Origin: Candidatus Sumerlaeota bacterium
GTDB taxonomy: Bacteria; Sumerlaeota; Sumerlaeia; JAFGJS01
NCBI GenBank assembly: GCA_016928995.1
Contig: JAFGJS010000020.1
Span: forward strand, 1 to 63,696
Direction: 5' to 3'
DNA: 63,696 bases
Shown here: positions 1 through 63,696 of the stretch, in pieces
Position numbering within the stretch: position 1 is the stretch's first letter
Layout: the number at the start of each line of letters is the position of its first letter
The notes under the pieces: generated by a model
The model's database searches: none
What the model saw: the letters and a program-made list of their open reading frames with translations, nothing else
What the model was told of the DNA's origin: nothing
Program-made: the position numbers and the translations under genes

Positions 1-408
1 ACGTCGTTTCTTCATCCTGAGAATCCATCCTTTCCGTGGTATGGATTCTCTCATTTCCCATGGTACAGATTAAAGGGGCAAGTACCAGATGAAAAGACGA
101 TGAAATATCATGAACCGATCGACGCTACTGGTCGCAAGTTAAAGCCTGGAGATATTGTAAGAATTATTGGCGTTCCTGATTTTTCAAGCGTGAGCGAAGA
201 GATTATGCAGGATCATCTTCAAGAAACACTTCCTATCTTTCAATATCTCGTTGGAAAATATAAAAAAATCGTCAAATTTAATGAAAAGGGATTGGCTGAA
301 ATTGAATTTCGAATCCGAAAAGGCCCTCATGCAGGCATGCATTGGATTTGGATTGAATCCTGTTTATTGAGAGCGCGTCGCAGTAAAAAGTCAGATCTCA
401 AATTCTAA
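1..408 (+). CDS. Unrecognised protein, 5'-partial at the window edge
   Basis: The first ATG is at 100, but the frame is open back to base 1 and the upstream residues (including PSFPWYGFSHFPWY) look coding, so the gene probably begins outside the window. The visible core has KLKPGDIVRIIGVPD, a beta-rich stretch like those in small KOW/SH3-type barrels. A helical part and a basic tail (RARRSKKSDLKF) follow. No catalytic motif is visible. Only a weak GAAAAG precedes the ATG at 100, so an internal start is less attractive than continuation from upstream. If the gene does start at 100, the product is 102 residues. Function unknown. Confidence 0.55.
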   Translation, partial: TSFLHPENPSFPWYGFSHFPWYRLKGQVPDEKTMKYHEPIDATGRKLKPGDIVRIIGVPDFSSVSEEIMQDHLQETLPIFQYLVGKYKKIVKFNEKGLAEIEFRIRKGPHAGMHWIWIESCLLRARRSKKSDLKF

Positions 409-418
409 AATCCATTCT

Positions 419-451
419 TTGCGTCTCTGCGTCTTTGCGTTAAAAAAATTT
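419..451. repeat. Degenerate 'tctgcgtctttgcg' intergenic repeat
   Basis: Short tandem-like tract with TCTGCGTCTTTGCG followed by an A/T run, directly after the first gene. It is the opposite-strand form of the ACAGAG-type repeats found in many gaps of this window (see 7731, 20228, 47120). Confidence 0.5.
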
Positions 452-469
452 GGTGTATAACCCAACAGC

Positions 470-640
470 ATGAATCCATCCACCTCATCCATCTTATCCG
501 GCTTGAATGACGAACAACGCGACGCCGCGCAGTGCACCGCGCAACACATCGCCATCGTCGCCGCCCTCAAAGAACTGCAACAACCAACTTCCCGAAAAAC
601 CAAATCCAAACCCAACGAAGAACAACTGGAACTGTTTTGA
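470..640 (+). pseudogene. 56-residue remnant resembling UvrD/PcrA helicase termini
   Basis: A 56-residue open frame starts at ATG 470 and ends at TGA 638-640. Residues 8-19, ILSGLNDEQRDA, closely resemble the start of UvrD/PcrA-type superfamily 1 helicases (LNxEQRxA), and the following HIAIVA is where the Walker A loop would come next in such enzymes. Instead the frame passes into KELQQPTSRKTKSKPNEEQLELF, a polar tail ending in EQLELF. The simplest reading is a helicase gene that lost its whole interior in frame, leaving both ends fused. A genuine small protein cannot be excluded. No clear ribosome binding site is present. An insertion sequence remnant lies 120 bp downstream, consistent with decay here. 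Confidence 0.4.
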
Positions 641-761
641 ATGGACATTATTTCAATGGTTAGCCAAAATTTCTCGCCCGAGAAATGCTCTATTTAGCAA
701 AAATGGTTCCATTCATCATACCCCTGACTGCAATTGCATCGCCAAATCAGCAGACTTAATT

Positions 762-874
762 TTCTTCTTCGCGCGACTCAAACAATACCGCGCCCTCGCC
801 GCCCGCTACGACCAACGCGCCGTTTTTTTCTCGGCGCCATTTACCGCGCAGCCTTCATCATATGGCTCAATTGA
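762..874 (+). pseudogene. IS5-type transposase C-terminal remnant, frameshifted
   Basis: The frame from 762 reads FFFARLKQYRALAARYDQRA, the conserved C-terminal block of IS5-family DDE transposases (N/FFxRLKxxRxxATRYDK). A homopolymer T tract near 825-833 then breaks the frame. In the next frame the expected ending follows at once, FLGAIYRAAFIIWLN, then TGA at 872-874. Only about 38 codons survive and no catalytic DDE block is present. This is the decayed 3' end of an insertion sequence. No terminal inverted repeat could be identified. Confidence 0.6.
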
Positions 875-972
875 CGGCACGCCCTGGGTCTGTTAGATAG
901 GAATGTGGGATGGCGACGGGGAGAACAAAAAAGCCGATCAGATAAATGGGATGGATGCCATGAAGGAAACTA

Positions 973-1593
973 TTATGATTGCGCCGAGATGGACGAGAGG
1001 ATCGGCGCGATTTTTTTTGCGGCGGTTGTCATGACAGTGTGCAGGTTTTGATGAAAGGTGTTTTCGGCGTTTGCGCCAGCGGGATCGGTGACGGCGCGGA
1101 GGGCGGCGAAGGAGATGCCGCGTTCGGCGCACCAGGCGGCGGCGTGATAGGTTTCCATGTCAACGAGCGGCGCATGCGTGGCGTGATAGAGTTGGCGCGC
1201 CACGCTTGAATCGATCACGCCGTCGTTGGTTGTGACGATGTTTTCGCGGGGCAAGTCCAGCGCGGCGCAAAGCGCGCCGGTCCATGCTTCGTCGCAGCGC
1301 GCAATGCGTTGCGGGTTGTTCCCGTCGATGGCGCGGTCGATGGCAAACAGGCGGCCGGGCGCATAGGGCGTTTCGGCGATCCAGCCGCATGAGCCGAAGA
1401 GCACGATTTTTTGCGGGGCGAGGCGCTGGACCCATGCGTTCAGGTTGCGCAGGGTTTGATCGCGGCCGACGCCCAGCCGCTCGACGCGGATCGCTTGCGG
1501 CGGCGCGTCGAGGCGTTCGAGTTCGCGGCGCAGCGGATCACGTTCCGCGCGCAGCGGCGCGACAATGAGCAGCGTCGTTTGTGCGGCAGCCAC
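973..1593 (-). CDS. MTAN/futalosine-hydrolase-like nucleosidase
   Basis: Nucleoside phosphorylase/hydrolase superfamily protein, expected to cleave the N-glycosidic bond of a purine-type nucleoside in the cytoplasm. Visible signatures are TLLIVAPLRAER at the N-terminus (the family usually begins with a strand and a conserved Glu), VLFGSCGWI in the phosphate/ribose-side loop, and VDMETYHAAAWCAERGI, the VxMExxAxA motif that holds the ribose. RAVTDPAG matches the usual R-x-V-S/T-D motif with the catalytic Asp. The open frame reaches an ATG at 1647, but 110 bp would then overlap the upstream gene. A GTG at 1593 gives a normal N-terminus and a 207-codon gene, so I prefer it. Substrate (methylthioadenosine, adenosylhomocysteine, futalosine or another) cannot be told. 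It overlaps, and probably is co-transcribed with, the radical SAM gene upstream. Confidence 0.75.
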   Translation of the reverse strand: MAAAQTTLLIVAPLRAERDPLRRELERLDAPPQAIRVERLGVGRDQTLRNLNAWVQRLAPQKIVLFGSCGWIAETPYAPGRLFAIDRAIDGNNPQRIARCDEAWTGALCAALDLPRENIVTTNDGVIDSSVARQLYHATHAPLVDMETYHAAAWCAERGISFAALRAVTDPAGANAENTFHQNLHTVMTTAAKKIAPILSSISAQS

Positions 1594-2728
1594 AGCTGAT
1601 CCCCAATCTGGCGTCAAGCGCTTCGTTGTTTTCCGGCGGATCATCATACACCAGCCGCCAGACTTCCTGTGATTCCATGCAAAGATAATGCGTCAGATTG
1701 GGCGAGACCTCGCGCAGAAATCCGATGATCGTGCGGTACAGCTCGACGCGGAGGGGGAGGAAGTAGCGCATCTTGCCGTCGAAGCCGGGAACGAATTCGC
1801 CGGTGATGATGGTGCTGCCGGGGAAGCGTTCGCGAATAGTCCGCTTCATCGAGCGGGGGTAGCGGAAGGCGCCGAGGCTGATCCAGGCGATGTGTTTTTC
1901 CGGGTCGATGCGGCTGAAGATTTGCTGGATCACGGCGCGGTAGTTTTCCCGCCAGCCGTCGTGCCAGATCAGCGGATCGAAGTGAAAGGCGAGCTGGAAG
2001 CCCTTGGCTTGCAGCTTGGCCGCGGCGTCGATGCGTTCCTGCAGCGTGGCGGTTTTAAGCTCCTCGCGGCGGGCGATCTCCGGAGCGTTCATGGAGAAGC
2101 CGACGATGGTGTTGGGCGGCGGATCGTCCATGGCGAGGAGATGTTCGACGTGATTCGTTTTGGTTTTGAACTCGATCACGCATTGCTTGAGCGTGCGGAA
2201 TGCCTCGGCGAGATACGCTGATACGCCGGTGAGCGGATCGAGGGCGAGGCTGTCGGTGAGCTCGCCGGTGCCGATGCGATAAGGTTGATCGGGATTCGCC
2301 GAGGCGAGCTCGCGGAGCTCCTGCATCAGGTCTTCGATGTTGGCGTATTGCACGAGCAGCGGATTGTTGAGATAGGCTTGCAGGATGCAATAGGTGCATT
2401 CAAGGTTGCAGTTTTGGGCGATGTTGATGATCTGGTAGTTGCAGCAGGTGGCGGACTCCACGATGCCCTGGCATGGTTTGATGAAGCGCGCAGGCCAGCG
2501 CGTGAGCAGCAGGTGACGCTTGCCTTCGGTGAGCGGATCGGGGCCGGCGTTGATCCTGTCGATCACGGCTTGCGGATCGTCGATTTCCTCGATGGGGCCG
2601 TGTTTCCAGCGTTGGATGATGTGCTGCGCAAGGCCGTAAGGCCTGGCGGCTTTATGCACGAGCAGCGTTCTGGGCCAAATCCGCGGGTTGGGCAGTTCGT
2701 CTGGCGTTGATTTAGGGGCGCTGCACAT
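1538..2728 (-). CDS. splB: Spore photoproduct lyase-like radical SAM protein
   Basis: Radical S-adenosylmethionine enzyme of the spore photoproduct lyase family. Cys107, Cys111 and Cys114 (CNLECTYC) form the CxxxCxxC site for the 4Fe-4S cluster. Downstream motifs typical of the family are YRIGTGELTDSLALD, FKTKTNHV, VVGFSMNAPE-like IVGFSMNAPE, and the C-terminal LCMESQEVW. In spore formers the enzyme reverses thymine dimers. Outside them, homologues are common and their substrate is unsettled. The last 25 or so residues, after EALDARLG, run through the start of the next gene and look unlike the family, so a frameshift or lost stop near the end is possible. Length (396) is slightly above the usual 340-360. 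Confidence 0.8.
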   Translation of the reverse strand: MCSAPKSTPDELPNPRIWPRTLLVHKAARPYGLAQHIIQRWKHGPIEEIDDPQAVIDRINAGPDPLTEGKRHLLLTRWPARFIKPCQGIVESATCCNYQIINIAQNCNLECTYCILQAYLNNPLLVQYANIEDLMQELRELASANPDQPYRIGTGELTDSLALDPLTGVSAYLAEAFRTLKQCVIEFKTKTNHVEHLLAMDDPPPNTIVGFSMNAPEIARREELKTATLQERIDAAAKLQAKGFQLAFHFDPLIWHDGWRENYRAVIQQIFSRIDPEKHIAWISLGAFRYPRSMKRTIRERFPGSTIITGEFVPGFDGKMRYFLPLRVELYRTIIGFLREVSPNLTHYLCMESQEVWRLVYDDPPENNEALDARLGISCGCRTNDAAHCRAAARGT

Positions 2729-3028
2729 CGGTTTTCAACTTTTTGGCATCGGGCGCTGGTCTTGAGTTAAGAATGGTTTTTTTTAGTTCATGGCTGGAGC
2801 TGGGTCAACTTGATTCCAGCGGGATGGAGAAGTCGGGGCTGTATGAGATTCACACGATGGTTTCGTTTTGACATGACCTTGCGGTTGTGGTTTGTTTGCT
2901 TCCGCTGATTCAGTTTGAGATGAAGATGGGATGCTGACTCGTTCTTTTTTTTTATTCAGGGATGCTTTTTTGAGGTTCGTGAAATTTGATTCGGTGCTGT
3001 TCAATAATTTTTTCGCAGGAAAGGATCG
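2729..3028. other. Intergenic stretch, no gene supported
   Basis: About 300 bp between divergent genes. Low-complexity, T-rich on the plus strand; a 73-residue minus-strand frame is rich in S, T, K and P and has no recognisable feature or ribosome binding site. Presumably holds the promoters of the two flanking genes, but no clear -35/-10 pair was picked out. Confidence 0.4.
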
Positions 3029-3031
3029 TTG

Positions 3032-3530
3032 ATGAGTACTTTTCAGATTTTGACGCTTTTACTTGGCGCCGCGACATTGATCGCATTGTGGATTCAGTTG
3101 TTTATGATCGATAAGACGTTCAAGGCGGATCATGAGCAAAGGCGAAAGCAGTCGACAGTCGAATATGTGAATCGGGTTCGAGCGATCTATCGACCGATTT
3201 CGGATAAAATCGTGGCGAAATTCGGCGAGCATCGCGTGATCAATGTTGAAGAATTCGGCGAAGATGATCTTGTCCATATCAAGGAGTTTTTGTCGAATGT
3301 GGAGCATCTTTCGGCAGGGGTGAATATCGGGATTTTCGATCTGATGATCATTGGGCGGATGTCGGGGAGTTATTTTTTTGAATATGCGGGAAAAATTCGG
3401 ACCGTACATTAAACATGTTCGGAATTTGAAGGGCAATTCACGACTGTATCTTGAGTTTGAAATCATGTGCCGGGACTTGGAGAAATTACGGGAAAAACAG
3501 GATCATCGGGGTGACGTGATGCACTCGTGA
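3032..3530 (+). pseudogene. DUF4760-like membrane-anchored protein, frameshifted
   Basis: Starts at ATG 3032 after GGAAAGGATC. The first 30 residues are a single membrane segment (FQILTLLLGAATLIALWIQLFM), then a soluble helical domain with FLSNVEHLSAGVNIGIFDLMI and GRMSGSYF, resembling DUF4760 proteins. The open frame ends early at 3412. Removing one T from the seven-T run near 3373-3379 restores the frame and gives NMREKFGPYIKHVRN and then YLEFEIMCRDLEKL, ending at TGA 3528-3530. That is exactly the helical ending expected for the family. It is therefore a complete gene with a single-base frameshift, either a real mutation or a homopolymer sequencing error. Function unknown. Confidence 0.65.
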
Positions 3531-3563
3531 GTAAGAGCGAAGCAAGCACGAAGGGAGAGGTGA

Positions 3564-3737
3564 TGTTTGCGGCATTGGAGAAAAATCAACGCACGCTCCG
3601 AGCCTTTTGAATTTTACACGGCAAGCGCGCTTTGGACGGATAAACATACTTCGAAACAAATACTTGCGTTTTACTTGAATGAGGAGATCAAGGTATCATC
3701 GCGCAATTGGGCTTTTATCGATCGTTTTGTGGATTAA
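3564..3737 (+). pseudogene. Truncated N-terminus of a SAM-dependent methyltransferase
   Basis: A 57-residue frame from ATG 3564 reads FEFYTASALWTDKHTSKQ, ILAFYLNEEIKVSSRNWAF and IDRFVD, then stops. This resembles the N-terminal cap of small class I SAM-dependent methyltransferases (LWxDxHISKQMLxxHLN...ASR...FIxxSVxWI). The stop falls just before the position of the Trp that precedes the Rossmann fold, and no SAM-binding GxGxG follows. The space is instead occupied by the small membrane protein gene on the other strand. It is read as a stub left after deletion. Confidence rests on sequence memory only. Confidence 0.45.
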
Positions 3738-3774
3738 TACATGCAGATATACTGCTGTCGCCCAGCTGCAAGGC

Positions 3775-3945
3775 TCATGGGATCAAGGGAAAGTCGAATG
3801 GGAAAATGCCGAGAAATGCGTTCAGGCATCCAATGGCGAGATACATGCCGATAGCGAACACGGCCCATCCAAATCCTCCACCGGAGCGTCCTCCGCCAAC
3901 GGCCATGATGATTCCGGCGAACATAAGAACGACATAAAACAGCAT
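3775..3945 (-). CDS. Small two-helix membrane protein
   Basis: Minus-strand gene of 56 residues, starting at ATG 3945 and ending at 3775. A good ribosome binding site (AAAGGAA) lies 7-8 bases upstream of the ATG. The sequence has a hydrophobic helix (MLFYVVLMFAGIIMAVGG), a Gly-rich loop (GGRSGGGFG), a second hydrophobic helix (WAVFAIGMYLAIGCLNAFLG) and a short tail ending DFPLIP. No family is recognised. The Gly-rich turn between two membrane segments, together with the ribosome binding site, argues for a real gene. The overlapping plus-strand frames are likely shadows. Confidence 0.6.
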   Translation of the reverse strand: MLFYVVLMFAGIIMAVGGGRSGGGFGWAVFAIGMYLAIGCLNAFLGIFPFDFPLIP

Positions 3946-4039
3946 TATTTGGGTTCCTTTTTTTTAAGAATTTTGATGATCTATCGTCCAAAAAATAACG
4001 TCAACATAATTTGTTGTTTTTGTTGTTTTTTGTTTTCAT

Positions 4040-4200
4040 ATGGATTTATTGTGGTTCTCGAAAATTTTGTCCGCATAAGCAGAAACGGCAAGTTCTCGAC
4101 GCCCGCTGAAGCGGGCAAGCCGGGTATGCGGCGCCATTTTGCCTCCGAATGAATTCGGGGTCTAACTTGTATCACGCCGGCAGAAGCCGGCAATTGTCGG
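4040..4200. repeat. Repeat-rich gap with two short hairpins
   Basis: Begins with GTGGTTCTCGAAAATTTTG, matching the left end of the 47183 element. It also contains the palindromes GCCCGCTGAAGCGGGC and GCCGGCAGAAGCCGGC. No coding potential is supported; the gap 3946-4256 also carries the promoter region of the esterase gene. Confidence 0.5.
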
Positions 4201-4256
4201 CCGAATTAACGTGGTGCGTAATAGCAGTGATTCCATCGAAAGGTGAGATGTTCAAA

Positions 4257-5033
4257 ATGGGATTGAAGACGATCAGAGGGGCGCTGGAATCGGGGACGAC
4301 GGGGCCTGCGCCGGAAATTGTTTGCTGGCCTGCGCAGGGGGAACCGAGCGGGATTGGGATCATTATTTTTCCAGGCGGGGGTTATGGCGGTCTGGCGGAG
4401 CATGAGGGGGCGGGATATGCGCGGCGTCTCAGCAGCGCGGGCATCGCCTGCTTTGTGGTGGAGTACCGGCTGGGTCCGCAGGGATTCCGGCATCCGGCGA
4501 TGCTGGAGGATGCGCTTGCGGCGATCAGCGCCGTGCGAAGCCGGGCCGCGGAATTCGGCGTGAATCCGGACCAGCTGGGCGTGATGGGGTCGTCGGCGGG
4601 CGGGCATTTGGCGGCGCATGCAATGACGGCGTGGCGGCAGTATGAGAGCGCGGTGCCGCTACGGCCGGATTTCGGCATACTGTGTTATCCGGTGATCACT
4701 TCGCAGGAGCGGTTCACGCATGCGGGATCGATCATCAATCTTGTCGGAGAGAATGCCGCCCCGGAGCTGCTTGAAGCGGTGTCATGCGAGAGGCATGTTT
4801 CGGCGGAGACGCCGCCGTGCTTTCTATGGCATACGGGCGAGGATGTCGATGTTCCGCTGGAGAACAGCCTGTTGTATGCATCGGCGCTGCGGGAGCGTGG
4901 CGTGCCGTTCGAGCTGCATCTTTATCACCAGGGGCGGCATGGATTGGGGCTTGAAACGTCGTTCGATTGGGCTGCGGAGTGTTTACGGTGGCTCGAGCAG
5001 ACGATGCAGCCGCGAGTTCCGTTGCGGCGCTGA
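4257..5033 (+). CDS. Alpha/beta-hydrolase, acetyl-esterase (BD-FAE-like)
   Basis: Serine hydrolase of the esterase/lipase (HSL or BD-FAE) type, expected to act on short acyl esters such as acetylated sugars. The oxyanion loop is FPGGGYGGLA in place of HGGG. The nucleophile elbow is GSSAGGHLA (GxSxG). The acid is in TGEDVDVPLENS, and the base is His in QGRHGLGL near the C-terminus. I chose the ATG at 4257, which has GGTGAG 9 bases upstream; an ATG at 4248 sits too close to that site, and the open frame extends to 4149 without support. There is no signal peptide from this start, so it is probably cytoplasmic. Length 258 residues is normal for the family. Confidence 0.8.
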   Translation: MGLKTIRGALESGTTGPAPEIVCWPAQGEPSGIGIIIFPGGGYGGLAEHEGAGYARRLSSAGIACFVVEYRLGPQGFRHPAMLEDALAAISAVRSRAAEFGVNPDQLGVMGSSAGGHLAAHAMTAWRQYESAVPLRPDFGILCYPVITSQERFTHAGSIINLVGENAAPELLEAVSCERHVSAETPPCFLWHTGEDVDVPLENSLLYASALRERGVPFELHLYHQGRHGLGLETSFDWAAECLRWLEQTMQPRVPLRR

Positions 5034-5044
5034 AAGCTGAATTG

Positions 5045-5084
5045 CTCACCACAGTGAGCACAGAGCGACACAGAGAACGAATTT
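5045..5084. repeat. ACAGAG-type intergenic repeat
   Basis: Tract with CACCACAGTGAGCACAGAG and CGACACAGAGAACG just after the esterase stop. Same family as 7731, 20228, 31918, 43653, 45374 and 47120. Confidence 0.55.
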
Positions 5085-5187
5085 TATGCAAAGATTAAAT
5101 GAACATTTCGAATCAAGGGGTGTCTACTGAAGATATGCTCGAGTGGTAGAAGGCCGAATGAATCTTCCATCCAAGGAGGGCCGAGTC

Positions 5188-6858
5188 ATGTTTGATCGTA
5201 AAAGAAGCAAACTTTCGGGGAAAGTGTCCAAGGGATTGGAAATTGTTATCATCCTTTTGATGGTGGCGATATTCGCCGTAGCGCTTTTTTCGCTTTTTGG
5301 ACATCAGCTGCAACATACCTCAGCAAGCATCATCAATAAGCTCGGCGGCCAGGAAATGATTCATTCGCCAGTAATGTATTGTATTGTATCAGAGCCCGAG
5401 CTGATTCCTCCGCCGATGAATACGGAAGAATATGATCACGTTGAGGAAAATCCGTTCTTGCCCGTCGCTCAGAATCCACTTTCCACTTTTTCCATCGATG
5501 TGGACACGGCTTCCTATGCCAATGTGCGGCGCATGATCAAGGAGGGTCAATTCCCGCCAGCCGGAGCGGTGCGGATCGAGGAATGCGTGAATTACTTCAA
5601 CTATGATTATGCTCCGCCGGAAGATGAGCATCCTTTTGCGGTTCATGCCGACCTGGCGCGCTGTCCCTGGGCGCGGGAACATCGCCTGGCGCGCATCGCG
5701 CTGAAGGGCGTTGAGGTCCAGAAAGATGAATTGCCGGACAGCAATCTCGTCTTTCTGCTCGATGTTTCGGGTTCGATGGATGAGGTGAACAAACTGGGAT
5801 TGTTGAAGCGCGCCTTTTCCGCATTGACGCAGAATCTTGGGCCTCGCGACCGTGTGGCGATTGTTGTGTATGCGGGTTCATCCGGAGTTGTGCTGAGTTC
5901 CACAACATGCACGGAGAACAACAAGCCTGAAATCCTCGCCGCGCTGGACCGGCTGCAAGCGGGAGGATCGACGCATGGCAGCGCCGGGATTCAATTGGCG
6001 TATCAGGTGGCTGAGCAAAACTTCATCGAGGGCGGCAACAATCGCGTGATCCTGGCGACGGACGGCGATTTCAACGTGGGCGTCTCCAACCAGTCCGATT
6101 TGGTCAGTTTGATCCAGCAAAAAGCGAAGAAGAACGTGTTTCTTTCGGTGATGGGATTCGGCATGGGCAATTATAAAGATTCGACCATGGAGAAGCTGGC
6201 GGACAAGGGCAACGGCAATTACGCCTATATTGACAGCATGATGGAGGCGCGCAAGGTGCTGATCGATGAAATGGCGGGCACTTTGCTGACAATCGCCAAG
6301 GACGTCAAAATCCAGGTCGAATTCAATCCGGTCAAGGTCGCCGCGTATCGCCTGATCGGATATGAAAACCGGATGTTGCGGACGGAGGACTTCGCTGATG
6401 ACAAGAAGGATGCAGGCGAGATCGGCGCCGGCCATACCGTCACTGCGTTTTATGAGCTGGTTCCAGCCGGAAGCGCAATCCCGGGAGTGGCTGCGCCAAG
6501 CGAGCTTAAATATCAGAAAACGGCGGAACCCTCCGAGGCGGCGATGGGCGATGAGCTGCTGACGGTCAAGCTGCGATACAAGGCGCCGGATTCGGATCAA
6601 AGCACGTTGCTGGAGCTTCCCGTGATGGACCAGGATCGAACGTGGGAATCGGCGGATGAGGATTTTCAATTCGCCGCCGCGGTGGCGGGCTGGGGCATGC
6701 TGCTACGTGATTCTCAATACAAAGGCGAGCTGAGCTGGGCTTTGGTCGAGGAGCTCGCTTTGGGCGGCAAGGGCGACGATAAAAACGGCTATCGAGGCGA
6801 GTTTCTTCAGCTGGTCAAGGCTTCGGCGCTGCTTGAGCGTCCGCGGGTTGAAAATTGA
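5188..6858 (+). CDS. yfbK: YfbK-type von Willebrand factor A protein
   Basis: Membrane-anchored protein with a von Willebrand type A domain. AAGGAGG lies 8 bases before ATG 5188, so this start is preferred over an upstream in-frame start at 5143. Residues 18-37 form one membrane helix (IVIILLMVAIFAVALFSLFG). Next come the VWF_N-like domain of YfbK proteins (NPLSTFSIDVDTASYANVRR, then VRIEECVNYFNY), the vWA domain with an intact metal site (LLDVSGSMDE, later a conserved Thr and ATDGDFNVG), and the C-terminal DUF3520-like part with AYRLIGYENRML and FADDKKDAGEIGAGH. The length fits the family. Function is not established; adhesion or envelope complex assembly is usually supposed. It stands alone here, without a sigma factor or anti-sigma neighbour. 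Confidence 0.85.
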   Translation: MFDRKRSKLSGKVSKGLEIVIILLMVAIFAVALFSLFGHQLQHTSASIINKLGGQEMIHSPVMYCIVSEPELIPPPMNTEEYDHVEENPFLPVAQNPLSTFSIDVDTASYANVRRMIKEGQFPPAGAVRIEECVNYFNYDYAPPEDEHPFAVHADLARCPWAREHRLARIALKGVEVQKDELPDSNLVFLLDVSGSMDEVNKLGLLKRAFSALTQNLGPRDRVAIVVYAGSSGVVLSSTTCTENNKPEILAALDRLQAGGSTHGSAGIQLAYQVAEQNFIEGGNNRVILATDGDFNVGVSNQSDLVSLIQQKAKKNVFLSVMGFGMGNYKDSTMEKLADKGNGNYAYIDSMMEARKVLIDEMAGTLLTIAKDVKIQVEFNPVKVAAYRLIGYENRMLRTEDFADDKKDAGEIGAGHTVTAFYELVPAGSAIPGVAAPSELKYQKTAEPSEAAMGDELLTVKLRYKAPDSDQSTLLELPVMDQDRTWESADEDFQFAAAVAGWGMLLRDSQYKGELSWALVEELALGGKGDDKNGYRGEFLQLVKASALLERPRVEN

Positions 6859-6996
6859 TTTGTTGAAACAGACACGCTTGCTGTGATACGAAGTTATCGA
6901 TCCTTGTTTTTTTTCGCTTCGTAAAATCGGCCCTCTGTGTTTTCATAATTTATTGAAGTCTAGTTTCGCGATGCGCCAGCGAAGGAGTTCAACACT

Positions 6997-7701
6997 ATGG
7001 AGTCATTGCAGATCTTAATCACCGGAGCGAATCGCGGGCTGGGGCTTGAGCTTGCGGCTGAATTTTTGCGCAGGGGCCATCGGGTCTGCGCGATCAACCG
7101 GAACACCAGCGATGCCTGGAGCGCGCTGGAAAAGCAATATTCTCAAAAAAGTTATCAAGCTCCGGGCGATGTGGCCGATGAAGATAGTATCGAAAAAGCA
7201 TTGCATTGTATTGCGGTGAAATTCGGACATCTTGATTTGATTATCAACAATGCCGGCGTGCATTGGGAGCAGACGAATCCGTTGATCGAAGACGCCGATC
7301 TATCGGTATATGCGAAGACGTATGAAGTCAATTCCGTGGGGCCGCTACGAGTCGTCAAGCATTCGCTGCCACTTTTACGCCAAGGCCGTCTGAAACTCAT
7401 CGCCAATATTTCTTCCGAATCCGGTTCTATCGGATCATCGCGCCGCCGAAGCGAGTATTCGTATTGCATGTCCAAAGCGGCGCTTAATATGGCTTGCAAG
7501 ATCCTGCAAAACTCACTGAAGGACGAAGGTATCAAGGTGCTGGCGGTTCATCCGGGCTGGTTTCGCTCGGATATGGGCGGACCGGCGGCGCCGATCTCAA
7601 CGGCGGAGTCAGCCCGCGCAGTGGCCGAGCTCTTGCTGAAGCCTGTCGATCTGGACGGTCCGATCTATGTCGATCTGCATGGCGACGAGATGGAATGGTG
7701 A
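6997..7701 (+). CDS. Short-chain dehydrogenase/reductase
   Basis: Classical SDR with NAD(P)-binding TGANRGLG near the N-terminus, the NNAG motif in IINNAGVHW, a Ser in ANISSESGS and the catalytic YxxxK as YSYCMSKAALN. It then has VLAVHPGWFRSDMGG, typical of the C-terminal loop of C-factor/sniffer-like carbonyl reductases. The Arg and Asn after the second strand (INRNTS) hint at NADP(H). The ribosome binding site AAGGAG precedes ATG 6997. Length 234 is standard. Substrate unknown; it shows no operon link to either neighbour. Confidence 0.88.
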   Translation: MESLQILITGANRGLGLELAAEFLRRGHRVCAINRNTSDAWSALEKQYSQKSYQAPGDVADEDSIEKALHCIAVKFGHLDLIINNAGVHWEQTNPLIEDADLSVYAKTYEVNSVGPLRVVKHSLPLLRQGRLKLIANISSESGSIGSSRRRSEYSYCMSKAALNMACKILQNSLKDEGIKVLAVHPGWFRSDMGGPAAPISTAESARAVAELLLKPVDLDGPIYVDLHGDEMEW

Positions 7702-7730
7702 CATTAAAGCTCAAAGGCATGCATTAATGA

Positions 7731-7757
7731 TGCACCACAGAGAGCACAGAGAACGAT
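7731..7757. repeat. ACAGAG-type intergenic repeat
   Basis: CACCACAGAGAGCACAGAG tract 30 bases after the SDR stop. It is followed by a stretch (CAATCTCTGTTTGCTCC) related to the repeats at 16638 and 32210. Confidence 0.55.
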
Positions 7758-7875
7758 TATTTTTTGAATATCAATGAGCTCAATCTCTGTTTGCTCCGCG
7801 GCTCTGCGCGAGATAACGAAGTTGAAAAAGTTCCATTAAGATAAAATTGTTTAGGAAAGCGAAGGCGATATTTTT

Positions 7876-8574
7876 ATGATCGACAATGAAATTCGAATCG
7901 AGATTCCGGACAGCACGATGCGTGGATGGCAGGAGATCGTTGATATTCTGGCGGAGATCATCGGTATTCCGGCCTGCCTGATTATGCGATTGATTGAGCC
8001 ATATATCGAGGTTTTCGTTTCGAGCCAGAGCGAGGGCAACCCATACACTCCGGGCGATAAGGAAAAGGTGTATGGCTCCGGCTTGTATTGCGAAAGGGTG
8101 ATTACGACGCTGGAAAAACTGCATGTTCCCAACGCCTTAAAAGACGATGAATGGAAAAACAATCCCGATATTCCGCTCAATATGATCTCCTATCTTGGAT
8201 TTCCGATTGTATTGCCGAACGGAAAGCCGTTCGGCACCTTATGTGTTTTGGATAATCAGGAGAACCACTTTTCATCCAGCTATGAGAAACTGATGATCAA
8301 ATTCCGCAATCTGATTCAGGACGATCTCGAGATCATTTATGTGAACCAATCCCTGGGTGATAAGAACAAACGATTGACAGATTATCTGATGGAGTTGCAA
8401 ACTTTACGCGGGTTGAATCGGATTTGCGCCAATTGCAAAAGCATCGAAGACGCCAATGGCGCGTGGCAGCCGATCGAGCAATATCTGATCAAGCACCCCG
8501 AGGCGAATTTCAGTCATAGCATTTGCCCGCAGTGCATGAAAAAACTTTACCCAAAATCCTGTCAAAGTTCCTGA
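7876..8574 (+). CDS. GAF-domain sensor with C-terminal CxxC/CxxC tail
   Basis: Cytoplasmic protein of 232 residues. Residues about 15-160 are a GAF domain (WQEIVDILAEIIGIPACLIM, then YLGFPIVLPNGKPFGTLCVLD), expected to bind a small ligand or report redox state. A coiled-coil linker of about 25 residues follows (VNQSLGDKNKRLTDYLMELQ). The end carries ICANCKSIEDANGAWQPIEQ and SHSICPQCMKKLYP, a paired CxxC/CxxC module. The same tail occurs at the C-terminus of many PAS and receiver-domain proteins in environmental bacteria, and it is presumably a metal or redox site. There is no kinase, cyclase or DNA-binding output domain, so the partner is unknown. The stop is immediately adjacent to the GTG of the next gene, suggesting translational coupling. 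Confidence 0.8.
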   Translation: MIDNEIRIEIPDSTMRGWQEIVDILAEIIGIPACLIMRLIEPYIEVFVSSQSEGNPYTPGDKEKVYGSGLYCERVITTLEKLHVPNALKDDEWKNNPDIPLNMISYLGFPIVLPNGKPFGTLCVLDNQENHFSSSYEKLMIKFRNLIQDDLEIIYVNQSLGDKNKRLTDYLMELQTLRGLNRICANCKSIEDANGAWQPIEQYLIKHPEANFSHSICPQCMKKLYPKSCQSS

Positions 8575-8589
8575 GTGAATCACAATTCG

Positions 8590-9576
8590 ATGGAATTCAT
8601 CATTGAAACAGCAGGCGAACGGCTGGACGTTTATTTATCGGACCGTCTGACAGAGCTGACGCGTTCGCGTTTGCGGCGTTTGATCGATGAGGGCGCAGTG
8701 CTGGTGGACGGCAGCCGGGCGAAAAGCGGCCTGAAGCTGAAACCCGGAATGCGCGTGACGCTGGATTTGCCGGAGCCTGCGGAATCGGGGCTGGAGCCGG
8801 AAGATCTTCCGCTCGACGTGGTGTTCGAGGACGATCAGCTGATCGTAATCAATAAGGCGGCGGGGATGGTGACGCATCCGGCGGCGGGCAATGCGACGGG
8901 CACGCTGGTGCATGCCCTGCTGTATCATTGCCGGGATTTGCGCGGCGTGGGGGATGAAAAGCGGCCGGGGATCGTGCACCGCATCGATAAGAACACGAGC
9001 GGCTTGCTGGCCGTGGCCAAGACGAATACGGCGCATGTGTCGCTGTGCGCGCAGCTGGAAAAGCACAGCATGCGGCGTGAGTATCAGGCAGTTGCGCTGG
9101 ACGCATTTCGCGACGCCGAGGGCGCGGTGGACGCGCCGATCGGGCGGAATCAGCAGGATCGGAAGAAGATGGGCGTGACGCGCAAAGGCGGCCGCGTGGC
9201 CGTGACGCATTGGCGCGTGGAGCATCGAGCGCTGGGGCTGGCGCTGGTGCGCTGCCGGCTGGAAACCGGCCGCACGCATCAAATCCGGGTGCACCTGCAG
9301 TCGATCGGGTGTCCGGTGCTGTGCGATCCGGAGTATGGTCCGCGGCAAAAGACGGTCTTGGCGGTTGTGCCGAAAACGCACGAGCCGCTGCGTTCGATGC
9401 TGGCGAAAACCAAACGTCAGCTGCTGCATGCCTGCGCCTTGCGCCTGCAGCATCCCGTGAGCGGCGAGTGGATGGAGTTCCACGCTCCGTTGCCGCAAGA
9501 CATGCAATGCGTGTGGGAGTATCTGCTGGGCATCGATGAGAGCGGCGGGATGGAATCGGCGGCCCAGACGTTTTGA
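8590..9576 (+). CDS. rluD: RluD-type 23S rRNA pseudouridine synthase
   Basis: RluA/RluD family pseudouridine synthase. It has an N-terminal S4 RNA-binding domain (RLDVYLSDRLTELTRSRLRR, then VLVDG) and the catalytic domain with VINKAAGMVTHPA and HRIDKNTSGLL, which holds the catalytic Asp. RTHQIRVHLQSIGCPVLCD is the conserved binding segment. RluD modifies helix 69 of 23S rRNA in other bacteria; assignment to RluD rather than RluA/C is by overall layout. ATG 8590 gives the usual N-terminus (MEFIIETAGERLDVYL); GTG 8575, directly after the previous stop, is the alternative. The next gene begins 9 bases after the stop. Confidence 0.88.
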   Translation: MEFIIETAGERLDVYLSDRLTELTRSRLRRLIDEGAVLVDGSRAKSGLKLKPGMRVTLDLPEPAESGLEPEDLPLDVVFEDDQLIVINKAAGMVTHPAAGNATGTLVHALLYHCRDLRGVGDEKRPGIVHRIDKNTSGLLAVAKTNTAHVSLCAQLEKHSMRREYQAVALDAFRDAEGAVDAPIGRNQQDRKKMGVTRKGGRVAVTHWRVEHRALGLALVRCRLETGRTHQIRVHLQSIGCPVLCDPEYGPRQKTVLAVVPKTHEPLRSMLAKTKRQLLHACALRLQHPVSGEWMEFHAPLPQDMQCVWEYLLGIDESGGMESAAQTF

Positions 9577-9585
9577 GGAGTGCGT

Positions 9586-10110
9586 ATGCTTCGTCGCGCG
9601 ATCTGGATTTCAGCGCTGGGCGCGATGGCGCTTTGGTCGAGCGGCTGCTCTCGGCATATGGAAGTGCGGTTGATTGAAACCACGGCGTATGACAAGGGCA
9701 AGGAAAGCTGCGGCTGGAAGCGCGGTTTCCCGGATTTCTGGAACAAATACTGGGCGAGCGGCCCGCTGAAGGGCAGACCCTATTCCGGCAAGACGGCCAG
9801 CGGAACCTGGCCGCGCCAGTATTATCCTGGATTGCTCTCGGCAGATAGCCTGAAGCATCCGTTCCGAATCCCTTTTCGACTGATCTTTCCCTGGCGCTGG
9901 CTGCCGCATGACGGAACAATCGCGGCGGATACGCGCTATTATCCGTTCGGCACGGAAATGTATGTCGAGGGTTATGGCTGGGGGGTCGTGGAGGATCGGG
10001 GCAGCGCGATCCAGGGACCGGAGCGGATCGACTTGTACCATAAATCGCATCGCCAGGCGCTACGCTGGGGTCGGCGCAAGATCGATGTGGTGATTTATTT
10101 TGATGATTGA
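9586..10110 (+). CDS. 3D-domain (MltA-like barrel) lipoprotein
   Basis: Predicted lipoprotein. Signal sequence RRAIWISALGAMALWSSGC ends in a lipobox Cys at about residue 21. The mature part ends in a 3D domain, the double-psi barrel shared with lytic transglycosylase MltA and resuscitation proteins. The three characteristic aspartates are in AADTRYYPFGTEMYV, VVEDRGSAI and RIDLYHKS. No catalytic N-terminal MltA region precedes it, and the stretch between Cys and the domain is short. A role in cell wall cleavage or binding is inferred. ATG 9586 has GAGG 8 bases upstream; a GTG at 9580 is the alternative. Probably in one operon with the pseudouridine synthase. Confidence 0.8.
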   Translation: MLRRAIWISALGAMALWSSGCSRHMEVRLIETTAYDKGKESCGWKRGFPDFWNKYWASGPLKGRPYSGKTASGTWPRQYYPGLLSADSLKHPFRIPFRLIFPWRWLPHDGTIAADTRYYPFGTEMYVEGYGWGVVEDRGSAIQGPERIDLYHKSHRQALRWGRRKIDVVIYFDD

Positions 10111-10114
10111 TATT

Positions 10115-10275
10115 GCGGGGTTCATATCAACTTTGGAGTGCGCAGGCCATGCCTGCGCCTTTATGTTTTCATTCTAAACGAATGGAATTCGATCCAATTT
10201 GATCCATCATCCGGCGGAGTTTCGCCGCAACTCAAGGCGGCGGCAAGGGGGCGTAACATTCGTTAATGATGATTC
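10115..10275. repeat. Degenerate copy of the 16731 MITE-like element
   Basis: Contains GTGCGCAGGCCATGCCTGCG, then GCAACTCAAGGCGGCGGCA, and ends in GCGTAACATTCGTTAATGAT. The same blocks, in the same order, make up the element at 16731-16893. The left terminal repeat is eroded. Lies between convergent genes. Confidence 0.6.
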
Positions 10276-10302
10276 AGCGGCGGGAATTGATGCGCCGTTT
10301 TT

Positions 10303-11019
10303 TTACTCGTCTTGTGCGGATTTTTCGCCGCAGTTGCTGAGCGGATTATCGAGCACGGCGAGGATGGATTCTCCGCCCTTGACGTGCATGCCGCGTTTAA
10401 CCCGGACTTCGGCGTCGAGGGGGAAAAAAGTGTCGACGCGCGATCCGAAGCGGATCAGGCCGTAGCGGTCGCCGCGTTTGAATTGCTCGCCAGGCTTGGC
10501 GTAGCAGACGATGCGCCGGGCGATCAGTCCGGCGATCTGTTTGACGTAAACCTTGCAGCGGCCGTTGATGAATTCCACGCAGTTGCTTTCGTTGTCCGTG
10601 GATGATTTCTCGTTCATGGCGTTGAGGAATTTGCCGGGGTTGTAGTCGATGGCGCCGATCTGGCTGCCGAGGGGCGCGCGATTGACATGGACGTTGAAAA
10701 TGGAAAGGAAGACGCTGACACGGCGGCATTTGCCTCCGGGAAAACCGGAATGTTCCACTTCGTCGATCTGCGTCACCTTGCCATCGGCGGGCGACAGGAT
10801 CGAGCCTTCGATGCCGGGGCTTTTGCGTTCAGGATCGCGGAAGAAATATAGCACCCAACCGCTGAGCACAGCGGAAAGAAAAGCCGCGATTTCCAGCAGG
10901 CGGTTGTGTGGGTGTAGTATGATCAGGACCAACAGGGCCAGCGTGAGCAGAAAAGCAGGAACGATGAAGCGAAAGCCATCCACGGCGATGGAAAATCGTG
11001 TTTTCTCAGAGATTCGCAT
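10303..11019 (-). CDS. psd: Phosphatidylserine decarboxylase, archaeal-type
   Basis: Proenzyme that makes phosphatidylethanolamine from phosphatidylserine at the inner membrane, with a pyruvoyl cofactor formed by self-cleavage. Two N-terminal membrane helices span residues about 14-60. Family motifs are YFFRDPERKSPG, ILSPADGKV, VFLSIFNVHVNRAPLGS and, near residue 205, IRFGSRVDTFFP. The Gly-Ser of RFGSR is the expected cleavage site. Length 238 matches the short Psd class, which lacks the extra region of E. coli Psd. No pssA is adjacent. It lies divergently from the upstream repeat-rich gap and ends close to a repeat. Confidence 0.9.
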   Translation of the reverse strand: MRISEKTRFSIAVDGFRFIVPAFLLTLALLVLIILHPHNRLLEIAAFLSAVLSGWVLYFFRDPERKSPGIEGSILSPADGKVTQIDEVEHSGFPGGKCRRVSVFLSIFNVHVNRAPLGSQIGAIDYNPGKFLNAMNEKSSTDNESNCVEFINGRCKVYVKQIAGLIARRIVCYAKPGEQFKRGDRYGLIRFGSRVDTFFPLDAEVRVKRGMHVKGGESILAVLDNPLSNCGEKSAQDE

Positions 11020-11065
11020 ATCTTAGGATGATCCTTTGTTGGTCAGGGGTTTTTTGACGGCAAAT

Positions 11066-11102
11066 GGCGGCCGGTTTGATGTAATTTACATGCTCGGCCG
11101 CC
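11066..11102. other. GGCGGCCG/CGGCCGCC hairpin upstream of psd
   Basis: An 8-bp perfect stem with a 21-base loop, in the 331-bp gap 11020-11350. No T run follows on either strand, so it is not an evident terminator; it could form in the psd leader. The rest of this gap holds the direct repeat near 11186 and the GAGNNN array. Confidence 0.4.
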
Positions 11103-11185
11103 ACCGCTCTGAAAACGCCTGATTTACGCAAAAATCATTGATATTACAGCGTTTATCGTTAATTCCTACATCAACATCTATCACC

Positions 11186-11215
11186 GCCGGGGGGTTGGGT
11201 CAAGCAAAAAAAGAC
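11186..11215 (+). repeat. Direct repeat flanking ugd, copy 1
   Basis: Block with TTGGGTCAAGCAAAAAAAG followed by AC. A near copy (TTGGGTGAAGCAAAAAAAAG) lies in the same orientation at 12881-12910 on the other side of ugd. Confidence 0.5.
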
Positions 11216-11289
11216 ATCGACCGAAGGGCAAGCCGCGCCTTGATTTTGTCTCTGCCTTCATGATCATCGCGATTTTACACTCCGGGCTT

Positions 11290-11344
11290 GCTTGCTCTTG
11301 CTCTCGTGTGATCAAGAGCAAGAGCGAGAGCGAGAGCGAGAGTC
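11290..11344. repeat. GAGNNN hexanucleotide array with inverted arm
   Basis: GCTTGCTCTTGCTCTCGTG, then AAGAGCAAGAGCGAGAGCGA and GAGCGAGAG. Units GAGCAA and GAGCGA repeat with period six, and the left part is the reverse complement of the right, so the tract can fold. It lies just beyond the 3' end of ugd. Confidence 0.65.
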
Positions 11345-11350
11345 TATGCG

Positions 11351-12697
11351 TTAGACGCTTGCCTCGGTCTGTTCCAGCTGACAGGCGGCGCGTCCGACGG
11401 AATGATATTGAATGCCATGCTCGCTCATCATCTTGGGATCATAGAGGTTGCGGCCGTCAAAAATGACCGGTTCGCTGAGCATGGCTTTGATTCGCTCAAA
11501 ATCCGGAGAGCGGAATTCGTTCCATTCGGTGCAGACAATCAGCGCGGCCGCGCCGTCCAGGATTTCGTAATTCCTGCATGAAAACTTCACTCGCTCATCA
11601 TGATTCAGCGCCCGGGCGGCGGTCTTCATTGCGACGGGATCATGCGCGGCAATGCGGATTTGCGGGAAGCGGTCGAGGAGCTGCTGGATCAGCCAGATCG
11701 CCGGGGCCTCGCGGATATCGTCAGTGCCGGGCTTGAAAGCCAAGCCCCAGAAAGCCAGTGTTTTGCCGTTCAGTTCGGCTTCGAAGCGCTCGATGATGCG
11801 CTGGAGAAACCGCTCGCGCGCGGCCTGGTTGACCTGACAGGCGGCGCTGGTGATGAGCATGGGGTGGCCGTTTTTCTGGCCGACATCGGCCAGGGAGCGG
11901 GCGTCTTTGGGGAAGCAGGAGCCGCCGAATCCGAGGCCGGGAAAGAGGAATGTGCTGCCGATGCGTCGGTCGGAGGCCATGCCGCGGCGGACTTCGCGCA
12001 CGTCGGCGCCGACTTTTTCGCAGAGTCCGGCGATCTCATTGATGAAGGAGATGCGCACGGCGAGCATGGCGTTGGAGGCGTGCTTGGTGAGCTCGCTGCT
12101 TTCGGCGCTCATGCGGATGAAAGGTTTGCCAGTGCGCAGGAAAGGCTGGTAAAGGGCTTCAAGCATGTCCAGCGCGCGGGAGGAGTCGGAGCCGGCGATG
12201 ATGCGGTCGGGTTTGAAGAAGTCCTCGACGGCCGTGCCCTCCTTGAGAAACTCAGGATTGGAGGCGACGTCGAAGCCGCAGCCTGTCTGCCGGGCGATTT
12301 GCTCTTTGAGCATGCGGCATGTGCCGACGGGGACGGTGCTTTTCATCACGATGAGTTTATAGGAGTCCATGCGCTCGCTGATGGCCTGGGCGGCGGCGAG
12401 CACCTGGGTCATGTCGGTTGAGCCGTCGTCGCCGGGCGGGGTGCCGACGCAAATGAAGATGACTTCGCCGTAGCGCACGCCCTCGTCATAGTCTCCAGTG
12501 CAGACAAGGCGTCCGTCTTCCACGTTGCGCTGCAGGAGCTCCTGCAGTCCAGGCTCGTAAATCGGCGATTCGCCCTGGTTGATCATGGCCACGCGGTTCG
12601 GGTCGATGTCGATGCATTTCACGTCGTTGCCCATTTCAGCGAAGCAGACTCCGGTGACGAGTCCGACGTAGCCGGTTCCGATAATTGTCAATCGCAT
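11351..12697 (-). CDS. ugd: UDP-glucose 6-dehydrogenase
   Basis: Oxidises UDP-glucose to UDP-glucuronate with two NAD+, supplying acidic sugars for polysaccharides. The N-terminal Rossmann domain starts MRLTIIGTGYVGLVTGVCFA. Family motifs include FICVGTPPGDDGSTDMT, STVPVGT, SNPEFLKEGTAV and the active site GLGFGGSCFPKDARSL with the catalytic Cys near residue 260. The C-terminal domain has AFWGLAFKPGTDDIREAPA. Length 448 is typical. AAGGAGG precedes the ATG. It sits next to glycosyltransferases and ddl, consistent with surface polysaccharide synthesis, but faces away from them. Confidence 0.95.
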   Translation of the reverse strand: MRLTIIGTGYVGLVTGVCFAEMGNDVKCIDIDPNRVAMINQGESPIYEPGLQELLQRNVEDGRLVCTGDYDEGVRYGEVIFICVGTPPGDDGSTDMTQVLAAAQAISERMDSYKLIVMKSTVPVGTCRMLKEQIARQTGCGFDVASNPEFLKEGTAVEDFFKPDRIIAGSDSSRALDMLEALYQPFLRTGKPFIRMSAESSELTKHASNAMLAVRISFINEIAGLCEKVGADVREVRRGMASDRRIGSTFLFPGLGFGGSCFPKDARSLADVGQKNGHPMLITSAACQVNQAARERFLQRIIERFEAELNGKTLAFWGLAFKPGTDDIREAPAIWLIQQLLDRFPQIRIAAHDPVAMKTAARALNHDERVKFSCRNYEILDGAAALIVCTEWNEFRSPDFERIKAMLSEPVIFDGRNLYDPKMMSEHGIQYHSVGRAACQLEQTEASV

Positions 12698-12880
12698 GCT
12701 TGCGATCCTCCTTGGATTTGCCGCGCCGCGCTTGCGGCGCGCCGGGAGTTGTAAGCGCTTACGAGCATCCCTCGCTCGAAAGAAAGAAGCGCAGTTTGCC
12801 GCTTTGCTTAATGCGTTGTTTCAGCGCCGTCAATCATAAAAAAAATGAGCGATGGGTGATCATGCGCAAACGTTGATGCG

Positions 12881-12910
12881 GCGGGGCTTTGGGTGAAGCA
12901 AAAAAAAGAC
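12881..12910 (+). repeat. Direct repeat flanking ugd, copy 2
   Basis: Partner of 11186-11215, same orientation. The surrounding gap 12698-13099 holds no gene; it contains the upstream regions of ugd and the GT2 gene. Confidence 0.5.
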
Positions 12911-13033
12911 GTTTTTTAAACAGACTTGTGACGATAGGGGCGTAATGTGCCTAAAATAAGAGTGGAGAAACCGTTCTTCGTGCTGTTTTAGATCTGGCAA
13001 GCGTATCGTGTTTTTTTTGTTTGGGATCACAGA

Positions 13034-13062
13034 TTGACAAACCCGGTCGTCGTGGAAATACT
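13034..13062 (+). promoter_or_regulatory. Candidate sigma-70-type promoter for the GT2 operon
   Basis: TTGACA at 13034-13039, a 17-base spacer and AATACT at 13057-13062 (four of six matches to TATAAT). It lies about 40 bases before the TTG start of the glycosyltransferase gene. Confidence 0.4.
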
Positions 13063-13099
13063 GGCCATGAAGGACACTCATGGAAAGTAGACGACGGCT

Positions 13100-13987
13100 T
13101 TGTCGAAACCTCGGATTTCGGTTATTGTTGTCTCGCTGAACGGAGCGGATCGGCTGCCGATGTGCCTGGCTGCGCTTGATGCGACACAGTGGGACGACCT
13201 GGAAGTGATCGTTGTGGACAACGGCTCGACTGACGGCACGAGTGAGACGACGCGCCGTTGCGCGCCGGATGCGATCATGATCCGCAGCGAGCGGAACCTG
13301 GGATTCGCCGGGGGCAACAACCTCGGCCTGGTGCGCGCGACCGGCGATGTGCTGGTGTTGCTGAACGATGATTGCGAGGTTCGCGCGGATTGGCTGACGG
13401 AATGGATGGCCGCGGCTGACGCGCTGCCGGATTGGGGCGTGCTGGGGTGCAAGTTGCTGTATCCGGGCGGCAAGACGATCCAGCATGCGGGCGGAGTGAT
13501 CGAGCCGAATGCGCTGACCAAGCATCTGGGTTACATGGAGCCGGATGACGGGCGATTTGACGAGCTGCGACGCTGCGATTACGTGACGGGCGCGGCGTTC
13601 GCGATCAAACGGGAGGTGATGGAAAAAATCGGATTGCTGGATCCGGAATATTTTCCGATATATTTTGAAGAAAACGATTATTGCGCGCGTGCGGCGCGCG
13701 CGGGATTTGGAGTGTATTACGTTCCGCGGGCGGTTGTGATTCATCATGAGTCAATGACGACGAAGAAATTGAGTTTCGGCTTTCTGTGCAAATATCATCG
13801 CAACCGGTTGCGTTTTATGATCAAGAATTTCAGCGCTGAAGAGCTGCGCCGGGCCATGCGGCAGGAGGCGAAATGGCTCATCGGGCATCGTCCCTGGGAT
13901 GTCGCCTTGCCCTTGTTGCGGGCGTATGGGCATTGTTTGCTGCGGGCGCCGCGGCTGTATCGCGCACGAAAAGAGAACCTGGCATGA
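13100..13987 (+). CDS. Family 2 glycosyltransferase (rhamnosyltransferase-like)
   Basis: GT-A fold inverting glycosyltransferase. It opens RISVIVVSLNGADRLPMCLA, followed by VIVVDNGSTDGT (nucleotide binding), GFAGGNNLGL, and VLLNDDCEVRADWL, which holds the DXD-like metal site. The typical GT2 acceptor-side FEENDYCARAARAG is present near residue 190. The closest architecture is the rhamnosyl/N-acetylglucosaminyl-transferase type used in O-antigen or exopolysaccharide synthesis. The only in-frame start after the stop at 13088 is TTG 13100. Its TGA overlaps the ATG of the next gene (ATGA), so the two are translationally coupled. Confidence 0.85.
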   Translation: MSKPRISVIVVSLNGADRLPMCLAALDATQWDDLEVIVVDNGSTDGTSETTRRCAPDAIMIRSERNLGFAGGNNLGLVRATGDVLVLLNDDCEVRADWLTEWMAAADALPDWGVLGCKLLYPGGKTIQHAGGVIEPNALTKHLGYMEPDDGRFDELRRCDYVTGAAFAIKREVMEKIGLLDPEYFPIYFEENDYCARAARAGFGVYYVPRAVVIHHESMTTKKLSFGFLCKYHRNRLRFMIKNFSAEELRRAMRQEAKWLIGHRPWDVALPLLRAYGHCLLRAPRLYRARKENLA

Positions 13988-15423
13988 GCAAAATCCTCCT
14001 CATCGGAACCGGTCCGCTGCTCGAGCCGGGAGTGCGTTTTTTCAGCGGCCAGTGCATGCGCACGCTGCATTTCATGCAGCCGCTGCTGGATATGGGCCAT
14101 GAGGTGCGGTTGGCGATTCATCCGATCTCGGATCTTCATTTTGATCCGAAGACAACGGCGGTCAGCGAGGAGGCGCAACACGGGGCGTTGCGCTATCTGA
14201 AGCTCAACTCGAACACCGAGCGGTTGATCATGCCGGCGTTGCAGCTGGCGCATGACGCATTCGAGCCGGACTGCGTGATCGGAGTGAATCCGTTTCCGTC
14301 GCATCTGGCCTGCCGTCTGCGGACCAACGTGCCCGTGTGGTGCGACATGAACGGTTACGCGATGGTGGAGGGCCAGACGCGGGCGCATGTTTACCAGAGC
14401 GACGATTGTCTGCCGCATTTTCATCGTCGCGAGCTCAGCGTGCTGCGGCGGGCGGACAAGATCAGCGTGGTTTCGCGGCGGCAGTATTTCGCCGTGCTCG
14501 GCGAGCTGGCGATGGCCGGACGGTTGAACCGGCACACGTTCGATTATGATTTCGGGGGCTGCATTCCGAATGCGGTGAATCCGCATTTCATGCAGTTTGA
14601 TCCGAACTACGAGCGTCCGCGAGTAAATGGAGAGTTTCGCGTGCTGTGGTGCGGCGGATTCAACACCTGGACGGACGTGGATTTTCTTTACGATGCGCTG
14701 ACCGCGGCGATGGAGCGCAATCCTTCGATCCGGTTCATCGCCACGGGCGGTGTGATCGAAGGGCACGATGAGAAGACATTCGTGCGCTTTCAGGAGCTCG
14801 TGCAAAGCAGCCCGTATGCGGATCGTATCGAGCTGCTGGGGTGGGTGGAAAGCGAGAAGGTGGACGAGCTGCTGCTGTCGTGCCAGCTGGGGGTCAACGT
14901 GGACGCGCGCAACTATGAGACGATGTTTGGCGCGCGCAACCGGATCACGACGATGCTGGCCTGCGGGCTTCCGGCGTTGACCACGCTGGGCGCGGAGATC
15001 ACGGAGGACCTGCGCGAGGAGGGCGTGGCGCTGACTGTGCCGCTGGGGGATCGGGCGGGATTCACCGAGGCGATCCTGCACGCTGCTGAGGAGCCGCAGA
15101 AGCTCTCGGAACTCGCCCGGCGCGCGCGCGAGTTTGCGCTGGAGGAATATGAGTGCGCGAGCACGATCCGCGCCTGCCTGGATTGGACTGAACGACCGCA
15201 GCTGGCGCCGGATAATGCGGCGCGGCTGGAGCTGCCCGGCGATCCGGATGCGTCGTTGACGTTGCGGCCGCTGAACGGTGTGGACTGGATTTTAGCGGAG
15301 CTCGAGCGCCATACGATGCAGCGCCTGGTGGAAAATACGCGCGACCTGGAGCTGATCCGGAACAAGCCGTGGTACCGCATCCTGCGTTCGATCAAGCGGA
15401 TGTTTCGCGGAGGCAATGCTTAA
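13984..15423 (+). CDS. GT-B glycosyltransferase (GT4-like)
   Basis: Probable retaining glycosyltransferase of 479 residues. Start ATG 13984 overlaps the stop of the GT2 gene by ATGA; the longer open frame from 13873 would run inside that gene. The N-terminal half has the first Rossmann segment (KILLIGTGPLLEPGVRFFSG, GHEVRLAIHP). The C-terminal half has FRVLWCGGFNTWTDVDFLY, IRFIATGG and RIELLGWVESEKVDELL, and then an acidic nucleotide-sugar region with NYETMFGARNRITTMLACGL. The last 60 residues form a helical tail also seen in proteins of surface polysaccharide clusters. Sugar and acceptor are unknown. Ddl follows after 15 bases, probably in the same transcript. Confidence 0.8.
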   Translation: MSKILLIGTGPLLEPGVRFFSGQCMRTLHFMQPLLDMGHEVRLAIHPISDLHFDPKTTAVSEEAQHGALRYLKLNSNTERLIMPALQLAHDAFEPDCVIGVNPFPSHLACRLRTNVPVWCDMNGYAMVEGQTRAHVYQSDDCLPHFHRRELSVLRRADKISVVSRRQYFAVLGELAMAGRLNRHTFDYDFGGCIPNAVNPHFMQFDPNYERPRVNGEFRVLWCGGFNTWTDVDFLYDALTAAMERNPSIRFIATGGVIEGHDEKTFVRFQELVQSSPYADRIELLGWVESEKVDELLLSCQLGVNVDARNYETMFGARNRITTMLACGLPALTTLGAEITEDLREEGVALTVPLGDRAGFTEAILHAAEEPQKLSELARRAREFALEEYECASTIRACLDWTERPQLAPDNAARLELPGDPDASLTLRPLNGVDWILAELERHTMQRLVENTRDLELIRNKPWYRILRSIKRMFRGGNA

Positions 15424-15438
15424 GCAGAATCGAATTTT

Positions 15439-16551
15439 ATGATGACGACACAGTGGCCGAAAAATAATCCTGCGCGGATTTGGATGCTGTGCGGCGGACC
15501 TTCGCCGGAATATGAGGTTTCGTTGTCCTCAGGGCGAGGGGTTACGCTGGCGCTGGATCGCGGGCGCTATGCCGTGCGGCCGGTTTGTGTGCGGCGCAAT
15601 GGCGATTGGTGGCTTGCACGGCAGGAGTTCGGCGAGGCGGATGATCCATCGAAGCTTAAGGCGGTGTTTGAAAGCTTCGCGCAGGAAGAGCCGGATCAAA
15701 GCATCGAAGTCGTTCCACCGCAGGAACTGGCCGCGCGCATGAATGCGCTGCAGCCCGATTGCGCGTTGAACATGATCCACGGCGAGTTCGGCGAGGACGG
15801 TTCGCTGCAGGCGCTGCTGGAGCTGTTGGGATTGCCTTGCACGGGATCGGATGCGCTGGCCAGCACGCTGACGATGGACAAGTCATTGACGCAGGCGTTG
15901 CTTGCGCGGCGCGGGATTCCTGTGCCGGCGTATCTGGCCGTGGAATATTCGGCGAAGGCTGAGGCGGGATTGTTGAGCGAGGCGCTGGATCAATTCGGGC
16001 TGCCTTGTTTCATCAAACCGGGCAACACGGGATCGAGCGTGGGCGTGCATCGGGTGGAAACGCCTGAACAATTTCCCGAGGCGCTGCGGGATGCGGCGCA
16101 ATACAGCAAGGTCGTCATGATCGAACAGGCGATCAGCGGCGTGGAGGTTTCCTGCGGCGTGCTGGAGCGGATCGGCGACGGCGGGAGCCTGGAGCGCGTC
16201 GCGTTTCCACCAACGGAGATCGTGCCGCGCAACGCCGCTTTTTTCAATTACGAGGCGAAATACGTCGCGGGCATGACCGATGAAATCACTCCGGCGCGGC
16301 TGCCGGAGGATGCGATGCACGAAGTCCAGCGGCTGGCCGTGGAGACGCACACGGCCACGGGCTGCGAGGGATTTTCACGAGTGGACATGATCGTGCAGGA
16401 CGGCCAGCCGTATGTGATCGAAATCAACACCGTGCCGGGCATGACGCCGACGTCGCTGCTTCCGGCCGGGGCCGCGGCTCATGGAATCTCCATGACGCAG
16501 CTCATGGATCATTTTATCCAACACGCCTGGCATCGGGCGAATCGGGTTTAG
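15439..16551 (+). CDS. ddl: D-alanine--D-alanine ligase
   Basis: ATP-grasp enzyme that joins two D-alanines for peptidoglycan precursors. Motifs are MLCGGPSPEYEVSLSSG at the N-terminus, ALNMIHGEFGEDGSLQALL, CTGSDALASTLTMDKSLTQ, and PCFIKPGNTGSSVGVHRV for the ATP-grasp core. The metal and phosphate site is GFSRVDMIV, then YVIEINTVPGMTPTSLLP. Length 370 is normal. The N-terminal MMTTQWPKNNPARIW is slightly long, so an internal start is possible. It follows the two glycosyltransferases with 15 bases between genes. Confidence 0.93.
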   Translation: MMTTQWPKNNPARIWMLCGGPSPEYEVSLSSGRGVTLALDRGRYAVRPVCVRRNGDWWLARQEFGEADDPSKLKAVFESFAQEEPDQSIEVVPPQELAARMNALQPDCALNMIHGEFGEDGSLQALLELLGLPCTGSDALASTLTMDKSLTQALLARRGIPVPAYLAVEYSAKAEAGLLSEALDQFGLPCFIKPGNTGSSVGVHRVETPEQFPEALRDAAQYSKVVMIEQAISGVEVSCGVLERIGDGGSLERVAFPPTEIVPRNAAFFNYEAKYVAGMTDEITPARLPEDAMHEVQRLAVETHTATGCEGFSRVDMIVQDGQPYVIEINTVPGMTPTSLLPAGAAAHGISMTQLMDHFIQHAWHRANRV

Positions 16552-16637
16552 CCATCGTTCGCAGATCTTTTTCAATGCGCCATTTTTAAAGACACGATAC
16601 AAAGAACCGGTTTTATAAACTATGTAAATACAATCGT

Positions 16638-16692
16638 TTAATCTCTGTGCGCTTCGAGTGCTCAGTGCGAGAATCACAATTTATAGAGGTTC
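16638..16692. repeat. Dispersed repeat 'AATCTCTGTGCGCT...TATAGAGGTTCCC'
   Basis: AATCTCTGTGCGCTTCGAG followed by GTGCTCAGTGCGAGAATC and TTTATAGAGGTTCCC. A very similar block occurs at 32210-32265. Confidence 0.6.
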
Positions 16693-16730
16693 CCTTCAAT
16701 CTTTTTTGGCCGCACGGGCGTCCAATTTAA

Positions 16731-16893
16731 ATCACTGATGTTACGCCGCGAGTGTTACCTTGGACTGCGCAGGCCATGCCTGCGCCTTGTACAAACGGGA
16801 TTCGGTCCATCATACGGCAGTCTTTCCGCGCAACTCAAGGCGGCGGCATGGCCGCCGCAGTCCAAAGTAGCTGAGATGCGTAACATCAGTGAT
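16731..16893. repeat. MITE-like element with perfect 16-bp terminal inverted repeats
   Basis: Left end ATCACTGATGTTACGC (16731-16746) and right end GCGTAACATCAGTGAT (16878-16893) are perfect inverted repeats. Inside, CCTTGGACTGCG and CGCAGTCCAAAG form a second inverted pair, and GCAGGCCATGCCTGC is palindromic. There is no coding capacity. It can form one long hairpin. Related sequence lies at 10115-10275, and matching ends occur at 16979 and 17176. Confidence 0.75.
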
Positions 16894-16978
16894 ATAAATA
16901 TAAGGATGTTATTACGGCGTCAGCGCGGTCAGGCGCGGCGATTTCTTTTCAGTTGTGTTTTCCGTCGCGGAACCAGCA

Positions 16979-17192
16979 TAATAACTGATGTTACGCAGCC
17001 CGATGAGTTTTGACCGGATGAACAGGATCGGCAGGAAGTCGCTGTTCGAGAGGGGCGCGACGGGCTTTGATGAAAAACGCTGATTGGACGAGGTTTGTCC
17101 ATCGAAATCCGTCCGCATTGGATTCTCGTCCTCATCCAATCCATCCTGTTGATCTTGTCAAAAAAAAGCGCATTTGCGTAACATCCGATAAT
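16979..17192. repeat. Second element with GATGTTACGC-type ends
   Basis: Starts ATAACTGATGTTACGC and ends GCGTAACATCCGATAA in inverted orientation, matching 13 of 16 bases of the 16731 ends. The interior is different: it carries GATGAACAGGATCGGCAGG and ATCCATCCTGTTGATCTTG, which are inverted copies of a common CATCCTGTT motif. Lies just upstream of the YqeY gene. Confidence 0.55.
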
Positions 17193-17237
17193 AAGACAAA
17201 AATTTGCTTGATTCACTTTGGATGGGGAGGGCGGGAA

Positions 17238-17696
17238 ATGTCTTTAAAAGAGCGCATCAATGAGGAGCTGAAGACCGCGATGAAGGCGAAGGATGCGGAT
17301 CGTTTGAATGCGATCCGTTCCCTGCGTGCGGAGCTGCTGAAAAAAGAAAAGGAGAAAGCGGGTTCGGAGGCGGATGACGAGGCGATTCTGGCGATGGTCA
17401 AGCGGCTGGTGAAGCAGCGCAAGGAGTCGATCGAGATGTTCAGCCAGAATGGGCGCGAGGCTGATGCGGCGAAGGAAGAAGCGGAACTCAAGGTGCTGGA
17501 GGAGTTTCTGCCTGAAGAGTTGAGCGAGGCGGAGTTGGACGCGATTATCGCCGAGGTGATCGCAGCGGCAGGAGCGTCCTCGGCGCGGGAGATGGGTCCG
17601 GTAATGGGGCAGGTGATGGGGCGTTGCAAGAAAACCGGCAAAAATTTCGATGGAAAAGAGGTGAACGTCAAAGTCAGGTCGGCGTTGGGCGGTTAG
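17238..17696 (+). CDS. yqeY: GatB/YqeY domain protein
   Basis: Small helical protein (152 residues) of the YqeY family, related to the tail domain of GatB that contacts tRNA in the amidotransferase. It reads SLKERINEELKTAMKAKD, RLNAIRSLRAELLKKE, a Lys/Glu-rich helical stretch, then FLPEELSEAELDAIIAE and MGPVMGQVMGRCKKTGKNFD, all family hallmarks. I chose ATG 17238, preceded by GGGGAGGGCGGG; the open frame upstream to 17067 lies in repeat DNA. The function of stand-alone YqeY is unknown; a role near tRNA or the ribosome is inferred. Confidence 0.9.
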   Translation: MSLKERINEELKTAMKAKDADRLNAIRSLRAELLKKEKEKAGSEADDEAILAMVKRLVKQRKESIEMFSQNGREADAAKEEAELKVLEEFLPEELSEAELDAIIAEVIAAAGASSAREMGPVMGQVMGRCKKTGKNFDGKEVNVKVRSALGG

Positions 17697-17841
17697 GCGC
17701 TCCAAAAAAATCGCTTTTTAGCTTCTGTCCCGGCGCCGATGAAATATCTATGCCGGGAACTACGTCCGGATACCTGACAATCAACATCGGAATTGCATGG
17801 TACGCCCCAGGCTTTTAGGGACGGGGAAGAAGGAGTGCGCC

Positions 17842-18828
17842 ATGAATGATCGCAACGTGAGTGTCATTATTCGGCCGGTTGAAGCGGGAGGAGCGCTGTT
17901 TTGCGCGGAGCGGCTGGAATTGCTGCGGGAAAATTTGAGGCATACGATCCAAGGCAAGGATGAACAGCTGGAGGTGCTGTTGATCGCGCTGGTTGCGGAG
18001 GGATCAGTGCTGATGGAGGACATTCCGGGGGTTGGGAAGACGACGCTGGCCAAGGCGCTGGCGCGCAGCATCGACTCGATGTTCAGCCGGGTGCAGTTCA
18101 CGCCGGATTTGCTGCCGGCGGACATCCTGGGCGGTTCGATTTACAATCCCGTGAAGGGCAAATTTGAGTTCCGGCATGGGCCGGTTTTCTGCAACGTGCT
18201 GCTGGCGGACGAGATCAATCGCGCTTCGCCGCGCACGCAGTCGGCGCTGCTGGAGGCGATGAGCGAGTGTCAAGCCACGATCGAGGGCGGCCGGCACGAT
18301 CTGCCGCGGCCCTTCATGGTGCTGGCCACGCAAAATCCGGTCGAGTTTCACGGCACGTACCCGTTGCCCGAAGCGCAGCTGGACCGGTTCCTGATCACCA
18401 TCGACCTGGGGTATCCGGACGCTGAGACGGAGACGGACATCCTGTATGCGCAGGCGGATTATCATCCGCTGGAAACGCTGGAGCCGGTGGTGCGGCGCGA
18501 TGAAATCTATGAGATTCAGGCCATGGCGCGGCAGGTGCGCGTGGACCGGAGCGTGGCGGAGTACATCGTGGAGCTGATCAATCGTACGCGGCATGACGCG
18601 CGGCTGAAGCTGGGCGCGAGTCCGCGCGGTTCGCTGATGCTGTTTCGCACGGCGCAGGCGGCGGCGCTGGTGGACGGGCGGGATTATGTGCTGCCCGACG
18701 ACGTGCAGCGCCTGGCGCCGTACGTGCTGGCGCATCGCGTGACGCTGACGAGCAAGGCGCGCTACAGCAGCGTAACGAAAAAAGATGTGATTCAGGACAT
18801 CCTGACAAGCGTGCGGGTTCCGGCGTAA
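17842..18828 (+). CDS. MoxR family AAA+ ATPase
   Basis: AAA+ chaperone-like ATPase of the MoxR family, used to mature or insert cofactors into partner complexes. Walker A is MEDIPGVGKTTLAKALA, Walker B is VLLADEINRASPRTQSALLE, sensor 1 is VLATQNPVEFHGTYPLPEAQ, with the arginine finger in LDRF and the lid domain ending VTKKDVIQDIL. The ribosome binding site GAAGGAG precedes ATG 17842; the frame extends to 17797 without support. Such genes normally sit beside DUF58 and von Willebrand or transglutaminase genes. None follows here, so this copy is an orphan. Confidence 0.9.
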   Translation: MNDRNVSVIIRPVEAGGALFCAERLELLRENLRHTIQGKDEQLEVLLIALVAEGSVLMEDIPGVGKTTLAKALARSIDSMFSRVQFTPDLLPADILGGSIYNPVKGKFEFRHGPVFCNVLLADEINRASPRTQSALLEAMSECQATIEGGRHDLPRPFMVLATQNPVEFHGTYPLPEAQLDRFLITIDLGYPDAETETDILYAQADYHPLETLEPVVRRDEIYEIQAMARQVRVDRSVAEYIVELINRTRHDARLKLGASPRGSLMLFRTAQAAALVDGRDYVLPDDVQRLAPYVLAHRVTLTSKARYSSVTKKDVIQDILTSVRVPA

Positions 18829-18893
18829 GGCATCCCCGCATTTGAAGAATGCGCCCGGAATTTCCTGAAACGATGCTTTGTTGAAAAGTTTTT

Positions 18894-18998
18894 TCGTACT
18901 CGTACTCAGCGTAGCGGCGCTCGTACTCGTACTCGAATTGATCACAATCTCGCTCGTTTGAAACTGATGTTCGAGAACGAGGACGAGGACGAGCGAGA
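18894..18998. repeat. CGTACT/GAGGAC hexanucleotide array element
   Basis: TTCGTACTCGTACTCAGCG, then GCGCTCGTACTCGTACTCGA, then a tract with GAACGAGGACGAGGACGAG. The reverse complement of the first half is almost identical to 47446-47497, so this is a defined dispersed element and not only a simple expansion. It lies between MoxR and the convergent aminotransferase gene. Confidence 0.7.
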
Positions 18999-19031
18999 TT
19001 TCCCAAGGTTTTCATCAGTGCACTAAAACGT

Positions 19032-20171
19032 CTAAACCAGAGCCTCTCGCAGGGTCTCAACGACCAATATCTGCTGCTCTGCGGTCATGTCCGGATAGAG
19101 CGGCAGCGTGATTTCACGATCGACGTAATCCTCTGTCTGCGGCAACCGCACGCCGGCCGCGATTTCGCGATACGCGCTGAACCAATGGATCGGCGGATAA
19201 TGCACGCTCGTTTGCACGCCGCGTTGATGCATCCGGTTTCGCGTCTCGTCGCGCCGTTCACCATCCGCGTTTCGCAACAGCACGGGAAAGACGTGATTCA
19301 CCGAGAGAGGTCGATCCTTGAGAAACGGCAGCTCCACCTCCGCGCAATCGCGCAGCAACTCCCGGTAACGCTCCGCCAATTCCGCGCGGCGCCGGTTCGC
19401 GTCCGGCAGCTTTTTCAGCTGCTCCAATCCAATCGCTGCGCGAATTTCATCCATGCGGTAATTGAAGCCCAAACCTTCCACGTCATAGCTCATCGCCTTG
19501 GCTTCATGGCGCTGCCGGGTTTGCGTGGTCATGCCATGCGAGCGCAGGCTGCGCGCCAACTCCGCCACTTCAGGATCCCGGCAGATCAGCATGCCGCCCT
19601 CGCCGGTGGTCATGTTTTTGTTCGGGAAAAAACTGAAGCAACCCGCCAGGCCAAATGCGCCAGCGAACAACCCCGCCTCCAGTTTCAGCAATGGCGCATG
19701 CGCCGCGTCTTCGATTAAAACCAGCCCCTTGGCCTCGCACCATTCGCGCACCGCCTCCGCGTCGGCGGCATAGCCCGCGTAATGCACCAGCATGACGCCT
19801 TTGACGCGCGGCGTATAAGCCGCTTCATACTGCTCAACGCCCGCCAGGGGATGCGCCGGAGAAGCGATGTCCACCAGCACCGGCTTGGCGCCCACGTAGC
19901 GGATCGCATTCGCCGTGGCCACGAACGTCAGCGCCGGGCACAGCACCTCGTCGCCTGGACCGAAACCCGCTGCGATGCACGCCAGATGCAAAGCGGCCGT
20001 GGCGTTGCTGACACCTACGGCACGCGGCGACTCGTGCGCCTCGGCCCAGACGCGCTCAAACTCCGCCACGCAAGGGCCATTGGACAGCCAGCCGCTATCG
20101 ATCACGGCTTTTGCCGCGCGCGCCTCGGCGCCATCGAAATTCACATCGCTTAAGGGAACTCGCCACTCCAT
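19032..20171 (-). CDS. DegT/DnrJ/EryC1 aminotransferase
   Basis: PLP-dependent sugar aminotransferase family protein (379 residues). The first strand region is WRVPLSDVNFDGAEARA. GVSNATAALHLACIAAG contacts the cofactor. EDAAHAPLLKLEAGLFAGAF and CFSFFPNKNMTTGEGGML contain the Lys that forms the internal aldimine, and FNYRMDEIRAAIGLEQLKKL is the typical dimer segment. These enzymes transaminate NDP-keto sugars for O-antigen, capsule or glycan linkers. ATG 20171, with AAAGG upstream, gives the usual N-terminus; the open frame extends to 20252 through repeat DNA. It is near other envelope genes but not in a tight cluster. Confidence 0.9.
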   Translation of the reverse strand: MEWRVPLSDVNFDGAEARAAKAVIDSGWLSNGPCVAEFERVWAEAHESPRAVGVSNATAALHLACIAAGFGPGDEVLCPALTFVATANAIRYVGAKPVLVDIASPAHPLAGVEQYEAAYTPRVKGVMLVHYAGYAADAEAVREWCEAKGLVLIEDAAHAPLLKLEAGLFAGAFGLAGCFSFFPNKNMTTGEGGMLICRDPEVAELARSLRSHGMTTQTRQRHEAKAMSYDVEGLGFNYRMDEIRAAIGLEQLKKLPDANRRRAELAERYRELLRDCAEVELPFLKDRPLSVNHVFPVLLRNADGERRDETRNRMHQRGVQTSVHYPPIHWFSAYREIAAGVRLPQTEDYVDREITLPLYPDMTAEQQILVVETLREALV

Positions 20172-20227
20172 CGGGCAGGGCCTTTCTGGGAAAAATTTAC
20201 AGTTAGGGCATCTGGAGCCTTTAATCT

Positions 20228-20268
20228 TCACCACAGAGCGCACAGAGAACACAGAGGATTTTTTTTGT
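20228..20268. repeat. ACAGAG-type intergenic repeat
   Basis: TTCACCACAGAGCGCACAG, AGAACACAGAGG and a T run, just upstream of the aminotransferase start on the opposite strand. Confidence 0.6.
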
Positions 20269-20358
20269 GCTGTGAACGCGTTTATTTAATCGCTGCGCAG
20301 GACACGATCACAATTCATTTTTTTGCGAATCAATCGCTCCTGGGCCAGAAAAACCGGC

Positions 20359-22881
20359 CTATTGTTCAATCCCGTTCGCGCTCAAGCGTTCCAAGCGCAG
20401 CCACTCGAAGCACACCGCAAGCGTGCGCGCGTCCTGAGCGCCGGGCAACACATCCTGAACCGCCGGGCAATGCTCAAATTCAAATGTCAGCTCGTTCGAT
20501 CCTTCAACCAGCGCTTGCTCCGGAAGCGACACGGAATACTCCTGCATCCCCTGCTTCAGTTCCAGCCGCCCGGCGTCCTGACCGTTGAGCGATAAACGAA
20601 TCGATTGTCCCGGCCAATCCGGATAAAACAGCGGATCGCAGCGCAACGTCAAACGCAAAGGACCAACCTCGCGCAAATGAAATCGCGCATGCGCTTGCTT
20701 CGAAACGGCCCAACGGTAGCCAGAACCGTCATTTTTTTCGGCCAAGCCCCAGCCCGCTCCGATGAAATCCGGCGCGTCCTCGCCCATCATCCACGTTCGC
20801 TGTTGATCCACCAGGGCCGGATAAACGATCTCATCCTCGCGGATCGGCTCGAGGCGGATCCAGTCGAACAGCGCCGAACGCATCCGCACGTCCGCGCGCG
20901 ATTCCGGATAATAATCGCCGTACACTTCGCTGATGCGCATGCATGTGTCGAATTCAAACTCCAACCGGTTCAAACCCGGGCGAAACATCGACGCATGCAC
21001 CGTCAGCGAAGCTTGACCGAATTCATCCCCCAGCGCGATGCGCCCCGCCTCGCGGCCGTTCACGCGCAGCGTGAAAGCCTGCGGCTGCATGCCGGGATAG
21101 ATGAAGGCCTGGGCGCGCGTCCGAACGCGGAAGTGATGGACTTCCGGCAGCCAGAGCCAAATTTCGCTCGTTTGCGCCGTGCCGTAACGATACGCCTCCG
21201 GCCGGTTTCGATCCGGGATGTCGCGAAGATCCCAGCCCGGACCGATGCATGCAAAACTCTCATCGCCAATCGCGATTGTCAGTCCATTCCGCCAGGCGCC
21301 CAAGGCGCGCTCCTTCACGCCGGGAAGCTGGCCGAGCTCTTCCGGCGGAAAATTATGCCACGCATCGATTTGAAAATGCCGCCGGTCGAGCTGGCCGAAT
21401 TGTGAAAGCCATTGAAACATCGCATAGTCATGATCCGGATATGTCACGATCACGAAACGTTCGTGTTGAGCGGCCGCCTCTTTCAATCGCTCCAGCGACA
21501 TCCCCGGATTGATCAAGGGATTCGGCAGCTCCATGCGCTTGCAGTAATACTGGCAACAATACAATTCCAGCCCGTCGGGAACGATCAGCGCCGTCTCAGG
21601 ACCGGCGTCCCGGACAAATTGCGCCAGCGCCCGCCAGTTCCAGCGCTCCGAGGGCTGGATGAAAATCAGCGTCAGCGAAAATGCACACAGCGCGCTTGAG
21701 ACAGCCAGACGCCGGGGCAATGAGGGCAGGCATTTCAACCAAGCAACGCCCGCTTCCGCGCAACCCAGCGCCAGCACGGCATAATACAGGCTGAAAAGAT
21801 GAATCAGATAGCGCGACGAAACCCAATGATCCTTGAGCTTGAAGAACAACAGCAGCGCCGCCAGCGTAACCGGGCAATGCAGCGCGACATACGCTCCGAG
21901 CCAGGGGCGCTTGCGCCAAAGCTGGATCAATCCCCATGCCGCAAAGGGAATGAAAAACAGCGAAGCCGGAGTATTCCACGGCAGCCAAATAATATCCCAC
22001 TCATGATAACCAATGCCAAAAATATTCGACTGACGGAAAATCGAACTCCAACTCCACTCGCCAAAATTCTCCCACGGCTCCTCGCTCAGCGCCTCTCCCA
22101 CGGCGCCCCTGCGCAGCACCGGAAACAGCGCCGCCGCCGCCAGGGCGATGAGCGTGGCCAGCAACGGCGCCCAATCCAACCCCGCCGCCCGCTTTCCGTC
22201 TTCCGCGTCGAGCGCGTTCGGGCGCCGCCAAACCCAGGCCGCCGCGAACAATGCGTTCGCCGCCAGAAAAATCAGCGCGAAATACAACGTTCCGGCTCCA
22301 ACAATGGACGCCGCCACAAAACCCCCCAGCCATTGCCAGCGCCAGCCGCGAGACTCCGCCGGCGTATGCAGCGCCGTGAGAAAACATCCCTGCGCCAGCA
22401 TGGTCGCCAGCAGGAAGAGCATATACGGACGCGCCTCCTGCGAATACCGCAGCATGAACGCCGAGCAAGCCGTCAGGGCCGCGGCGCTCAGCATCGCCTC
22501 GCGCCGGCGCCCAAATCCCCGCAACAGCAATCCCGTCAGCCACGCGGACGCCAGAATGGCCAGCGTTCCCCAGATGCAGGACGGCATGCGGCCCGCGCGT
22601 TCGCTCTCGCCGAGTAGCCGCAATGCAAAATGAAGAATATAATAATGCAGCGGCGGCTTATTCGTCGCGATCCCGGTATGCACCTGGTCCAGCGGCAGCG
22701 CCGCCGCCGTCATGCTGCGAATCTCATCGTACCAAAAGCTCGACCGGTCCAAATCATGATACCGAAGCCCAAATCCCAACGCCGCGATCACGCCCAGCGC
22801 GATCCACCACGCAGCGCCAAAGCGGGGTGTGCTCGAAGGGCTTGCCACAATGTCAGCGGAACCGGAATCCATCATCGGCAA
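20359..22881 (-). CDS. GT-C membrane glycosyltransferase with C-terminal beta modules
   Basis: Large (840 residues) polytopic protein. The first transmembrane helix is WWIALGVIAALGFGLRYHDL, and the first loop carries SSFWYDEIRSM, the acidic loop of ArnT/PMT-type lipid-phosphate-sugar-dependent transferases; NKPPLHYYILHFALRLLG matches the following helix. About 10-12 hydrophobic segments run to residue about 400. The second half is soluble. It contains two related beta-sandwich-like segments, visible as QAFTLRVNGREAGRIALGDE, GLNRLEFEFDTC and, repeated, IRLSLNGQDAGRLELKQG, SNELTFEFEHC. These resemble carbohydrate-binding or jelly-roll folds and should lie outside the cytoplasm. It probably transfers a sugar from a polyprenyl carrier to a surface acceptor. 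Confidence 0.82.
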   Translation of the reverse strand: MPMMDSGSADIVASPSSTPRFGAAWWIALGVIAALGFGLRYHDLDRSSFWYDEIRSMTAAALPLDQVHTGIATNKPPLHYYILHFALRLLGESERAGRMPSCIWGTLAILASAWLTGLLLRGFGRRREAMLSAAALTACSAFMLRYSQEARPYMLFLLATMLAQGCFLTALHTPAESRGWRWQWLGGFVAASIVGAGTLYFALIFLAANALFAAAWVWRRPNALDAEDGKRAAGLDWAPLLATLIALAAAALFPVLRRGAVGEALSEEPWENFGEWSWSSIFRQSNIFGIGYHEWDIIWLPWNTPASLFFIPFAAWGLIQLWRKRPWLGAYVALHCPVTLAALLLFFKLKDHWVSSRYLIHLFSLYYAVLALGCAEAGVAWLKCLPSLPRRLAVSSALCAFSLTLIFIQPSERWNWRALAQFVRDAGPETALIVPDGLELYCCQYYCKRMELPNPLINPGMSLERLKEAAAQHERFVIVTYPDHDYAMFQWLSQFGQLDRRHFQIDAWHNFPPEELGQLPGVKERALGAWRNGLTIAIGDESFACIGPGWDLRDIPDRNRPEAYRYGTAQTSEIWLWLPEVHHFRVRTRAQAFIYPGMQPQAFTLRVNGREAGRIALGDEFGQASLTVHASMFRPGLNRLEFEFDTCMRISEVYGDYYPESRADVRMRSALFDWIRLEPIREDEIVYPALVDQQRTWMMGEDAPDFIGAGWGLAEKNDGSGYRWAVSKQAHARFHLREVGPLRLTLRCDPLFYPDWPGQSIRLSLNGQDAGRLELKQGMQEYSVSLPEQALVEGSNELTFEFEHCPAVQDVLPGAQDARTLAVCFEWLRLERLSANGIEQ

Positions 22882-23051
22882 ACGACGTCAAACCTTTCAC
22901 TTAAATCAGCCACAACTTCAAAACCGCACGCCGCGAAAGTCAACAACCAACCGTAAAAACCATGGGCGCCGGCGTCCGGCGCAGCTGCAAAGGAGACTGG
23001 ACAAGCCGGATCGAAACAGGCAGGTTAATCCGACCCTTTGGAGGAAGAAGC

Positions 23052-23528
23052 ATGAGCCAGCACAAAAAACTGCTTTTCGTCTGCCTTGGAAACATCTGCC
23101 GCTCGCCGGCCGCCGAGGGAACCATGAAACGCCTTGTCGAGCAAGCCGGCCGCCAGGATGAATTTTTCATCGACTCCGCAGGCACAGGCCGCTGGCACGT
23201 CGGCGAACTCCCCGATGAACGCATGCAGCGCGCCGCCGCCGCGCGAGGACTCCTGCTGGACAGCCGCGGGCGCCAGATCAAAGCCCAGGATCTGGAGAGC
23301 TTCGACCTTATCCTCGCGATGGACTCCGAAAATTATCGCAACATTTTAGACTTGGATCGAACGGGCAAGTATCACGATAAAGTGAAAATGATGTTATCCT
23401 ATCTGGACGGCGACGGCCCTAAGGACGTGCCTGATCCCTACTATGGCGGCTCCGACGGTTTTGATCGGGTGCTCGATCTTCTCGAGAAGGCCTGTTCCAG
23501 GCTCCTCGCCTCGTTCGATGAAAAATAG
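23052..23528 (+). CDS. Low-molecular-weight protein-tyrosine phosphatase
   Basis: Cytoplasmic phosphatase of 158 residues. The P-loop VCLGNICRSPAAEG holds the catalytic Cys and Arg (CX5RS), and the general acid is in the C-terminal DVPDPYYGGSDGFDRV. Bacterial members reverse tyrosine phosphorylation of polysaccharide co-polymerases, and one arsenate reductase branch exists. The DPYYGG motif favours the phosphatase. The ribosome binding site GAGGAAG is next to ATG 23052; the upstream extension to 22962 has none. It is divergent from the GT-C glycosyltransferase, which suits a role in polysaccharide regulation. Confidence 0.92.
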   Translation: MSQHKKLLFVCLGNICRSPAAEGTMKRLVEQAGRQDEFFIDSAGTGRWHVGELPDERMQRAAAARGLLLDSRGRQIKAQDLESFDLILAMDSENYRNILDLDRTGKYHDKVKMMLSYLDGDGPKDVPDPYYGGSDGFDRVLDLLEKACSRLLASFDEK

Positions 23529-23540
23529 AACGTCGCGCCG

Positions 23541-24041
23541 TCAGCTCGACGCCATGAATGCTTCGTGAAAAACGACAGTTCCTTGCGGCGCTGTTGCGCC
23601 AAACGGCAAGACCAGAAAAACTTCAGGCGGCACGCCCTCATGAAGCAGCCCCGGATCATGCTTAAAACCAAATCGCTGGTAATAATTCGGATCCCCGACC
23701 AGTGCGCAACCCTTGCCGCCCAGCTCCTTTATCATCGACAAGCCCTCATTGACCAGGGCCGTCCCAATGCCCTGCCTGTGCAGCTCCGGCAAAACGGAAA
23801 CAGGGCCGAGGCCATACCAATCTTCGGTCCCGTCAGAAATCGTCACCGGTGAAAAAGCGATATGGCCCACGATCCGGCCGTCGAGCTCCGCCACCAGCGA
23901 TAGCGTCAACACGCCAGCGGCGCGCAAGACGTTGATGATGAATTGCTCCGTATGATTGCTGATCGGCAGCGTCTTGAAGGCGGCGATTGTGACCTGCGTG
24001 ATCGCCTCATGGTCCGCAGCATGTTCTTTTCGAATGATCAT
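23541..24041 (-). CDS. GNAT family N-acetyltransferase
   Basis: Acetyl-CoA-dependent acyltransferase of 166 residues. It begins MIIRKEHAADHEAITQVTIA; the acetyl-CoA site is GLGPVSVLPELHRQGIGTAL (motif A, Q/RxxGxG/A), followed by KGCALVGDPNYYQRFGFKHD, the C-terminal GNAT motif. This is the YhbS-like branch, with unknown substrate. ATG 24041 has AGGAG 7 bases upstream and gives the family N-terminus; the frame continues to 24242 without support. It is convergent with the phosphatase gene, with 12 bases between stops. Confidence 0.9.
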   Translation of the reverse strand: MIIRKEHAADHEAITQVTIAAFKTLPISNHTEQFIINVLRAAGVLTLSLVAELDGRIVGHIAFSPVTISDGTEDWYGLGPVSVLPELHRQGIGTALVNEGLSMIKELGGKGCALVGDPNYYQRFGFKHDPGLLHEGVPPEVFLVLPFGATAPQGTVVFHEAFMASS

Positions 24042-24602
24042 TATGGGCTCCTGTTCGTGATAAGGGGCCCTAAAATCACTCTTTTTCGCAGCATCCTCAA
24101 GCTCAATGCGCGCCGCGCCCATGTCATTGTCAACTGCCGGCGAAAACAGGTTTGAAGCGTTATTAAGGCCCGCAGGGCATCCATGGAAGATGCGTATTTG
24201 TAAGGCGTTTTGAGGCGATGATGAAAATATCACGGCATGCACTTTACAATTGACGGCAGGTGTGCTTTTTTGCTGAACTGTTACTTTGTCTGGGTTGTCT
24301 CGCTTTTTTTATGTAAACGAGGGGGAAGCATTCATTCGCGACGAAATTATGGTTTCGTCCGGGTGTCTTTCATGTCACTGTCAGCGGTTCATAATCCTAT
24401 CATCAACACTGGCGCTTGCGATGACGCGCTGCGCCTGAAAACGGCTGGCGGGATCATGAAATGTAACCGTCCGTTTGATCACGTGAGGCATCGCGCAATT
24501 CATCGGTCATTCGTCCGGCGCTTCCTGTTCGTCATTCAACTTACGCGAAAATTTTTATATTTTTATATAATGTTTCATTTCAAAATGAGAGGGGCGGCAA
24601 TC
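24042..24602. other. Leader region before the large secreted protein
   Basis: About 560 bp. An in-frame extension of the downstream gene runs through it but has no coding appearance. TATAAT occurs at 24566-24571, 32 bases before the ATG, without a good -35. No other structure was recognised. Confidence 0.35.
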
Positions 24603-27600
24603 ATGAAAGGCAAACATTCAACCGTGTGCGGTTTTGCAGCTGTGATCTTATTTTTTATGATGGGTATTGCGTCATTTGGTCAGTATGAACAGACCTTTGC
24701 CACGGTCAATTTTGGCGGCGGTCTGGCTTCTTCCTCATCGTTCGAGATTTGCGACGCCATCGTGCTGATGGGCTCTGGCGGGGAAGCGCAGTCGGGGGAA
24801 GACTATTCGATCAGTTCACCGACGACGGTTGAGCCGACGACATCGACCGTGACGACGTTGACCATGTCGAAAAATCCGGCCGATTCGGGCAGTTATTTGA
24901 CGCTGACGGCGACTGTGACCGTCGTGGAGACTTCTTCGGAGGCGCCCGCGGCGGCGCCGGCGGGCTCGGTATTGTTTTATATGGATAGCGGGTATCTGGG
25001 CAGCGCGCCGCTGGATGCCCAGGGAGTGGCGCAGTATGTCGTACTGCTCGATAGCATTGGCGTCGGCTCCCATACGGTGTATGCGAGTTATGGCGGCTCC
25101 GGCGGTTACGGATCGAGCGATGACACGGATACGCTGGAAGTGGTCGCGGCTGTGCCGGTGATTGAGCTGACCACGACGCCGACTCCGGTGTATGAATGGT
25201 TTTACACGACAATCTTAGGCAGTGTTTCTGCCGAGGCGGCGGGCACAACGCCGACCGGCACGGTTTCCTTGTTGGAATACGGCACCACGCTCACCGTGCA
25301 GACGCTCGATGGGGATGGCGGTTTCAGTTATGATTTGGGCTATCCGTCTCCGGGCGCGCATGAGATCGTGGCGGTCTACAGCGGCGACGTCAACTACGAT
25401 GACGGCGTGACCACTTTCACCTTTGATGTTCTGCCTTTGCCGCAAAGCGTGGTTGTGACGCTGGTCGAGGATGAGGATGACGACGACTACACCACGGGCG
25501 ACCTTTCGTTGCGCGAGGCGCTGGAGATCGTGGATTGGGGCGGCACGATCACGTTCGCTCCGAACGTGACGGGCGTGACGACGCTGACGCTGGGCCAGCT
25601 GGATATTTGGTATGATGTGTCGATCATCGGCCCGGGAGCGGATGTGCTGGCGCTTGACGGCGATTATAACAACCGCGTCATGTGGATTGGCACCGAGGGT
25701 TATCTCAACGTCTACATCAGCGGTCTGACCTTTCAGCATGGAGACGAATACGAAGACGAGGGCGGCGGCATTTGCGCCTATTATACGGATCTCACACTGG
25801 AAGATTGCGTCATCCGGGAAAATGGATGGGATCTCGATGTTGGCGGCGGCATTTACCTGTATGAGTCGTGGGCCACGCTGAACAACTGCGAGATCACGGA
25901 AAATTTCTCTTATTATGAGGGCGGCGGCATCTACCTGGAGTATACGATGGCCACGCTGAACAACTGCGAGATCACTTCGAATATCTCTGAATATTATGGC
26001 GGCGGCGGCATTTACCATTACGAGGGGTCTTCTGAATCAAGTTCGGATACACTGGTCATTCGTCGATGCCTGATTGATGGGAATATCACGTGGGAAGGCT
26101 ATGGCGGCGGTATTTATATCGATGGCGGTTTGTTTGGCGAAGACGACGCGCCCAGCATGGCTCCTGCGAGAGCGACGCCTGGCGGCGGATCGTACGGCTC
26201 CGTCGAAATGCTCCCGGGCGGCGCTTACATCACGGAGAGCGTGATTTCCAATAATTATTCCTACGTTTTCTCATATGAAGGCGGCTGGGGCGGCGGCATG
26301 GAACTTGACGGCGCGGCATGCTATATCAGCGACAGCCGCATCAGCAATAATGCCACGATGGCGCCGTATGACTACTACGAAATGCCTGGCGGCGGAGGCG
26401 GCGTTGACGTGTATGAAAGCTATTTTGCCGCGGAACGCTGCACGTTCGATGGAAACAACGCGGATGAGGGCTTTGGCGGGGCGATTTTGAATGATGCATA
26501 TGGCTATCCGTCTTTGGTGCAGCTGACAGATTGCACGATCAGCAGCAACAGCGCCACCTACGCTGGCGGCGGCGTGATGAACTGGACCGTTTACGGCCCC
26601 ACCGCGCCGGCGGAGGATGGCGTGCTGCCGGCTTCGATGATTATGCCTTATTATCCCGTGGCATATGCGGTGATGACGAACTGCACGGTAGTGGGCAATG
26701 TGATTGATAATTCAGGATGGCCGGTCGAACCGCCATATGCTATCGGCGCGGGTTTGCACGACTGGGTGGAATTTTACGGCGGCGACGGCGATACGGTGAA
26801 CGCGCCGGTCTCCAAGTCTTCCGTGCCGGAATATCTGACGACACAGACATTTACTCTTGAGAACTGCATCGTGGCGGGCAATTACGGCACGACGGACACG
26901 TGGGCGGTCTATGATGTGGGGACCGATTATGTGTTTATCAGCAATGGGCATAATTTGATCGGGAATATGCTCGACGACATCGGTTTCACGACTGCGACGG
27001 AGCAGCTGACGGTTCCGCTGGATGAAGTGATTGAGCTGGAGTTAGCGGACCATGGCGGCTTTGCGCCGACGCATGCCTTGTTCTATAGCAGCCCGGCGTA
27101 TAACACGGGCGACAATGACGCCGTGACCACGGTGATGTTCGACGGTCCGCCTTACCTGGATCAGACGGGCATGCCGCGCATTATTTTCGGCACGGTGGAC
27201 ATCGGGGCGGTGGAGTACGCTCCGCCGGAAATCGGCGTGGATCCGCTGACGCTGGATTTCGGATCGCAAAACATCGACGACGGTCCCGTGACGCTCGAAG
27301 TGCTCATCGCCAGCGCGGGCGCGGATGAACTGGTCTTCACGACCGGCGGCGTTTATCTGACGGGCTCCAACGCGTTCCAGTTCGATCCGTTGCCGGATCT
27401 GTCGCCGATGGATCCCGGCACGACGCGGACGTGGAGCTTGACTTTCGATCCGTACAGCGTGGGGACGCTGACTGCGCAGCTGATCATCTTGTCCAACGCC
27501 GTGACTTCGCCCAGCGTGACTGTGAGCATGACTGGCGAGGGGATTACGGCGGAGATCGGGGTTGATCCAATGACGCTGAACTTCGGCGAGAGGGATGTCG

Positions 27601-29528
27601 ATGACGGCGCGGCGGCTTTGGATCTGACCATTTCCAGCGTGGGCACGGACGATCTGGAATTCACTTCGGGCGGTGTCTACGTCACCAGCGCCCTTGGACA
27701 ATTTGCCTTGGATCCATCGGCGGATCTTTCGCCGATGGCGCCTGGCACGACGCGCACCTGGCAGCTGACTTTTGATCCATCGACGACGGGGGTGAGCGGG
27801 GGCAGCCTGACGATCAATTCGAACGCGCAGACCTCGCCGACCGTCGTAGTCATTCTTACGGGCGTCGGCACGCAGGGTCCGCAGATCACGATCCTCCGCG
27901 ACGTGTCCGTGGTGCAGGGCGGCAATGAAATCACCACGGCTGTGGCTCAGGTCAGCGACACCGAGGATCCAGCCGGGAGCTTGTCCATCGATATGATCCG
28001 GCCGGACGTGCCGGGGCTTGCGGTGACGCTCACGAACAACGGCGGGATCATCGAGGCTGTCGTGCAGGCGGACGCCGGCGTCAGCACCGGTGTTTACACG
28101 ATAACGGTGATCGTGATGGATAGCGATGAGCAGACGGCCGAGGATTCTTTCGACATCACGGTGCTTTCGCCGCTGCTGGCGCGGTACTTCGCGGATGGCC
28201 AGGTGAATATCGACGATGATAATGAGCTCAACTTTGAGACTTTCCTGATGATCTTTAATCCGGATGAATCGGAGACGGCGGAGATTGAAATCACGCTGTA
28301 CTTTGAAAGCGGCGATCCGGTGGTTCTGAATACGCAGGCGGCTCCGATGCAGCGCCGGACGATCAATCTGGGCAATGCGCTGGCGCAACTGGATCTGCAC
28401 GGCGTCCTGCGTTTCGGCATTCGCCTGCTTTCGACGAACAATGTGCCGATTGTCACGGAACGTTCGATGTATTGGAATCCGGGCGGCATTTACCGGGCGG
28501 CAGGCACGTCGAGCGCCGGCGCCGCGGAGCTTTCCAATATCTGGCTGCTGGGCGAGGGAAGCACGACGCTCAATCGCCAAACGGAACTGGCGATGATGAA
28601 TCCGAGCGCAACGGATTCCGTGGTGCGGATTCGTTGGCTGCCGGAAGACGGGGCGATGCAAGACACGATCACCACGGTTTCGGCGCGGAGCCGCGTGACG
28701 ATCAACGCCGCTGATATTGTCGGAGTTGATAATTTCTCGGCAGAGATCGTTTCAACCAACGAGCAGCCCATCGTGGTGGAGCGCACCATGCACGGTCCGG
28801 CGTACGGCATTCCGCGGTTCTGGGGTCATACGGTGCTGGCGCATCCTTCGGCCAGCCCGGAATGGCTGTTCTGCGAGGGCGCCACGCATAGCAACTTTGA
28901 GACGTTCTTTACGATCGGCAATCCGACTTCGGACACGGTGACCGTGAATCTGGACTTCACGTTGCCCGGCGGAACAGCCGTGAATAAGCAGGTCGAGATT
29001 CCGGCTTATCGCCGCTACACCGTGATCACTGAGCGTGATTATCCGGAGCTGACGGATCAGCCTGAATTTTTCACGCGCATCTCGTCGGCGGGCGGCGAGG
29101 ACATCATCGCCGAGCGGTCAGTGTACTTCAGCCTGTTCGGCGGCGACCGCAACGCCGGAGCGGCGAATCTTGGCGCCACGGCGGCGCGGCCGATGTGGCT
29201 GATGGCCGAAGGCGCTGTCGGCGGCGGCTCTCTGTTTGAGACGTTCATCCTGGTGAGCAATCCGAACGACGCAGCCGTCGATGTGGAAATCACGCTGTTC
29301 CCGGACAACGTGCCGAATGAGACGATTAATCTGACGATTGATCCGCACCGGCGCGCGACGGTGAAGGCCAATGATTACCTGCCCGGCGATTTGGGGACGG
29401 TTTCGTTCGCCATCCTCGTGCGATCGACGGGCGGTGAAAACATCATTGCCGAGCGGGTGATGTACTTCCAGGGCGGGCTTGATGTTCCGCGCGCCGGATC
29501 GCATTGCTCGAGCGGCGTCGCCCCGTAA
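24603..29528 (+). CDS. Giant secreted beta-helix mosaic protein
   Basis: 1641-residue exported protein. The signal peptide covers about residues 1-27 (hydrophobic core CGFAAVILFFMMGIASFG). Next are two Ig-like Big_3-type repeats (SGSYLTLTATVTVV, GSVLFYMDSGYLG, then TGTVSLLEYGT, HEIVAVYSGDVNY). Then comes a long right-handed beta-helix with repeated GGGIYLYES, NNCEITENFS and ATLNNCEIT rungs, which begins with SLREALEIVDWGGTITFAP and ends in a choice-of-anchor block (HALFYSSPAYNTGD). Two HYDIN/ASH-like domains follow (IGVDPLTLDFGSQNIDD and IGVDPMTLNFGERDVDD), then a cadherin-like domain. Four C-terminal repeats of about 95 residues carry NFETFLMIFNPDESET, FETFFTIGNPTSD and FETFILVSNPNDAA. ATG 24603 is preceded by GAGAGGGGCGG. 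A surface or extracellular adhesive or glycan-binding role is inferred. No sorting tail is visible. Confidence 0.8.
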   Translation: MKGKHSTVCGFAAVILFFMMGIASFGQYEQTFATVNFGGGLASSSSFEICDAIVLMGSGGEAQSGEDYSISSPTTVEPTTSTVTTLTMSKNPADSGSYLTLTATVTVVETSSEAPAAAPAGSVLFYMDSGYLGSAPLDAQGVAQYVVLLDSIGVGSHTVYASYGGSGGYGSSDDTDTLEVVAAVPVIELTTTPTPVYEWFYTTILGSVSAEAAGTTPTGTVSLLEYGTTLTVQTLDGDGGFSYDLGYPSPGAHEIVAVYSGDVNYDDGVTTFTFDVLPLPQSVVVTLVEDEDDDDYTTGDLSLREALEIVDWGGTITFAPNVTGVTTLTLGQLDIWYDVSIIGPGADVLALDGDYNNRVMWIGTEGYLNVYISGLTFQHGDEYEDEGGGICAYYTDLTLEDCVIRENGWDLDVGGGIYLYESWATLNNCEITENFSYYEGGGIYLEYTMATLNNCEITSNISEYYGGGGIYHYEGSSESSSDTLVIRRCLIDGNITWEGYGGGIYIDGGLFGEDDAPSMAPARATPGGGSYGSVEMLPGGAYITESVISNNYSYVFSYEGGWGGGMELDGAACYISDSRISNNATMAPYDYYEMPGGGGGVDVYESYFAAERCTFDGNNADEGFGGAILNDAYGYPSLVQLTDCTISSNSATYAGGGVMNWTVYGPTAPAEDGVLPASMIMPYYPVAYAVMTNCTVVGNVIDNSGWPVEPPYAIGAGLHDWVEFYGGDGDTVNAPVSKSSVPEYLTTQTFTLENCIVAGNYGTTDTWAVYDVGTDYVFISNGHNLIGNMLDDIGFTTATEQLTVPLDEVIELELADHGGFAPTHALFYSSPAYNTGDNDAVTTVMFDGPPYLDQTGMPRIIFGTVDIGAVEYAPPEIGVDPLTLDFGSQNIDDGPVTLEVLIASAGADELVFTTGGVYLTGSNAFQFDPLPDLSPMDPGTTRTWSLTFDPYSVGTLTAQLIILSNAVTSPSVTVSMTGEGITAEIGVDPMTLNFGERDVDDGAAALDLTISSVGTDDLEFTSGGVYVTSALGQFALDPSADLSPMAPGTTRTWQLTFDPSTTGVSGGSLTINSNAQTSPTVVVILTGVGTQGPQITILRDVSVVQGGNEITTAVAQVSDTEDPAGSLSIDMIRPDVPGLAVTLTNNGGIIEAVVQADAGVSTGVYTITVIVMDSDEQTAEDSFDITVLSPLLARYFADGQVNIDDDNELNFETFLMIFNPDESETAEIEITLYFESGDPVVLNTQAAPMQRRTINLGNALAQLDLHGVLRFGIRLLSTNNVPIVTERSMYWNPGGIYRAAGTSSAGAAELSNIWLLGEGSTTLNRQTELAMMNPSATDSVVRIRWLPEDGAMQDTITTVSARSRVTINAADIVGVDNFSAEIVSTNEQPIVVERTMHGPAYGIPRFWGHTVLAHPSASPEWLFCEGATHSNFETFFTIGNPTSDTVTVNLDFTLPGGTAVNKQVEIPAYRRYTVITERDYPELTDQPEFFTRISSAGGEDIIAERSVYFSLFGGDRNAGAANLGATAARPMWLMAEGAVGGGSLFETFILVSNPNDAAVDVEITLFPDNVPNETINLTIDPHRRATVKANDYLPGDLGTVSFAILVRSTGGENIIAERVMYFQGGLDVPRAGSHCSSGVAP

Positions 29529-29560
29529 GTCCTTCGGCGCGACATCATGAAATCAATGCG

Positions 29561-29593
29561 CGGGGAGAGGCTAAAGCCTCTCCCCGTTTTTTT
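29561..29593 (+). terminator. Rho-independent terminator of the beta-helix gene
   Basis: Perfect 11-bp stem CGGGGAGAGGC / GCCTCTCCCCG with loop TAAA, followed by seven T at 29587-29593. It is 33 bases after the stop codon. Confidence 0.93.
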
Positions 29594-29917
29594 CTTGCCG
29601 GCAGCAGGGCGGGATGAGCGATGAATCATCAGGAGCTTTTCAAAGTTTGTTCGGCGTGGTTCCTCTTCGCTATTCGCTATCGGGATCGGGATCGCAATCG
29701 TCGTTGCCATCGCTTTTTTCGATAGCGATTTCGATCGGATCGGAAAAGACTTTAGCAAGATCTCCGAAGAATCGCGGGGCGAGAAAAAATACAGCTTGCC
29801 CCATCAGATGGTTCTTCCGATAATCCATGTGAGCCGTGTCTTGTGCGCCGGAAGCGGTTTCGGCGTGCGGGAGCATTGGCGCCATCGATGAAAAATCCAT
29901 TCAGGGACAATTGATTC
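29594..29917. other. Intergenic stretch with GGGATC repeats
   Basis: No gene is supported. Around 29678-29704 there is a short tract ATCGGGATCGGGATCGCAAT with period six, resembling in kind the other hexanucleotide arrays of the window. Confidence 0.4.
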
Positions 29918-31120
29918 ATGACGCGGAAACACGCTGTTTTACTGTGTCTTTTGTTCATGATTCTGCTTTTGCCACAAGGCTGCAAGAATCGGCGCTCGCA
30001 GCCCTATGAACGCTTGAACGTATCAAGCAAGCCGATGGAGATTATTCCCCAGGATGCCGATACGCTGGTGCGGATCAACATGAAGGATTTAATGCAGGGC
30101 GCGTTTGCCCGCGAGGTGGCGTTGCGTTATTTTTCTCCCAAGGAATTGCTCGCCACTCCTCCCCCGCCGACGATCTCCGAATTTGAACAAGAGCTGAAGC
30201 AGCCGGTCATGGCGCCGTTTGAAGGCGCGCTTCCGATGACGGACACTTCGCTGGTGTTCGATGTGCTCACGGCGCGGGAGCTTCGCCTTTTTTACAACAA
30301 CTTCGGCATCGCTCCGTTTCGCGACGCGCAGGAGATTTACGTGGCCGTGTATAACACTTACGAGCCGCAGAATCGCGACTGGGTGCTGGTGGCGGTGGGG
30401 CGTTTCGACGACGTGGCGGCGATGCGCCAGATGGAGAAAACAGCGAACAAGTGGACGGAAATGGAGTATGGCGATTATCGCTATTTCGAACTCGAGGCCG
30501 GACGCCTGCATTGTTATTTGCGTTTTGTGTCGCCGCAGGCGCTGATCGTCACTTCGCGCAACGCCTTGATGTGCCGGATGATCGAGACGTACAAAGGCAA
30601 GGGGGGCGGCGTGAATCAGGATCCGTATCTTCACCCGCTGATCTCCCTTGCGTCCAACGACGCGAAAATCTGGCTTGTGGGCAAGGCGCATCCGCGGTTC
30701 GCCGAATCACTCGACACCGGAATGGAATGGTGGGACGACCTGGATGAGCAGGCCAGCGCGATTCCGATCCAGGAAGTGAAGGATTGGGTCATCGAACTGG
30801 ATTTTGATCCGCAGGTGCGCCTGATGCTCCGCTGCCGGGGCAATTTCGGCGCTCCCGCGGAGAAGTTGGCGGCGAACATGGCGCAACGGCGCAGTGGGTG
30901 GCTTGAGACGATCACCAGCCTCGGCAAGAAGAAGGGCGATGAGGATCTGGCGCGGCAGTTGCGCAAATTTATGGAGTGCATCGAGGTTTCGGCGGAAGGC
31001 GGCGATATGATCCTGACGTTCCCGTATGGCCATGAGGATTTTCGCAAGCTGGATAAATTCATCGCGGTGGTCCGGCGATACATGAATCCGCCGCCAGCGG
31101 AACAGGCTCCGGCCGCTTAG
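29918..31120 (+). CDS. Unrecognised lipoprotein
   Basis: Predicted lipoprotein of 400 residues. The signal peptide is HAVLLCLLFMILLLPQGC, with the lipobox Cys near residue 22. The mature protein has PQDADTLVRINMKDLMQ near its start and DWVLVAVGRFDDVAAMRQME and YRYFELEAGRLHCYLRFV in the middle, resembling the DUF3352-like pattern of proteins that begin with a strand-rich PADTxxYxxxD segment. The C-terminal part has DWVIELDFDPQVRLMLRC and a Pro-rich tail. No enzyme motif is seen. Start ATG 29918. It is followed by an L,D-transpeptidase gene after 79 bp, so an envelope role is plausible. Confidence 0.7.
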   Translation: MTRKHAVLLCLLFMILLLPQGCKNRRSQPYERLNVSSKPMEIIPQDADTLVRINMKDLMQGAFAREVALRYFSPKELLATPPPPTISEFEQELKQPVMAPFEGALPMTDTSLVFDVLTARELRLFYNNFGIAPFRDAQEIYVAVYNTYEPQNRDWVLVAVGRFDDVAAMRQMEKTANKWTEMEYGDYRYFELEAGRLHCYLRFVSPQALIVTSRNALMCRMIETYKGKGGGVNQDPYLHPLISLASNDAKIWLVGKAHPRFAESLDTGMEWWDDLDEQASAIPIQEVKDWVIELDFDPQVRLMLRCRGNFGAPAEKLAANMAQRRSGWLETITSLGKKKGDEDLARQLRKFMECIEVSAEGGDMILTFPYGHEDFRKLDKFIAVVRRYMNPPPAEQAPAA

Positions 31121-31199
31121 CTCGGCGATCATCTCCTGACCGCTTGATGGCGGCGCCTTCTTGATTTTACATCGGCGAACATTGACGGCCATCGGCTTC

Positions 31200-31880
31200 A
31201 TGAAAAGATTCTGTGTGCGTTATTGGCTTTCCATCACGCTGGTTTCCGGCGCGGCTGTTTGTATTCTATTGATCGGATTCACTCCTGCAGGTCAGCGTTT
31301 GGCGTGGGTGGCGCTCAATCGTCTGCATGGCGATTCCACGGTGTCAGCAGATGCATTGCATGCGGCTCAATCGCGATTGCGTCAGGCCGTCGGCGATGAT
31401 GAACTGGTCCTGCCTTTGCCGGACGCCCGCATCGTCATCGACAAATCGGAACGGCGGCTGAGCCTCTACGATGGCGAGCGGTTGATTAAGACGTATCGCG
31501 TGGGTCTGGGCAGCCATTCGGAAGGAGATAAGCAGCGCGAGGGGGATCGGCGCACTCCGACGGGAAACTATCATGTCTGCACACGGCTGAAACGCTCCCA
31601 ATACCATTTGTTTCTTGGCTTGAATTACCCAAATGCGGATGACGCCCGGATTGCGTTAAGCGAAAATCACATTGGCGCTGAGCTCGCCGCTGAGCTCGAA
31701 CGGGCGGAAAAGAATCATAAACAGCCGGCCTGGGATACGGCGCTGGGCGGAGCGATCGGCATCCATGGCGGCGGGTGCAAGTACGATTGGACTTTGGGCT
31801 GCATCGCGCTGGAGGATTTCGCGATTGAGGAGCTCTGGGTCTCCACGCGGTATTGGACGCCGGTGCGGATTGAAGAGTAA
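31200..31880 (+). CDS. L,D-transpeptidase (YkuD domain)
   Basis: Peptidoglycan or lipoprotein crosslinking enzyme anchored by an N-terminal membrane helix (residues 9-26, WLSITLVSGAAVCILLIG). The YkuD domain starts DARIVIDKSERRLSLYDG, continues YRVGLGSHSEGDKQREGDRR and TPTGNYHVCTR, and ends with the active site IGIHGGGCKYDWTLGCIALE. His and Cys of HGGG...TxGCIAL are the catalytic pair; the usual Ser is Thr here. I chose ATG 31200, which gives a normal anchor. 226 residues. Located after an unrecognised lipoprotein gene. Confidence 0.88.
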   Translation: MKRFCVRYWLSITLVSGAAVCILLIGFTPAGQRLAWVALNRLHGDSTVSADALHAAQSRLRQAVGDDELVLPLPDARIVIDKSERRLSLYDGERLIKTYRVGLGSHSEGDKQREGDRRTPTGNYHVCTRLKRSQYHLFLGLNYPNADDARIALSENHIGAELAAELERAEKNHKQPAWDTALGGAIGIHGGGCKYDWTLGCIALEDFAIEELWVSTRYWTPVRIEE

Positions 31881-31917
31881 ACATTTGTGTTTGGAATAAA
31901 GGGCGCCATTAGAAAAT

Positions 31918-31956
31918 TCACCACAAAGACACAAAGACACGAAGGATTTTTTGCGG
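31918..31956. repeat. ACAGAG-type repeat (ACAAAGACAC form)
   Basis: TTCACCACAAAGACACAAAG, then ACACGAAGG and a T run. Starts the 448-bp gap 31881-32328, which holds no gene. Confidence 0.6.
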
Positions 31957-32098
31957 TTAATGATGAATTATGAATTCATCATTATGAATGAGGCTTGGAT
32001 GCCGAGAGTTTTTTCCGGATCAATGCACAATTCGCAATTTGCAATTTCAGTGTTTACGCTCTAAACTGTTCCGCATTATAATCGTGGTTTTCAATCTG

Positions 32099-32173
32099 TA
32101 CCGCGACTGTTAAGGAGCGGCCCGTAATGCATTGCCACAGCGTCATCAGGACCGCTTCCTGAAGGTCGCGGTA
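32099..32173. repeat. REP-like long hairpin, copy 1
   Basis: TACCGCGACTGTTAAGGAGC GG is mirrored by CCGCTTCCTGAAGGTCGCGG TA, with a 30-base centre. Imperfect palindrome, same family as 40071, 47315 and 48060. Confidence 0.7.
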
Positions 32174-32209
32174 CTGTTTCGTAAACAGCGTTCATTTTGC
32201 GGATCAGTA

Positions 32210-32265
32210 TAATCTCTGTGCGCTCCGCGTGCTCTGTGCGAGAATCGCTTTTTATAGAGATTCCC
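32210..32265. repeat. Dispersed repeat, partner of 16638
   Basis: AATCTCTGTGCGCTCCGCG, GTGCTCTGTGCGAGAATCGC and TTTTATAGAGATTCCCC. It is joined to the preceding REP hairpin by GCGGATCAGTAT, a linker also present next to the copies at 40071 and 48060. Confidence 0.6.
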
Positions 32266-32328
32266 CATGATCACAGTCGCTCCCGACAGTGTTCTCTTCC
32301 CATTGGGGCAAAACTATCGCGAGATGCT

Positions 32329-33495
32329 CTAATCCATGAATCGGACATCGAGGACTTCTCCGGGGATGAACACCCCTGGCTCGTATTCGCCGATCAGGCA
32401 GGCCAGCCCAAAGCGCGGCAGATCCGGATCTGGTCTCAAGCGCATGGGGAAGCGTTCAATCTGTACGCCGACTTTCAGCACGCGGCCCGGAATGGCCTGT
32501 CGCGGACGGCGGCGGGTGTATAGCATCACGTCCATGTTCGCGACGACATCGTTCGCCGCGGATTGATCGACGTAGGCGATCACGAATTTCGATTCGCTGG
32601 ATTGGACATCAAACAAGGCCGATCCGCGCATGACTGTCTCGCCGGGTTGAATCGCAATCTGCGCCACGGTTCCTTCGATCGGGGCTTTCAGCAGGAGCTG
32701 CTCGCGCTGCTCCATCAGCTGGGAGATGACGGCGTCCTGCACGGCGACGGCTTGCTTGACCGGCGCCAGCGTTTTATCGGAAGGCATCGGATAATCCGGA
32801 CTTTCGGAGGTTTCGCCCGTTTCCACCTGCTGCGCTTCCATCCGCCGCGTTTTCGCGGAAGCCCAAAGCTCCCGCGCCATGGCGATGGCGTTCTCATTTT
32901 CCTCGATCCGCGCTTGCAGTGTTTTCACCTTGGCGCGAGCCGCATCGATCACGGTTTGTTGCTGAATCCCCTGCAAATTTTCCTGACGCTGCAGAATCAC
33001 CTCTAAATAATTGAGCTCGGCCTTGTCTTCTTCCCGCTGCGCGATGCGATCCAGCACGTCAAGGTGCGCGCGTTCTTCGTCAATTTGAAAACGGCGTTGA
33101 TCCAAGACCTTTTGCTGACCGGCCGCCAGCCGGTCCAGCTGCAACTGCTCCTGCGCCGCGTCCAGCTCGGCTTGCAGCCGCTTGAGCTCCTCTTGCGCGG
33201 TCTTCAACTCCGCCTTCCAGGCTGCATCGTCGATGATGCCCAGCAATTGCCCTTTGACGACCTGGTCGAACAAGGCGACTGTGATCGCCGAGACTTCGCC
33301 GTCCACCAGGCATATGGCCGGCGCTCGTTTTTCTTCGACAATCCCCACCGCATCGATGGTTTGCAGGTTTCCCTTGCCGAGCAGGATCAGCGCACAAATC
33401 GCGCCGACCCATGTGGCGAGGGGGATATATCTGCGGCGCAGCAACTGAACGTGCTGCCGCAATGGAATTTTTTGTTTAGAACCGTTAGCCATCAT
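32329..33495 (-). CDS. HlyD-type membrane fusion/adaptor protein
   Basis: Periplasmic adaptor of 388 residues anchored by one N-terminal helix (YIPLATWVGAICALILLGKG). A short lipoyl/barrel half (VDGEVSAITVALFDQVVKGQ) precedes a long alpha-hairpin coiled coil (about residues 85-225, e.g. KTAQEELKRLQAELDAAQEQ). The second lipoyl half follows (LLLKAPIEGTVAQIAIQPGE), then a beta-barrel (IPGRVLKVGVQIERF). These proteins bridge inner membrane transporters to outer membrane ducts. Here the only partner genes are a DUF4956 membrane protein and a VTC polymerase, and no ABC or RND pump is present. ATG 33495 overlaps the stop of the DUF4956 gene (ATGA). Confidence 0.85.
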   Translation of the reverse strand: MMANGSKQKIPLRQHVQLLRRRYIPLATWVGAICALILLGKGNLQTIDAVGIVEEKRAPAICLVDGEVSAITVALFDQVVKGQLLGIIDDAAWKAELKTAQEELKRLQAELDAAQEQLQLDRLAAGQQKVLDQRRFQIDEERAHLDVLDRIAQREEDKAELNYLEVILQRQENLQGIQQQTVIDAARAKVKTLQARIEENENAIAMARELWASAKTRRMEAQQVETGETSESPDYPMPSDKTLAPVKQAVAVQDAVISQLMEQREQLLLKAPIEGTVAQIAIQPGETVMRGSALFDVQSSESKFVIAYVDQSAANDVVANMDVMLYTRRRPRQAIPGRVLKVGVQIERFPMRLRPDPDLPRFGLACLIGEYEPGVFIPGEVLDVRFMD

Positions 33496-34184
33496 ACTTC
33501 CGCTTGCTCCTCCTGTGCGACAAATGTGATGTTCGACACCCCGCCCACAGCGGATAATTCCTGCACCATCCGGTCGCACTTGCGCGGATCGCGCATGATC
33601 AGACGGTAAGCGACTTCGCCCATGCCTTCGTCATGAAAGCGCTGCGAAACCAGCTGCGACGAACGGCAATGGCGCGCGAGCAATCCTCGAATCGGATCCA
33701 GCCCGGCTTCCGATCCTTCCAGATTGAAGCGCAGGAAACCGTCGCATGTCAAGCGTCCGCCGAACCGCGACCAATGCAAATAGCACAGCAGCACGCAAAA
33801 GACCAGCGCGCTGAGAATGCTCAGACGATAATTATATGTGCCCGTGCCCATGCCCGTAATCAAGGCGAAAAAGATAAACGCTGTATCGCGCGTATCCTTC
33901 AGAATATTGCGGAAACGGATCACGGATAGCGCGCCGATCAAGCCGAAGGCGATCACGATGTTGCTGCCGATGACCATCATCGCCATGCAGACCACCATCG
34001 TTAAGATCACGATCGATTGCACAAACGCGCGTGAATATGAGAGGCCCTGATGGGTGTATATATACACCCAGGCCGCGGACTGGCCGAGCACGAACGCCAG
34101 CAGAAAGCTCGCCAGCGCCTGCCCAATGTTAAAGGTGCCGGGACCGACATCCCCCATCATCACTAACTCGCGCATTACATTCAT
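33492..34184 (-). CDS. DUF4956 membrane protein
   Basis: Polytopic protein of 230 residues with four or five membrane helices in residues 20-140 and a cytoplasmic C-terminal domain. The DUF4956 signature is clear: FGLIGALSVIRFRNILKDTR, then DTAFIFFALITGMGTGTYN. The soluble end (SQRFHDEGMGEVAYRLIMRD, PRKCDRMVQELSAVGGVSNI) looks like the ACT-like or ferredoxin-like tail common in this family. DUF4956 genes are known to accompany VTC-domain genes, and a role with polyphosphate is often supposed but not shown. It follows the VTC gene by 25 bases and overlaps the HlyD gene by 4. Confidence 0.85.
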   Translation of the reverse strand: MNVMRELVMMGDVGPGTFNIGQALASFLLAFVLGQSAAWVYIYTHQGLSYSRAFVQSIVILTMVVCMAMMVIGSNIVIAFGLIGALSVIRFRNILKDTRDTAFIFFALITGMGTGTYNYRLSILSALVFCVLLCYLHWSRFGGRLTCDGFLRFNLEGSEAGLDPIRGLLARHCRSSQLVSQRFHDEGMGEVAYRLIMRDPRKCDRMVQELSAVGGVSNITFVAQEEQAEV

Positions 34185-34209
34185 GTTCCAATCACCTCGA
34201 CGTGCTGGT

Positions 34210-35034
34210 TTAATCGTTCGCCATAATCACGTGGTCCCTGCTGGTCCACATGATGTCGTCATCGTGAATTCCGCCCCATTGCTGCATCGCGCCTTCACGC
34301 TTGAGCGAATGCATGCAGTAGCAGTACTTGGCGAAGTTATCCTGGCGAAGCCCAAAATGACGGACAAAATCCTGCACCCATACGGGGAAATTGTCCGAAA
34401 ACTTAATCTCGAGAATCACCGGGGCGTCCAATTGACGCCAGCGGTGGTCGTATTGCCAGATCGCGTTTGAATATTCGGGAGCCTCCAGCGCCGACAATTT
34501 ACGGTCGAAGGTGATGCGCACGGCGTCGCCCAGGCGGCTGATGTAAGGCTCGCGCATATACCAGACCATCACCTTGGGCTTGGCGTCCAACTGTTCAAGA
34601 TAGTCCCGGAATTGATAAAACGCGGCTTTGTCTCTGGCGGATTTGTTCGCAAAATCCTCTTCGACGACCACCTGGCGATCCAGCATTTTGCGGATCACCT
34701 GGCGATGCATGAAGGCGCGATCTTTCAGGATGACTTGATTGATGCGGCGCTTGATTTCAAAAATCACGGGTTCGTTTTCATCCGCCGAGTAGGCCCGGAT
34801 GCGCAATTTGATCCGGTTTTTTTCACCCAGCATCGAACTCCAATAGAGAGACAGGGCGTCGTTGTCTAAGTATAAACTATTAATCGGATAGGAATCCCCA
34901 TAGCATTTCACATGAGGATCTTGTATGAGAAAAGGCTCCAGATGCATCGACATCTGGTGTGCTTCGCGCTCGGTGAGATGATACTTCGCCTCAAACCGTT
35001 GCGCCGTGGTGTTATGCGCCCCGTTATCCTTCAT
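34210..35034 (-). CDS. VTC-domain polyphosphate polymerase
   Basis: 274-residue protein made of a VTC domain, a tunnel-fold ATP-dependent polyphosphate polymerase related to yeast Vtc4 and to triphosphate tunnel enzymes. Tunnel motifs are QRFEAKYHLTEREAHQM, INSLYLDND, RIKLRIRAYS (basic residues for phosphate), VIFEIKRRINQVILKDRAFM, VRITFDRKLSALEAPEYS and PVILEIKFSDNFPVW, with the metal-binding Glu in LEIKFS, and an Arg/Lys-rich end with FAKYCYCMHSLKREG. No SPX or membrane domain is attached, so any channel must be supplied by the DUF4956 partner. It is first in the three-gene operon. ATG 35034 follows an AT-rich upstream region. Confidence 0.88.
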   Translation of the reverse strand: MKDNGAHNTTAQRFEAKYHLTEREAHQMSMHLEPFLIQDPHVKCYGDSYPINSLYLDNDALSLYWSSMLGEKNRIKLRIRAYSADENEPVIFEIKRRINQVILKDRAFMHRQVIRKMLDRQVVVEEDFANKSARDKAAFYQFRDYLEQLDAKPKVMVWYMREPYISRLGDAVRITFDRKLSALEAPEYSNAIWQYDHRWRQLDAPVILEIKFSDNFPVWVQDFVRHFGLRQDNFAKYCYCMHSLKREGAMQQWGGIHDDDIMWTSRDHVIMAND

Positions 35035-35810
35035 CTAGCATCCCCGCAAAACCGGCTGAACAAAAAGACGCGCGCAATTCATCATAAGATAGTAATATTT
35101 TTCACGCATGTCAAAAAAATCAACTTAAAACAATCTTAATAATTCACCTCTCCCCATTAAAATATCGGAATTTTACCGAAAAAGTTAAAAAAATAAATAA
35201 TTCAACTGTGAATTTGTCGCCGTTATTCCAAAAAAAACAGTCCGGCCATTTCATCGATGGCATGGGAGCAAGGGATCGTTGTCGCCAATGGCCCCTTGCG
35301 GACGGTCGAGCAGAAAAAAACCGCCCCTCCCCCTGTTTATGAAACGGCCGGACTATTTATCTGCAGCTCCCGGCAACACCATCCTCCCCGCGAATATGCC
35401 ACAGCCGTCTACGACGATGCGCACGCGATCTGCGCACAGCATTCGAATATGCGATCATAGGCGGCTTTCACCTCTCGGCTTGCCGGAAGCAGCGCCAACG
35501 GTAATTAGTAAGCAAACACTATACCGGCTGTTACTTATTTCTCAAGCTTCCACTGGTGCGTGGCTATCTCTAACCATTTTAATCATCTATCCTGATGATT
35601 CGTTGGATTGCAGAATCACAAATGAGCTCGAACCGGCGTTTTATTTGTGCGCTATCGCACGGCATCCCTCAATATGTACGAAAGCGTACGTGACCGTGTG
35701 CAATTCTGGGCTGGATCACCGTAGGGTGGGCCAAGGCCCACCCTGCAACGAGAAGTCGATGAATCACGCGGAATCGTCTATCGGTGAGAGTAGATCGTGG
35801 GGCGCACGGT
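35035..35810. other. 776-bp intergenic region upstream of the VTC operon
   Basis: AT-rich from 35080 to 35250, probably holding the VTC operon promoter. Frames of 67 and 180 codons on the plus strand show no recognisable family and I do not call them. GGGTGGGCCAAGGCCCACCC is a perfect 20-base palindrome near 35725. Confidence 0.4.
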
Positions 35811-36905
35811 TTATGGCTTAAGGTGTTCCCGTACGTTTCGCAGATGGTCGTTATAGCGGGCGGCAAAGACGTGCGTTCCGTCGCCTTTGGAGCAGTAATA
35901 CAGATAATCGCTTTCAGCGGGCTTCAGCGCCGCGCGCAGGGCGGTCATGCCGGGGGATCCGATCGGCCCCGGCGGCAAACCCTTGCGCCGATAGGTGTTA
36001 TACGGCGAATCCGTCCGCAGATCTTCCGTAGTCAGATCGCGCTCCCAGACGTTCAGCGCATAACGCACGGTTGCGTCGCAATCCAGTTTCATGCCGCGTT
36101 TGAGCCGGTTCAGATACACCGAGGCGATGAGGGGCATTTCATCCGCGGTAGCCGTTTCGCGTTCGATCATCGAGGCCAGCGTCACGGCCTCGGTCCAGGT
36201 CAGTCCCTGGGGCGGATCGTCCGCGCGCAAGGCCTCGGTCTGGCTCATGAATGTCGCGGCCATCCGCCGCAAGGCGTCCTCGGCGTCATCGCCCGGCGCG
36301 AAAAAATAGGTTTCGGGCCAGAGAAATCCCTCCAATGACTCTATTTCGATCAATGTGTGGCTTCGGATCCACTCCGGCGAGGCGGCGAGTTGCAGCGCTG
36401 TTTCGGGATCGGAGGTCAGTCCGGCGCCGGCGATGCGCTGCGCGATTTGCCGCAGCGTGAAGCCCTCCGGCACGGTCAGGCGGATGGGCGCGCCGCGCAC
36501 GAGGCGTTGATGCAATTCGCGCAGGCTGATCGAGGAGTCGAGCTCATACACGCCGGGCTGCAGCTGCCGCGTGGTTCCTTCGCGCATCGCCAGCAGCACC
36601 AGCGGCCACTTGCTGCGCAGCAGTCCCGCGCGCGTCAAGCGTTCCGCAATCGTGCCGAAGGAATCGCCGCGCCGGATGACCACCTGCGTTTGAAACGCCG
36701 GCGCGTAAAGCGGGGCGTCCAGTGCCTGCTCAAACGCCCATGCGGCAAGCAACGATAATCCGGCTAGCGCGATCAAGACAATAACGACAGTACGCAGCCA
36801 ACGCCTGGGTTTATGCGGGCGAGCTGCATCGCCAGCGACCGGCGCATCGTCACGTTTGGCATCCTGCGGCTCTGGCGGGGAAGCGGATTCGGAATCGCAC
36901 ATCAT
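35811..36905 (-). CDS. mltG: Endolytic transglycosylase MltG
   Basis: YceG/MltG enzyme, 364 residues, which cuts nascent glycan strands to end their elongation. A basic cytoplasmic N-terminus is followed by one membrane helix (TVVIVLIALAGLSLLAAWAF) and a LysM-like subdomain (VVIRRGDSFGTIAERLTRAG). The catalytic YceG domain has LEGFLWPETYFF, ASMIERETATADEMPLIASV (catalytic Glu in ERET), YLNRLKRGMKLDCDATVRYA, SPYNTYRRKGLPPGPIGSPG and a C-terminal FAARYNDH. All family motifs are intact. Confidence 0.92.
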   Translation of the reverse strand: MMCDSESASPPEPQDAKRDDAPVAGDAARPHKPRRWLRTVVIVLIALAGLSLLAAWAFEQALDAPLYAPAFQTQVVIRRGDSFGTIAERLTRAGLLRSKWPLVLLAMREGTTRQLQPGVYELDSSISLRELHQRLVRGAPIRLTVPEGFTLRQIAQRIAGAGLTSDPETALQLAASPEWIRSHTLIEIESLEGFLWPETYFFAPGDDAEDALRRMAATFMSQTEALRADDPPQGLTWTEAVTLASMIERETATADEMPLIASVYLNRLKRGMKLDCDATVRYALNVWERDLTTEDLRTDSPYNTYRRKGLPPGPIGSPGMTALRAALKPAESDYLYYCSKGDGTHVFAARYNDHLRNVREHLKP

Positions 36906-37200
36906 GCCTCTATTTTGCGCAATCGCGCGTCAACCGGGCAATGCAAAAAAACATGAAAAACACGGCGGATCTTAAGCTCCGCCACGTTCACGTTGATAAA
37001 ACACAGGTCTGATTGAATGGCGTCAGTCAGAAACAAATCCCGTATCGATGGAAATATCCGTGCCATTATTGCTATACGTTATTATAGAATGGATTCGTAA
37101 TAACCGGATTGAACGTGGCCCTTGCCGCGCACAAAGAGCAATTTTCAAAGTAGCTGGCCGGCAAGGCGAACGTCGCGGATGAAAGAACATGAACAACTAT

Positions 37201-37327
37201 CAGCCGTTGAAAAAGCCGTTGCGGCGTAAAATCGTAGCGCCGGCGTCTCGCCGCCATGAATAAAATCAATGCTTTGCATTTCACAAAATGCCAGCGGGAC
37301 GCTGGCGCGGCCCTTTTCAACGGGCTG
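37201..37327. repeat. Inverted-repeat element 'CAGCCGTTGAAAAAG'
   Basis: Left arm CAGCCGTTGAAAAAGCCG and right arm GGCCCTTTTCAACGGGCTG are inverted. The core has GCGCCGGCGTCTCGCCG and CCAGCGGGACGCTGGCGCGG. Non-coding, in the 1.2-kb gap 36906-38094. Confidence 0.55.
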
Positions 37328-37391
37328 CTAACCCGCACTGCTCATCGCGATGTGTAAAATTGTAATCCTCGAATGCCTCAGCCCGAGCTGT

Positions 37392-37434
37392 CTTGCTCCT
37401 GCTCCTGCTCTTGCTCCTGCTCTTGCTCTTGCTC
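37392..37434. repeat. GCTCCT/GCTCTT hexanucleotide array
   Basis: CTTGCTCCTGCTCCTGCTCT, then TGCTCCTGCTCTTGCTCTTG. Reverse complement units are AGGAGC and AAGAGC, the GAGNNN class. Confidence 0.7.
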
Positions 37435-37454
37435 AAAAAAAACGTATCCAATTA

Positions 37455-37545
37455 CATTTCTCAAAAGTTCTTGCCGCATCCAAGCCTTGCCTCACGGTCA
37501 GGCTACTGCATTTCACAAAGCGATATGGCAATAACTTTCGTGAAC
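37455..37545. repeat. TIR element of the 'AAAGTTATTGCCGC' family
   Basis: TCTCAAAAGTTCTTGCCGCA at the left, GGCAATAACTTTCGTGAAC at the right, inverted to each other. Related to the elements at 47183, 48188, 51762 and 54597. Confidence 0.5.
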
Positions 37546-37569
37546 CGCTCCAATGCGGGTCTCACCCAC

Positions 37570-37612
37570 AACCCAAATTCTAAATCCGAAACAAATTCCA
37601 AATCCTCAATTC
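37570..37612. repeat. AT-rich repeat of the IVP-flank type
   Basis: AAATTCTAAATCCGAAACAA followed by ATTCCAAATCC. The same unit forms the inverted flanks of the IVP cassette at 59081 and 59842. Confidence 0.55.
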
Positions 37613-37797
37613 AAAAAACTGGCCCCAATTGAACTCCGATAACGCGCTATTCGCTCTGCGCCACTGCGCCTCTGCGGGAAAAAAACGGCAGTGCGCAGCT
37701 CCAATGCAAGCTTCGTATGATCAATCCAATCACTGATGACCTGAGCAAACTTCTTGTTTTTTGGGATCGAAAACAAGGATTAAGGCACTATCATCGC

Positions 37798-37925
37798 CGG
37801 GAAGCGGCCTGAAAGGCCGCACGGAGCAAAGCCCAGGGCAAGCGCAACGCGCACAGCCCTGGGTCCGCATCCCCAAAGCCCTCAAGCCCTGAAAGGGCGC
37901 CACAACGGCGGACACGCTCAATCGC
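37798..37925. repeat. Compound hairpin repeat (GGCCTGAAAGGCC / CCCAGGG modules)
   Basis: Contains GCGGCCTGAAAGGCCGC, then CCCAGGGCAAGCGC and GCACAGCCCTGGG, then GCCCTGAAAGGGC. The same modules occur at 61132-61215 and at the right edge (63650-63696). Confidence 0.6.
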
Positions 37926-38094
37926 CATCGCTGTGGTCGCACATCATCAGGCAAAAAAATTAAGAAGCGTTATATCCTATTGCAGCAAACAGCTCCTCAT
38001 GCTAAATCCGTATCATCAAACTATTGTTATCCGCAGGATCATACCGGGGGGAATCGCAAGGCCTTCTCGGACGCCATTCCACAAAGCACAGCGT

Positions 38095-39993
38095 ATGCGA
38101 TTTTTGCTCACAACATCTTTAGCCCTTCTTATTGCGATACCGGGAATCCGCGCTTTCGCCGCCACGCTGATCGTCGGGGCGGGCGGCGATTACGCCGCGA
38201 TCCAACCGGCGATCGACGCGGCGGCGGAGGGCGATGAGATCATCGTTGAGCCGGGCGTGTATTACGAGAACATCGAGTTCCATGGCACGAACATTATCCT
38301 GCGTTCCACGGATCCATTGAGTGAGGATGTGGTGACCAGCACGATCATTGATGGACGAGGAACGAATCCTGTTGTGACTTTCGCTGGCACGGAAGGGACG
38401 ACCTGCGTGCTGAGCGGCTTCACGCTGCGCAATGGACGGGGGCGTGCGCAATGGTACATTTGGGATAGTGAATTGATTCTCGAGTATTGGGGGGCTGGGA
38501 TCTGGGGGCGTAGCACGGATGCGCAGGTGGAATATTGTCATATTCGTGAGAATCGGGCGCACGAGGGCATGGCGGCTTATGATGCAGGGAGTTTCTGGCA
38601 TAATGTCATTGAAGACAATATCAATCTAGCCCACACCGGTTCACAATCTTTCGGCGTTGATTCCGACATTGCTACCTGTTTCGGTGAAATCGCCTATAAC
38701 AAAATATCCAATTCCCATGATGGCGGTGCCATTTATAATACAGCCTATTATCTTCATCATAATTATATCAAGGAATGTGGCGGTGGGATTGGTGGATATG
38801 GCATTGTGGAACACAATCTTGTCATCAATAACGACAGCAGCGGAATCGGCGGCATTGAAGATTTTTATGTCAAAGCGAGGATTGTTGGCAACATTATTCT
38901 CGGTAGTCGATACAGTGGGATTTCTAATAGCGATATCCCCATATTCAACAACATCATTTGCTTCAATAATCTTCAGGGATATTCATCAAATGGCGGCGGA
39001 ATCAATGGATGCGACGGTCCGATTTTTCATAATTTGGTGGCGTTTAATTACGCCTCATGGATGGGGGGAGGGATTTATTGTTCTAAAGCCCAAATCACAA
39101 ATAATATTGTATGGGGCAATGAGGCTGGCTATATGTATCCACAAGTTTTACCGGCAATCAATACAACTACCACCTTTTGTATGATACAGGATTGGACGTA
39201 TGGAGGAGAGGGCAATATCACAACCACACCGCTCTTCGCGAATCCGGGGGCGTTGGATTTCCGGTTGCTGCCGGGATCGCCGGGGATCGACGGCGGAACG
39301 AGCGTGGGCATAACGCAGGACTTCGCGGGCAATCCGCGACCGCTGGACGGCGACGGCCTGGGCGCGGGCGGCACGGGCGACGGGCTGGATTTCGACATCG
39401 GGCCGTATGAAACCACGTCGAGCGACCGGATCGCGGCGATGCGCGGCTACATCCTGGGCCGGCCGACCACGCAGACGCTGACCGGCTCGATCGGGCCCGC
39501 GGAATGGCCGGAAGAATGGATCGCAGAGTTGCAGGAGTACGAACTTCCATTGCTGGCCCGGCAGATGTTGACCTCGTACACGCTGCAAGCAGGCGGCGAC
39601 CTCACCTCCGCCACGCTGGACGCCAACTCCGACGGCCGGATCGACATGGCCGACATCCTGCTGACCATGACCGGCCAAACCTCATCGACCGCCGCATTAA
39701 AAGGCCAGCTGACCGGCAGGAGCGATTATTCCCAATCGCCCGCGCCGAATCGTACTGTGGGCTTCCAACCCACAGCCAGCACGGCCATCAGTACGGACGC
39801 CGCCGCGCAACGCTACCCCACGCGCTGGCGACCGCACGTGGCCAAGCCGATGCCCAAGCGCCAACCGTTCCCGCTTGAGCACTACCGCGCCCGCTATGGC
39901 AAATACGCCGAAGCCATGTGGAAGCTCGACAACACCCCGCACCCCGGCAACGGCCCCATCATCATCGACCTGCGGGAATATGAAAACAAATAG
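38095..39993 (+). CDS. Secreted right-handed beta-helix protein with dockerin-like end
   Basis: Exported protein of 632 residues. The signal peptide is in MRFLLTTSLALLIAIPGIRA. The parallel beta-helix starts TLIVGAGGDYAAIQPAIDAA, as in many Pel/pectate-lyase-like and periplasmic copper-binding (NosD-like) repeats, and continues with rungs such as GAIYNTAYYLHHNYIKECGG and GGINGCDGPIFHNLVAFNYA. It ends with a choice-of-anchor block (LDFRLLPGSPGIDGG, LDFDIGPYE). Near residue 520 is LDANSDGRIDMADIL, an EF-hand-like dockerin type I repeat (DxNxDGxIDxxD). The open frame starts at 37933, but ATG 38095 gives the signal peptide. Polysaccharide or surface binding is inferred. The C-terminal 60 residues are Pro- and Arg-rich and unlike the rest. 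Confidence 0.78.
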   Translation: MRFLLTTSLALLIAIPGIRAFAATLIVGAGGDYAAIQPAIDAAAEGDEIIVEPGVYYENIEFHGTNIILRSTDPLSEDVVTSTIIDGRGTNPVVTFAGTEGTTCVLSGFTLRNGRGRAQWYIWDSELILEYWGAGIWGRSTDAQVEYCHIRENRAHEGMAAYDAGSFWHNVIEDNINLAHTGSQSFGVDSDIATCFGEIAYNKISNSHDGGAIYNTAYYLHHNYIKECGGGIGGYGIVEHNLVINNDSSGIGGIEDFYVKARIVGNIILGSRYSGISNSDIPIFNNIICFNNLQGYSSNGGGINGCDGPIFHNLVAFNYASWMGGGIYCSKAQITNNIVWGNEAGYMYPQVLPAINTTTTFCMIQDWTYGGEGNITTTPLFANPGALDFRLLPGSPGIDGGTSVGITQDFAGNPRPLDGDGLGAGGTGDGLDFDIGPYETTSSDRIAAMRGYILGRPTTQTLTGSIGPAEWPEEWIAELQEYELPLLARQMLTSYTLQAGGDLTSATLDANSDGRIDMADILLTMTGQTSSTAALKGQLTGRSDYSQSPAPNRTVGFQPTASTAISTDAAAQRYPTRWRPHVAKPMPKRQPFPLEHYRARYGKYAEAMWKLDNTPHPGNGPIIIDLREYENK

Positions 39994-40007
39994 AAGCCAT
40001 CTTTAAT

Positions 40008-40024
40008 CACCACAGAGATTATAC
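40008..40024. repeat. Short ACAGAG-type repeat joined to a REP hairpin
   Basis: CACCACAGAGATTATAC directly before the linker ACTGATCCGC and the hairpin at 40071. The gap 39994-40380 holds only such repeats. Confidence 0.5.
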
Positions 40025-40070
40025 TGATCCGCAAAATTAACGCTGTTTTCGAAAGGCATCGCAATCAGTG

Positions 40071-40142
40071 CCGCGACCGTCAGGGAGCGGCCCCCGACGG
40101 CGTTGCGGCAATGCTTTATCGATCGCTCCCTGACGGTCGCGG
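40071..40142. repeat. REP-like long hairpin, copy 2
   Basis: CCGCGACCGTCAGGGAGCGG is mirrored by GATCGCTCCCTGACGGTCGC GG. The best palindrome of the four copies, with 18-19 paired bases per arm. Confidence 0.75.
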
Positions 40143-40380
40143 TACGGATTGAAAATCGCGATAAAAACGCAGAACAGTCTAATGAGATTTTCAACAAAAC
40201 AAGAGAGGCTATAATCACTGACATTTTCACGCGAAGGCGCACAGCGCACAAAGATTTCAATCATTGCATTGATAATAGATCTAAATTCGATTCTTTGCGT
40301 CTTTGCTCCTTCGCGCCTTTGAATTAAATATTTCAAGCCCCCCTTTAGGCTATGGGTAAAAAAGCCGCATCGGAAAGAAA

Positions 40381-41568
40381 TCAAAAAACCGGAAAATCAC
40401 GGCGATGAGCCTTGATCTCCTCGATCGAATAATACCGCCCCCGCCACTCAATCCCGCCCCGCCGCAACGTCGCCTGCAACGAATTCAGCATCGCCGCCGT
40501 CAGCAAACAGCTCCCCGCCGGAATCGCCAGAATCGCCCCAGCCGGCGCGCCCAACCCCCCCGGACGGAACGCCTCAATCGTGTACAGCATGGCAACCAGA
40601 CACGATAAGCCCAACAATATCAACGGAATATGCGCCGAAAAGGCTCCGGTTAAAACCGCCAGAAAAGGCATCCACCCCGTTATCAGCAGAAATGCCGCCC
40701 CGGATAAAATATGCCAGGCCCGAAAACCTGTCGAGGCATAAATATTTTTTTCCAAACCCATCACCATCGCCCACGCCCCATCCTGCCACCGCACCCGCAC
40801 CATCCCGTTCGAATACCCCGCCGCGAACCGGCCCCCGTTTTCCTTGATGATCCGGCCCAGCGCCACATCATCCTCCACATTCATCCGGATTGTCTCGAAC
40901 CCCCCGGCTCGCATCAATGCCTCACGCCGCACCAGGTTGAACGCCCCCATCCCCAGCGAATTCCTGCTGTGCGGATCCAGCGCCTCCCACAACCGGAAAC
41001 CGAGAAAAAACAGAATGCTGAACTCCAGCATAAAACTCCGCTCGATAGCATTCTTCAAAATCAGACGCGGAAACGCCACCACATGATCCGCCCGCATCCT
41101 CAGCGCCAGCCAGATCGCCCGGCGCAGCGCCCCCGGCCGGTACTCCACATCGCCATCCGTAAACAGAATATATTCCCCGCTCGCCTCCTGCGCCGCGCAA
41201 TGCAAAGCCCAATTCTTGCCCAGCCAGCCCGGCGGCGGATCCCCCTTCAGATGAACCACCCGCAACCGCAGATCCCGGATCCCATCCAGAATCGCCCCCG
41301 TGCCATCAGAAGAAGCATCATTCACCGCCACAACCTCCAGCCGCGGATAATCCGCCGCCAGCATCGACCGCACCGCCCGCCCCACGGCCGGCTCCTCATT
41401 GCGGGCCGTCGTCACGATGGTCAAAGCCGGCCATTCAAAATCCGGATCCTCCGGCAACCTCAAGCGCTTCAACTGAGGAATCCGGCCCAGCGCTGGCCAG
41501 AACATCACCGCCGCCCAACTCCAGAACAGCAATGTCAAAGCCGTCAACAAACATAATGCCAGCAACAT
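40381..41568 (-). CDS. Membrane GT2 glycosyltransferase (HpnB/CrtQ-like)
   Basis: 395-residue processive-type family 2 glycosyltransferase. An N-terminal helix (LALCLLTALTLLFWSWAAVM) leads into the GT-A domain, with LTIVTTARNEEPAVGRAVRS, VVAVNDASSDGTGAILD, GWLGKNWALHCAAQEASGEY and LFTDGDVEYRPGA, the DxD site. RMNVEDDVALGRIIKENGG holds the ED motif, followed by VRWQDGAW in place of QxxRW. Three or four membrane helices close it. The layout recalls the hopene-associated HpnB and carotenoid CrtQ enzymes, but no hopanoid or carotenoid genes are adjacent, so substrate is open. It is divergent from the parAB locus. Confidence 0.83.
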   Translation of the reverse strand: MLLALCLLTALTLLFWSWAAVMFWPALGRIPQLKRLRLPEDPDFEWPALTIVTTARNEEPAVGRAVRSMLAADYPRLEVVAVNDASSDGTGAILDGIRDLRLRVVHLKGDPPPGWLGKNWALHCAAQEASGEYILFTDGDVEYRPGALRRAIWLALRMRADHVVAFPRLILKNAIERSFMLEFSILFFLGFRLWEALDPHSRNSLGMGAFNLVRREALMRAGGFETIRMNVEDDVALGRIIKENGGRFAAGYSNGMVRVRWQDGAWAMVMGLEKNIYASTGFRAWHILSGAAFLLITGWMPFLAVLTGAFSAHIPLILLGLSCLVAMLYTIEAFRPGGLGAPAGAILAIPAGSCLLTAAMLNSLQATLRRGGIEWRGRYYSIEEIKAHRRDFPVF

Positions 41569-41651
41569 ATCATAGCTCCTTGTCCAGACGCTGGAAATAT
41601 AACGCCTTTGACCGCTTCAACACAACCGAAAATCAGCAATCCGCCCAACAA

Positions 41652-41667
41652 TGTTTCACGTGAAACA
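41652..41667. promoter_or_regulatory. parS: parS site, perfect
   Basis: TGTTTCACGTGAAACA is the exact 16-bp consensus for chromosomal ParB binding. It lies about 275 bp before parA. Confidence 0.95.
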
Positions 41668-41878
41668 CTTTGAGCGCGCAATGCATGTAATAGTCCTATC
41701 GTCATGAGTATTCATCATATTAAACCAGCTTTTTTGGCTTGGATCGGTTTTCCCTTGATTCCAGCATGGCGTTGGGTTAAGCCGGTGGAGAACAATGGCC
41801 AGCCTCAAGGGGACGATGGAAAATCCGGCGGCAGGCGCTCTCCGCCATAGAGCATTGATTTATTTTGGCATATCGCTA

Positions 41879-41894
41879 TGTTTCACGTGAAACG
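41879..41894. promoter_or_regulatory. parS: parS site, one mismatch
   Basis: TGTTTCACGTGAAACG matches the consensus at 15 of 16 positions. It lies 48 bp before the parA start, so ParB binding could also act on parAB transcription. Confidence 0.9.
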
Positions 41895-41941
41895 CCGCAG
41901 CCTGCGCTGCACGTTGACATCATCCAAACCGGACGAACTAC

Positions 41942-42724
41942 ATGAATAAAGCGCATGTGATTGGTTTATGCAATCAGAAGGGCGGGGTGGGCAAGACAAC
42001 CTCGGCGGTGAATCTGGCGGCGTGGCTGGCGGCGTTCAAGAAACGCGTATTGCTGATTGACGCGGATTCACAAGGCAGCGCCACGAGCGCCGTGGGATTG
42101 CGCCCCCAGGAGTTGAAACGGACGCTATATGATATTTTGTGTTTTAATGAGCCGCCGCAGGCGGCGTTGCGAAAAACCGAGTGGGATCAGCTGGATTGCC
42201 TGCCGGCCTCCGTGGATTTGAGCGGGGCGGAAATTGAGTTGATCGAGGTCGAGGGTTGGCAGCATCTGTTGCGCGGCGTGGTGGAGAAGGTCGCGGATGA
42301 TTATGATTATATCGTGATCGATGGGCCGCCGTCGCTGGGAGTGCTGCAAGTATTGACGTTGGCGGCGACGCGAAAGCTGATTGTGCCGGTGCAGTGCGAG
42401 TATATGGCGCTGGAGGGGCTTTCGCTGCTGTTGAACACGGTTGAGCGGATTCAGGGTGGGTATAATCCTGAGTTGCAATTGATGGGCATTTTGCCGACGA
42501 TGTTTCAGCATACTGTGCTGAGCCGTCAGGTGGTGGATGATTTACGTGAGCATTTTGGCAAGGCTGTTTTTCGCGCGACGATTCCGCGGAATGTGCGGAT
42601 TTCGGAGGCGCCGAGTTATGGTCAGCCGATTTTATATTACGATCCGAAATCGCCCGGCTGCCGGGCATATCTGGAGCTTTGCCAGGAGGTGATGCATGAC
42701 TGCGAAAAAGCGGGGAATGGGTAA
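41942..42724 (+). CDS. parA: Chromosome partitioning ATPase ParA/Soj
   Basis: Deviant Walker A ATPase of 260 residues that drives ParB-parS segregation. CNQKGGVGKTTSAVNLAAWL is the nucleotide site, followed by VLLIDADSQGSATSAVGL. YDYIVIDGPPSLGVLQVLTL is Walker B, with VPVQCEYMALEGLSLLLNTV after it. No N-terminal DNA-binding domain, as in chromosomal Soj. The stop lies 29 bases inside parB. With two parS sites upstream this marks a likely origin-proximal locus, although no dnaA, gidA or rpmH is in the window. Confidence 0.96.
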   Translation: MNKAHVIGLCNQKGGVGKTTSAVNLAAWLAAFKKRVLLIDADSQGSATSAVGLRPQELKRTLYDILCFNEPPQAALRKTEWDQLDCLPASVDLSGAEIELIEVEGWQHLLRGVVEKVADDYDYIVIDGPPSLGVLQVLTLAATRKLIVPVQCEYMALEGLSLLLNTVERIQGGYNPELQLMGILPTMFQHTVLSRQVVDDLREHFGKAVFRATIPRNVRISEAPSYGQPILYYDPKSPGCRAYLELCQEVMHDCEKAGNG

Positions 42725-43634
42725 GGGCGTTGGGGCTTTGCTGGGCGCTCCGCGTCCGGTTCGGGAGCCGCGGGTGGATTTGAGCGCTGTGGCGGAATCC
42801 GCCAAGACTCATGCGGCGGCCAAGGATGCCGGCCGCCAGGTTCTTTATATCGCGCTGGACCGGATTTGTTCCAATCGTCATCAACCCCGCACGCATTTTG
42901 ATCCTGATGCGCTGCAGGAGTTAGTGGATTCGATCAAGACGCAGGGGATTTTACAGCCGGTGCTGGTGCGTCCGTCGGGTGATGGTTATGAGCTCCTGGT
43001 GGGCGAGCGGCGCTGGCGAGCAGCGCGTGCGGCGGGATTGGAATCCGTGCCGGCGATTGTGCATGAGGCGGATGACCGGCAGGCGCAGGAGTGGGCTTTG
43101 CTGGAGAATTTGCAGCGCGAGGATTTGAATCCGGTGGAGGAGGCGCGCGCATACAAAGCTTTGATGGATGAGCATGGCTTGTCTCAGGAAGAAGTGGCCG
43201 GGCGCGTGGGGAAGAATCGCGCAAGCGTGGCTAACTCACTGAGATTATTGAAGTTACAGGCCTTTTACCTCAAAGATTTGGAGGGCGGATTGATTTCGGC
43301 AGGGCATGCGCGGGCGTTGCTGAGCTTGGATAACGAGCTGCGGCGCAAACGGCTGCATGATAAGATCGTAAAAGATGGGATCAGCGTGCGGGAGGCTGAG
43401 CGGATCGCCCAGGCGTTGAATGTTGCGCCGGAAAAGGGGCGGCGTTTGGCGAAGAGTCAGCCGGCGCTTGATCCGGAGATGAGGCGGTTGCAGAATATGC
43501 TGGAAGATAAGTTGCGCACACGGGTGACGTTGCGTCCAGAGACGAAGAGCCGGGGACGATTGGAGATTCGTTATAATTCTCTGGATGAGTTTGACCGGAT
43601 TATGGAGGTTTTGGGGGTGAAGGGGGAGTTGTGA
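42696..43634 (+). CDS. parB: Chromosome partitioning protein ParB/Spo0J
   Basis: CTP-dependent clamp that loads at parS. The N-terminal KKRGMGKGVGALLG is the ParA-stimulating and Lys-rich leader. The CTPase domain has LDRICSNRHQPRTHFDPDAL, LVRPSGDGYELLVGERRWRA (GERRxRA, C motif) and LLENLQREDLNPVEEARAYK. The helix-turn-helix is LSQEEVAGRVGKNRASVANS, and the C-terminal dimer domain ends the 312 residues. Overlaps the end of parA by 29 bp, so translation is coupled. Confidence 0.96.
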   Translation: MTAKKRGMGKGVGALLGAPRPVREPRVDLSAVAESAKTHAAAKDAGRQVLYIALDRICSNRHQPRTHFDPDALQELVDSIKTQGILQPVLVRPSGDGYELLVGERRWRAARAAGLESVPAIVHEADDRQAQEWALLENLQREDLNPVEEARAYKALMDEHGLSQEEVAGRVGKNRASVANSLRLLKLQAFYLKDLEGGLISAGHARALLSLDNELRRKRLHDKIVKDGISVREAERIAQALNVAPEKGRRLAKSQPALDPEMRRLQNMLEDKLRTRVTLRPETKSRGRLEIRYNSLDEFDRIMEVLGVKGEL

Positions 43635-43652
43635 TTTTTGGGTGTGTTGTTC

Positions 43653-43670
43653 ACACAGACACAGAGAACC
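43653..43670. repeat. ACAGAG-type repeat at a gene start
   Basis: ACACAGACACAGAGAAC falls within the 42 bases between parB and the ATG at 43677, so a repeat forms the 5' leader of the next gene. Confidence 0.5.
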
Positions 43671-43676
43671 GATTTA

Positions 43677-45347
43677 ATGAGCGATGCTGTGAAAAGAATG
43701 ATCCGAGTCTTTATTGCTTCGCCTGGCGATCTGGTGGAGGAGCGCAGAATATTCAGGAAAGCGATTGAGCAGTTGAATGTGGGGTTCGGCGATGGCGCCA
43801 ATGTGGAATTTGTGCCGTTGGGCTGGGAAGACACACTGGCTTCCACCGGGCGGAGAAATCAAGGCGTGATCAATGAGGAGATCGACAGCTGCGATGTATT
43901 TATTCTGGCGATGAACAGGCGCTGGGGGCAAGATGCTTCCGATGCAAAGCCGTATTCCTCTTACACTGAAGAGGAGTTTCACAGGGCATTGGAGCGCTGG
44001 AAGAGCGATGGCGCGCCTGAAATATTCGTTTTCTTCAAGCGAGTTGATGCGGAATCGGAGGGTGATCCGGGGCCTCAGTTGCGCAAAGTGATGGACTTCA
44101 GGAAGCATTTGGAGGAAACAAGGCAAGTGCTGTACCACTATTTTGATTCCCCCCAATCCTTTCTGGATGAAGTTGATCGGCATCTAAGGGCTTATGCGAA
44201 AGATGAATTGCCGAAGGCGGACCGCGACCGAGAGGCGGTCGTGCTTCCGATAGCGGCACTCAAGGAAGTGGAGGAAGCCAAAGAGACCGTTTTGCGGAAA
44301 ACGGAAGAAGCGAAGAGGGCGAATGACGCCGCCGAGGAGGCGCGTTTGCAGTTGGAAGCCGCGCAGTTGCAGCTTGCTGAGGATGCCGCGAAACTGTCGA
44401 TGGAAGGCAAGATTGAGTTTGCGAGAGAAAAGCTAACGAAGCTGGTTACAGAGACTACTGATTTACGGATCTTGTCTCTTGGCTTTGAATTCTTTTACCG
44501 CACGGGCGATCTGGATTCCGCTGCGATGGTTCTTGAAAAATGGCTCGGACTCAGCGGCACTGAAAACAGGACTGCGGGAACCGCAGTGGCCTTAGGCAAC
44601 CTCGGAGTCTTGTTTAAGACTCGTGGAGAGTTTGATCGAGCGGAAGAAATGCACCAGAAGGCGCTGGCTATCGATGAGGCGATTGGACGTAAAGAGGGGA
44701 TGGCGTGCGACTACTGTAACATCGGAAATGTATATCTGACTCGCGGAGAGTTGGATCGAGCGGAGGAAATGTACCAGAAGTCGCTGGCCATTGACGAGGC
44801 GATTGGGCGTAAAGAGGGGATGGCCATTCAATACGGCAACCTTGGAATTTTGTATCAGGACCGTGGAGACCTATATCGAGCGGAGGAGATGCACCAAAAA
44901 GCGTTGACAATCAACGAGGCGCTTGGACGTAAAGAAGGCATGGCCAGTAACTACGGCAACCTTGGAATTTTGTATCAGGACCGTGGAGACCTGGATCGAG
45001 CGGAGGAGATGCATCGAAAGGCGCTGGCGATCAACGAGGCGATTGGGCGCAAAGAGGGGATGGCAAAACAATACGGCAACCTCGGAGTTATGTATAGTAC
45101 TCGTGGAGAACTGGATCGAGCGGAAGAGATGCACCAGAAGGCGCTGGCTATCGATGAGGCGCTCGGTCGCAAAGAGGGCATGGCCAGAGACTACTGCAAT
45201 CTCGGAAACTTGTATCAGATTCGCGGAGAACTTGATCGAACGGCAGAGATGCATCAGAAGTCGCTGGTTCTTTTCCGGGAACTGCAATCGCCCCATGTGG
45301 AAGAGGTTGAAGAATCATTGCGAGAGTTAAGGGGCGAGGACGGTTGA
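43677..45347 (+). CDS. DUF4062-like effector domain with coiled coil and TPR array
   Basis: 556-residue cytoplasmic protein. Residues 8-175 resemble DUF4062 domains of STAND-type conflict proteins: MIRVFIASPGDLVEERRIFR, INEEIDSCDVFILAMNRRWG and YTEEEFHRALERWKSDGAPE, then VFFKRVD, a flavodoxin/TIR-like alpha-beta pattern. Residues about 190-240 form a Glu/Ala-rich coiled coil. From about residue 300 there are six 40-residue TPR units of the kinesin-light-chain type (LGNLGVLFKTRGEFDRAEEM, HQKALAIDEAIGRKEGMA). There is no NTPase domain between effector-like and sensor-like parts, unlike classical STAND proteins. The start is ATG 43677; GTG 43638 is an alternative. A role in phage or stress sensing is inferred from domain layout, not shown. 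Confidence 0.72.
   Translation: MSDAVKRMIRVFIASPGDLVEERRIFRKAIEQLNVGFGDGANVEFVPLGWEDTLASTGRRNQGVINEEIDSCDVFILAMNRRWGQDASDAKPYSSYTEEEFHRALERWKSDGAPEIFVFFKRVDAESEGDPGPQLRKVMDFRKHLEETRQVLYHYFDSPQSFLDEVDRHLRAYAKDELPKADRDREAVVLPIAALKEVEEAKETVLRKTEEAKRANDAAEEARLQLEAAQLQLAEDAAKLSMEGKIEFAREKLTKLVTETTDLRILSLGFEFFYRTGDLDSAAMVLEKWLGLSGTENRTAGTAVALGNLGVLFKTRGEFDRAEEMHQKALAIDEAIGRKEGMACDYCNIGNVYLTRGELDRAEEMYQKSLAIDEAIGRKEGMAIQYGNLGILYQDRGDLYRAEEMHQKALTINEALGRKEGMASNYGNLGILYQDRGDLDRAEEMHRKALAINEAIGRKEGMAKQYGNLGVMYSTRGELDRAEEMHQKALAIDEALGRKEGMARDYCNLGNLYQIRGELDRTAEMHQKSLVLFRELQSPHVEEVEESLRELRGEDG
44590..45300 (+). repeat. 120-bp tandem DNA repeats encoding the TPR units
   Basis: Six units with strict 120-bp spacing; the block CGGAAGAAATGCACCAGAAG and its variants recurs at 44641, 44761, 44881, 45001, 45121 and 45241. 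The units are nearly identical at the DNA level, including synonymous sites, which points to recent duplication or gene conversion. Confidence 0.9.
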
Positions 45348-45373
45348 AGAGGCCGCGGGGTGAGATGTTTATG

Positions 45374-45403
45374 ATCGCACAGAGGCACTGAGGACACAGA
45401 GGT
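45374..45403. repeat. ACAGAG-type intergenic repeat
   Basis: ATCGCACAGAGGCACTGAGG, then ACACAGAGG, between the TPR protein gene and the channel gene. Confidence 0.55.
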
Positions 45404-45487
45404 TTTTGGTTTCGATTGCGAATGTGATTATGGATGCGATAGCGTTGGCGATTGAGTTACCGATTCTGATTTTGATGGATTGTTGAT

Positions 45488-46237
45488 ATGATTCCTATGA
45501 CTTCGGCACTACCGGTGGTTTTGGGTTCGGCGAACTGGCTGGGGGTGGATATTGTTTCGGCGGTGCGAAATTGCGATTTGGTGGGTTTGTTGTGCTTGAT
45601 TGCCTTGGCTTTGTTTTCTGTTTTTTCGTGGATCATCATTGGATATAAATTGTTGCACGTGGGTCAGGCGCAGCGTCAGACAGATGATTTTGTGGAGACT
45701 TGCATGACGGCGGGGGGGAATCTGGAGTCGGCGTATAAGTCGGCGGCGGGATATCCGGACAGTCCATTGGCGCAGATCATGCGCGAGGCGTATCTGGAGT
45801 TGCAGATTGAGAATTGGTATGAGGGCGACACCCGGGTGACGCTGGAGCATCAGCTGGCGCTGGCGCGGGCGGGTCTTGAGCGTGTGATCGAGCGGGCGAC
45901 GCAGAGTGAGATCAAGCATCTTGAAGGTTATCTGATTTTTCTGGCCACGACGGCGTCGGTCTGTCCGTTCATTGGTCTTTTCGGGACGGTTTGGGGCGTG
46001 CAGGCGGCGTTCCAGAGTTTGGCCATCGCGGGCAGCGCGGACATCACGGCGCTGGCGCCGGGCATTTCCACGGCGCTGGTGACGACGGTGGCTGGTTTAA
46101 TCGCGGCGATCCCGGCGGTGGTGAGTTATAATTACCTCAATAATAAAATACAGCATTTGATCACGCGTATGGATTCCTTCGGTCTGGAGTTGGTGAACAT
46201 CGTGGTGAAGCGCATCATGCAGAAAAGCGCGCGTTGA
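45488..46237 (+). CDS. MotA/TolQ/ExbB-type proton channel subunit
   Basis: 249-residue inner membrane protein of the proton-driven 5:2 motor family. The first helix is DLVGLLCLIALALFSVFSWI and is followed by a cytoplasmic helical loop (residues 50-150). A long second helix (LIFLATTASVCPFIGLFGTV) and a third helix (TALVTTVAGLIAAIPAVVSY) carry the typical small and Thr residues of TolQ. GIST and GLFGTVWGVQAAF are family marks. The partner TolR/ExbD gene, which should carry the proton-binding Asp, is not next to it, so it either uses a distant partner or acts with the neighbouring unknown proteins. Short spacing to both neighbours (about 140 and 140 bp) on the same strand. Confidence 0.85.
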   Translation: MIPMTSALPVVLGSANWLGVDIVSAVRNCDLVGLLCLIALALFSVFSWIIIGYKLLHVGQAQRQTDDFVETCMTAGGNLESAYKSAAGYPDSPLAQIMREAYLELQIENWYEGDTRVTLEHQLALARAGLERVIERATQSEIKHLEGYLIFLATTASVCPFIGLFGTVWGVQAAFQSLAIAGSADITALAPGISTALVTTVAGLIAAIPAVVSYNYLNNKIQHLITRMDSFGLELVNIVVKRIMQKSAR

Positions 46238-46378
46238 TCATCGCCTCCCCTGACACTTTTTTTTAGAATCGCCAAGAACTTCACAATTTAAATTGATTTT
46301 TTTCAATGATCGGATGACGATTTCAGTGAATGCTGGATTGAGGAGTTTTCATTTTTTATCGAGGTGCTTGCGGGGAAC

Positions 46379-47104
46379 ATGGCGAAATTCGATTGCAACG
46401 AACGTGTGATTTTCACTGTGGATGGAGTCAAGCATCGTGGTCGCGTAACGAGCGTGGCGCCGTGCGTTCGCCGTGTTGTGACCGACACTGGCAAGCGATT
46501 GGAAGTTTCCGTGCGCAGTTTGCGCGCGTCGCCGGACCGGGTGCTGATCCTGGAGACGCGCCTCGACCGCAGCCTGCGTTCGATCCGTTCTTACGGGCCG
46601 ATGATGCAGCAGTGGCTCACGGCCTACGATGTGGTCACGCTTTATGAGCGCGTCCACACGATTGAAGACATGCGGCGCTTCCTGGCGCGCGACGGCCGCA
46701 ACATTGCCACGCGGTATATTCATGTGATGAGCCACGGCACGTTTGAACACGGCGTGGGTCCGCTGCTGCATTTAACCTTTGAGCGCATGCCGCTCAAGGA
46801 TCATCTCGATGTTTTCAAGGGGCTCGACGGGAAGGTGCTGATTTTTTCGAGCTGCCAGATCGGAGCGCGTCCGCATTTGTTGGAGGAAATCAAGGAGGTC
46901 AGCGGCGCCGCCGCGGTGATCAGCTATCGCCTTGATGTTGAGGATTTCTATACCAATCTGGCGGAAACGCTGCTTTACGACAGGTTGATCCGCAGTTCAG
47001 AGCCGCCTTCGGTGATCGTGAGCCGTATCTGCGATTTGTTCCGGCAGCTGGGGGTTAAAACCGGGGGGAAGCTTCCGAGCAAGCCTGTGATTGTTTGCGT
47101 CTAG
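46379..47104 (+). CDS. Caspase/CHAT-like cysteine protease-fold protein
   Basis: 241-residue protein not assigned to a named family. Residues 1-50 form a small beta-rich domain (KFDCNERVIFTVDGVKHRGR). From residue 54 the order is that of the caspase/CHAT fold: strand (DRVLILETRLD), helix, strand (DVVTLYERV), helix (IEDMRRFLARD), then strand TRYIHVMSHGTF with His119-Gly120, and strand GKVLIFSSCQIGARP with Cys159. His-Gly and (S)C-x-x-G are the catalytic dyad positions of this clan. The end has SGAAAVISYRLDVEDFYTNL, as in small stand-alone CHAT-like proteins. ATG 46379 follows CGGGGAA; GTG 46364 is an alternative. Such peptidases are often effectors of bacterial cell-death systems, and the neighbouring TPR protein is a candidate regulator. 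The activity is inferred only. Confidence 0.65.
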   Translation: MAKFDCNERVIFTVDGVKHRGRVTSVAPCVRRVVTDTGKRLEVSVRSLRASPDRVLILETRLDRSLRSIRSYGPMMQQWLTAYDVVTLYERVHTIEDMRRFLARDGRNIATRYIHVMSHGTFEHGVGPLLHLTFERMPLKDHLDVFKGLDGKVLIFSSCQIGARPHLLEEIKEVSGAAAVISYRLDVEDFYTNLAETLLYDRLIRSSEPPSVIVSRICDLFRQLGVKTGGKLPSKPVIVCV

Positions 47105-47119
47105 GGGGACGGTTTTTGT

Positions 47120-47150
47120 ACCACAGAGTGCACAGAGGACACAGAGATGT
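47120..47150. repeat. ACAGAG-type intergenic repeat
   Basis: ACCACAGAGTGCACAGAGGA, then CACAGAGATG. First in a row of four different repeats that fill 47105-47530. Confidence 0.6.
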
Positions 47151-47182
47151 CGCTTTTGTGCTGTGGGTATCTTGATTATAGT

Positions 47183-47272
47183 GGTTCTCGAAAGTTATTG
47201 CCGCATCCCATGGATGTGGCACAGCCGCCCTCGGCTGTGATTGCTGGCCAATACGTAAGAACTTTTGAGAAA
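47183..47272. repeat. TIR element of the 'AAAGTTATTGCCGC' family
   Basis: Left end GGTTCTCGAAAGTTATTGCC, right end AAGAACTTTTGAGAA inverted. Core GTGGCACAGCCGCCCTCGGC TGTG. Confidence 0.6.
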
Positions 47273-47314
47273 TGCTATAGACTGGTTCCCAGAATTCCTT
47301 ATTTTGATTCCATG

Positions 47315-47383
47315 CCGCGACTGTGAGGGAGTGGCCAACTGGCGTTGCGATAAGGTTTGCGGGCCGCTCCCTCACGGTCGCGG
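47315..47383. repeat. REP-like long hairpin, copy 3
   Basis: CCGCGACTGTGAGGGAGTGG mirrored by GCCGCTCCCTCACGGTCGCG G. The left flank (TGGTTCCCAGAATTCCT) is shared with copy 4 at 48060. Confidence 0.75.
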
Positions 47384-47445
47384 TACGGATTTATCTCGTC
47401 TTCATCCTCATTCCCGAAAATATTTACCTTCGGGTGCGATAGCGA

Positions 47446-47497
47446 TCAAATCGAGTACGAGTACGGGCGCCGCTGCGCTGAGTACGAGTACGAAAAA
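47446..47497. repeat. GAGTAC hexanucleotide array element
   Basis: GATCAAATCGAGTACGAGTA, CGGGCGCCGCTGCGC, then TGAGTACGAGTACGAAAA. Inverted near-copy of the first half of 18894-18998. Confidence 0.7.
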
Positions 47498-47530
47498 GCT
47501 TTACAACTCACTAAAGAAACGACGCGCCCT

Positions 47531-47986
47531 TTATCCGGCGTTGAGTTCGCGGGAGTCCAGGATGATCGTGACGGGGCCGTCGTTCACTAATTCGACATCC
47601 ATCATGGCGCCAAAGCGGCCTTGGGCGACGCGTACGCCGTGCGATTCGATGCGCGCGGTCCAGCGTTCGAGCAGGGGCACGGCGCGTTCCGGCTTCGCGG
47701 CGCCGATAAATGAGGGGCGGCGGCCTTTGCGGCAATCGGCATAGAGGGTGAATTGAGAGACTGCGAGGATTTCGCCGCCGGCGTCGATCAATGAACGATT
47801 CATCTTGCCGGCGTCATCGGCGAAGATGCGGAGCTGCACGGTCTTTTCCGCCAGGGCGTCGATCTCTTGTGCTGAATCGTCCTGTCCGATGCAAACGAGG
47901 GCGAGCAATCCGGCGCCAATCGCGCCGACCGTTTCTCCGCCGATCTTGACGGAGGCGCGGCTGACGCGCTGCAAAACAATCCGCAT
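47531..47986 (-). CDS. dtd: D-aminoacyl-tRNA deacylase
   Basis: 151-residue homodimeric enzyme that hydrolyses D-aminoacyl-tRNAs and glycyl-tRNA-Ala to keep translation chirally correct. Motifs are [45 protein letters not shown], the active [17 protein letters not shown] (SQxTLxAD) and [19 protein letters not shown] (GxxGAxMxxxxxNDGPVT). All are complete. Flanked on both sides by repeat arrays. Confidence 0.95.
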
Positions 47987-48059
47987 GGAATCGCTCCCTG
48001 GTCCGTTCGATAAGGTTTCTATACTGGTTCGCAGAATTCCTGATGTTTTCGATTCAGTG

Positions 48060-48130
48060 CCGCGACCGTGAGGGAGCGGCCCGCAAATCCTTGCTGCAAC
48101 GCTAATTGGGCCGCTCCCTGACTGTCGCGG
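48060..48130. repeat. REP-like long hairpin, copy 4
   Basis: CCGCGACCGTGAGGGAGCGG mirrored by GGCCGCTCCCTGACTGTCGC GG. Left flank TGGTTCGCAGAATTCCTGAT. Confidence 0.75.
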
Positions 48131-48187
48131 CGCGGATTGTTGCGTCTCCTTGAAAACGGTCCCGGATTCAATAATGCGGATCAGTCT

Positions 48188-48277
48188 AAAAAGTGTTTGC
48201 CGGATAAAACAGGCTCACCGCCGAGGGCGGCTGTGCCACATTTAAGGGATGCGGCAAGAACTTTCGCGAGACGTTCT
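48188..48277. repeat. TIR element of the 'AAAGTTATTGCCGC' family
   Basis: AAAAAGTGTTTGCCGG at the left; ATGCGGCAAGAACTTTCGCG at the right; core CGCCGAGGGCGGCTGTGCCA is the inverse of the 47183 core. Reaches the 3' end of pilB. Confidence 0.55.
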
Positions 48278-50378
48278 ATTCCAGCAGGCGCTGGTTTCCG
48301 CCGTTGTTGCCTGCATCGATTTTCTTTTCTGATTCCAGCGGCGGAATGATGGGCTGGCTGATGTCGCTCTCGAGACTGAGCGGAGCTGTTTTCTTTTGTT
48401 CTTCATCTTCGATCATCGGAGCCTGCGGTTGTTCCGCTGCTTTCTTGCGGCGGAGCAGGTTCTGCATTTCGAGTTCGATCGACTCTTGCGAATCCTGCGG
48501 GGTGTGCGCGGCGACTTCGTTGAAGGTGGTCATGCCCATGCAGATTTTGAAAAATCCGTCGCGGTGCATGGTGGACATTCCGTTGCGCACGGCAGCGGCG
48601 TGAATCACGTCCTGCGCTTCGCGCTGCATGATCAGGTCGCGGATTTCTTCGTTGACCTCCAGCAGCTCGTAGAGTCCGATGCGGCCTTTGAAGCCTGTGT
48701 AGGCGCATTCATCGCAGCCCGCGCCTCTGGAAAAGGTGTAATCCTGCACGTCTTCGCGGCGCATGGCGTAGCCCGCGAGTTCTTCTTCGGTCGGGATATA
48801 AGGGGTTTTGCATTGCTGGCAGATTGTGCGGACCAGGCGTTGGCCGATGACGCCTTCGAGCGTCGATGTGAGCAAGAAAGGCTCGATGCCCATGTCGAGC
48901 AGTCGCGTGACGGTGGCGGCGGAGCTGTTGGTGTGGAGCGTGCTGAAGACCAAGTGGCCGGTGAGCGATGATTGCACGGCGATCTGGGCGGTTTGCACGT
49001 CGCGGATTTCGCCGACGAGAATGATGTCCGGGTCTTGGCGCAAGATTGCGCGGAGGCAACGTTCGAAGGTCAGGCCGATTTTTTCGTTGATGTTGACCTG
49101 GACCAATCCGGGCATTTCATATTCGACCGGGTCTTCGGTGGTGATGATTTTGTCGCCGGGGTTGTTGATTTCGGCCATCGCGGCGTAAAGCGTGGTGGTT
49201 TTTCCCGAGCCGGTCGGTCCGGTGCAAAGGATGATGCCGTTGGGTTTTTTCAGCAAACGGCGGAATCGCTCGAGGGTTTTTTTGCTCATGCCGAGCTGGG
49301 TGATGCCGATGCTCATCATGCTTTTGTCGAGAATACGCATGGCCATGCTCTCGCCCTGAACCGTGGGGAGCGTGGAGACGCGCAAGTCGACCTCGCGGCC
49401 TTCCATCGTGAGCTTGACGCGGCCGTCCTGGGGTTTGCGGGTTTCAGCGATGTTCATGCCGCCCAAGACTTTGAAGCGTGAGATGATGCCGAGCTGCAGG
49501 GCTTTGGGGGGCGAGGGAATCTCGCGCAGGACGCCGTCCACGCGGTAGCGGATGCGCAGCATGTTGGGGAATGGCTCGATATGAAGGTCGCTGGCGCGGT
49601 CCTTGATCGCTTGCATCAGGAGCAGGTTGACGAGCTGGATCACTGGCGCGGCGTCGGCCATGGCCTCCATGTCGCCGATTTCCATTTCTTGAATGTTGCT
49701 GATGATGCCGCCTTTGGTGTCGTCGTCCTGCATCTCGTTCATGATTTGCGTCAGGTCCGAGTCGCCGACGCCGTAATACATCTCGACGTATTCATTGATT
49801 TCGGATTCCTTGGCGACGACGGGGCGGATGCGCCGGCTGGTCAGCAGGGCGAGGTCGTCCGTGATCTGGATATTCAGGGGATCGGCGATGGCGACAAGCA
49901 GGGAGCCGTCCTTTTCGATGCGCAGAGGCAGGCATTTGTATGTTTTGGCGACTGTGGATGGGATGAATTGGAGGACTTCTTCATCGCCCTTTTCATCATA
50001 ATCGTCCAGCGAAACGTAATCCATGCCTTGCTGTTCACAAAGCATTCGCATCATCTCGTCGCTGCTGATTTCAAAGGCCGGCTCCAAGTCCGTTGGTCCG
50101 GTTTCTTCGCTTTCCGCGGCTGCGCCGGGTTTGCTGAGTCTTCCGGCCAATTCCTCGCGCGATGAGATCAGCTGACTCTGCTTTTGCGTGCGCCTCGCTT
50201 GATCTTGCAGGGCCAGCTTCGCTTTTTGTCTGAGATACGCGGCTTGTTCCTGTGGAGTCATCTCATCATGCTTGGCGCCCATCTCTGAAAGGAGCTGCTC
50301 CATCTCATTCAGATACTTATTTTTCTCCATCGGGGCAGCAGCTTCATTTTCATTATGATGGATTGGGTTGACGCTCAT
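48276..50378 (-). CDS. pilB: Type IV pilus / type II secretion assembly ATPase PilB
   Basis: 700-residue hexameric ATPase that powers pilus extension. The N-terminal half has a MshEN-type domain (LCEQQGMDYVSLDDYDEKGD, LRIEKDGSLLVAIADPLN). The ATPase core has Walker A GPTGSGKTTTLYAAM, the Asp box, Walker B DIILVGEIRDVQTAQIAVQS, and the His box TGHLVFSTLHTNSS. The zinc tetracysteine is CQQCKTPY and GCDECAYTGFKGRIGLYE. About 70 charged residues follow the usual end (e.g. RRKKAAEQPQAPMIEDEEQK). ATG 50378 is chosen; the frame extends to 50417. PilT follows upstream on the same strand. No other pilus genes (pilC, pilA, pilM-Q) are in the window. Confidence 0.92.
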   Translation of the reverse strand: MSVNPIHHNENEAAAPMEKNKYLNEMEQLLSEMGAKHDEMTPQEQAAYLRQKAKLALQDQARRTQKQSQLISSREELAGRLSKPGAAAESEETGPTDLEPAFEISSDEMMRMLCEQQGMDYVSLDDYDEKGDEEVLQFIPSTVAKTYKCLPLRIEKDGSLLVAIADPLNIQITDDLALLTSRRIRPVVAKESEINEYVEMYYGVGDSDLTQIMNEMQDDDTKGGIISNIQEMEIGDMEAMADAAPVIQLVNLLLMQAIKDRASDLHIEPFPNMLRIRYRVDGVLREIPSPPKALQLGIISRFKVLGGMNIAETRKPQDGRVKLTMEGREVDLRVSTLPTVQGESMAMRILDKSMMSIGITQLGMSKKTLERFRRLLKKPNGIILCTGPTGSGKTTTLYAAMAEINNPGDKIITTEDPVEYEMPGLVQVNINEKIGLTFERCLRAILRQDPDIILVGEIRDVQTAQIAVQSSLTGHLVFSTLHTNSSAATVTRLLDMGIEPFLLTSTLEGVIGQRLVRTICQQCKTPYIPTEEELAGYAMRREDVQDYTFSRGAGCDECAYTGFKGRIGLYELLEVNEEIRDLIMQREAQDVIHAAAVRNGMSTMHRDGFFKICMGMTTFNEVAAHTPQDSQESIELEMQNLLRRKKAAEQPQAPMIEDEEQKKTAPLSLESDISQPIIPPLESEKKIDAGNNGGNQRLLE

Positions 50379-50477
50379 CAGGGCTTGCTCCGTCTCCGCG
50401 ACGCTCCAACGCCGCATTTTAACGCTGTTTTACTGATGGAAAGGAGCGGCGCTCCTTTCTTTGTTTTCATGCAAGTA

Positions 50478-51632
50478 TTAGAAATCAAGCACGTCCAGCG
50501 TGTTCGAATCGATTTCTTCGCTCTGGACAGCCTGCTCTTCTTCTTCCTCTTCAAAGGCCGGCGTCATGATCTTCTGCCGCATTTCGTTTGGATAATGGCA
50601 GCGGGTCAGACAAACGTCTTCGGAAACCTTATCTTCATGGTATAGTTTCAGCAGAAAATCGTCCAGCGTGATCATGCCGAATTTCGCGCTGGTTTGCATC
50701 ATGGAAATAATACGCTCGACCTTGTGATCGCGAATCAGGTTCTGGATGGCCGGGGTCATGTGCATGATCTCGTATGCGGCCAAACGGCCTTTGCCGTCTT
50801 TGCGCGGCAGCAGGGTTTGCGCAATCACGGTGTAGAGCGCGACGGAAAGCACGGAACGGATCTGTTCTTGCTGGTTCGCGGGGAAGGCGTCGATCAGACG
50901 GTTCACGGTTTGGGCCGCGGAGATGGTATGCAGCGTGCCAAACACCAAGTGGCCCGTTTCCGCCGCGGTCAACGCCGCTTCCATGGTTTCAATATCGCGG
51001 AGCTCGCCGACCAGAATCACATCGGGGTCCTGACGCAAGGCGCCGCGCAAGGCAAAGGCGAACGAGGTGGTGTCCACATGCAGTTCGCGCTGATTGACAA
51101 TCGCCTGTTTGTGCGGATGCGTATACTCAATCGGGTCCTCGATCGTGAGGATATGCACCATGCGGTTTTCGTTGATATGATTGATGAACGTGGCGAGGGT
51201 GGTGGTTTTACCTGAGCCTGTCGGGCCTGTGACCAAGCAAAGCCCGCGGTGCGCGTACAGCATATCCATGATGCTTTCCCGAATCGCGCCTTCCGAAAGA
51301 CCCAGCTCCTCAAAGGTTAAAATACGCGAGGGAATTAAACGCATAACAATGGAATAACAGCTGCGGGAGCGAAAAACCGCGGTACGAAAACGCGCTTGCT
51401 CGCTGAAGCTGTATGCGAAGTCCGCGCTGCCTGATTCCTGCAACAGTTGCTGATAACGCGGAGGCGTGATTTCCTTCATCAGGCGTTCCGTGTCTTCCGG
51501 CGTCAGAATGTCCGGGTCCACAATATCCAGCGTGCCGCCGGCGCGCATCACTGCCGGTTTTCCCACGACGATATGAAGGTCGGATGCGTCGCGCTCCACA
51601 ACCAAGCGGAGCATTTGGTTCATTTCAAGCAT
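50478..51632 (-). CDS. pilT: Type IV pilus retraction ATPase PilT
   Basis: 384-residue ATPase for pilus retraction or twitching. It starts LEMNQMLRLVVERDASDLHI, has Walker A VTGPTGSGKTTTLATFINHI, Asp box LTIEDPIEY, Walker B ILVGELRDIETMEAALTAAE and His box TGHLVFGTLHTISA. The diagnostic PilT motif near the C-terminus is present as TPAIQNLIRDHK (AIRNLIRE in others). The acidic tail EEEEEEQAVQSEEID is unusual. ATG 51632 gives the normal start; the open frame extends to 51683. The gene lies 99 bp upstream of pilB on the minus strand, so both may be co-transcribed. Confidence 0.93.
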   Translation of the reverse strand: MLEMNQMLRLVVERDASDLHIVVGKPAVMRAGGTLDIVDPDILTPEDTERLMKEITPPRYQQLLQESGSADFAYSFSEQARFRTAVFRSRSCYSIVMRLIPSRILTFEELGLSEGAIRESIMDMLYAHRGLCLVTGPTGSGKTTTLATFINHINENRMVHILTIEDPIEYTHPHKQAIVNQRELHVDTTSFAFALRGALRQDPDVILVGELRDIETMEAALTAAETGHLVFGTLHTISAAQTVNRLIDAFPANQQEQIRSVLSVALYTVIAQTLLPRKDGKGRLAAYEIMHMTPAIQNLIRDHKVERIISMMQTSAKFGMITLDDFLLKLYHEDKVSEDVCLTRCHYPNEMRQKIMTPAFEEEEEEQAVQSEEIDSNTLDVLDF

Positions 51633-51761
51633 GAGACGCCTGATCACTCCTTCGATAAAATTCCTGGAATTCGTTGCTCTCAATCCTGAATCAACGAATC
51701 AACATCTAAAAATATATGATAATTGGCAGGATTGTCAATACGCTTTCGTTTGCTACACTGC

Positions 51762-51843
51762 TTCTCGAATGAAACAGGCACGCAGGCGAGAGCGGCTGTG
51801 CCCTCATCCAAAGAAACGCGGCAATAACTTTTGAGAGACGTTC
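51762..51843. repeat. TIR element of the 'AAAGTTATTGCCGC' family
   Basis: CTTCTCGAATGAAACAGGCA at the left, GCGGCAATAACTTTTGAGAG at the right; core AGAGCGGCTGTGCCCTC. It lies in the gap between pilT and hisC. Confidence 0.55.
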
Positions 51844-52392
51844 AAAAGTCCGGTCTGACGTTTCATCCGGTGAAAAATTCGACTTTCGTTAAAAGCTATT
51901 AGTTTAAAAAGATTTAAAAGGAAGCTTTATAATAACTGTTATTATTGCAGTGAAAGGTGTGAATATCAAGATAAAGATTTTATTTTCAGTGATTTATAAA
52001 TATGAAAACATGTGTGGGGCTGTGTGTAAAAGGCGGTTTAGGACGTGAAGAATGTGGAAAATTGAAGGGTGAATTGAATTTTTACGATTTGAGCCGATGG
52101 AAAGTAGGAAAAAATTGAGGAAGATGATTGTTTTTTTACATTCCTTCACACAGCTTGGATGAATCCATCCACATTTTATCCCTGTCGATGGAATCGGCGT
52201 TGTTTAAATGCCATTGCGATAAAAAAAACGTTTGAACCAAACATCAGGGCGGTTTGCCGCATCATATAAACTTTCCATTTTTATTGATTTATGACTTGCC
52301 GCATGTAATTTATTTGCGTAAAAACAGACGATAGAAAAGACAATTTTTCAGGGGAAAATGTTGTGCGTGTTTGATTTATTTTGATCTAGGTT
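51844..52392. other. AT-rich gap upstream of hisC, nothing recognised
   Basis: About 550 bp, clearly more AT-rich than its surroundings, without an open frame of interest, repeat or RNA motif that I can identify. It presumably contains the hisC promoter. Confidence 0.4.
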
Positions 52393-53544
52393 ATGAATTG
52401 CGCTGAAAATAACATGAAAAAAAGCAACATTATTCAATACCGTCCTCATCTTGAGGCGCTTTTTCCGTATCCAGCGGGAAAGCCGATTGAAGAAGTGCAG
52501 CGTGAAATCGGATTGAAATCCGTTGTCAAACTGGCTTCGAATGAAAATCCGTTGGGGCCTTCTCCCAAGGCCATTGAGGCGTCGATCCAGTCGTTGCGGG
52601 ATGCTCATTATTATCCGGAAGGCAGCGCGTATTATCTGCGGCATGCGCTGGCAAAGAAACTTCGGGTGAAGCCGGAGCAGTTGATTTTTGGCAATGGCAC
52701 GGATGAGCTGATTATCCTGTTGATGTTAACGTATTTGGGCGTGGATGAAAAGTTGGTCATTTCAGAGAAGGCTTTTATTCGCTATCAGATGGCCGCGATG
52801 TTGAACAACTCGGCTTTCGTGAGCGTGCCGATGCAGTATAGCGAGCCAAAAAAGGGCCAGCTTCTTTGGAAACATGATGTGAAGGCGCTGGCGAAGGCTG
52901 TGGATAAAAAGACGCGCGTGATCTGCCTGTCGAATCCGAACAATCCGCTGGGGAGCTGGATCGAGCGCGATGAGTTGGAGTGGTTGCTGGAACATGTGCC
53001 CAAGCGGACGCTGGTGTTTTATGATGAGGCGTACTTTGAGTATGCCAAGGGTTTGTCGAATCATCCGGATGGATTGGATTATCTGGATCAATATCCAAAC
53101 CTGATCGTGTCGCGTACGTTCAGCAAGGCGTACGGCCTGGCTGGATTCCGCGTGGGGTATTGTGTGGCGCATCCGGAATTGATCCAGGGATTTGAGCGTG
53201 TGCGGCCGCCGTTTAATGTGAGCCGGGTGGCGCAGGCGGCGGCGACGGCTGCGTTGAGTGATATTGAACATGTGCGCAATACGGTCCGCCTGACGCGCGA
53301 AGGGATCAAGCGCACTGTGCGTGAATTGAATGGGATGGGTTACAACGTGATTCCCAGCCGGGCGAATTTCGTCACAATCGACGTGCGTCGCGACTCGCGC
53401 GAGCTGGCGCAGGTGTTGATGCAGGAGGGTGTGATCGTCCGTCCGTTGGCGGGTTTTATGATGCCTGAATTGATGCGTGTGACCATTGGGTTGCCAGAAG
53501 AGATGGAACACTTTATGCGCGCCTTGCGCAAAGCGACAATGTAA
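52393..53544 (+). CDS. hisC: Histidinol-phosphate aminotransferase
   Basis: PLP enzyme of the HisC branch of fold type I aminotransferases, 383 residues, for step seven of histidine synthesis. It reads GKPIEEVQREIGLKSVVKLA, SNENPLGPSPKA, YPEGSAYYLRHALAKKL, FGNGTDELI, ICLSNPNNPLGSWIERDELE, FYDEAYFEYAKG and SRTFSKAYGLAGFRVGY, with the Schiff-base Lys in SKAYG. It ends RANFVTIDV and VIVRPLAGFMMPELMRVTIG, all HisC hallmarks. The start could instead be ATG 52414. No other his gene is adjacent. The next gene follows after 25 bases and probably shares the transcript. Broad aromatic specificity (tyrosine, phenylalanine) is possible. Confidence 0.88.
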   Translation: MNCAENNMKKSNIIQYRPHLEALFPYPAGKPIEEVQREIGLKSVVKLASNENPLGPSPKAIEASIQSLRDAHYYPEGSAYYLRHALAKKLRVKPEQLIFGNGTDELIILLMLTYLGVDEKLVISEKAFIRYQMAAMLNNSAFVSVPMQYSEPKKGQLLWKHDVKALAKAVDKKTRVICLSNPNNPLGSWIERDELEWLLEHVPKRTLVFYDEAYFEYAKGLSNHPDGLDYLDQYPNLIVSRTFSKAYGLAGFRVGYCVAHPELIQGFERVRPPFNVSRVAQAAATAALSDIEHVRNTVRLTREGIKRTVRELNGMGYNVIPSRANFVTIDVRRDSRELAQVLMQEGVIVRPLAGFMMPELMRVTIGLPEEMEHFMRALRKATM

Positions 53545-53569
53545 GCAAAGGAAGTTTGGGGAATTTCGA

Positions 53570-54562
53570 ATGAAGAAAGCTCTGATTGTTTCAAATCAAA
53601 CGGATATGATTTATAGTCCGGAGACCATTGAACGCATTGGCGAGAAAGTCAATCTGCTGGCTCCGCCGAAACGCGATGATGTGCTGAAGACCGATCCTGA
53701 TCTTTTGTCCGAGGCTGAGATCATCATGTCTGGATGGGGCGGACCGCGTCTGGATGAGGCATTCTTTAAGGGCTCGCCGCAGCTGAAGGCGTTTTTCTAC
53801 GGCGCCGGGTCTCTGCGAGGATTGGTCACGGACACGTGCTGGGAGCGTGAGCTGGTCATCTGCTCGGCATGGGAAATGAACGCCATTCCCGTGGCGGAGT
53901 TCGCCCTGGCGCAGATCATCCTGGCGTTGAAGCAGGTTTTTATCTGCTCCAGGGAAATGTGCGAGCAGCGCACTCATTTTATTCCTTCCACCAAGCGCAT
54001 CCATGGCACGTATCGGGCCACAGTAGGGCTGATCTCGCTGGGCGCGATCGGCAAGCGTCTGTCGCGCAGGCTGCAGACGCTCGATGTGAAAGTTCTCGCT
54101 TACGATCCCTTCGCCAGCGAAGATGATGCGGCGGAGCTCGGTCTTGAGCTGACGGATCTTGACTCCATTTTCCGCGAGGCCGATGTGGTGTCGTTGCACA
54201 CGCCGTGGCTGGAGGAAACGGAGAATATGATCCAGGGCCGGCATTTCCGTATGATGAAGGCGGACGCGGCGTTCATCAACACGGCCCGCGGCGCGGTGGT
54301 GGATGAGGCGGCGATGATTGAGGCGTTGAACGAGCGGCCCGATCTGTTCGCGCTGCTTGACGTCACGCATCCTGAACATCCTGCGAAGGATTCGCCGTTG
54401 TGGTCGATGAAGAACGTTTTCCTGACGCCGCATATCGCCGGATCGCAGGGTCGCGAGTGCCTGCGGATGGGCGATGCGATGTGCGACGAGCTGGAGCGAT
54501 ACCTGCAGGGCGAGCCGTTGCTCTACCAAATCGACGGCCAGAAATTCGCGCGCATGGCTTAA
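53570..54562 (+). CDS. D-isomer specific 2-hydroxyacid dehydrogenase
   Basis: 330-residue NAD-dependent dehydrogenase of the SerA/phosphoglycerate dehydrogenase superfamily. The N-terminal catalytic part has EIIMSGWGGPRLDEAFF and LKAFFYGAGSLRG. The NAD domain is ATVGLISLGAIGKRLSRRLQ; the glycine pattern GxxxxGxxG is GLISLGAIG. DVVSLHTPWLEETENMI, AAFINTARGAVVDEAAMIEA and NVFLTPHIAGS give the Arg, Asp/Glu and His of the active site. No ACT domain is attached. The N-terminal residues differ from SerA and fit better with the branch found in polysaccharide-degrading bacteria. It follows hisC by 25 bases. Substrate unknown. Confidence 0.85.
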   Translation: MKKALIVSNQTDMIYSPETIERIGEKVNLLAPPKRDDVLKTDPDLLSEAEIIMSGWGGPRLDEAFFKGSPQLKAFFYGAGSLRGLVTDTCWERELVICSAWEMNAIPVAEFALAQIILALKQVFICSREMCEQRTHFIPSTKRIHGTYRATVGLISLGAIGKRLSRRLQTLDVKVLAYDPFASEDDAAELGLELTDLDSIFREADVVSLHTPWLEETENMIQGRHFRMMKADAAFINTARGAVVDEAAMIEALNERPDLFALLDVTHPEHPAKDSPLWSMKNVFLTPHIAGSQGRECLRMGDAMCDELERYLQGEPLLYQIDGQKFARMA

Positions 54563-54596
54563 TCGGCGGATTGGTCCTTATCGCGCTGCTCTAAGG

Positions 54597-54680
54597 TTTT
54601 GTTCAGATGGGAAGAGAGCACAGCCGGGGGCGGCTGCGCCACATTCCCGGGGATGCGGATATGAGTTTTGAGTGATGTCT
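54597..54680. repeat. Short repeat of the 'GCACAGCCGnnnGCGGCTG' core
   Basis: GAGCACAGCCGGGGGCGGCT GCGCCACA and GGGGATGCGGATATGAG, matching the core of the 48188 element. Ends are eroded. Confidence 0.45.
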
Positions 54681-54684
54681 GTGC

Positions 54685-55713
54685 CTACGCGAAGTCCCGC
54701 AGAAATTTTTCGAACGATTCCTCCGTGCCCATGCAGATCAGCAGATCTCCCACTTCGAAGCGCGAGTCGGAGCGCGGATTGAAGATCATTTTTCCGTCGC
54801 TGCGCTGCATGCCGACGACGATAATGTTGTATTGCTTGTTGAGGTTCAGCTCGTAGATCGTCTTGCCTGCCATGGACGAGGTTGCGCTGACGGGAAATTC
54901 CTCGATGAAGATTTGCAGCTGATCGAGCGCAGAGACGGTCTCCATGAACTCCACCACCGCCGGCTTGATGGCGGCGTTGCTGATCGTGCGTCCGCCGATT
55001 TTATAGGGCAGGATGACCTTGTTCGCGCCGGCCTGGTAGAGTTTCGCGCTGACGGAATCATCCAGCGCGCGCGAGATGATGTAGAGGTTTTTGTTGAGCT
55101 GCCGCGCGCTGATTGTGATGAAGACGTTGTCCGCGTCCGAAGTGGCGGCGCAAATCAGCGTTTTGGCGCGTTCAATGCCCGCTTTGATCAGCACGTCGTC
55201 GTTGGTGGCGTCGCCGAGAATGCCGACAATATTCTTGCCTTCCATGCGGTGGATGGCCTCATCGGCGTTGTCCACAACCACGAATTGCTTTTTGGCCAGC
55301 CGAAGATTGTCGGCGATCTCCTCGCCCATGCGGCCGTAGCCGCATACGATAATGTGGCTCTGCATCTGTGTCAGTTGACGGTTCATGCGCCGTTGCTCCA
55401 TTGCGCGGCCCATTTCGCCTTCCACGAGCAGCCTCAAGGCCATCGTGGCGGCGAAAGCCATCGCGCTATAGCCGATGATAATCAGGAACGTCGTATAAAG
55501 ACGCTCGCCCTCGCTGAAATTCGGGAGTTCGCCGTAACCGATAGTGGTCAGCGTGATCAGCAGGAAATAAAAGCCTTCGAAAAAGGTTCTGCCGAAAATA
55601 AATTTGAATCCCGATGCGCCGACCAAAAAAACCGACACCAGCAGCAGACAGCCGATCTTGAGCTGGAGTCGCGCGGCGTGATTGGTTTCTTCGCGAAAAA
55701 GGCGTAGCGCCAT
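54685..55713 (-). CDS. Two-helix potassium channel with RCK (TrkA) domains
   Basis: 342-residue K+ channel subunit. The pore module has LLVSVFLVGASGFKFIFG, the selectivity filter in LITLTTIGYGELPNFS (TIGYG), and the inner helix IIIGYSAMAFAATMALRLL. RCK_N follows (HIIVCGYGRMGEEIADNLRL, VGILGDATNDDVL), with NAD/ATP-type binding, and RCK_C (NKQYNIIVVGMQRSDG, FEVGDLLICMGTEESF). This is the MthK/Kch type. Channel opening is governed by a ligand such as Ca2+ or a nucleotide in relatives. It faces the dehydrogenase gene; no operon partner. Confidence 0.92.
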   Translation of the reverse strand: MALRLFREETNHAARLQLKIGCLLLVSVFLVGASGFKFIFGRTFFEGFYFLLITLTTIGYGELPNFSEGERLYTTFLIIIGYSAMAFAATMALRLLVEGEMGRAMEQRRMNRQLTQMQSHIIVCGYGRMGEEIADNLRLAKKQFVVVDNADEAIHRMEGKNIVGILGDATNDDVLIKAGIERAKTLICAATSDADNVFITISARQLNKNLYIISRALDDSVSAKLYQAGANKVILPYKIGGRTISNAAIKPAVVEFMETVSALDQLQIFIEEFPVSATSSMAGKTIYELNLNKQYNIIVVGMQRSDGKMIFNPRSDSRFEVGDLLICMGTEESFEKFLRDFA

Positions 55714-55782
55714 CTCGGCACGGCATCCTGATGGAGAATGTGTCTTGCTTGCGATAAACGTATCGGCAAAACGCTGCGTGTG

Positions 55783-56121
55783 TCAAACGGATAAAAGCGC
55801 GTCCGCGTCTTGAATCAAATTTTCAAGGTCTTCTTCAATCACGCTCCATACGATGCGGTCGTCGATGTTGTCATAGCCGTGAATGAGAATGTTGCGGAAG
55901 GATATGATGCTGCGACATTCGCGGATTTTGTCGAGAACGGAAGGATTATCTTTATTGATGCGGTTCAGCGCTTCGCCGATGATCTCGAATTTTCGCTCAA
56001 CTCCGTTTGGCAAAAGCTCATTTTCGGCGTAGTCTTCGAATGATTTATTTTGAACAAAACCACGAACTGCAAGGGCGGCCTCATGTATGTCGAATAAATG
56101 TTTGAGAATTTTATTCTCCAT
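55783..56121 (-). CDS. hepT: HEPN toxin HepT
   Basis: 112-residue HEPN RNase-type toxin (DUF86). It is helical throughout, with GVERKFEIIGEALNRINK and the active motif RNILIHGYDNID (RxxxxHxY; here RNILIHGY). The start is ATG 56121, with GGAAGG six bases upstream; it overlaps the 3' end of the antitoxin gene by 11 bp. In HepT/MntA pairs the MntA protein inactivates the toxin by AMP transfer to the Tyr of this motif. The motif is intact. Confidence 0.92.
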   Translation of the reverse strand: MENKILKHLFDIHEAALAVRGFVQNKSFEDYAENELLPNGVERKFEIIGEALNRINKDNPSVLDKIRECRSIISFRNILIHGYDNIDDRIVWSVIEEDLENLIQDADALLSV

Positions 56122-56431
56122 ATAAAGCCTTCCGTTCCGCCATGATTTTTTCACGCAGGAATGGATTTCTCAAACTGGCGGGAGTTAATAAATCAACCGG
56201 GCGCTGGAAGGTGTCCTCAAGAAAGTGGAGCAGACCGAAAAAACGCTTGGCGGCGTGCATGTTAGGATCATCGAATTCCACGAGGAAATCCAAATCGCTG
56301 TTCGCGTCTGCCGCGCCATTGGCATATGAACCGAAAAGATCCAACCGGCGGACGCCGAAGTCTTTGCATGCAGGCGCAGTCAGCGACTGTATGTCGGAGA
56401 ATGTCAATGCCGAGTCACGGTTCAAGCGCAT
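56111..56431 (-). CDS. mntA: MntA-type nucleotidyltransferase antitoxin
   Basis: 106-residue minimal nucleotidyltransferase. The signature GSYANGAADANSDLDFLVEF (GSx10DxD) is complete, preceded by FGVRRLDLFG. It should AMPylate the HepT toxin to neutralise it. It is upstream of hepT in the same transcript with an 11-bp overlap, the usual gene order. Confidence 0.92.
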   Translation of the reverse strand: MRLNRDSALTFSDIQSLTAPACKDFGVRRLDLFGSYANGAADANSDLDFLVEFDDPNMHAAKRFFGLLHFLEDTFQRPVDLLTPASLRNPFLREKIMAERKALYGE

Positions 56432-56505
56432 TTTTCTTTTTCACCATGGAATATATTCTAACCTAATTTGCCTTTAACCGCGAGTGGATGCAATCAAATT
56501 TCAAT

Positions 56506-57627
56506 TCAGAGGAGCGCGGCGGCGGCCATTTTGGCGATGCCCTTCCAGCTGTATTCGACGGATTTGCCGTGAAAACAGCCGTGGGTGCAGTGGCAGCGCT
56601 TAATTTGCGCGCGGCGTTTTTCGGCCGCGCCGCTGCGCCAGAGGGCGTTGAAGTCGAAATCGAATTCCGCGAGATTGGCGAAGGGCTTGGTGAATTCGCA
56701 GTGCGCCACGGCGCCGTCGCTGTAGAGCACGGCGACCGATTCGCCCGCGGTGACGCAGGGGTATTGGGGCTTGCCGGTGCGCACCATTTCGAGCTGCGCG
56801 AGGTTGTGGATGTGAAAGGCGTTGGCGCGTACGGCGGCGCGTTTGTTGAGCAATTTCAGGTCTCGCGCGATCTGGTCGAAGGATTCGACGGGCGGCAGCT
56901 GCAGCAATGATGGGCCGGCGTTGTCTTCCTTGATTTTCGGTGGGATGTTCCATGCCGTTTGGTCCACGTCGCGCATGAGCTCGAAGCCGTGCACGACGTC
57001 CGGATGGATCGCCTCGCGCAGATAATCGTTGAGCGTCACGAGCTCGGTGTGATTTTCGGCGTTGATCACGGTCAGGGCGTGCGCTCCGAGGCAGGGAAAG
57101 CGTTGCTTGAGGCTGTACACCGCGCTGAGCGATTCGATGACTTTGTCGAAATTGCCCGGCACTCCGCGAATCCGGTCGTGCGTCGCGGCCAGGCCGTCGA
57201 GGGAGAATTGCCATTCCAGGCCAACGTCGGGAAATTCGCTTTTCAGCTCTTCGGTGAGCGCGATTGTTTTTTGCGGCTGGAGGCCGTTGGTGTTGATCAT
57301 GACCGTCTCGACCTTGCCGCGCGAGGCGAATACGCGAAAGACATCGGCGAGATCGGCGCGGAGCATCGGCTCGCCGCCGGTGAGGATGATCATCCGCACA
57401 CGCGGCATGCTCTCCGCGATTTTTTCCAGCTGCTCGATGGTGTATTCCGGCAGGCCGGTGTTCAGGTTGTCCCGGCAGAAGCAATGTGCGCATTTGGCGT
57501 TGCAGCGCATGGTGACGTACAGCAAAACCAGCTCCAACGGATAGAGGCCGGTCTCTTTGCGTGCGGCGTTGTTCGCATTCAGCCGCTGAATCGCTGCTTT
57601 CACAATCTGCCTGTCGCTTGCGCGCAT
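56506..57627 (-). CDS. Radical SAM protein with SPASM-like C-terminus
   Basis: 373-residue radical SAM protein. The site is VTMRCNAKCAHCFCRDNLNT (CxxxCxxC), followed by IILTGGEPMLRADLADVFRV, TNGLQPQKT and WQFSLDGLAATHDRIRG. The C-terminal part has extra cysteines (YPCVTAGE, AHCEFTKP, RCHCTHGCFHG), probably a second iron-sulfur cluster of the SPASM/twitch type. The general pattern is that of enzymes acting on peptides or heme-pathway substrates. ATG 57627 gives the normal start; the longer open frame crosses into lpd on another frame. It is 20 bases after lpd on the same strand, so co-transcription is likely, and a link to lipoyl or cofactor chemistry is only a guess. Confidence 0.85.
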   Translation of the reverse strand: MRASDRQIVKAAIQRLNANNAARKETGLYPLELVLLYVTMRCNAKCAHCFCRDNLNTGLPEYTIEQLEKIAESMPRVRMIILTGGEPMLRADLADVFRVFASRGKVETVMINTNGLQPQKTIALTEELKSEFPDVGLEWQFSLDGLAATHDRIRGVPGNFDKVIESLSAVYSLKQRFPCLGAHALTVINAENHTELVTLNDYLREAIHPDVVHGFELMRDVDQTAWNIPPKIKEDNAGPSLLQLPPVESFDQIARDLKLLNKRAAVRANAFHIHNLAQLEMVRTGKPQYPCVTAGESVAVLYSDGAVAHCEFTKPFANLAEFDFDFNALWRSGAAEKRRAQIKRCHCTHGCFHGKSVEYSWKGIAKMAAAALL

Positions 57628-57647
57628 GAACTCCGCCCGTTTCGATT

Positions 57648-59057
57648 CTACATGTGGATGGTTCGGCCGTCGATGCCGAGCGCGGCTTCCTTGAGCGCTT
57701 CGGAGAGCGTGGGATGCGCGTGGCAGATGCGGGCGATGTCTTCCGCCGAGCCGCCGAAGGCCATCGCGCAGACGGCTTCGGCGATCATGTCGCTCGCCCG
57801 CGGTCCGACGATATGCACGCCCAGCAGCGCGTCGTCTTCTTTCGCGGCGATGACTTTCACAAAGCCGTCCATCTCGCCCATCGCCTTGGCGCGGCCGTTG
57901 GCCATGAAGGGAAAGGTCGCCGAGATGTATTCCACGCCGGACCCTTTTACTTCTTCTTCCGTTTTGCCGACTGACGCGACTTCGGGCCAGGTGTAGACGA
58001 CGTTGGGGATCGTGTCCTTGTCGATGTGGCCGGGCTTGCCGGCGAGGATTTCGGCGCAGGCCACGCCCTCCTCTTCGGCCTTGTGGGCCAGCATCGGTCC
58101 TTCGACCGCGTCGCCGATGGCGTAGATATTTTCCACGCTGGTCTGGAAGCGCTCGTTGATTGCGACGCGCTTCATGGCGTCGAGCTGCACGCCAGCGGCT
58201 TCCAGGTCGAGTCCGCTGGTGTACGGGCGGCGTCCGACAGCGACGACGACCTTGTCGCATTCGACGCTTTCTGTTTCGCCTTTTTCGTTGATATATGAGA
58301 CCGAGCCTGCGGCGCCGGTTTTTTCGCAGCCGGTGACTTTGCAGCCGAGCTTGAACTCGAGTCCCTGGCGCTTGAGCATCTTTTGCATGGCTTCGGCGCA
58401 TTCACCGTCCATGGGCGGCAAGATGCGCGGGAGCATCTCGATCACTGTGACCTTGGCGCCGAGGCGCCGCCAGACGGAGCCGAGTTCGAGGCCGATCACG
58501 CCGCCGCCGATCAGCACGAGGCGCTCGGGCACTTTGTCGAAGGAGAGCGCGTCCGTTGAATCGCAGACAAATTCATGGTCGAATTTCATGAAGGGGAGCT
58601 CCACCGGCTCGGAGCCGGTGGCGATCAGCATGTTTTTCGCGGTCAGGGTTTCCTTGGAGCCGTCGGCCTTCTCCACTTCAACTTCCGTTTTCGAAAGGAA
58701 GCGTCCGGCCCCCTGGATGTAGTCGATTTTGTTTTTTTTCATCAAGCCCAGCACGCCCATGGTTAAGCCCTTCACGACCTCGCCCTTGCGCTTCATCATG
58801 TTCGGCAGGTTGAGCGTAACGTTATCGAACTCCACGCCATGGCGTTTGAACTTGGTCTGGGCCAATTCGTAGATTTCGCTGGAGTCGAGCAGGGCCTTGC
58901 TGGGGATGCAGCCGACATGCAGGCATGTGCCGCCGGGCGTGGCGCGTTTGTCGATGGCGGCGGTTTTGAGTCCGAGCTGCGCGGCGCGGATGGCCGCGAC
59001 GTATCCGCCGGGGCCGGCGCCGATGATCACAAGATCGTAATTCTGATTGGAAGACAT
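57648..59057 (-). CDS. lpdA: Dihydrolipoyl dehydrogenase (E3)
   Basis: 469-residue FAD enzyme that reoxidises dihydrolipoyl groups of 2-oxo-acid dehydrogenases or glycine cleavage. FAD site: YDLVIIGAGPGGYVAAIRAA. The redox disulfide is GGTCLHVGCIPSKALLD (CxxxxC, with Cys near 45 and 50). The NAD site is LVLIGGGVIGLELGSVWRRL. The interface has His-Glu in ICHAHPTLSEALKEAALG. All sites are intact. GGAAGG precedes the ATG. It is separated from the E2 gene upstream by an inserted cassette, see 59221-59833. Confidence 0.95.
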   Translation of the reverse strand: MSSNQNYDLVIIGAGPGGYVAAIRAAQLGLKTAAIDKRATPGGTCLHVGCIPSKALLDSSEIYELAQTKFKRHGVEFDNVTLNLPNMMKRKGEVVKGLTMGVLGLMKKNKIDYIQGAGRFLSKTEVEVEKADGSKETLTAKNMLIATGSEPVELPFMKFDHEFVCDSTDALSFDKVPERLVLIGGGVIGLELGSVWRRLGAKVTVIEMLPRILPPMDGECAEAMQKMLKRQGLEFKLGCKVTGCEKTGAAGSVSYINEKGETESVECDKVVVAVGRRPYTSGLDLEAAGVQLDAMKRVAINERFQTSVENIYAIGDAVEGPMLAHKAEEEGVACAEILAGKPGHIDKDTIPNVVYTWPEVASVGKTEEEVKGSGVEYISATFPFMANGRAKAMGEMDGFVKVIAAKEDDALLGVHIVGPRASDMIAEAVCAMAFGGSAEDIARICHAHPTLSEALKEAALGIDGRTIHM

Positions 59058-59080
59058 AAAGTACCTTCCCTATGAAAAAA

Positions 59081-59133
59081 AATTCTAAATCCGAATATCG
59101 AAATCCGAAACAAATACTAAATTCTAAATTTTA
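59081..59133. repeat. AT-rich inverted repeat, left flank of the IVP cassette
   Basis: AATTCTAAATCCGAATATCG, AAATCCGAAACAAATACTAA, then ATTCTAAATTTTAA. The reverse complement of the right flank at 59842-59886 matches closely. Confidence 0.65.
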
Positions 59134-59220
59134 ATGCTCGTAATGAAACGATCACAATCCTGCGCTGTTGGCAATGCATTCAACAATTTCATTGATGGCC
59201 GCTTTGAATCCATATAACGC

Positions 59221-59583
59221 TTATTTATTCACGGTTTTTTGTATGATTGCTCCGAGTATGTTCATGAGTTCTTGCGCTTCCTGGAGCAGAACGTCTCTTT
59301 CTTTTTCTAATTCCGCTCCGGGTTCAATGAGACGCAGCCAGTATCGCGCTTCCTTGGCTTCTTTTCTGGAAATGCGAATGCGATGCGCGAAATCTTTCTT
59401 GCTGAGCGCTTCATTGGCTTCAATGTAATTGGCCCCTACAGAACCCGACGCTCGAACCAGCTGTTTTCCATCCTCAATATTGCATATGCTTCGCGGCAAT
59501 CGCTTCATAAACGTCCGCACGTTCTTTGCGAACAGGAATGTACGTTCTTCCAGATCATATTTCTGTTGTTGTTGTGCGGACAA
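59221..59583 (-). CDS. Four-helix-bundle protein (23S rRNA intervening-sequence type)
   Basis: 120-residue helical protein of the IVP/S23 family. Motifs are DLEERTFLFAKNVRTFMKRL, RASGSVGANYIEANEALSKK and RISRKEAKEARYWLRLI, all family standards. First described as ORFs in intervening sequences of 23S rRNA, the stand-alone versions are common, and some sit inside other mobile elements. The start is TTG 59583, with AAGGA 9 bases upstream. No catalytic site is known; DNA or RNA binding is suspected. Confidence 0.88.
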   Translation of the reverse strand: MSAQQQQKYDLEERTFLFAKNVRTFMKRLPRSICNIEDGKQLVRASGSVGANYIEANEALSKKDFAHRIRISRKEAKEARYWLRLIEPGAELEKERDVLLQEAQELMNILGAIIQKTVNK

Positions 59584-59602
59584 TTCCCGCGATCCTTCTA
59601 TT

Positions 59603-59833
59603 TTAATTTTTGGAATTTTGACTTTCTTTTTCCTCTTGATCCATCTTTTCCATCATTGCGAAAACTTCACGGTCGAATTCTTCGTCTTCCTTGCGCATTT
59701 GTTCTCTTGTCACAATTTCCCAGATTCGTTCCACAGTCGAATTGATTCTATCGATGTGGCCATATTTCTCCTGCATCAGGCGCTCGCGCGCCTTGCCGTA
59801 TCGTTCAAGGAATTTGGAGTTCGTTTCGGTCAT
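59603..59833 (-). CDS. Small charged coiled-coil protein of the IVP cassette
   Basis: 76-residue protein, very rich in Glu, Lys, Arg and Met (FLERYGKARERLMQEKYGHI, EEFDREVFAMMEKMDQEEKE), predicted fully helical. No family is recognised. It lies 19 bases upstream of the IVP gene on the same strand and within the same inverted repeats, so it probably belongs to the same inserted unit. ATG 59833 lies at the very edge of the right repeat flank; there is no strong ribosome binding site. Confidence 0.6.
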   Translation of the reverse strand: MTETNSKFLERYGKARERLMQEKYGHIDRINSTVERIWEIVTREQMRKEDEEFDREVFAMMEKMDQEEKESQNSKN

Positions 59834-59841
59834 TCGAATTT

Positions 59842-59886
59842 CACATTTAAAATTTGTTTCGGATTTCGGATTTAGAATTTAGCATT
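59842..59886. repeat. AT-rich inverted repeat, right flank of the IVP cassette
   Basis: TCACATTTAAAATTTGTTTC, GGATTTCGGATTTAGAATTT, AGCAT. It is inverted relative to 59081-59133. Confidence 0.65.
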
Positions 59887-59893
59887 TCTCTCC

Positions 59894-60901
59894 TTACATT
59901 TCCAGCAGCATCCTTTCGGGATTTTCGAGGCATTCTTTGATGCGGTTGAGAAATTCGACGGATTCTTTGCCGTCGATGACGCGATGGTCGTAGCTCAAGG
60001 CGAGGTACATCATCGGACGGATTTCAACTTTCTCGGCGCCATTTTTGTCTTCGATCACGATCGCCCGCTGCTGGATCGCATGCATGCCGAGAGTTGCGCT
60101 CTGCGGCGGATTCAGCAGCGGCGTGGTGAGCAGCGCGCCAAACATACCGCCGTTGCTGATGGTGAACGTGCCGCCCTGGATTTCGTCGAGCTCGATTTTA
60201 TTCGTTTGCGCGCGATGCGCGAGGTCAGCGACGGCGTGTTCGATTTCGGCGAAGGTCATTTTGTCCGCGCCGCGCACCACGGGCACGAGCAGACCGCTGT
60301 CCGTGCTGACGGCGATGCCGATGTCGTAGTGCTTGTGAAGGATGATGTCGTCGCCGTCGACGCTGGAGTTCACGGCGGGATGCCGCTGCAAGGCGTCGCA
60401 GACGGCTTTGACGAAGAATGATATGTAGCCGAGCTTGATGCCGTTGCGCCGCTGGAATGTTTCCTGGTGCTGACGGCGGATGCGGATCACGAGGCTCATG
60501 TCAACTTCGGCGAAAGTCGTGAGCATGACCGCGGCGTTCTTTGCCTCGACGAGGCGCTTGGCGAGCGCGGCGCGCAAAGGCGACATCTTTTGGCGCTCGC
60601 CGCGGACTGCGGCGGTTTGATCGGCGCTGGAGACCGGGAGCGAGGGAACGGATGATTCCAATCTGTCCGCTGGAATGATGCCTGGTCCGGCCAACTGGAT
60701 TGCGCTTGTTATTTTGGCCGGGGTATCCTTGGCGCTCGCTTTGGCCTGTCCGGAGCGGATGGCGTGGATCACATCGGGCTTCGTGATCAGCGCGCCGCGG
60801 CCGGTGGGAGTGATTGAGGCCGGATCGAGATTATTTTCCAGGATCAAGCGGCGCGCGGCAGGCGATATTTTGACGTTGTCCACGGTGATAGGGTGAGTCA
60901 T
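59894..60901 (-). CDS. sucB: 2-oxo-acid dehydrogenase E2 acyltransferase lacking a lipoyl domain
   Basis: 335-residue E2 component. Residues 8-50 are the peripheral subunit-binding domain ([20 protein letters not shown], then [18 protein letters not shown]), which binds E1/E3. After a 45-residue linker comes the catalytic domain: [60 protein letters not shown], and the active [16 protein letters not shown] (HxxxDG). The domain order fits SucB or a branched-chain E2, but the usual N-terminal 80-residue lipoyl domain is missing. ATG 60901 has GGAG 8 bases upstream and the sequence before it codes for nothing like a lipoyl domain, so the absence looks genuine. No E1 gene is in the window. Confidence 0.88.
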
Positions 60902-61090
60902 TTATTTCGCTCCAGCGAGATGCCACGTTACGCTTGCGAGGAAGCCCAAGGCGTTCCTGCGCGGGCGGCGGGTGCATTTCGTTAAGACCAGATCGCAATT
61001 TCGCTCAGCAGGGGCTGGATTGACAAGCAAAATCGGGCGGCGATCGAAAAGCTGGGCGCAAATCCGGTATGCATTAGGCTCCATCAAAAA

Positions 61091-61215
61091 GCTGTCATGA
61101 TTTTTGCGGGGTAAAAATCCCGCCAGCCTGGATTGTTTCGACCGTTTACCCAGGGCTGCGCGCTACGCGCTTTCCCTGGGGTTTGTTCTAATCGGCCTTT
61201 CTGGCCTTTTGTTTT
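61091..61215. repeat. Compound repeat 'GCTGTCATGATTTTTGCGGGG', copy 1
   Basis: First 41 bases (61091-61131), including GATTTTTGCGGGGTAAAAAT C, a hairpin, are identical to 63611-63651 except for one base. The rest has CCCAGGGCTGCGCG / CGCTTTCCCTGGG, then GGCCTTTCTGGCC, modules shared with 37798. Confidence 0.75.
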
Positions 61216-61229
61216 GAGTCTTTGAATTC

Positions 61230-61320
61230 CAAGAGCGAGAGCGAGAGCGAAAACGAGGACGAGGACGAGGACGAGGATGGGTATAGGTATGGGGATCGGG
61301 ACGGGATTGAAGACGAGTAT
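61230..61320. repeat. GAGCGA/GAGGAC hexanucleotide array
   Basis: AAGAGCGAGAGCGAGAGCGA, then AACGAGGACGAGGACGAGGA and a degenerating GGTATAGGTATGGGGATCGG part. The longest of the GAGNNN tracts. Confidence 0.75.
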
Positions 61321-61377
61321 GATTTTCTACAGGTTTTTTGAATAGAGCAAGAAATGCGATTGAATTCGGCGTTGGGT

Positions 61378-61424
61378 TAAGAGCAAGAGCAAGAGCAAGA
61401 GTGAGAGCAAGAGTGAGTGTGAGG
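61378..61424. repeat. GAGCAA/GAGTGA hexanucleotide array
   Basis: AAGAGCAAGAGCAAGAGCAA, then GAGTGAGAGCAAGAGTGAG. It is followed by 200 bp without a gene, before the lipoprotein. Confidence 0.7.
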
Positions 61425-61618
61425 GGTGTTTGGGGATTCGTTTTTTTGTGCGATGCAATGCGTCGTTGTGATTTGCCTGGTCATAACGGGCGAATCCTAA
61501 AGCCATGAAATTCAAAACCGCTGAAAAAAATCACTTGATTTAGAGCGCGGTTTCACCGATAACGTACGGACCTTCAGTTTGCGGTATGAACCTTATAACT
61601 TTCAACAGGAGGATGCCG

Positions 61619-62011
61619 ATGAAAAAACTCATCGCTCAGATGCTGGTTCTCGCCGTGATGGCGACATTTCTCAATGGTTGCGCCTCGGTCCATCGGGCCA
61701 CGGAGTTCAATGGATTGGCGGACGCCGACGGTCCGATCAAGACTCATTACTCCGCTTCCGTATCCGGGTTGTACGCCATTGTCAGCGTTCCGCTGATCAC
61801 TGGCGACACAGAGGGTGGCGGCTTCTTTGTCTTCATGCAGGACACTGCGAGCTTGCAGAACACGGTCGATTTCCTGACGAAGAACGCCAAGCAGGATGGC
61901 GCTTCTAAGATTATCGACATGGCCTCCGGCGCGCGCATGTCCATGATTCCGTTTCCGCTTCCTTTCATCCTGTGGTGGAAATCGGTTCATGTCTCGGCTA
62001 CAGCGCTGTAA
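61619..62011 (+). CDS. Small lipoprotein
   Basis: 130-residue lipoprotein with signal peptide KKLIAQMLVLAVMATFLNGC; the lipobox Cys is near residue 21. The mature part has HYSASVSGLYAIVSVPLITG, then LQNTVDFLTKNAKQDGASKI and IDMASGARMSMIPFPLPFIL, resembling small periplasmic proteins of unknown function with a conserved C-terminal hydrophobic strand. CAGGAGG lies 8 bases before ATG 61619. A terminator follows. No enzyme motif is seen. Confidence 0.78.
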   Translation: MKKLIAQMLVLAVMATFLNGCASVHRATEFNGLADADGPIKTHYSASVSGLYAIVSVPLITGDTEGGGFFVFMQDTASLQNTVDFLTKNAKQDGASKIIDMASGARMSMIPFPLPFILWWKSVHVSATAL

Positions 62012-62043
62012 GGCGTTACGAGACCGTCATATTTGGCATAAGA

Positions 62044-62084
62044 ACCCCGCCCTTGCGATTCATGCAAGCGGCGGGGTTTTTTTT
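62044..62084 (+). terminator. Rho-independent terminator of the lipoprotein gene
   Basis: ACCCCGCC...GGCGGGGT forms the outer stem, with CTTGC/GCAAG inside it, followed by eight T at 62077-62084. Confidence 0.9.
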
Positions 62085-62157
62085 CATCGATAACGAGCAA
62101 CCCTGACGAAGTTTCATTTTTTCAAGCTGTACGATTCATATTTTTACAGTTTTCCGG

Positions 62158-62186
62158 TTGACACAGCGGGCGCAAACACTTATATT
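62158..62186 (+). promoter_or_regulatory. Strong sigma-70-type promoter for hcp
   Basis: TTGACA at 62158-62163, a 17-base spacer and TATATT at 62181-62186. About 100 bases of AT-rich leader run to the ATG at 62291. Confidence 0.65.
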
Positions 62187-62290
62187 TCGGAATAAAAATA
62201 TATAAAGATATATTTATAGATATTCGCGGGCGACGATATTTAATATTGAAAAATGGGAAGTTAAAAACATAAGGATCAAGGAGCGCGATC

Positions 62291-63589
62291 ATGTTTTGCG
62301 ATCAATGTGAACAGACTAAAGGCGGCATCGGTTGCACTGAGGTTCGAGGCGTTTGCGGAAAAAACGAGGATGTCGAGTCGTTGCAGAAAATTCTGCTGTA
62401 TGGCTTGAAGGGCATGGCGGCGTATAAAGCCCATGCACGGCGCCTGGGCAAGACCGATTCGGAGGTGGAGGCGTTCATCGAAGAGGCGCTTTTCGCCACG
62501 ATGACCAATGTGAATTTCGACATGGGGACGATGCTGGAGCTGGTTCTGAAGTGCGGCGAGATGAATCTGAAGGTGATGCGGTTGCTCAACGATGGCCATG
62601 TGGAGGTGATGGGTCAGCCGCAGCCGGTTGAGGTTCAGGAGGGGTTGCAGGAAGGGCCGGGGATTCTGATCAGCGGACACGACATGGTCGATCTGAAAAA
62701 TCTGCTTGAGCAGACCGAGGGGACGGGCGTGAAGGTGTATACGCATGGCGAGATGCTTCCGGCGCATATGTATCCGGAGCTGAAGAAGCACGCGCAGCTG
62801 GCCGGTCATTACGGCGGCGCGTGGCAGAAGCAGCGTCAGGAGTTCGAAAACTTCAACGGGCCGATCGTGGTCACGACGAACTGCGTGTTGATTCCGAGCG
62901 CGCATAATACGTATGGCGAGCGGCTTTATACGATGCGCGAAACCGCTGTGCCGGGCGCGACGCGGCTCACGGGCGATGATTTTTCGCAGGTGATCGAGCA
63001 TGCGAAGCGTTGCGGCGGATTGACGCCGACGGAAATCAAGACCAGCACGGTTGGATTCCACCACACGGTACTGCTGGGTCTGGCTGACAAGATCGTCGAT
63101 GCGGTGAAGCAGGGCGAGATCAAGCGCTTTTTCGTGATCGGCGGTTGCGACGGCGCGGAGGTCGGGCGCAATTATTACACCGAGTATGCGCAGAACCTGC
63201 CGCAGGAGACGGTGATCCTGACGCTGGGTTGTGGTAAATATCGCATCCGCGATCATGATTATGGCACGGTGGCCGGGCTGCCGCGTTTCCTCGATATGGG
63301 CCAGTGCAACGATGCATACGGCGCGATCCAGGTGGCGCTGGCGCTGGCCGATGCGTTCGAGTGCGGCGTGAACGATCTGCCGTTGACGCTGGTGATTTCG
63401 TGGTTCGAGCAAAAGGCCGTGGCCGTGCTGCTGACGTTGCTGCATCTGGGAGTGAAAAACATCACGCTGGGGCCGAATCTTCCGGCTTTTGTTTCGCCGA
63501 ACGTGCTGAACTACCTTGTGGAGCATTATGGCATCAAGCCGATCGGCGAGAGCGCGAAGGCTGATGTCGAGGTTGTGATGGAGGTTTAA
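62291..63589 (+). CDS. hcp: Hybrid cluster protein (hydroxylamine reductase), short form
   Basis: 432-residue iron-sulfur-oxo protein; relatives reduce hydroxylamine or NO and help in nitrosative or oxidative stress in anaerobes. The N-terminal CDQCEQTKGGIGC and VCGK give Cys3, 6, 15 and 22 (CX2CX8CX6C), the 4Fe cluster ligands. The hybrid cluster ligands appear in order: ISGHDMVDL (His), a conserved Glu, VTTNCVLIPS, FVIGGCDGAEVGRNYY, LTLGCGKYRI, then the Glu and Lys. Compared with E. coli Hcp (about 550 residues), the second three-helix bundle is absent, so this is the class III type. AAGGAG precedes the ATG. No hcr reductase gene follows. Confidence 0.93.
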   Translation: MFCDQCEQTKGGIGCTEVRGVCGKNEDVESLQKILLYGLKGMAAYKAHARRLGKTDSEVEAFIEEALFATMTNVNFDMGTMLELVLKCGEMNLKVMRLLNDGHVEVMGQPQPVEVQEGLQEGPGILISGHDMVDLKNLLEQTEGTGVKVYTHGEMLPAHMYPELKKHAQLAGHYGGAWQKQRQEFENFNGPIVVTTNCVLIPSAHNTYGERLYTMRETAVPGATRLTGDDFSQVIEHAKRCGGLTPTEIKTSTVGFHHTVLLGLADKIVDAVKQGEIKRFFVIGGCDGAEVGRNYYTEYAQNLPQETVILTLGCGKYRIRDHDYGTVAGLPRFLDMGQCNDAYGAIQVALALADAFECGVNDLPLTLVISWFEQKAVAVLLTLLHLGVKNITLGPNLPAFVSPNVLNYLVEHYGIKPIGESAKADVEVVMEV

Positions 63590-63610
63590 CGGACGAACTG
63601 CAACCCAATG

Positions 63611-63696
63611 GCTGTCATGATTTTTGCGGGGCAAAAATCCCGCCAGCCTGGGGTGTTGTTGTGCGTCCACCCAGGGTGGCGCTCACGGCTGCTTCG
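63611..63696. repeat. Compound repeat 'GCTGTCATGATTTTTGCGGGG', copy 2, cut by the edge
   Basis: 41 bases equal to 61091-61131 with one mismatch, then CACCCAGGGTGGCGCTC, which continues beyond the window. Confidence 0.7.

Follow-up and report, generated by a model that had tools for sequence, protein, structure and literature searches.

The closest described relatives of the system analysed here are the yeast VTC complex, the Pel loci of Gram-positive bacteria, the MgtC proteins of Salmonella and Mycobacterium, and the tripartite pumps. The yeast complex (Vtc1/3/4) builds polyphosphate chains at the entrance of a basic channel in the membrane, chain growth being coupled to translocation (PMC9911596). 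Features of its own are SPX domains and a 15-helix channel built from the membrane domains of the VTC subunits. In the Pel loci of Streptococcus, Clostridium and Bifidobacterium (SIR_1592-1594 of S. intermedius), a VTC-type polymerase adjoins an MgtC/ACT (DUF4956) protein; CotH-VTC-DUF4956 trios accompany these loci, and Pel and aggregation are both reduced when the genes for MgtC-ACT and CotH are deleted (PMC7112168, PMC12345266). No adaptor or outer-membrane OEP is reported from them, and the trio is tied to Pel synthesis or CotH. MgtC proteins regulate ATP synthase and phosphate uptake and are known as stand-alone regulators; DUF4956 is instead linked to genes for VTC, CotH or adaptor/OEP. 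We could find no dedicated machine known to place polyphosphate on or outside the bacterial surface.

The window, a 63,696-nucleotide stretch of DNA from a Candidatus Sumerlaeota bacterium, carries a three-gene operon on its minus strand. Gene 1 (34210..35034; 274 aa) encodes a VTC polyphosphate polymerase domain protein (Pfam VTC 104 bits, cut-off 23) and is followed, after a 25-bp spacer (34185..34209), by gene 2 (33492..34184; 230 aa), which encodes a DUF4956 protein (46.8 bits, cut-off 30.6). The DUF4956 stop codon overlaps the start of gene 3 in an ATGA (-4 bp; 33492..33495), and from this ATG gene 3 (32329..33495) encodes a 388-aa HlyD/EmrA-type periplasmic adaptor (HlyD_3 41.9 bits, cut-off 22.2; HlyD_D23). 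Both spacings, read from the sequence, are exactly those given in an earlier, sequence-only reading of the locus, and its call of an adaptor with an alpha hairpin as third member is upheld by the HlyD_3 and HlyD_D23 matches and an EmrA-like profile. The absence of a pump, which it had also remarked on, is borne out: the neighbours are an L,D-transpeptidase gene at the operon end and facing it (31161-31880, plus strand) and a YceG/MltG gene upstream (35811-36905, minus strand), no ABC, RND or MFS gene flanks the window operon, and no such family recurs beside the operons of relatives. Beyond the operon end, on the opposite strand, lies a gene for a 1763-aa secreted protein (24237-29528) with Ig-like and parallel-repeat-like sequence.

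The VTC protein shares with the yeast complex its TTM polymerase fold, its tunnel residues and, presumably, synthesis that is coupled to movement across the membrane. An AlphaFold2 model shows a TTM barrel (pLDDT 90, pTM 0.86) with a confident soluble core at about residues 9-250, disordered ends and no membrane domain, as the sequence-only reading had proposed, and the best Foldseek matches to this model were all yeast Vtc proteins (TM 0.61-0.72; Vtc4 at E 7e-15). Six residues, R78, R80, K95, R161, E209 and K236, are invariant in 64 homologues. In a profile alignment, in which Vtc4 chain numbers run 3 ahead of native numbering, R78, R80 and E209 fall on Vtc4 R264, R266 and E426, the residues changed to inactivate the yeast enzyme (PMC9911596). 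The prediction that an active-site Glu and basic residues form a tunnel thus holds in a modelled Vtc4 tunnel fold with conserved equivalents of these three residues. The remaining K95, R161 and K236 correspond to Vtc4 K281, R361 and K458, of which we take R361 and K458 to be catalytic. Judged by this fold and these residues, the window VTC probably makes polyphosphate chains; a literature search found no biochemical work on a bacterial VTC. PPK1 had no match in the genome of the window (92% complete), where VTC may be the main polyphosphate synthase, going by the search for PPK1. A general role of VTC as a replacement for PPK1 is ruled out, as PPK1 is also present in 7 of the 11 operon-bearing genomes.

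Unlike in yeast, the membrane part of the window system is an MgtC-like protein, and the presumed target is the envelope, not the vacuole. The model of the DUF4956 protein (pLDDT 86) contains five membrane helices (residues 20-44, 50-72, 76-88, 91-115 and 119-139) and a C-terminal ACT-like domain (residues 149-223) of beta-alpha-beta-beta-alpha-beta topology. Its motif G(L/F)(I/M)GA...RFRN.LKDTRDT resembles MgtC, and from this lead the relation was tested. The MgtC family model placed two DUF4956 proteins over the cut-off and the DUF4956 protein of the G005 triad at 2.7e-4. PF02308 matched 40 of 65 triad-type DUF4956 members weakly (E<=0.05, best 1.9e-5) and gave no match with the window protein alone; hhalign of DUF4956 against an MgtC alignment (other genomes) returned prob 97 and E 7.8e-11 over both domains. 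Foldseek ranked the C-terminal domain of mycobacterial MgtC third for the model (2lqj, prob 1.00, 20% identity), and VIA-align found only ACT/ferredoxin-like domain matches, none covering the membrane part. We conclude that DUF4956 is an MgtC relative with an ACT domain, for the membrane domain on the strength of sequence comparison, sharing with MgtC of Salmonella and Mycobacterium the membrane domain motif and the C-terminal ACT-like domain. The sequence-only reading was right to call it a membrane protein, but the protein is not an anonymous one. As the streptococcal homologue SIR_1592 has already been described as MgtC plus ACT (PMC12345266, 2025), our analysis confirms and extends this relation and does not claim its discovery.

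The adaptor consists of an N-terminal membrane anchor, a split lipoyl domain, a long alpha hairpin and a beta barrel, and the best PDB match of its profile is EmrA (4tko, E 1.2e-26, over profile 66-359). The genome of the window encodes several other HlyD-like proteins; its own triad adaptor scores 481 bits and the next adaptor 53 bits, indicating that the triad adaptor forms a distinct subfamily. At the hairpin tip, residues 170-181 form an RLT/RLS-type motif, RQENLQGIQQQT (32953..32988, minus strand), of the RxxxLxxxxxx(S/T) kind through which HlyD, MacA and AcrA bind TolC (PMC3391258). The strict form RxxxLx6[ST] occurs at the tip in 14 of 72 adaptors (shuffle mean 1.5, maximum 7 of 500), against 0-2 at other positions of the protein; planctomycete adaptors with an adjacent OEP are mostly without the motif arginine. 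With this motif, the window adaptor is predicted to reach an outer-membrane channel by TolC docking. EmrAB-TolC, MacAB-TolC and HlyBD-TolC, as tripartite pumps or type 1 secretion systems, resemble the operon in the EmrA-like adaptor, the RLS/RLT tip motif and the OEP of its relatives, but where they have an ABC, RND or MFS transporter, the operon has an MgtC-like protein.

To compare relatives, we scanned with a DUF4956 alignment, taking one genome per species, and analysed as loci the best 80 of 294 relatives, a selection biased towards loci most like the window DUF4956. A TolC-type OEP (PF02321) directly follows the adaptor in 16 of these best 80 of 294 loci, comprising 15 planctomycete loci and L031, whose OEP is weak by Pfam and scores 99.8 by hhalign against an OEP set that includes L031 itself. 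In L112 the OEP lies one gene further from the adaptor, and OEP calls in L043 and L092, possibly overlapping frames, were left out of the count. The operon in the window contains no OEP gene, and OEP genes are present elsewhere in its genome. Two relatives of the same class carry a DUF4956-OEP-HlyD operon (L037:7314-11064 in G009; L039 in G016), and a search of both genomes returned no VTC match anywhere. A plasmid of Hymenobacter volaticus (NZ_CP095062.1; L201:4796-8051) has three consecutive genes, for an adaptor-like protein, DUF4956 and TolC, and no VTC with them; the adaptor-like protein scores 90 by hhalign against 0.1 for controls, and the set is a possible MgtC-type tripartite exporter in Bacteroidota. 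These OEP neighbours and VTC-less sets suggest that the recurring unit is DUF4956 with the adaptor, in some cases with an OEP, and that VTC is mostly its feeding enzyme.

Our favoured reading, for which we consider the case evenly balanced, is that, in a cell with two membranes, the operon encodes a machine that exports polyphosphate as it polymerises it and has the MgtC-like protein where a pump would stand. The cytosolic VTC domain would make polyphosphate from ATP inside its basic tunnel, and DUF4956 would thread the chain through the inner membrane, replacing the pump of tripartite systems, and might use its ACT domain as a ligand sensor. In the periplasm, the HlyD-type adaptor would then collect the chain and dock onto a channel of the TolC family, whose gene adjoins that of the adaptor in some relatives and which is presumably supplied in trans in the genome of the window. 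Synthesis itself would be the driving force, by analogy with yeast VTC. The gene set and its conservation, the folds, the catalytic residues, the TolC-docking motif and the OEP neighbours are observations; we infer here the polyphosphate product, the conduit role of DUF4956, complex formation, the direction of movement and the crossing of the outer membrane. The idea of export gains support from the adjacent OEP in 16 loci, the RLT motif at the adaptor tip and the DUF4956-adaptor-TolC sets without VTC; counting against this reading, the window operon has no OEP gene, the strict tip motif occurs in a minority of adaptors (14 of 72), and MgtC proteins are not known as channels. The triad is conserved in scores of genomes, and on that basis its carriers probably feed polyphosphate into or through the envelope. 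More tentatively, and with doubt outweighing confidence, we propose that the operon represents a new class of exporter across the envelope: an MgtC-type protein, in place of an ABC, RND or MFS pump, would be the inner-membrane partner of an HlyD adaptor and a TolC-type channel, and synthesis of the polyphosphate would itself drive it out. The operon would suggest an inner-membrane partner for TolC systems beyond the three known transporter classes and a direct part for MgtC-family proteins in the transport or protection of phosphate polymers. Its identified genes, catalytic residues and docking motif make surface delivery of polyphosphate open to test.

A rather unlikely alternative is that polyphosphate reaches only the periplasm or outer envelope, where it would be used by secreted CotH kinases or in a surface matrix that is phosphorylated and binds metals, and that the adaptor is a periplasmic scaffold with no through-channel. 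CotH kinases (PF08757), often as lamin-tail fusions, are encoded no more than 7 kb away in 23 of the best 80 of 294 loci, and VTC-DUF4956 is typically paired with CotH in Gram-positives and in another phylum; in Gram-positives such as Planococcus and Pseudobutyrivibrio, CotH takes the place of the adaptor beside VTC-DUF4956. The genome of the window has seven CotH domain matches, none of them on the contig of the window, and no OEP is linked to the operon there. Surface proteins modified by CotH may have exported polyphosphate as their phosphate donor or as a counter-polymer. An envelope-only role accounts less well for the OEP that directly follows the adaptor in 16 of the best 80 of 294 loci, for the DUF4956-adaptor-TolC sets without VTC and for the RLT motif at the adaptor tip.

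Also unlikely, in our estimate, is that what DUF4956, the adaptor and OEP export is not polyphosphate but a polysaccharide or a component of the surface, with VTC and the ACT domain contributing regulation, energy or phosphorylation. The attachment of the Gram-positive trio to Pel loci, where gene deletions lower Pel and aggregation, points this way (PMC7112168, PMC12345266), as do DUF4956-adaptor sets without VTC, including two Verrucomicrobia loci among the best 80 of 294 that have no VTC nearby. CotH is common to Pel loci and many of the loci studied here; the third gene of the triad, however, is an HlyD-type adaptor with no polysaccharide genes alongside, and neither a glycosyltransferase nor any other biosynthetic gene recurs beside the triad in the loci of relatives. 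We also observed VTC-DUF4956-CotH loci in which the displayed stretch contains no Pel genes, in contrast to PMC12345266, in which the trio was not found outside Pel loci. Counting further against another substrate, VTC lies directly upstream of DUF4956 in 78 of the best 80 of 294 loci (77 scripted calls plus L108, where a frame overlap masked VTC), and its catalytic residues are invariant. Across 61 genomes searched, comprising the window's own, relatives and some distant ones, VTC was found in 15, all 15 of which also encode DUF4956. Loci retrieved from relatives keep the order VTC-DUF4956-adaptor.

The sequence-only reading had made much depend on whether the adaptor co-occurs with VTC and DUF4956 elsewhere, and it does: an adaptor lies directly downstream of DUF4956 in 75 of 75 loci with enough contig among the best 80 of 294, the contigs of the other five ending at most 184 bases past DUF4956. 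Gaps are no longer than 50 bp in 74 of 75 cases for the adaptor and 74 of 77 for VTC (best 80 of 294 loci). The titles of these loci name Sumerlaeota, Hydrogenedentota, Planctomycetota and Verrucomicrobiota, apart from a few unusual MAG labels, and conserved order over at least four phyla rules out chance adjacency of the three genes. The three proteins have correlated pairwise distances (rho 0.57-0.75; no permutation above 0.16), most strongly for DUF4956 and the adaptor (rho 0.75, permutation maximum 0.13, calculated with no species-tree control); the species history common to the three proteins contributes to this correlation. That the genes are ordinary neighbours without a common function is scarcely credible: HlyD adaptors are generic and the genome of the window has several more, but the unbroken adjacency across phyla in these best 80 of 294 loci, the correlated divergence and the distance of the triad adaptor from the other adaptors of its genome (481 versus 53 bits) all count against it.

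What appears to be new is the adaptor/OEP extension. A search of journal papers, largely open-access ones, found none in which an adaptor or TolC is linked to VTC or DUF4956, and to this extent the sequence-only reading was right to consider the three-protein machine undescribed; VTC-DUF4956 itself is known from published Gram-positive Pel loci with CotH, a pairing that the same reading had recognised (PMC7112168, PMC12345266). The adaptor is confined to certain lineages. In a different phylum, sampled through G055, DUF4956 is present in 24 of 149 genomes, and the seven loci read with VTC mostly include CotH as well; an adaptor is present in only one of them, L180, in the order DUF4956-adaptor-unknown-VTC. 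The VTC-DUF4956-CotH loci of this phylum and of Gram-positives, being without an adaptor, indicate that the adaptor is not needed for the core function.

Several loci contain further proteins of note. Between the adaptor and VTC, L180 (7673-8956; G080) encodes a secreted protein of 427 aa that belongs to no known family; Pfam, BLASTP and hhalign gave no support for it as a diverged OEP. In the place of the adaptor after VTC-DUF4956, L032 (2502-3680; G014) encodes a 392-aa membrane-anchored protein with no Pfam match, which hhalign ruled out as an adaptor. A different context is seen in L184, L185, L188 and L189 of the phylum sampled through G055, where DUF4956 follows two genes with CheR- and CheD-like (chemotaxis) N-termini.
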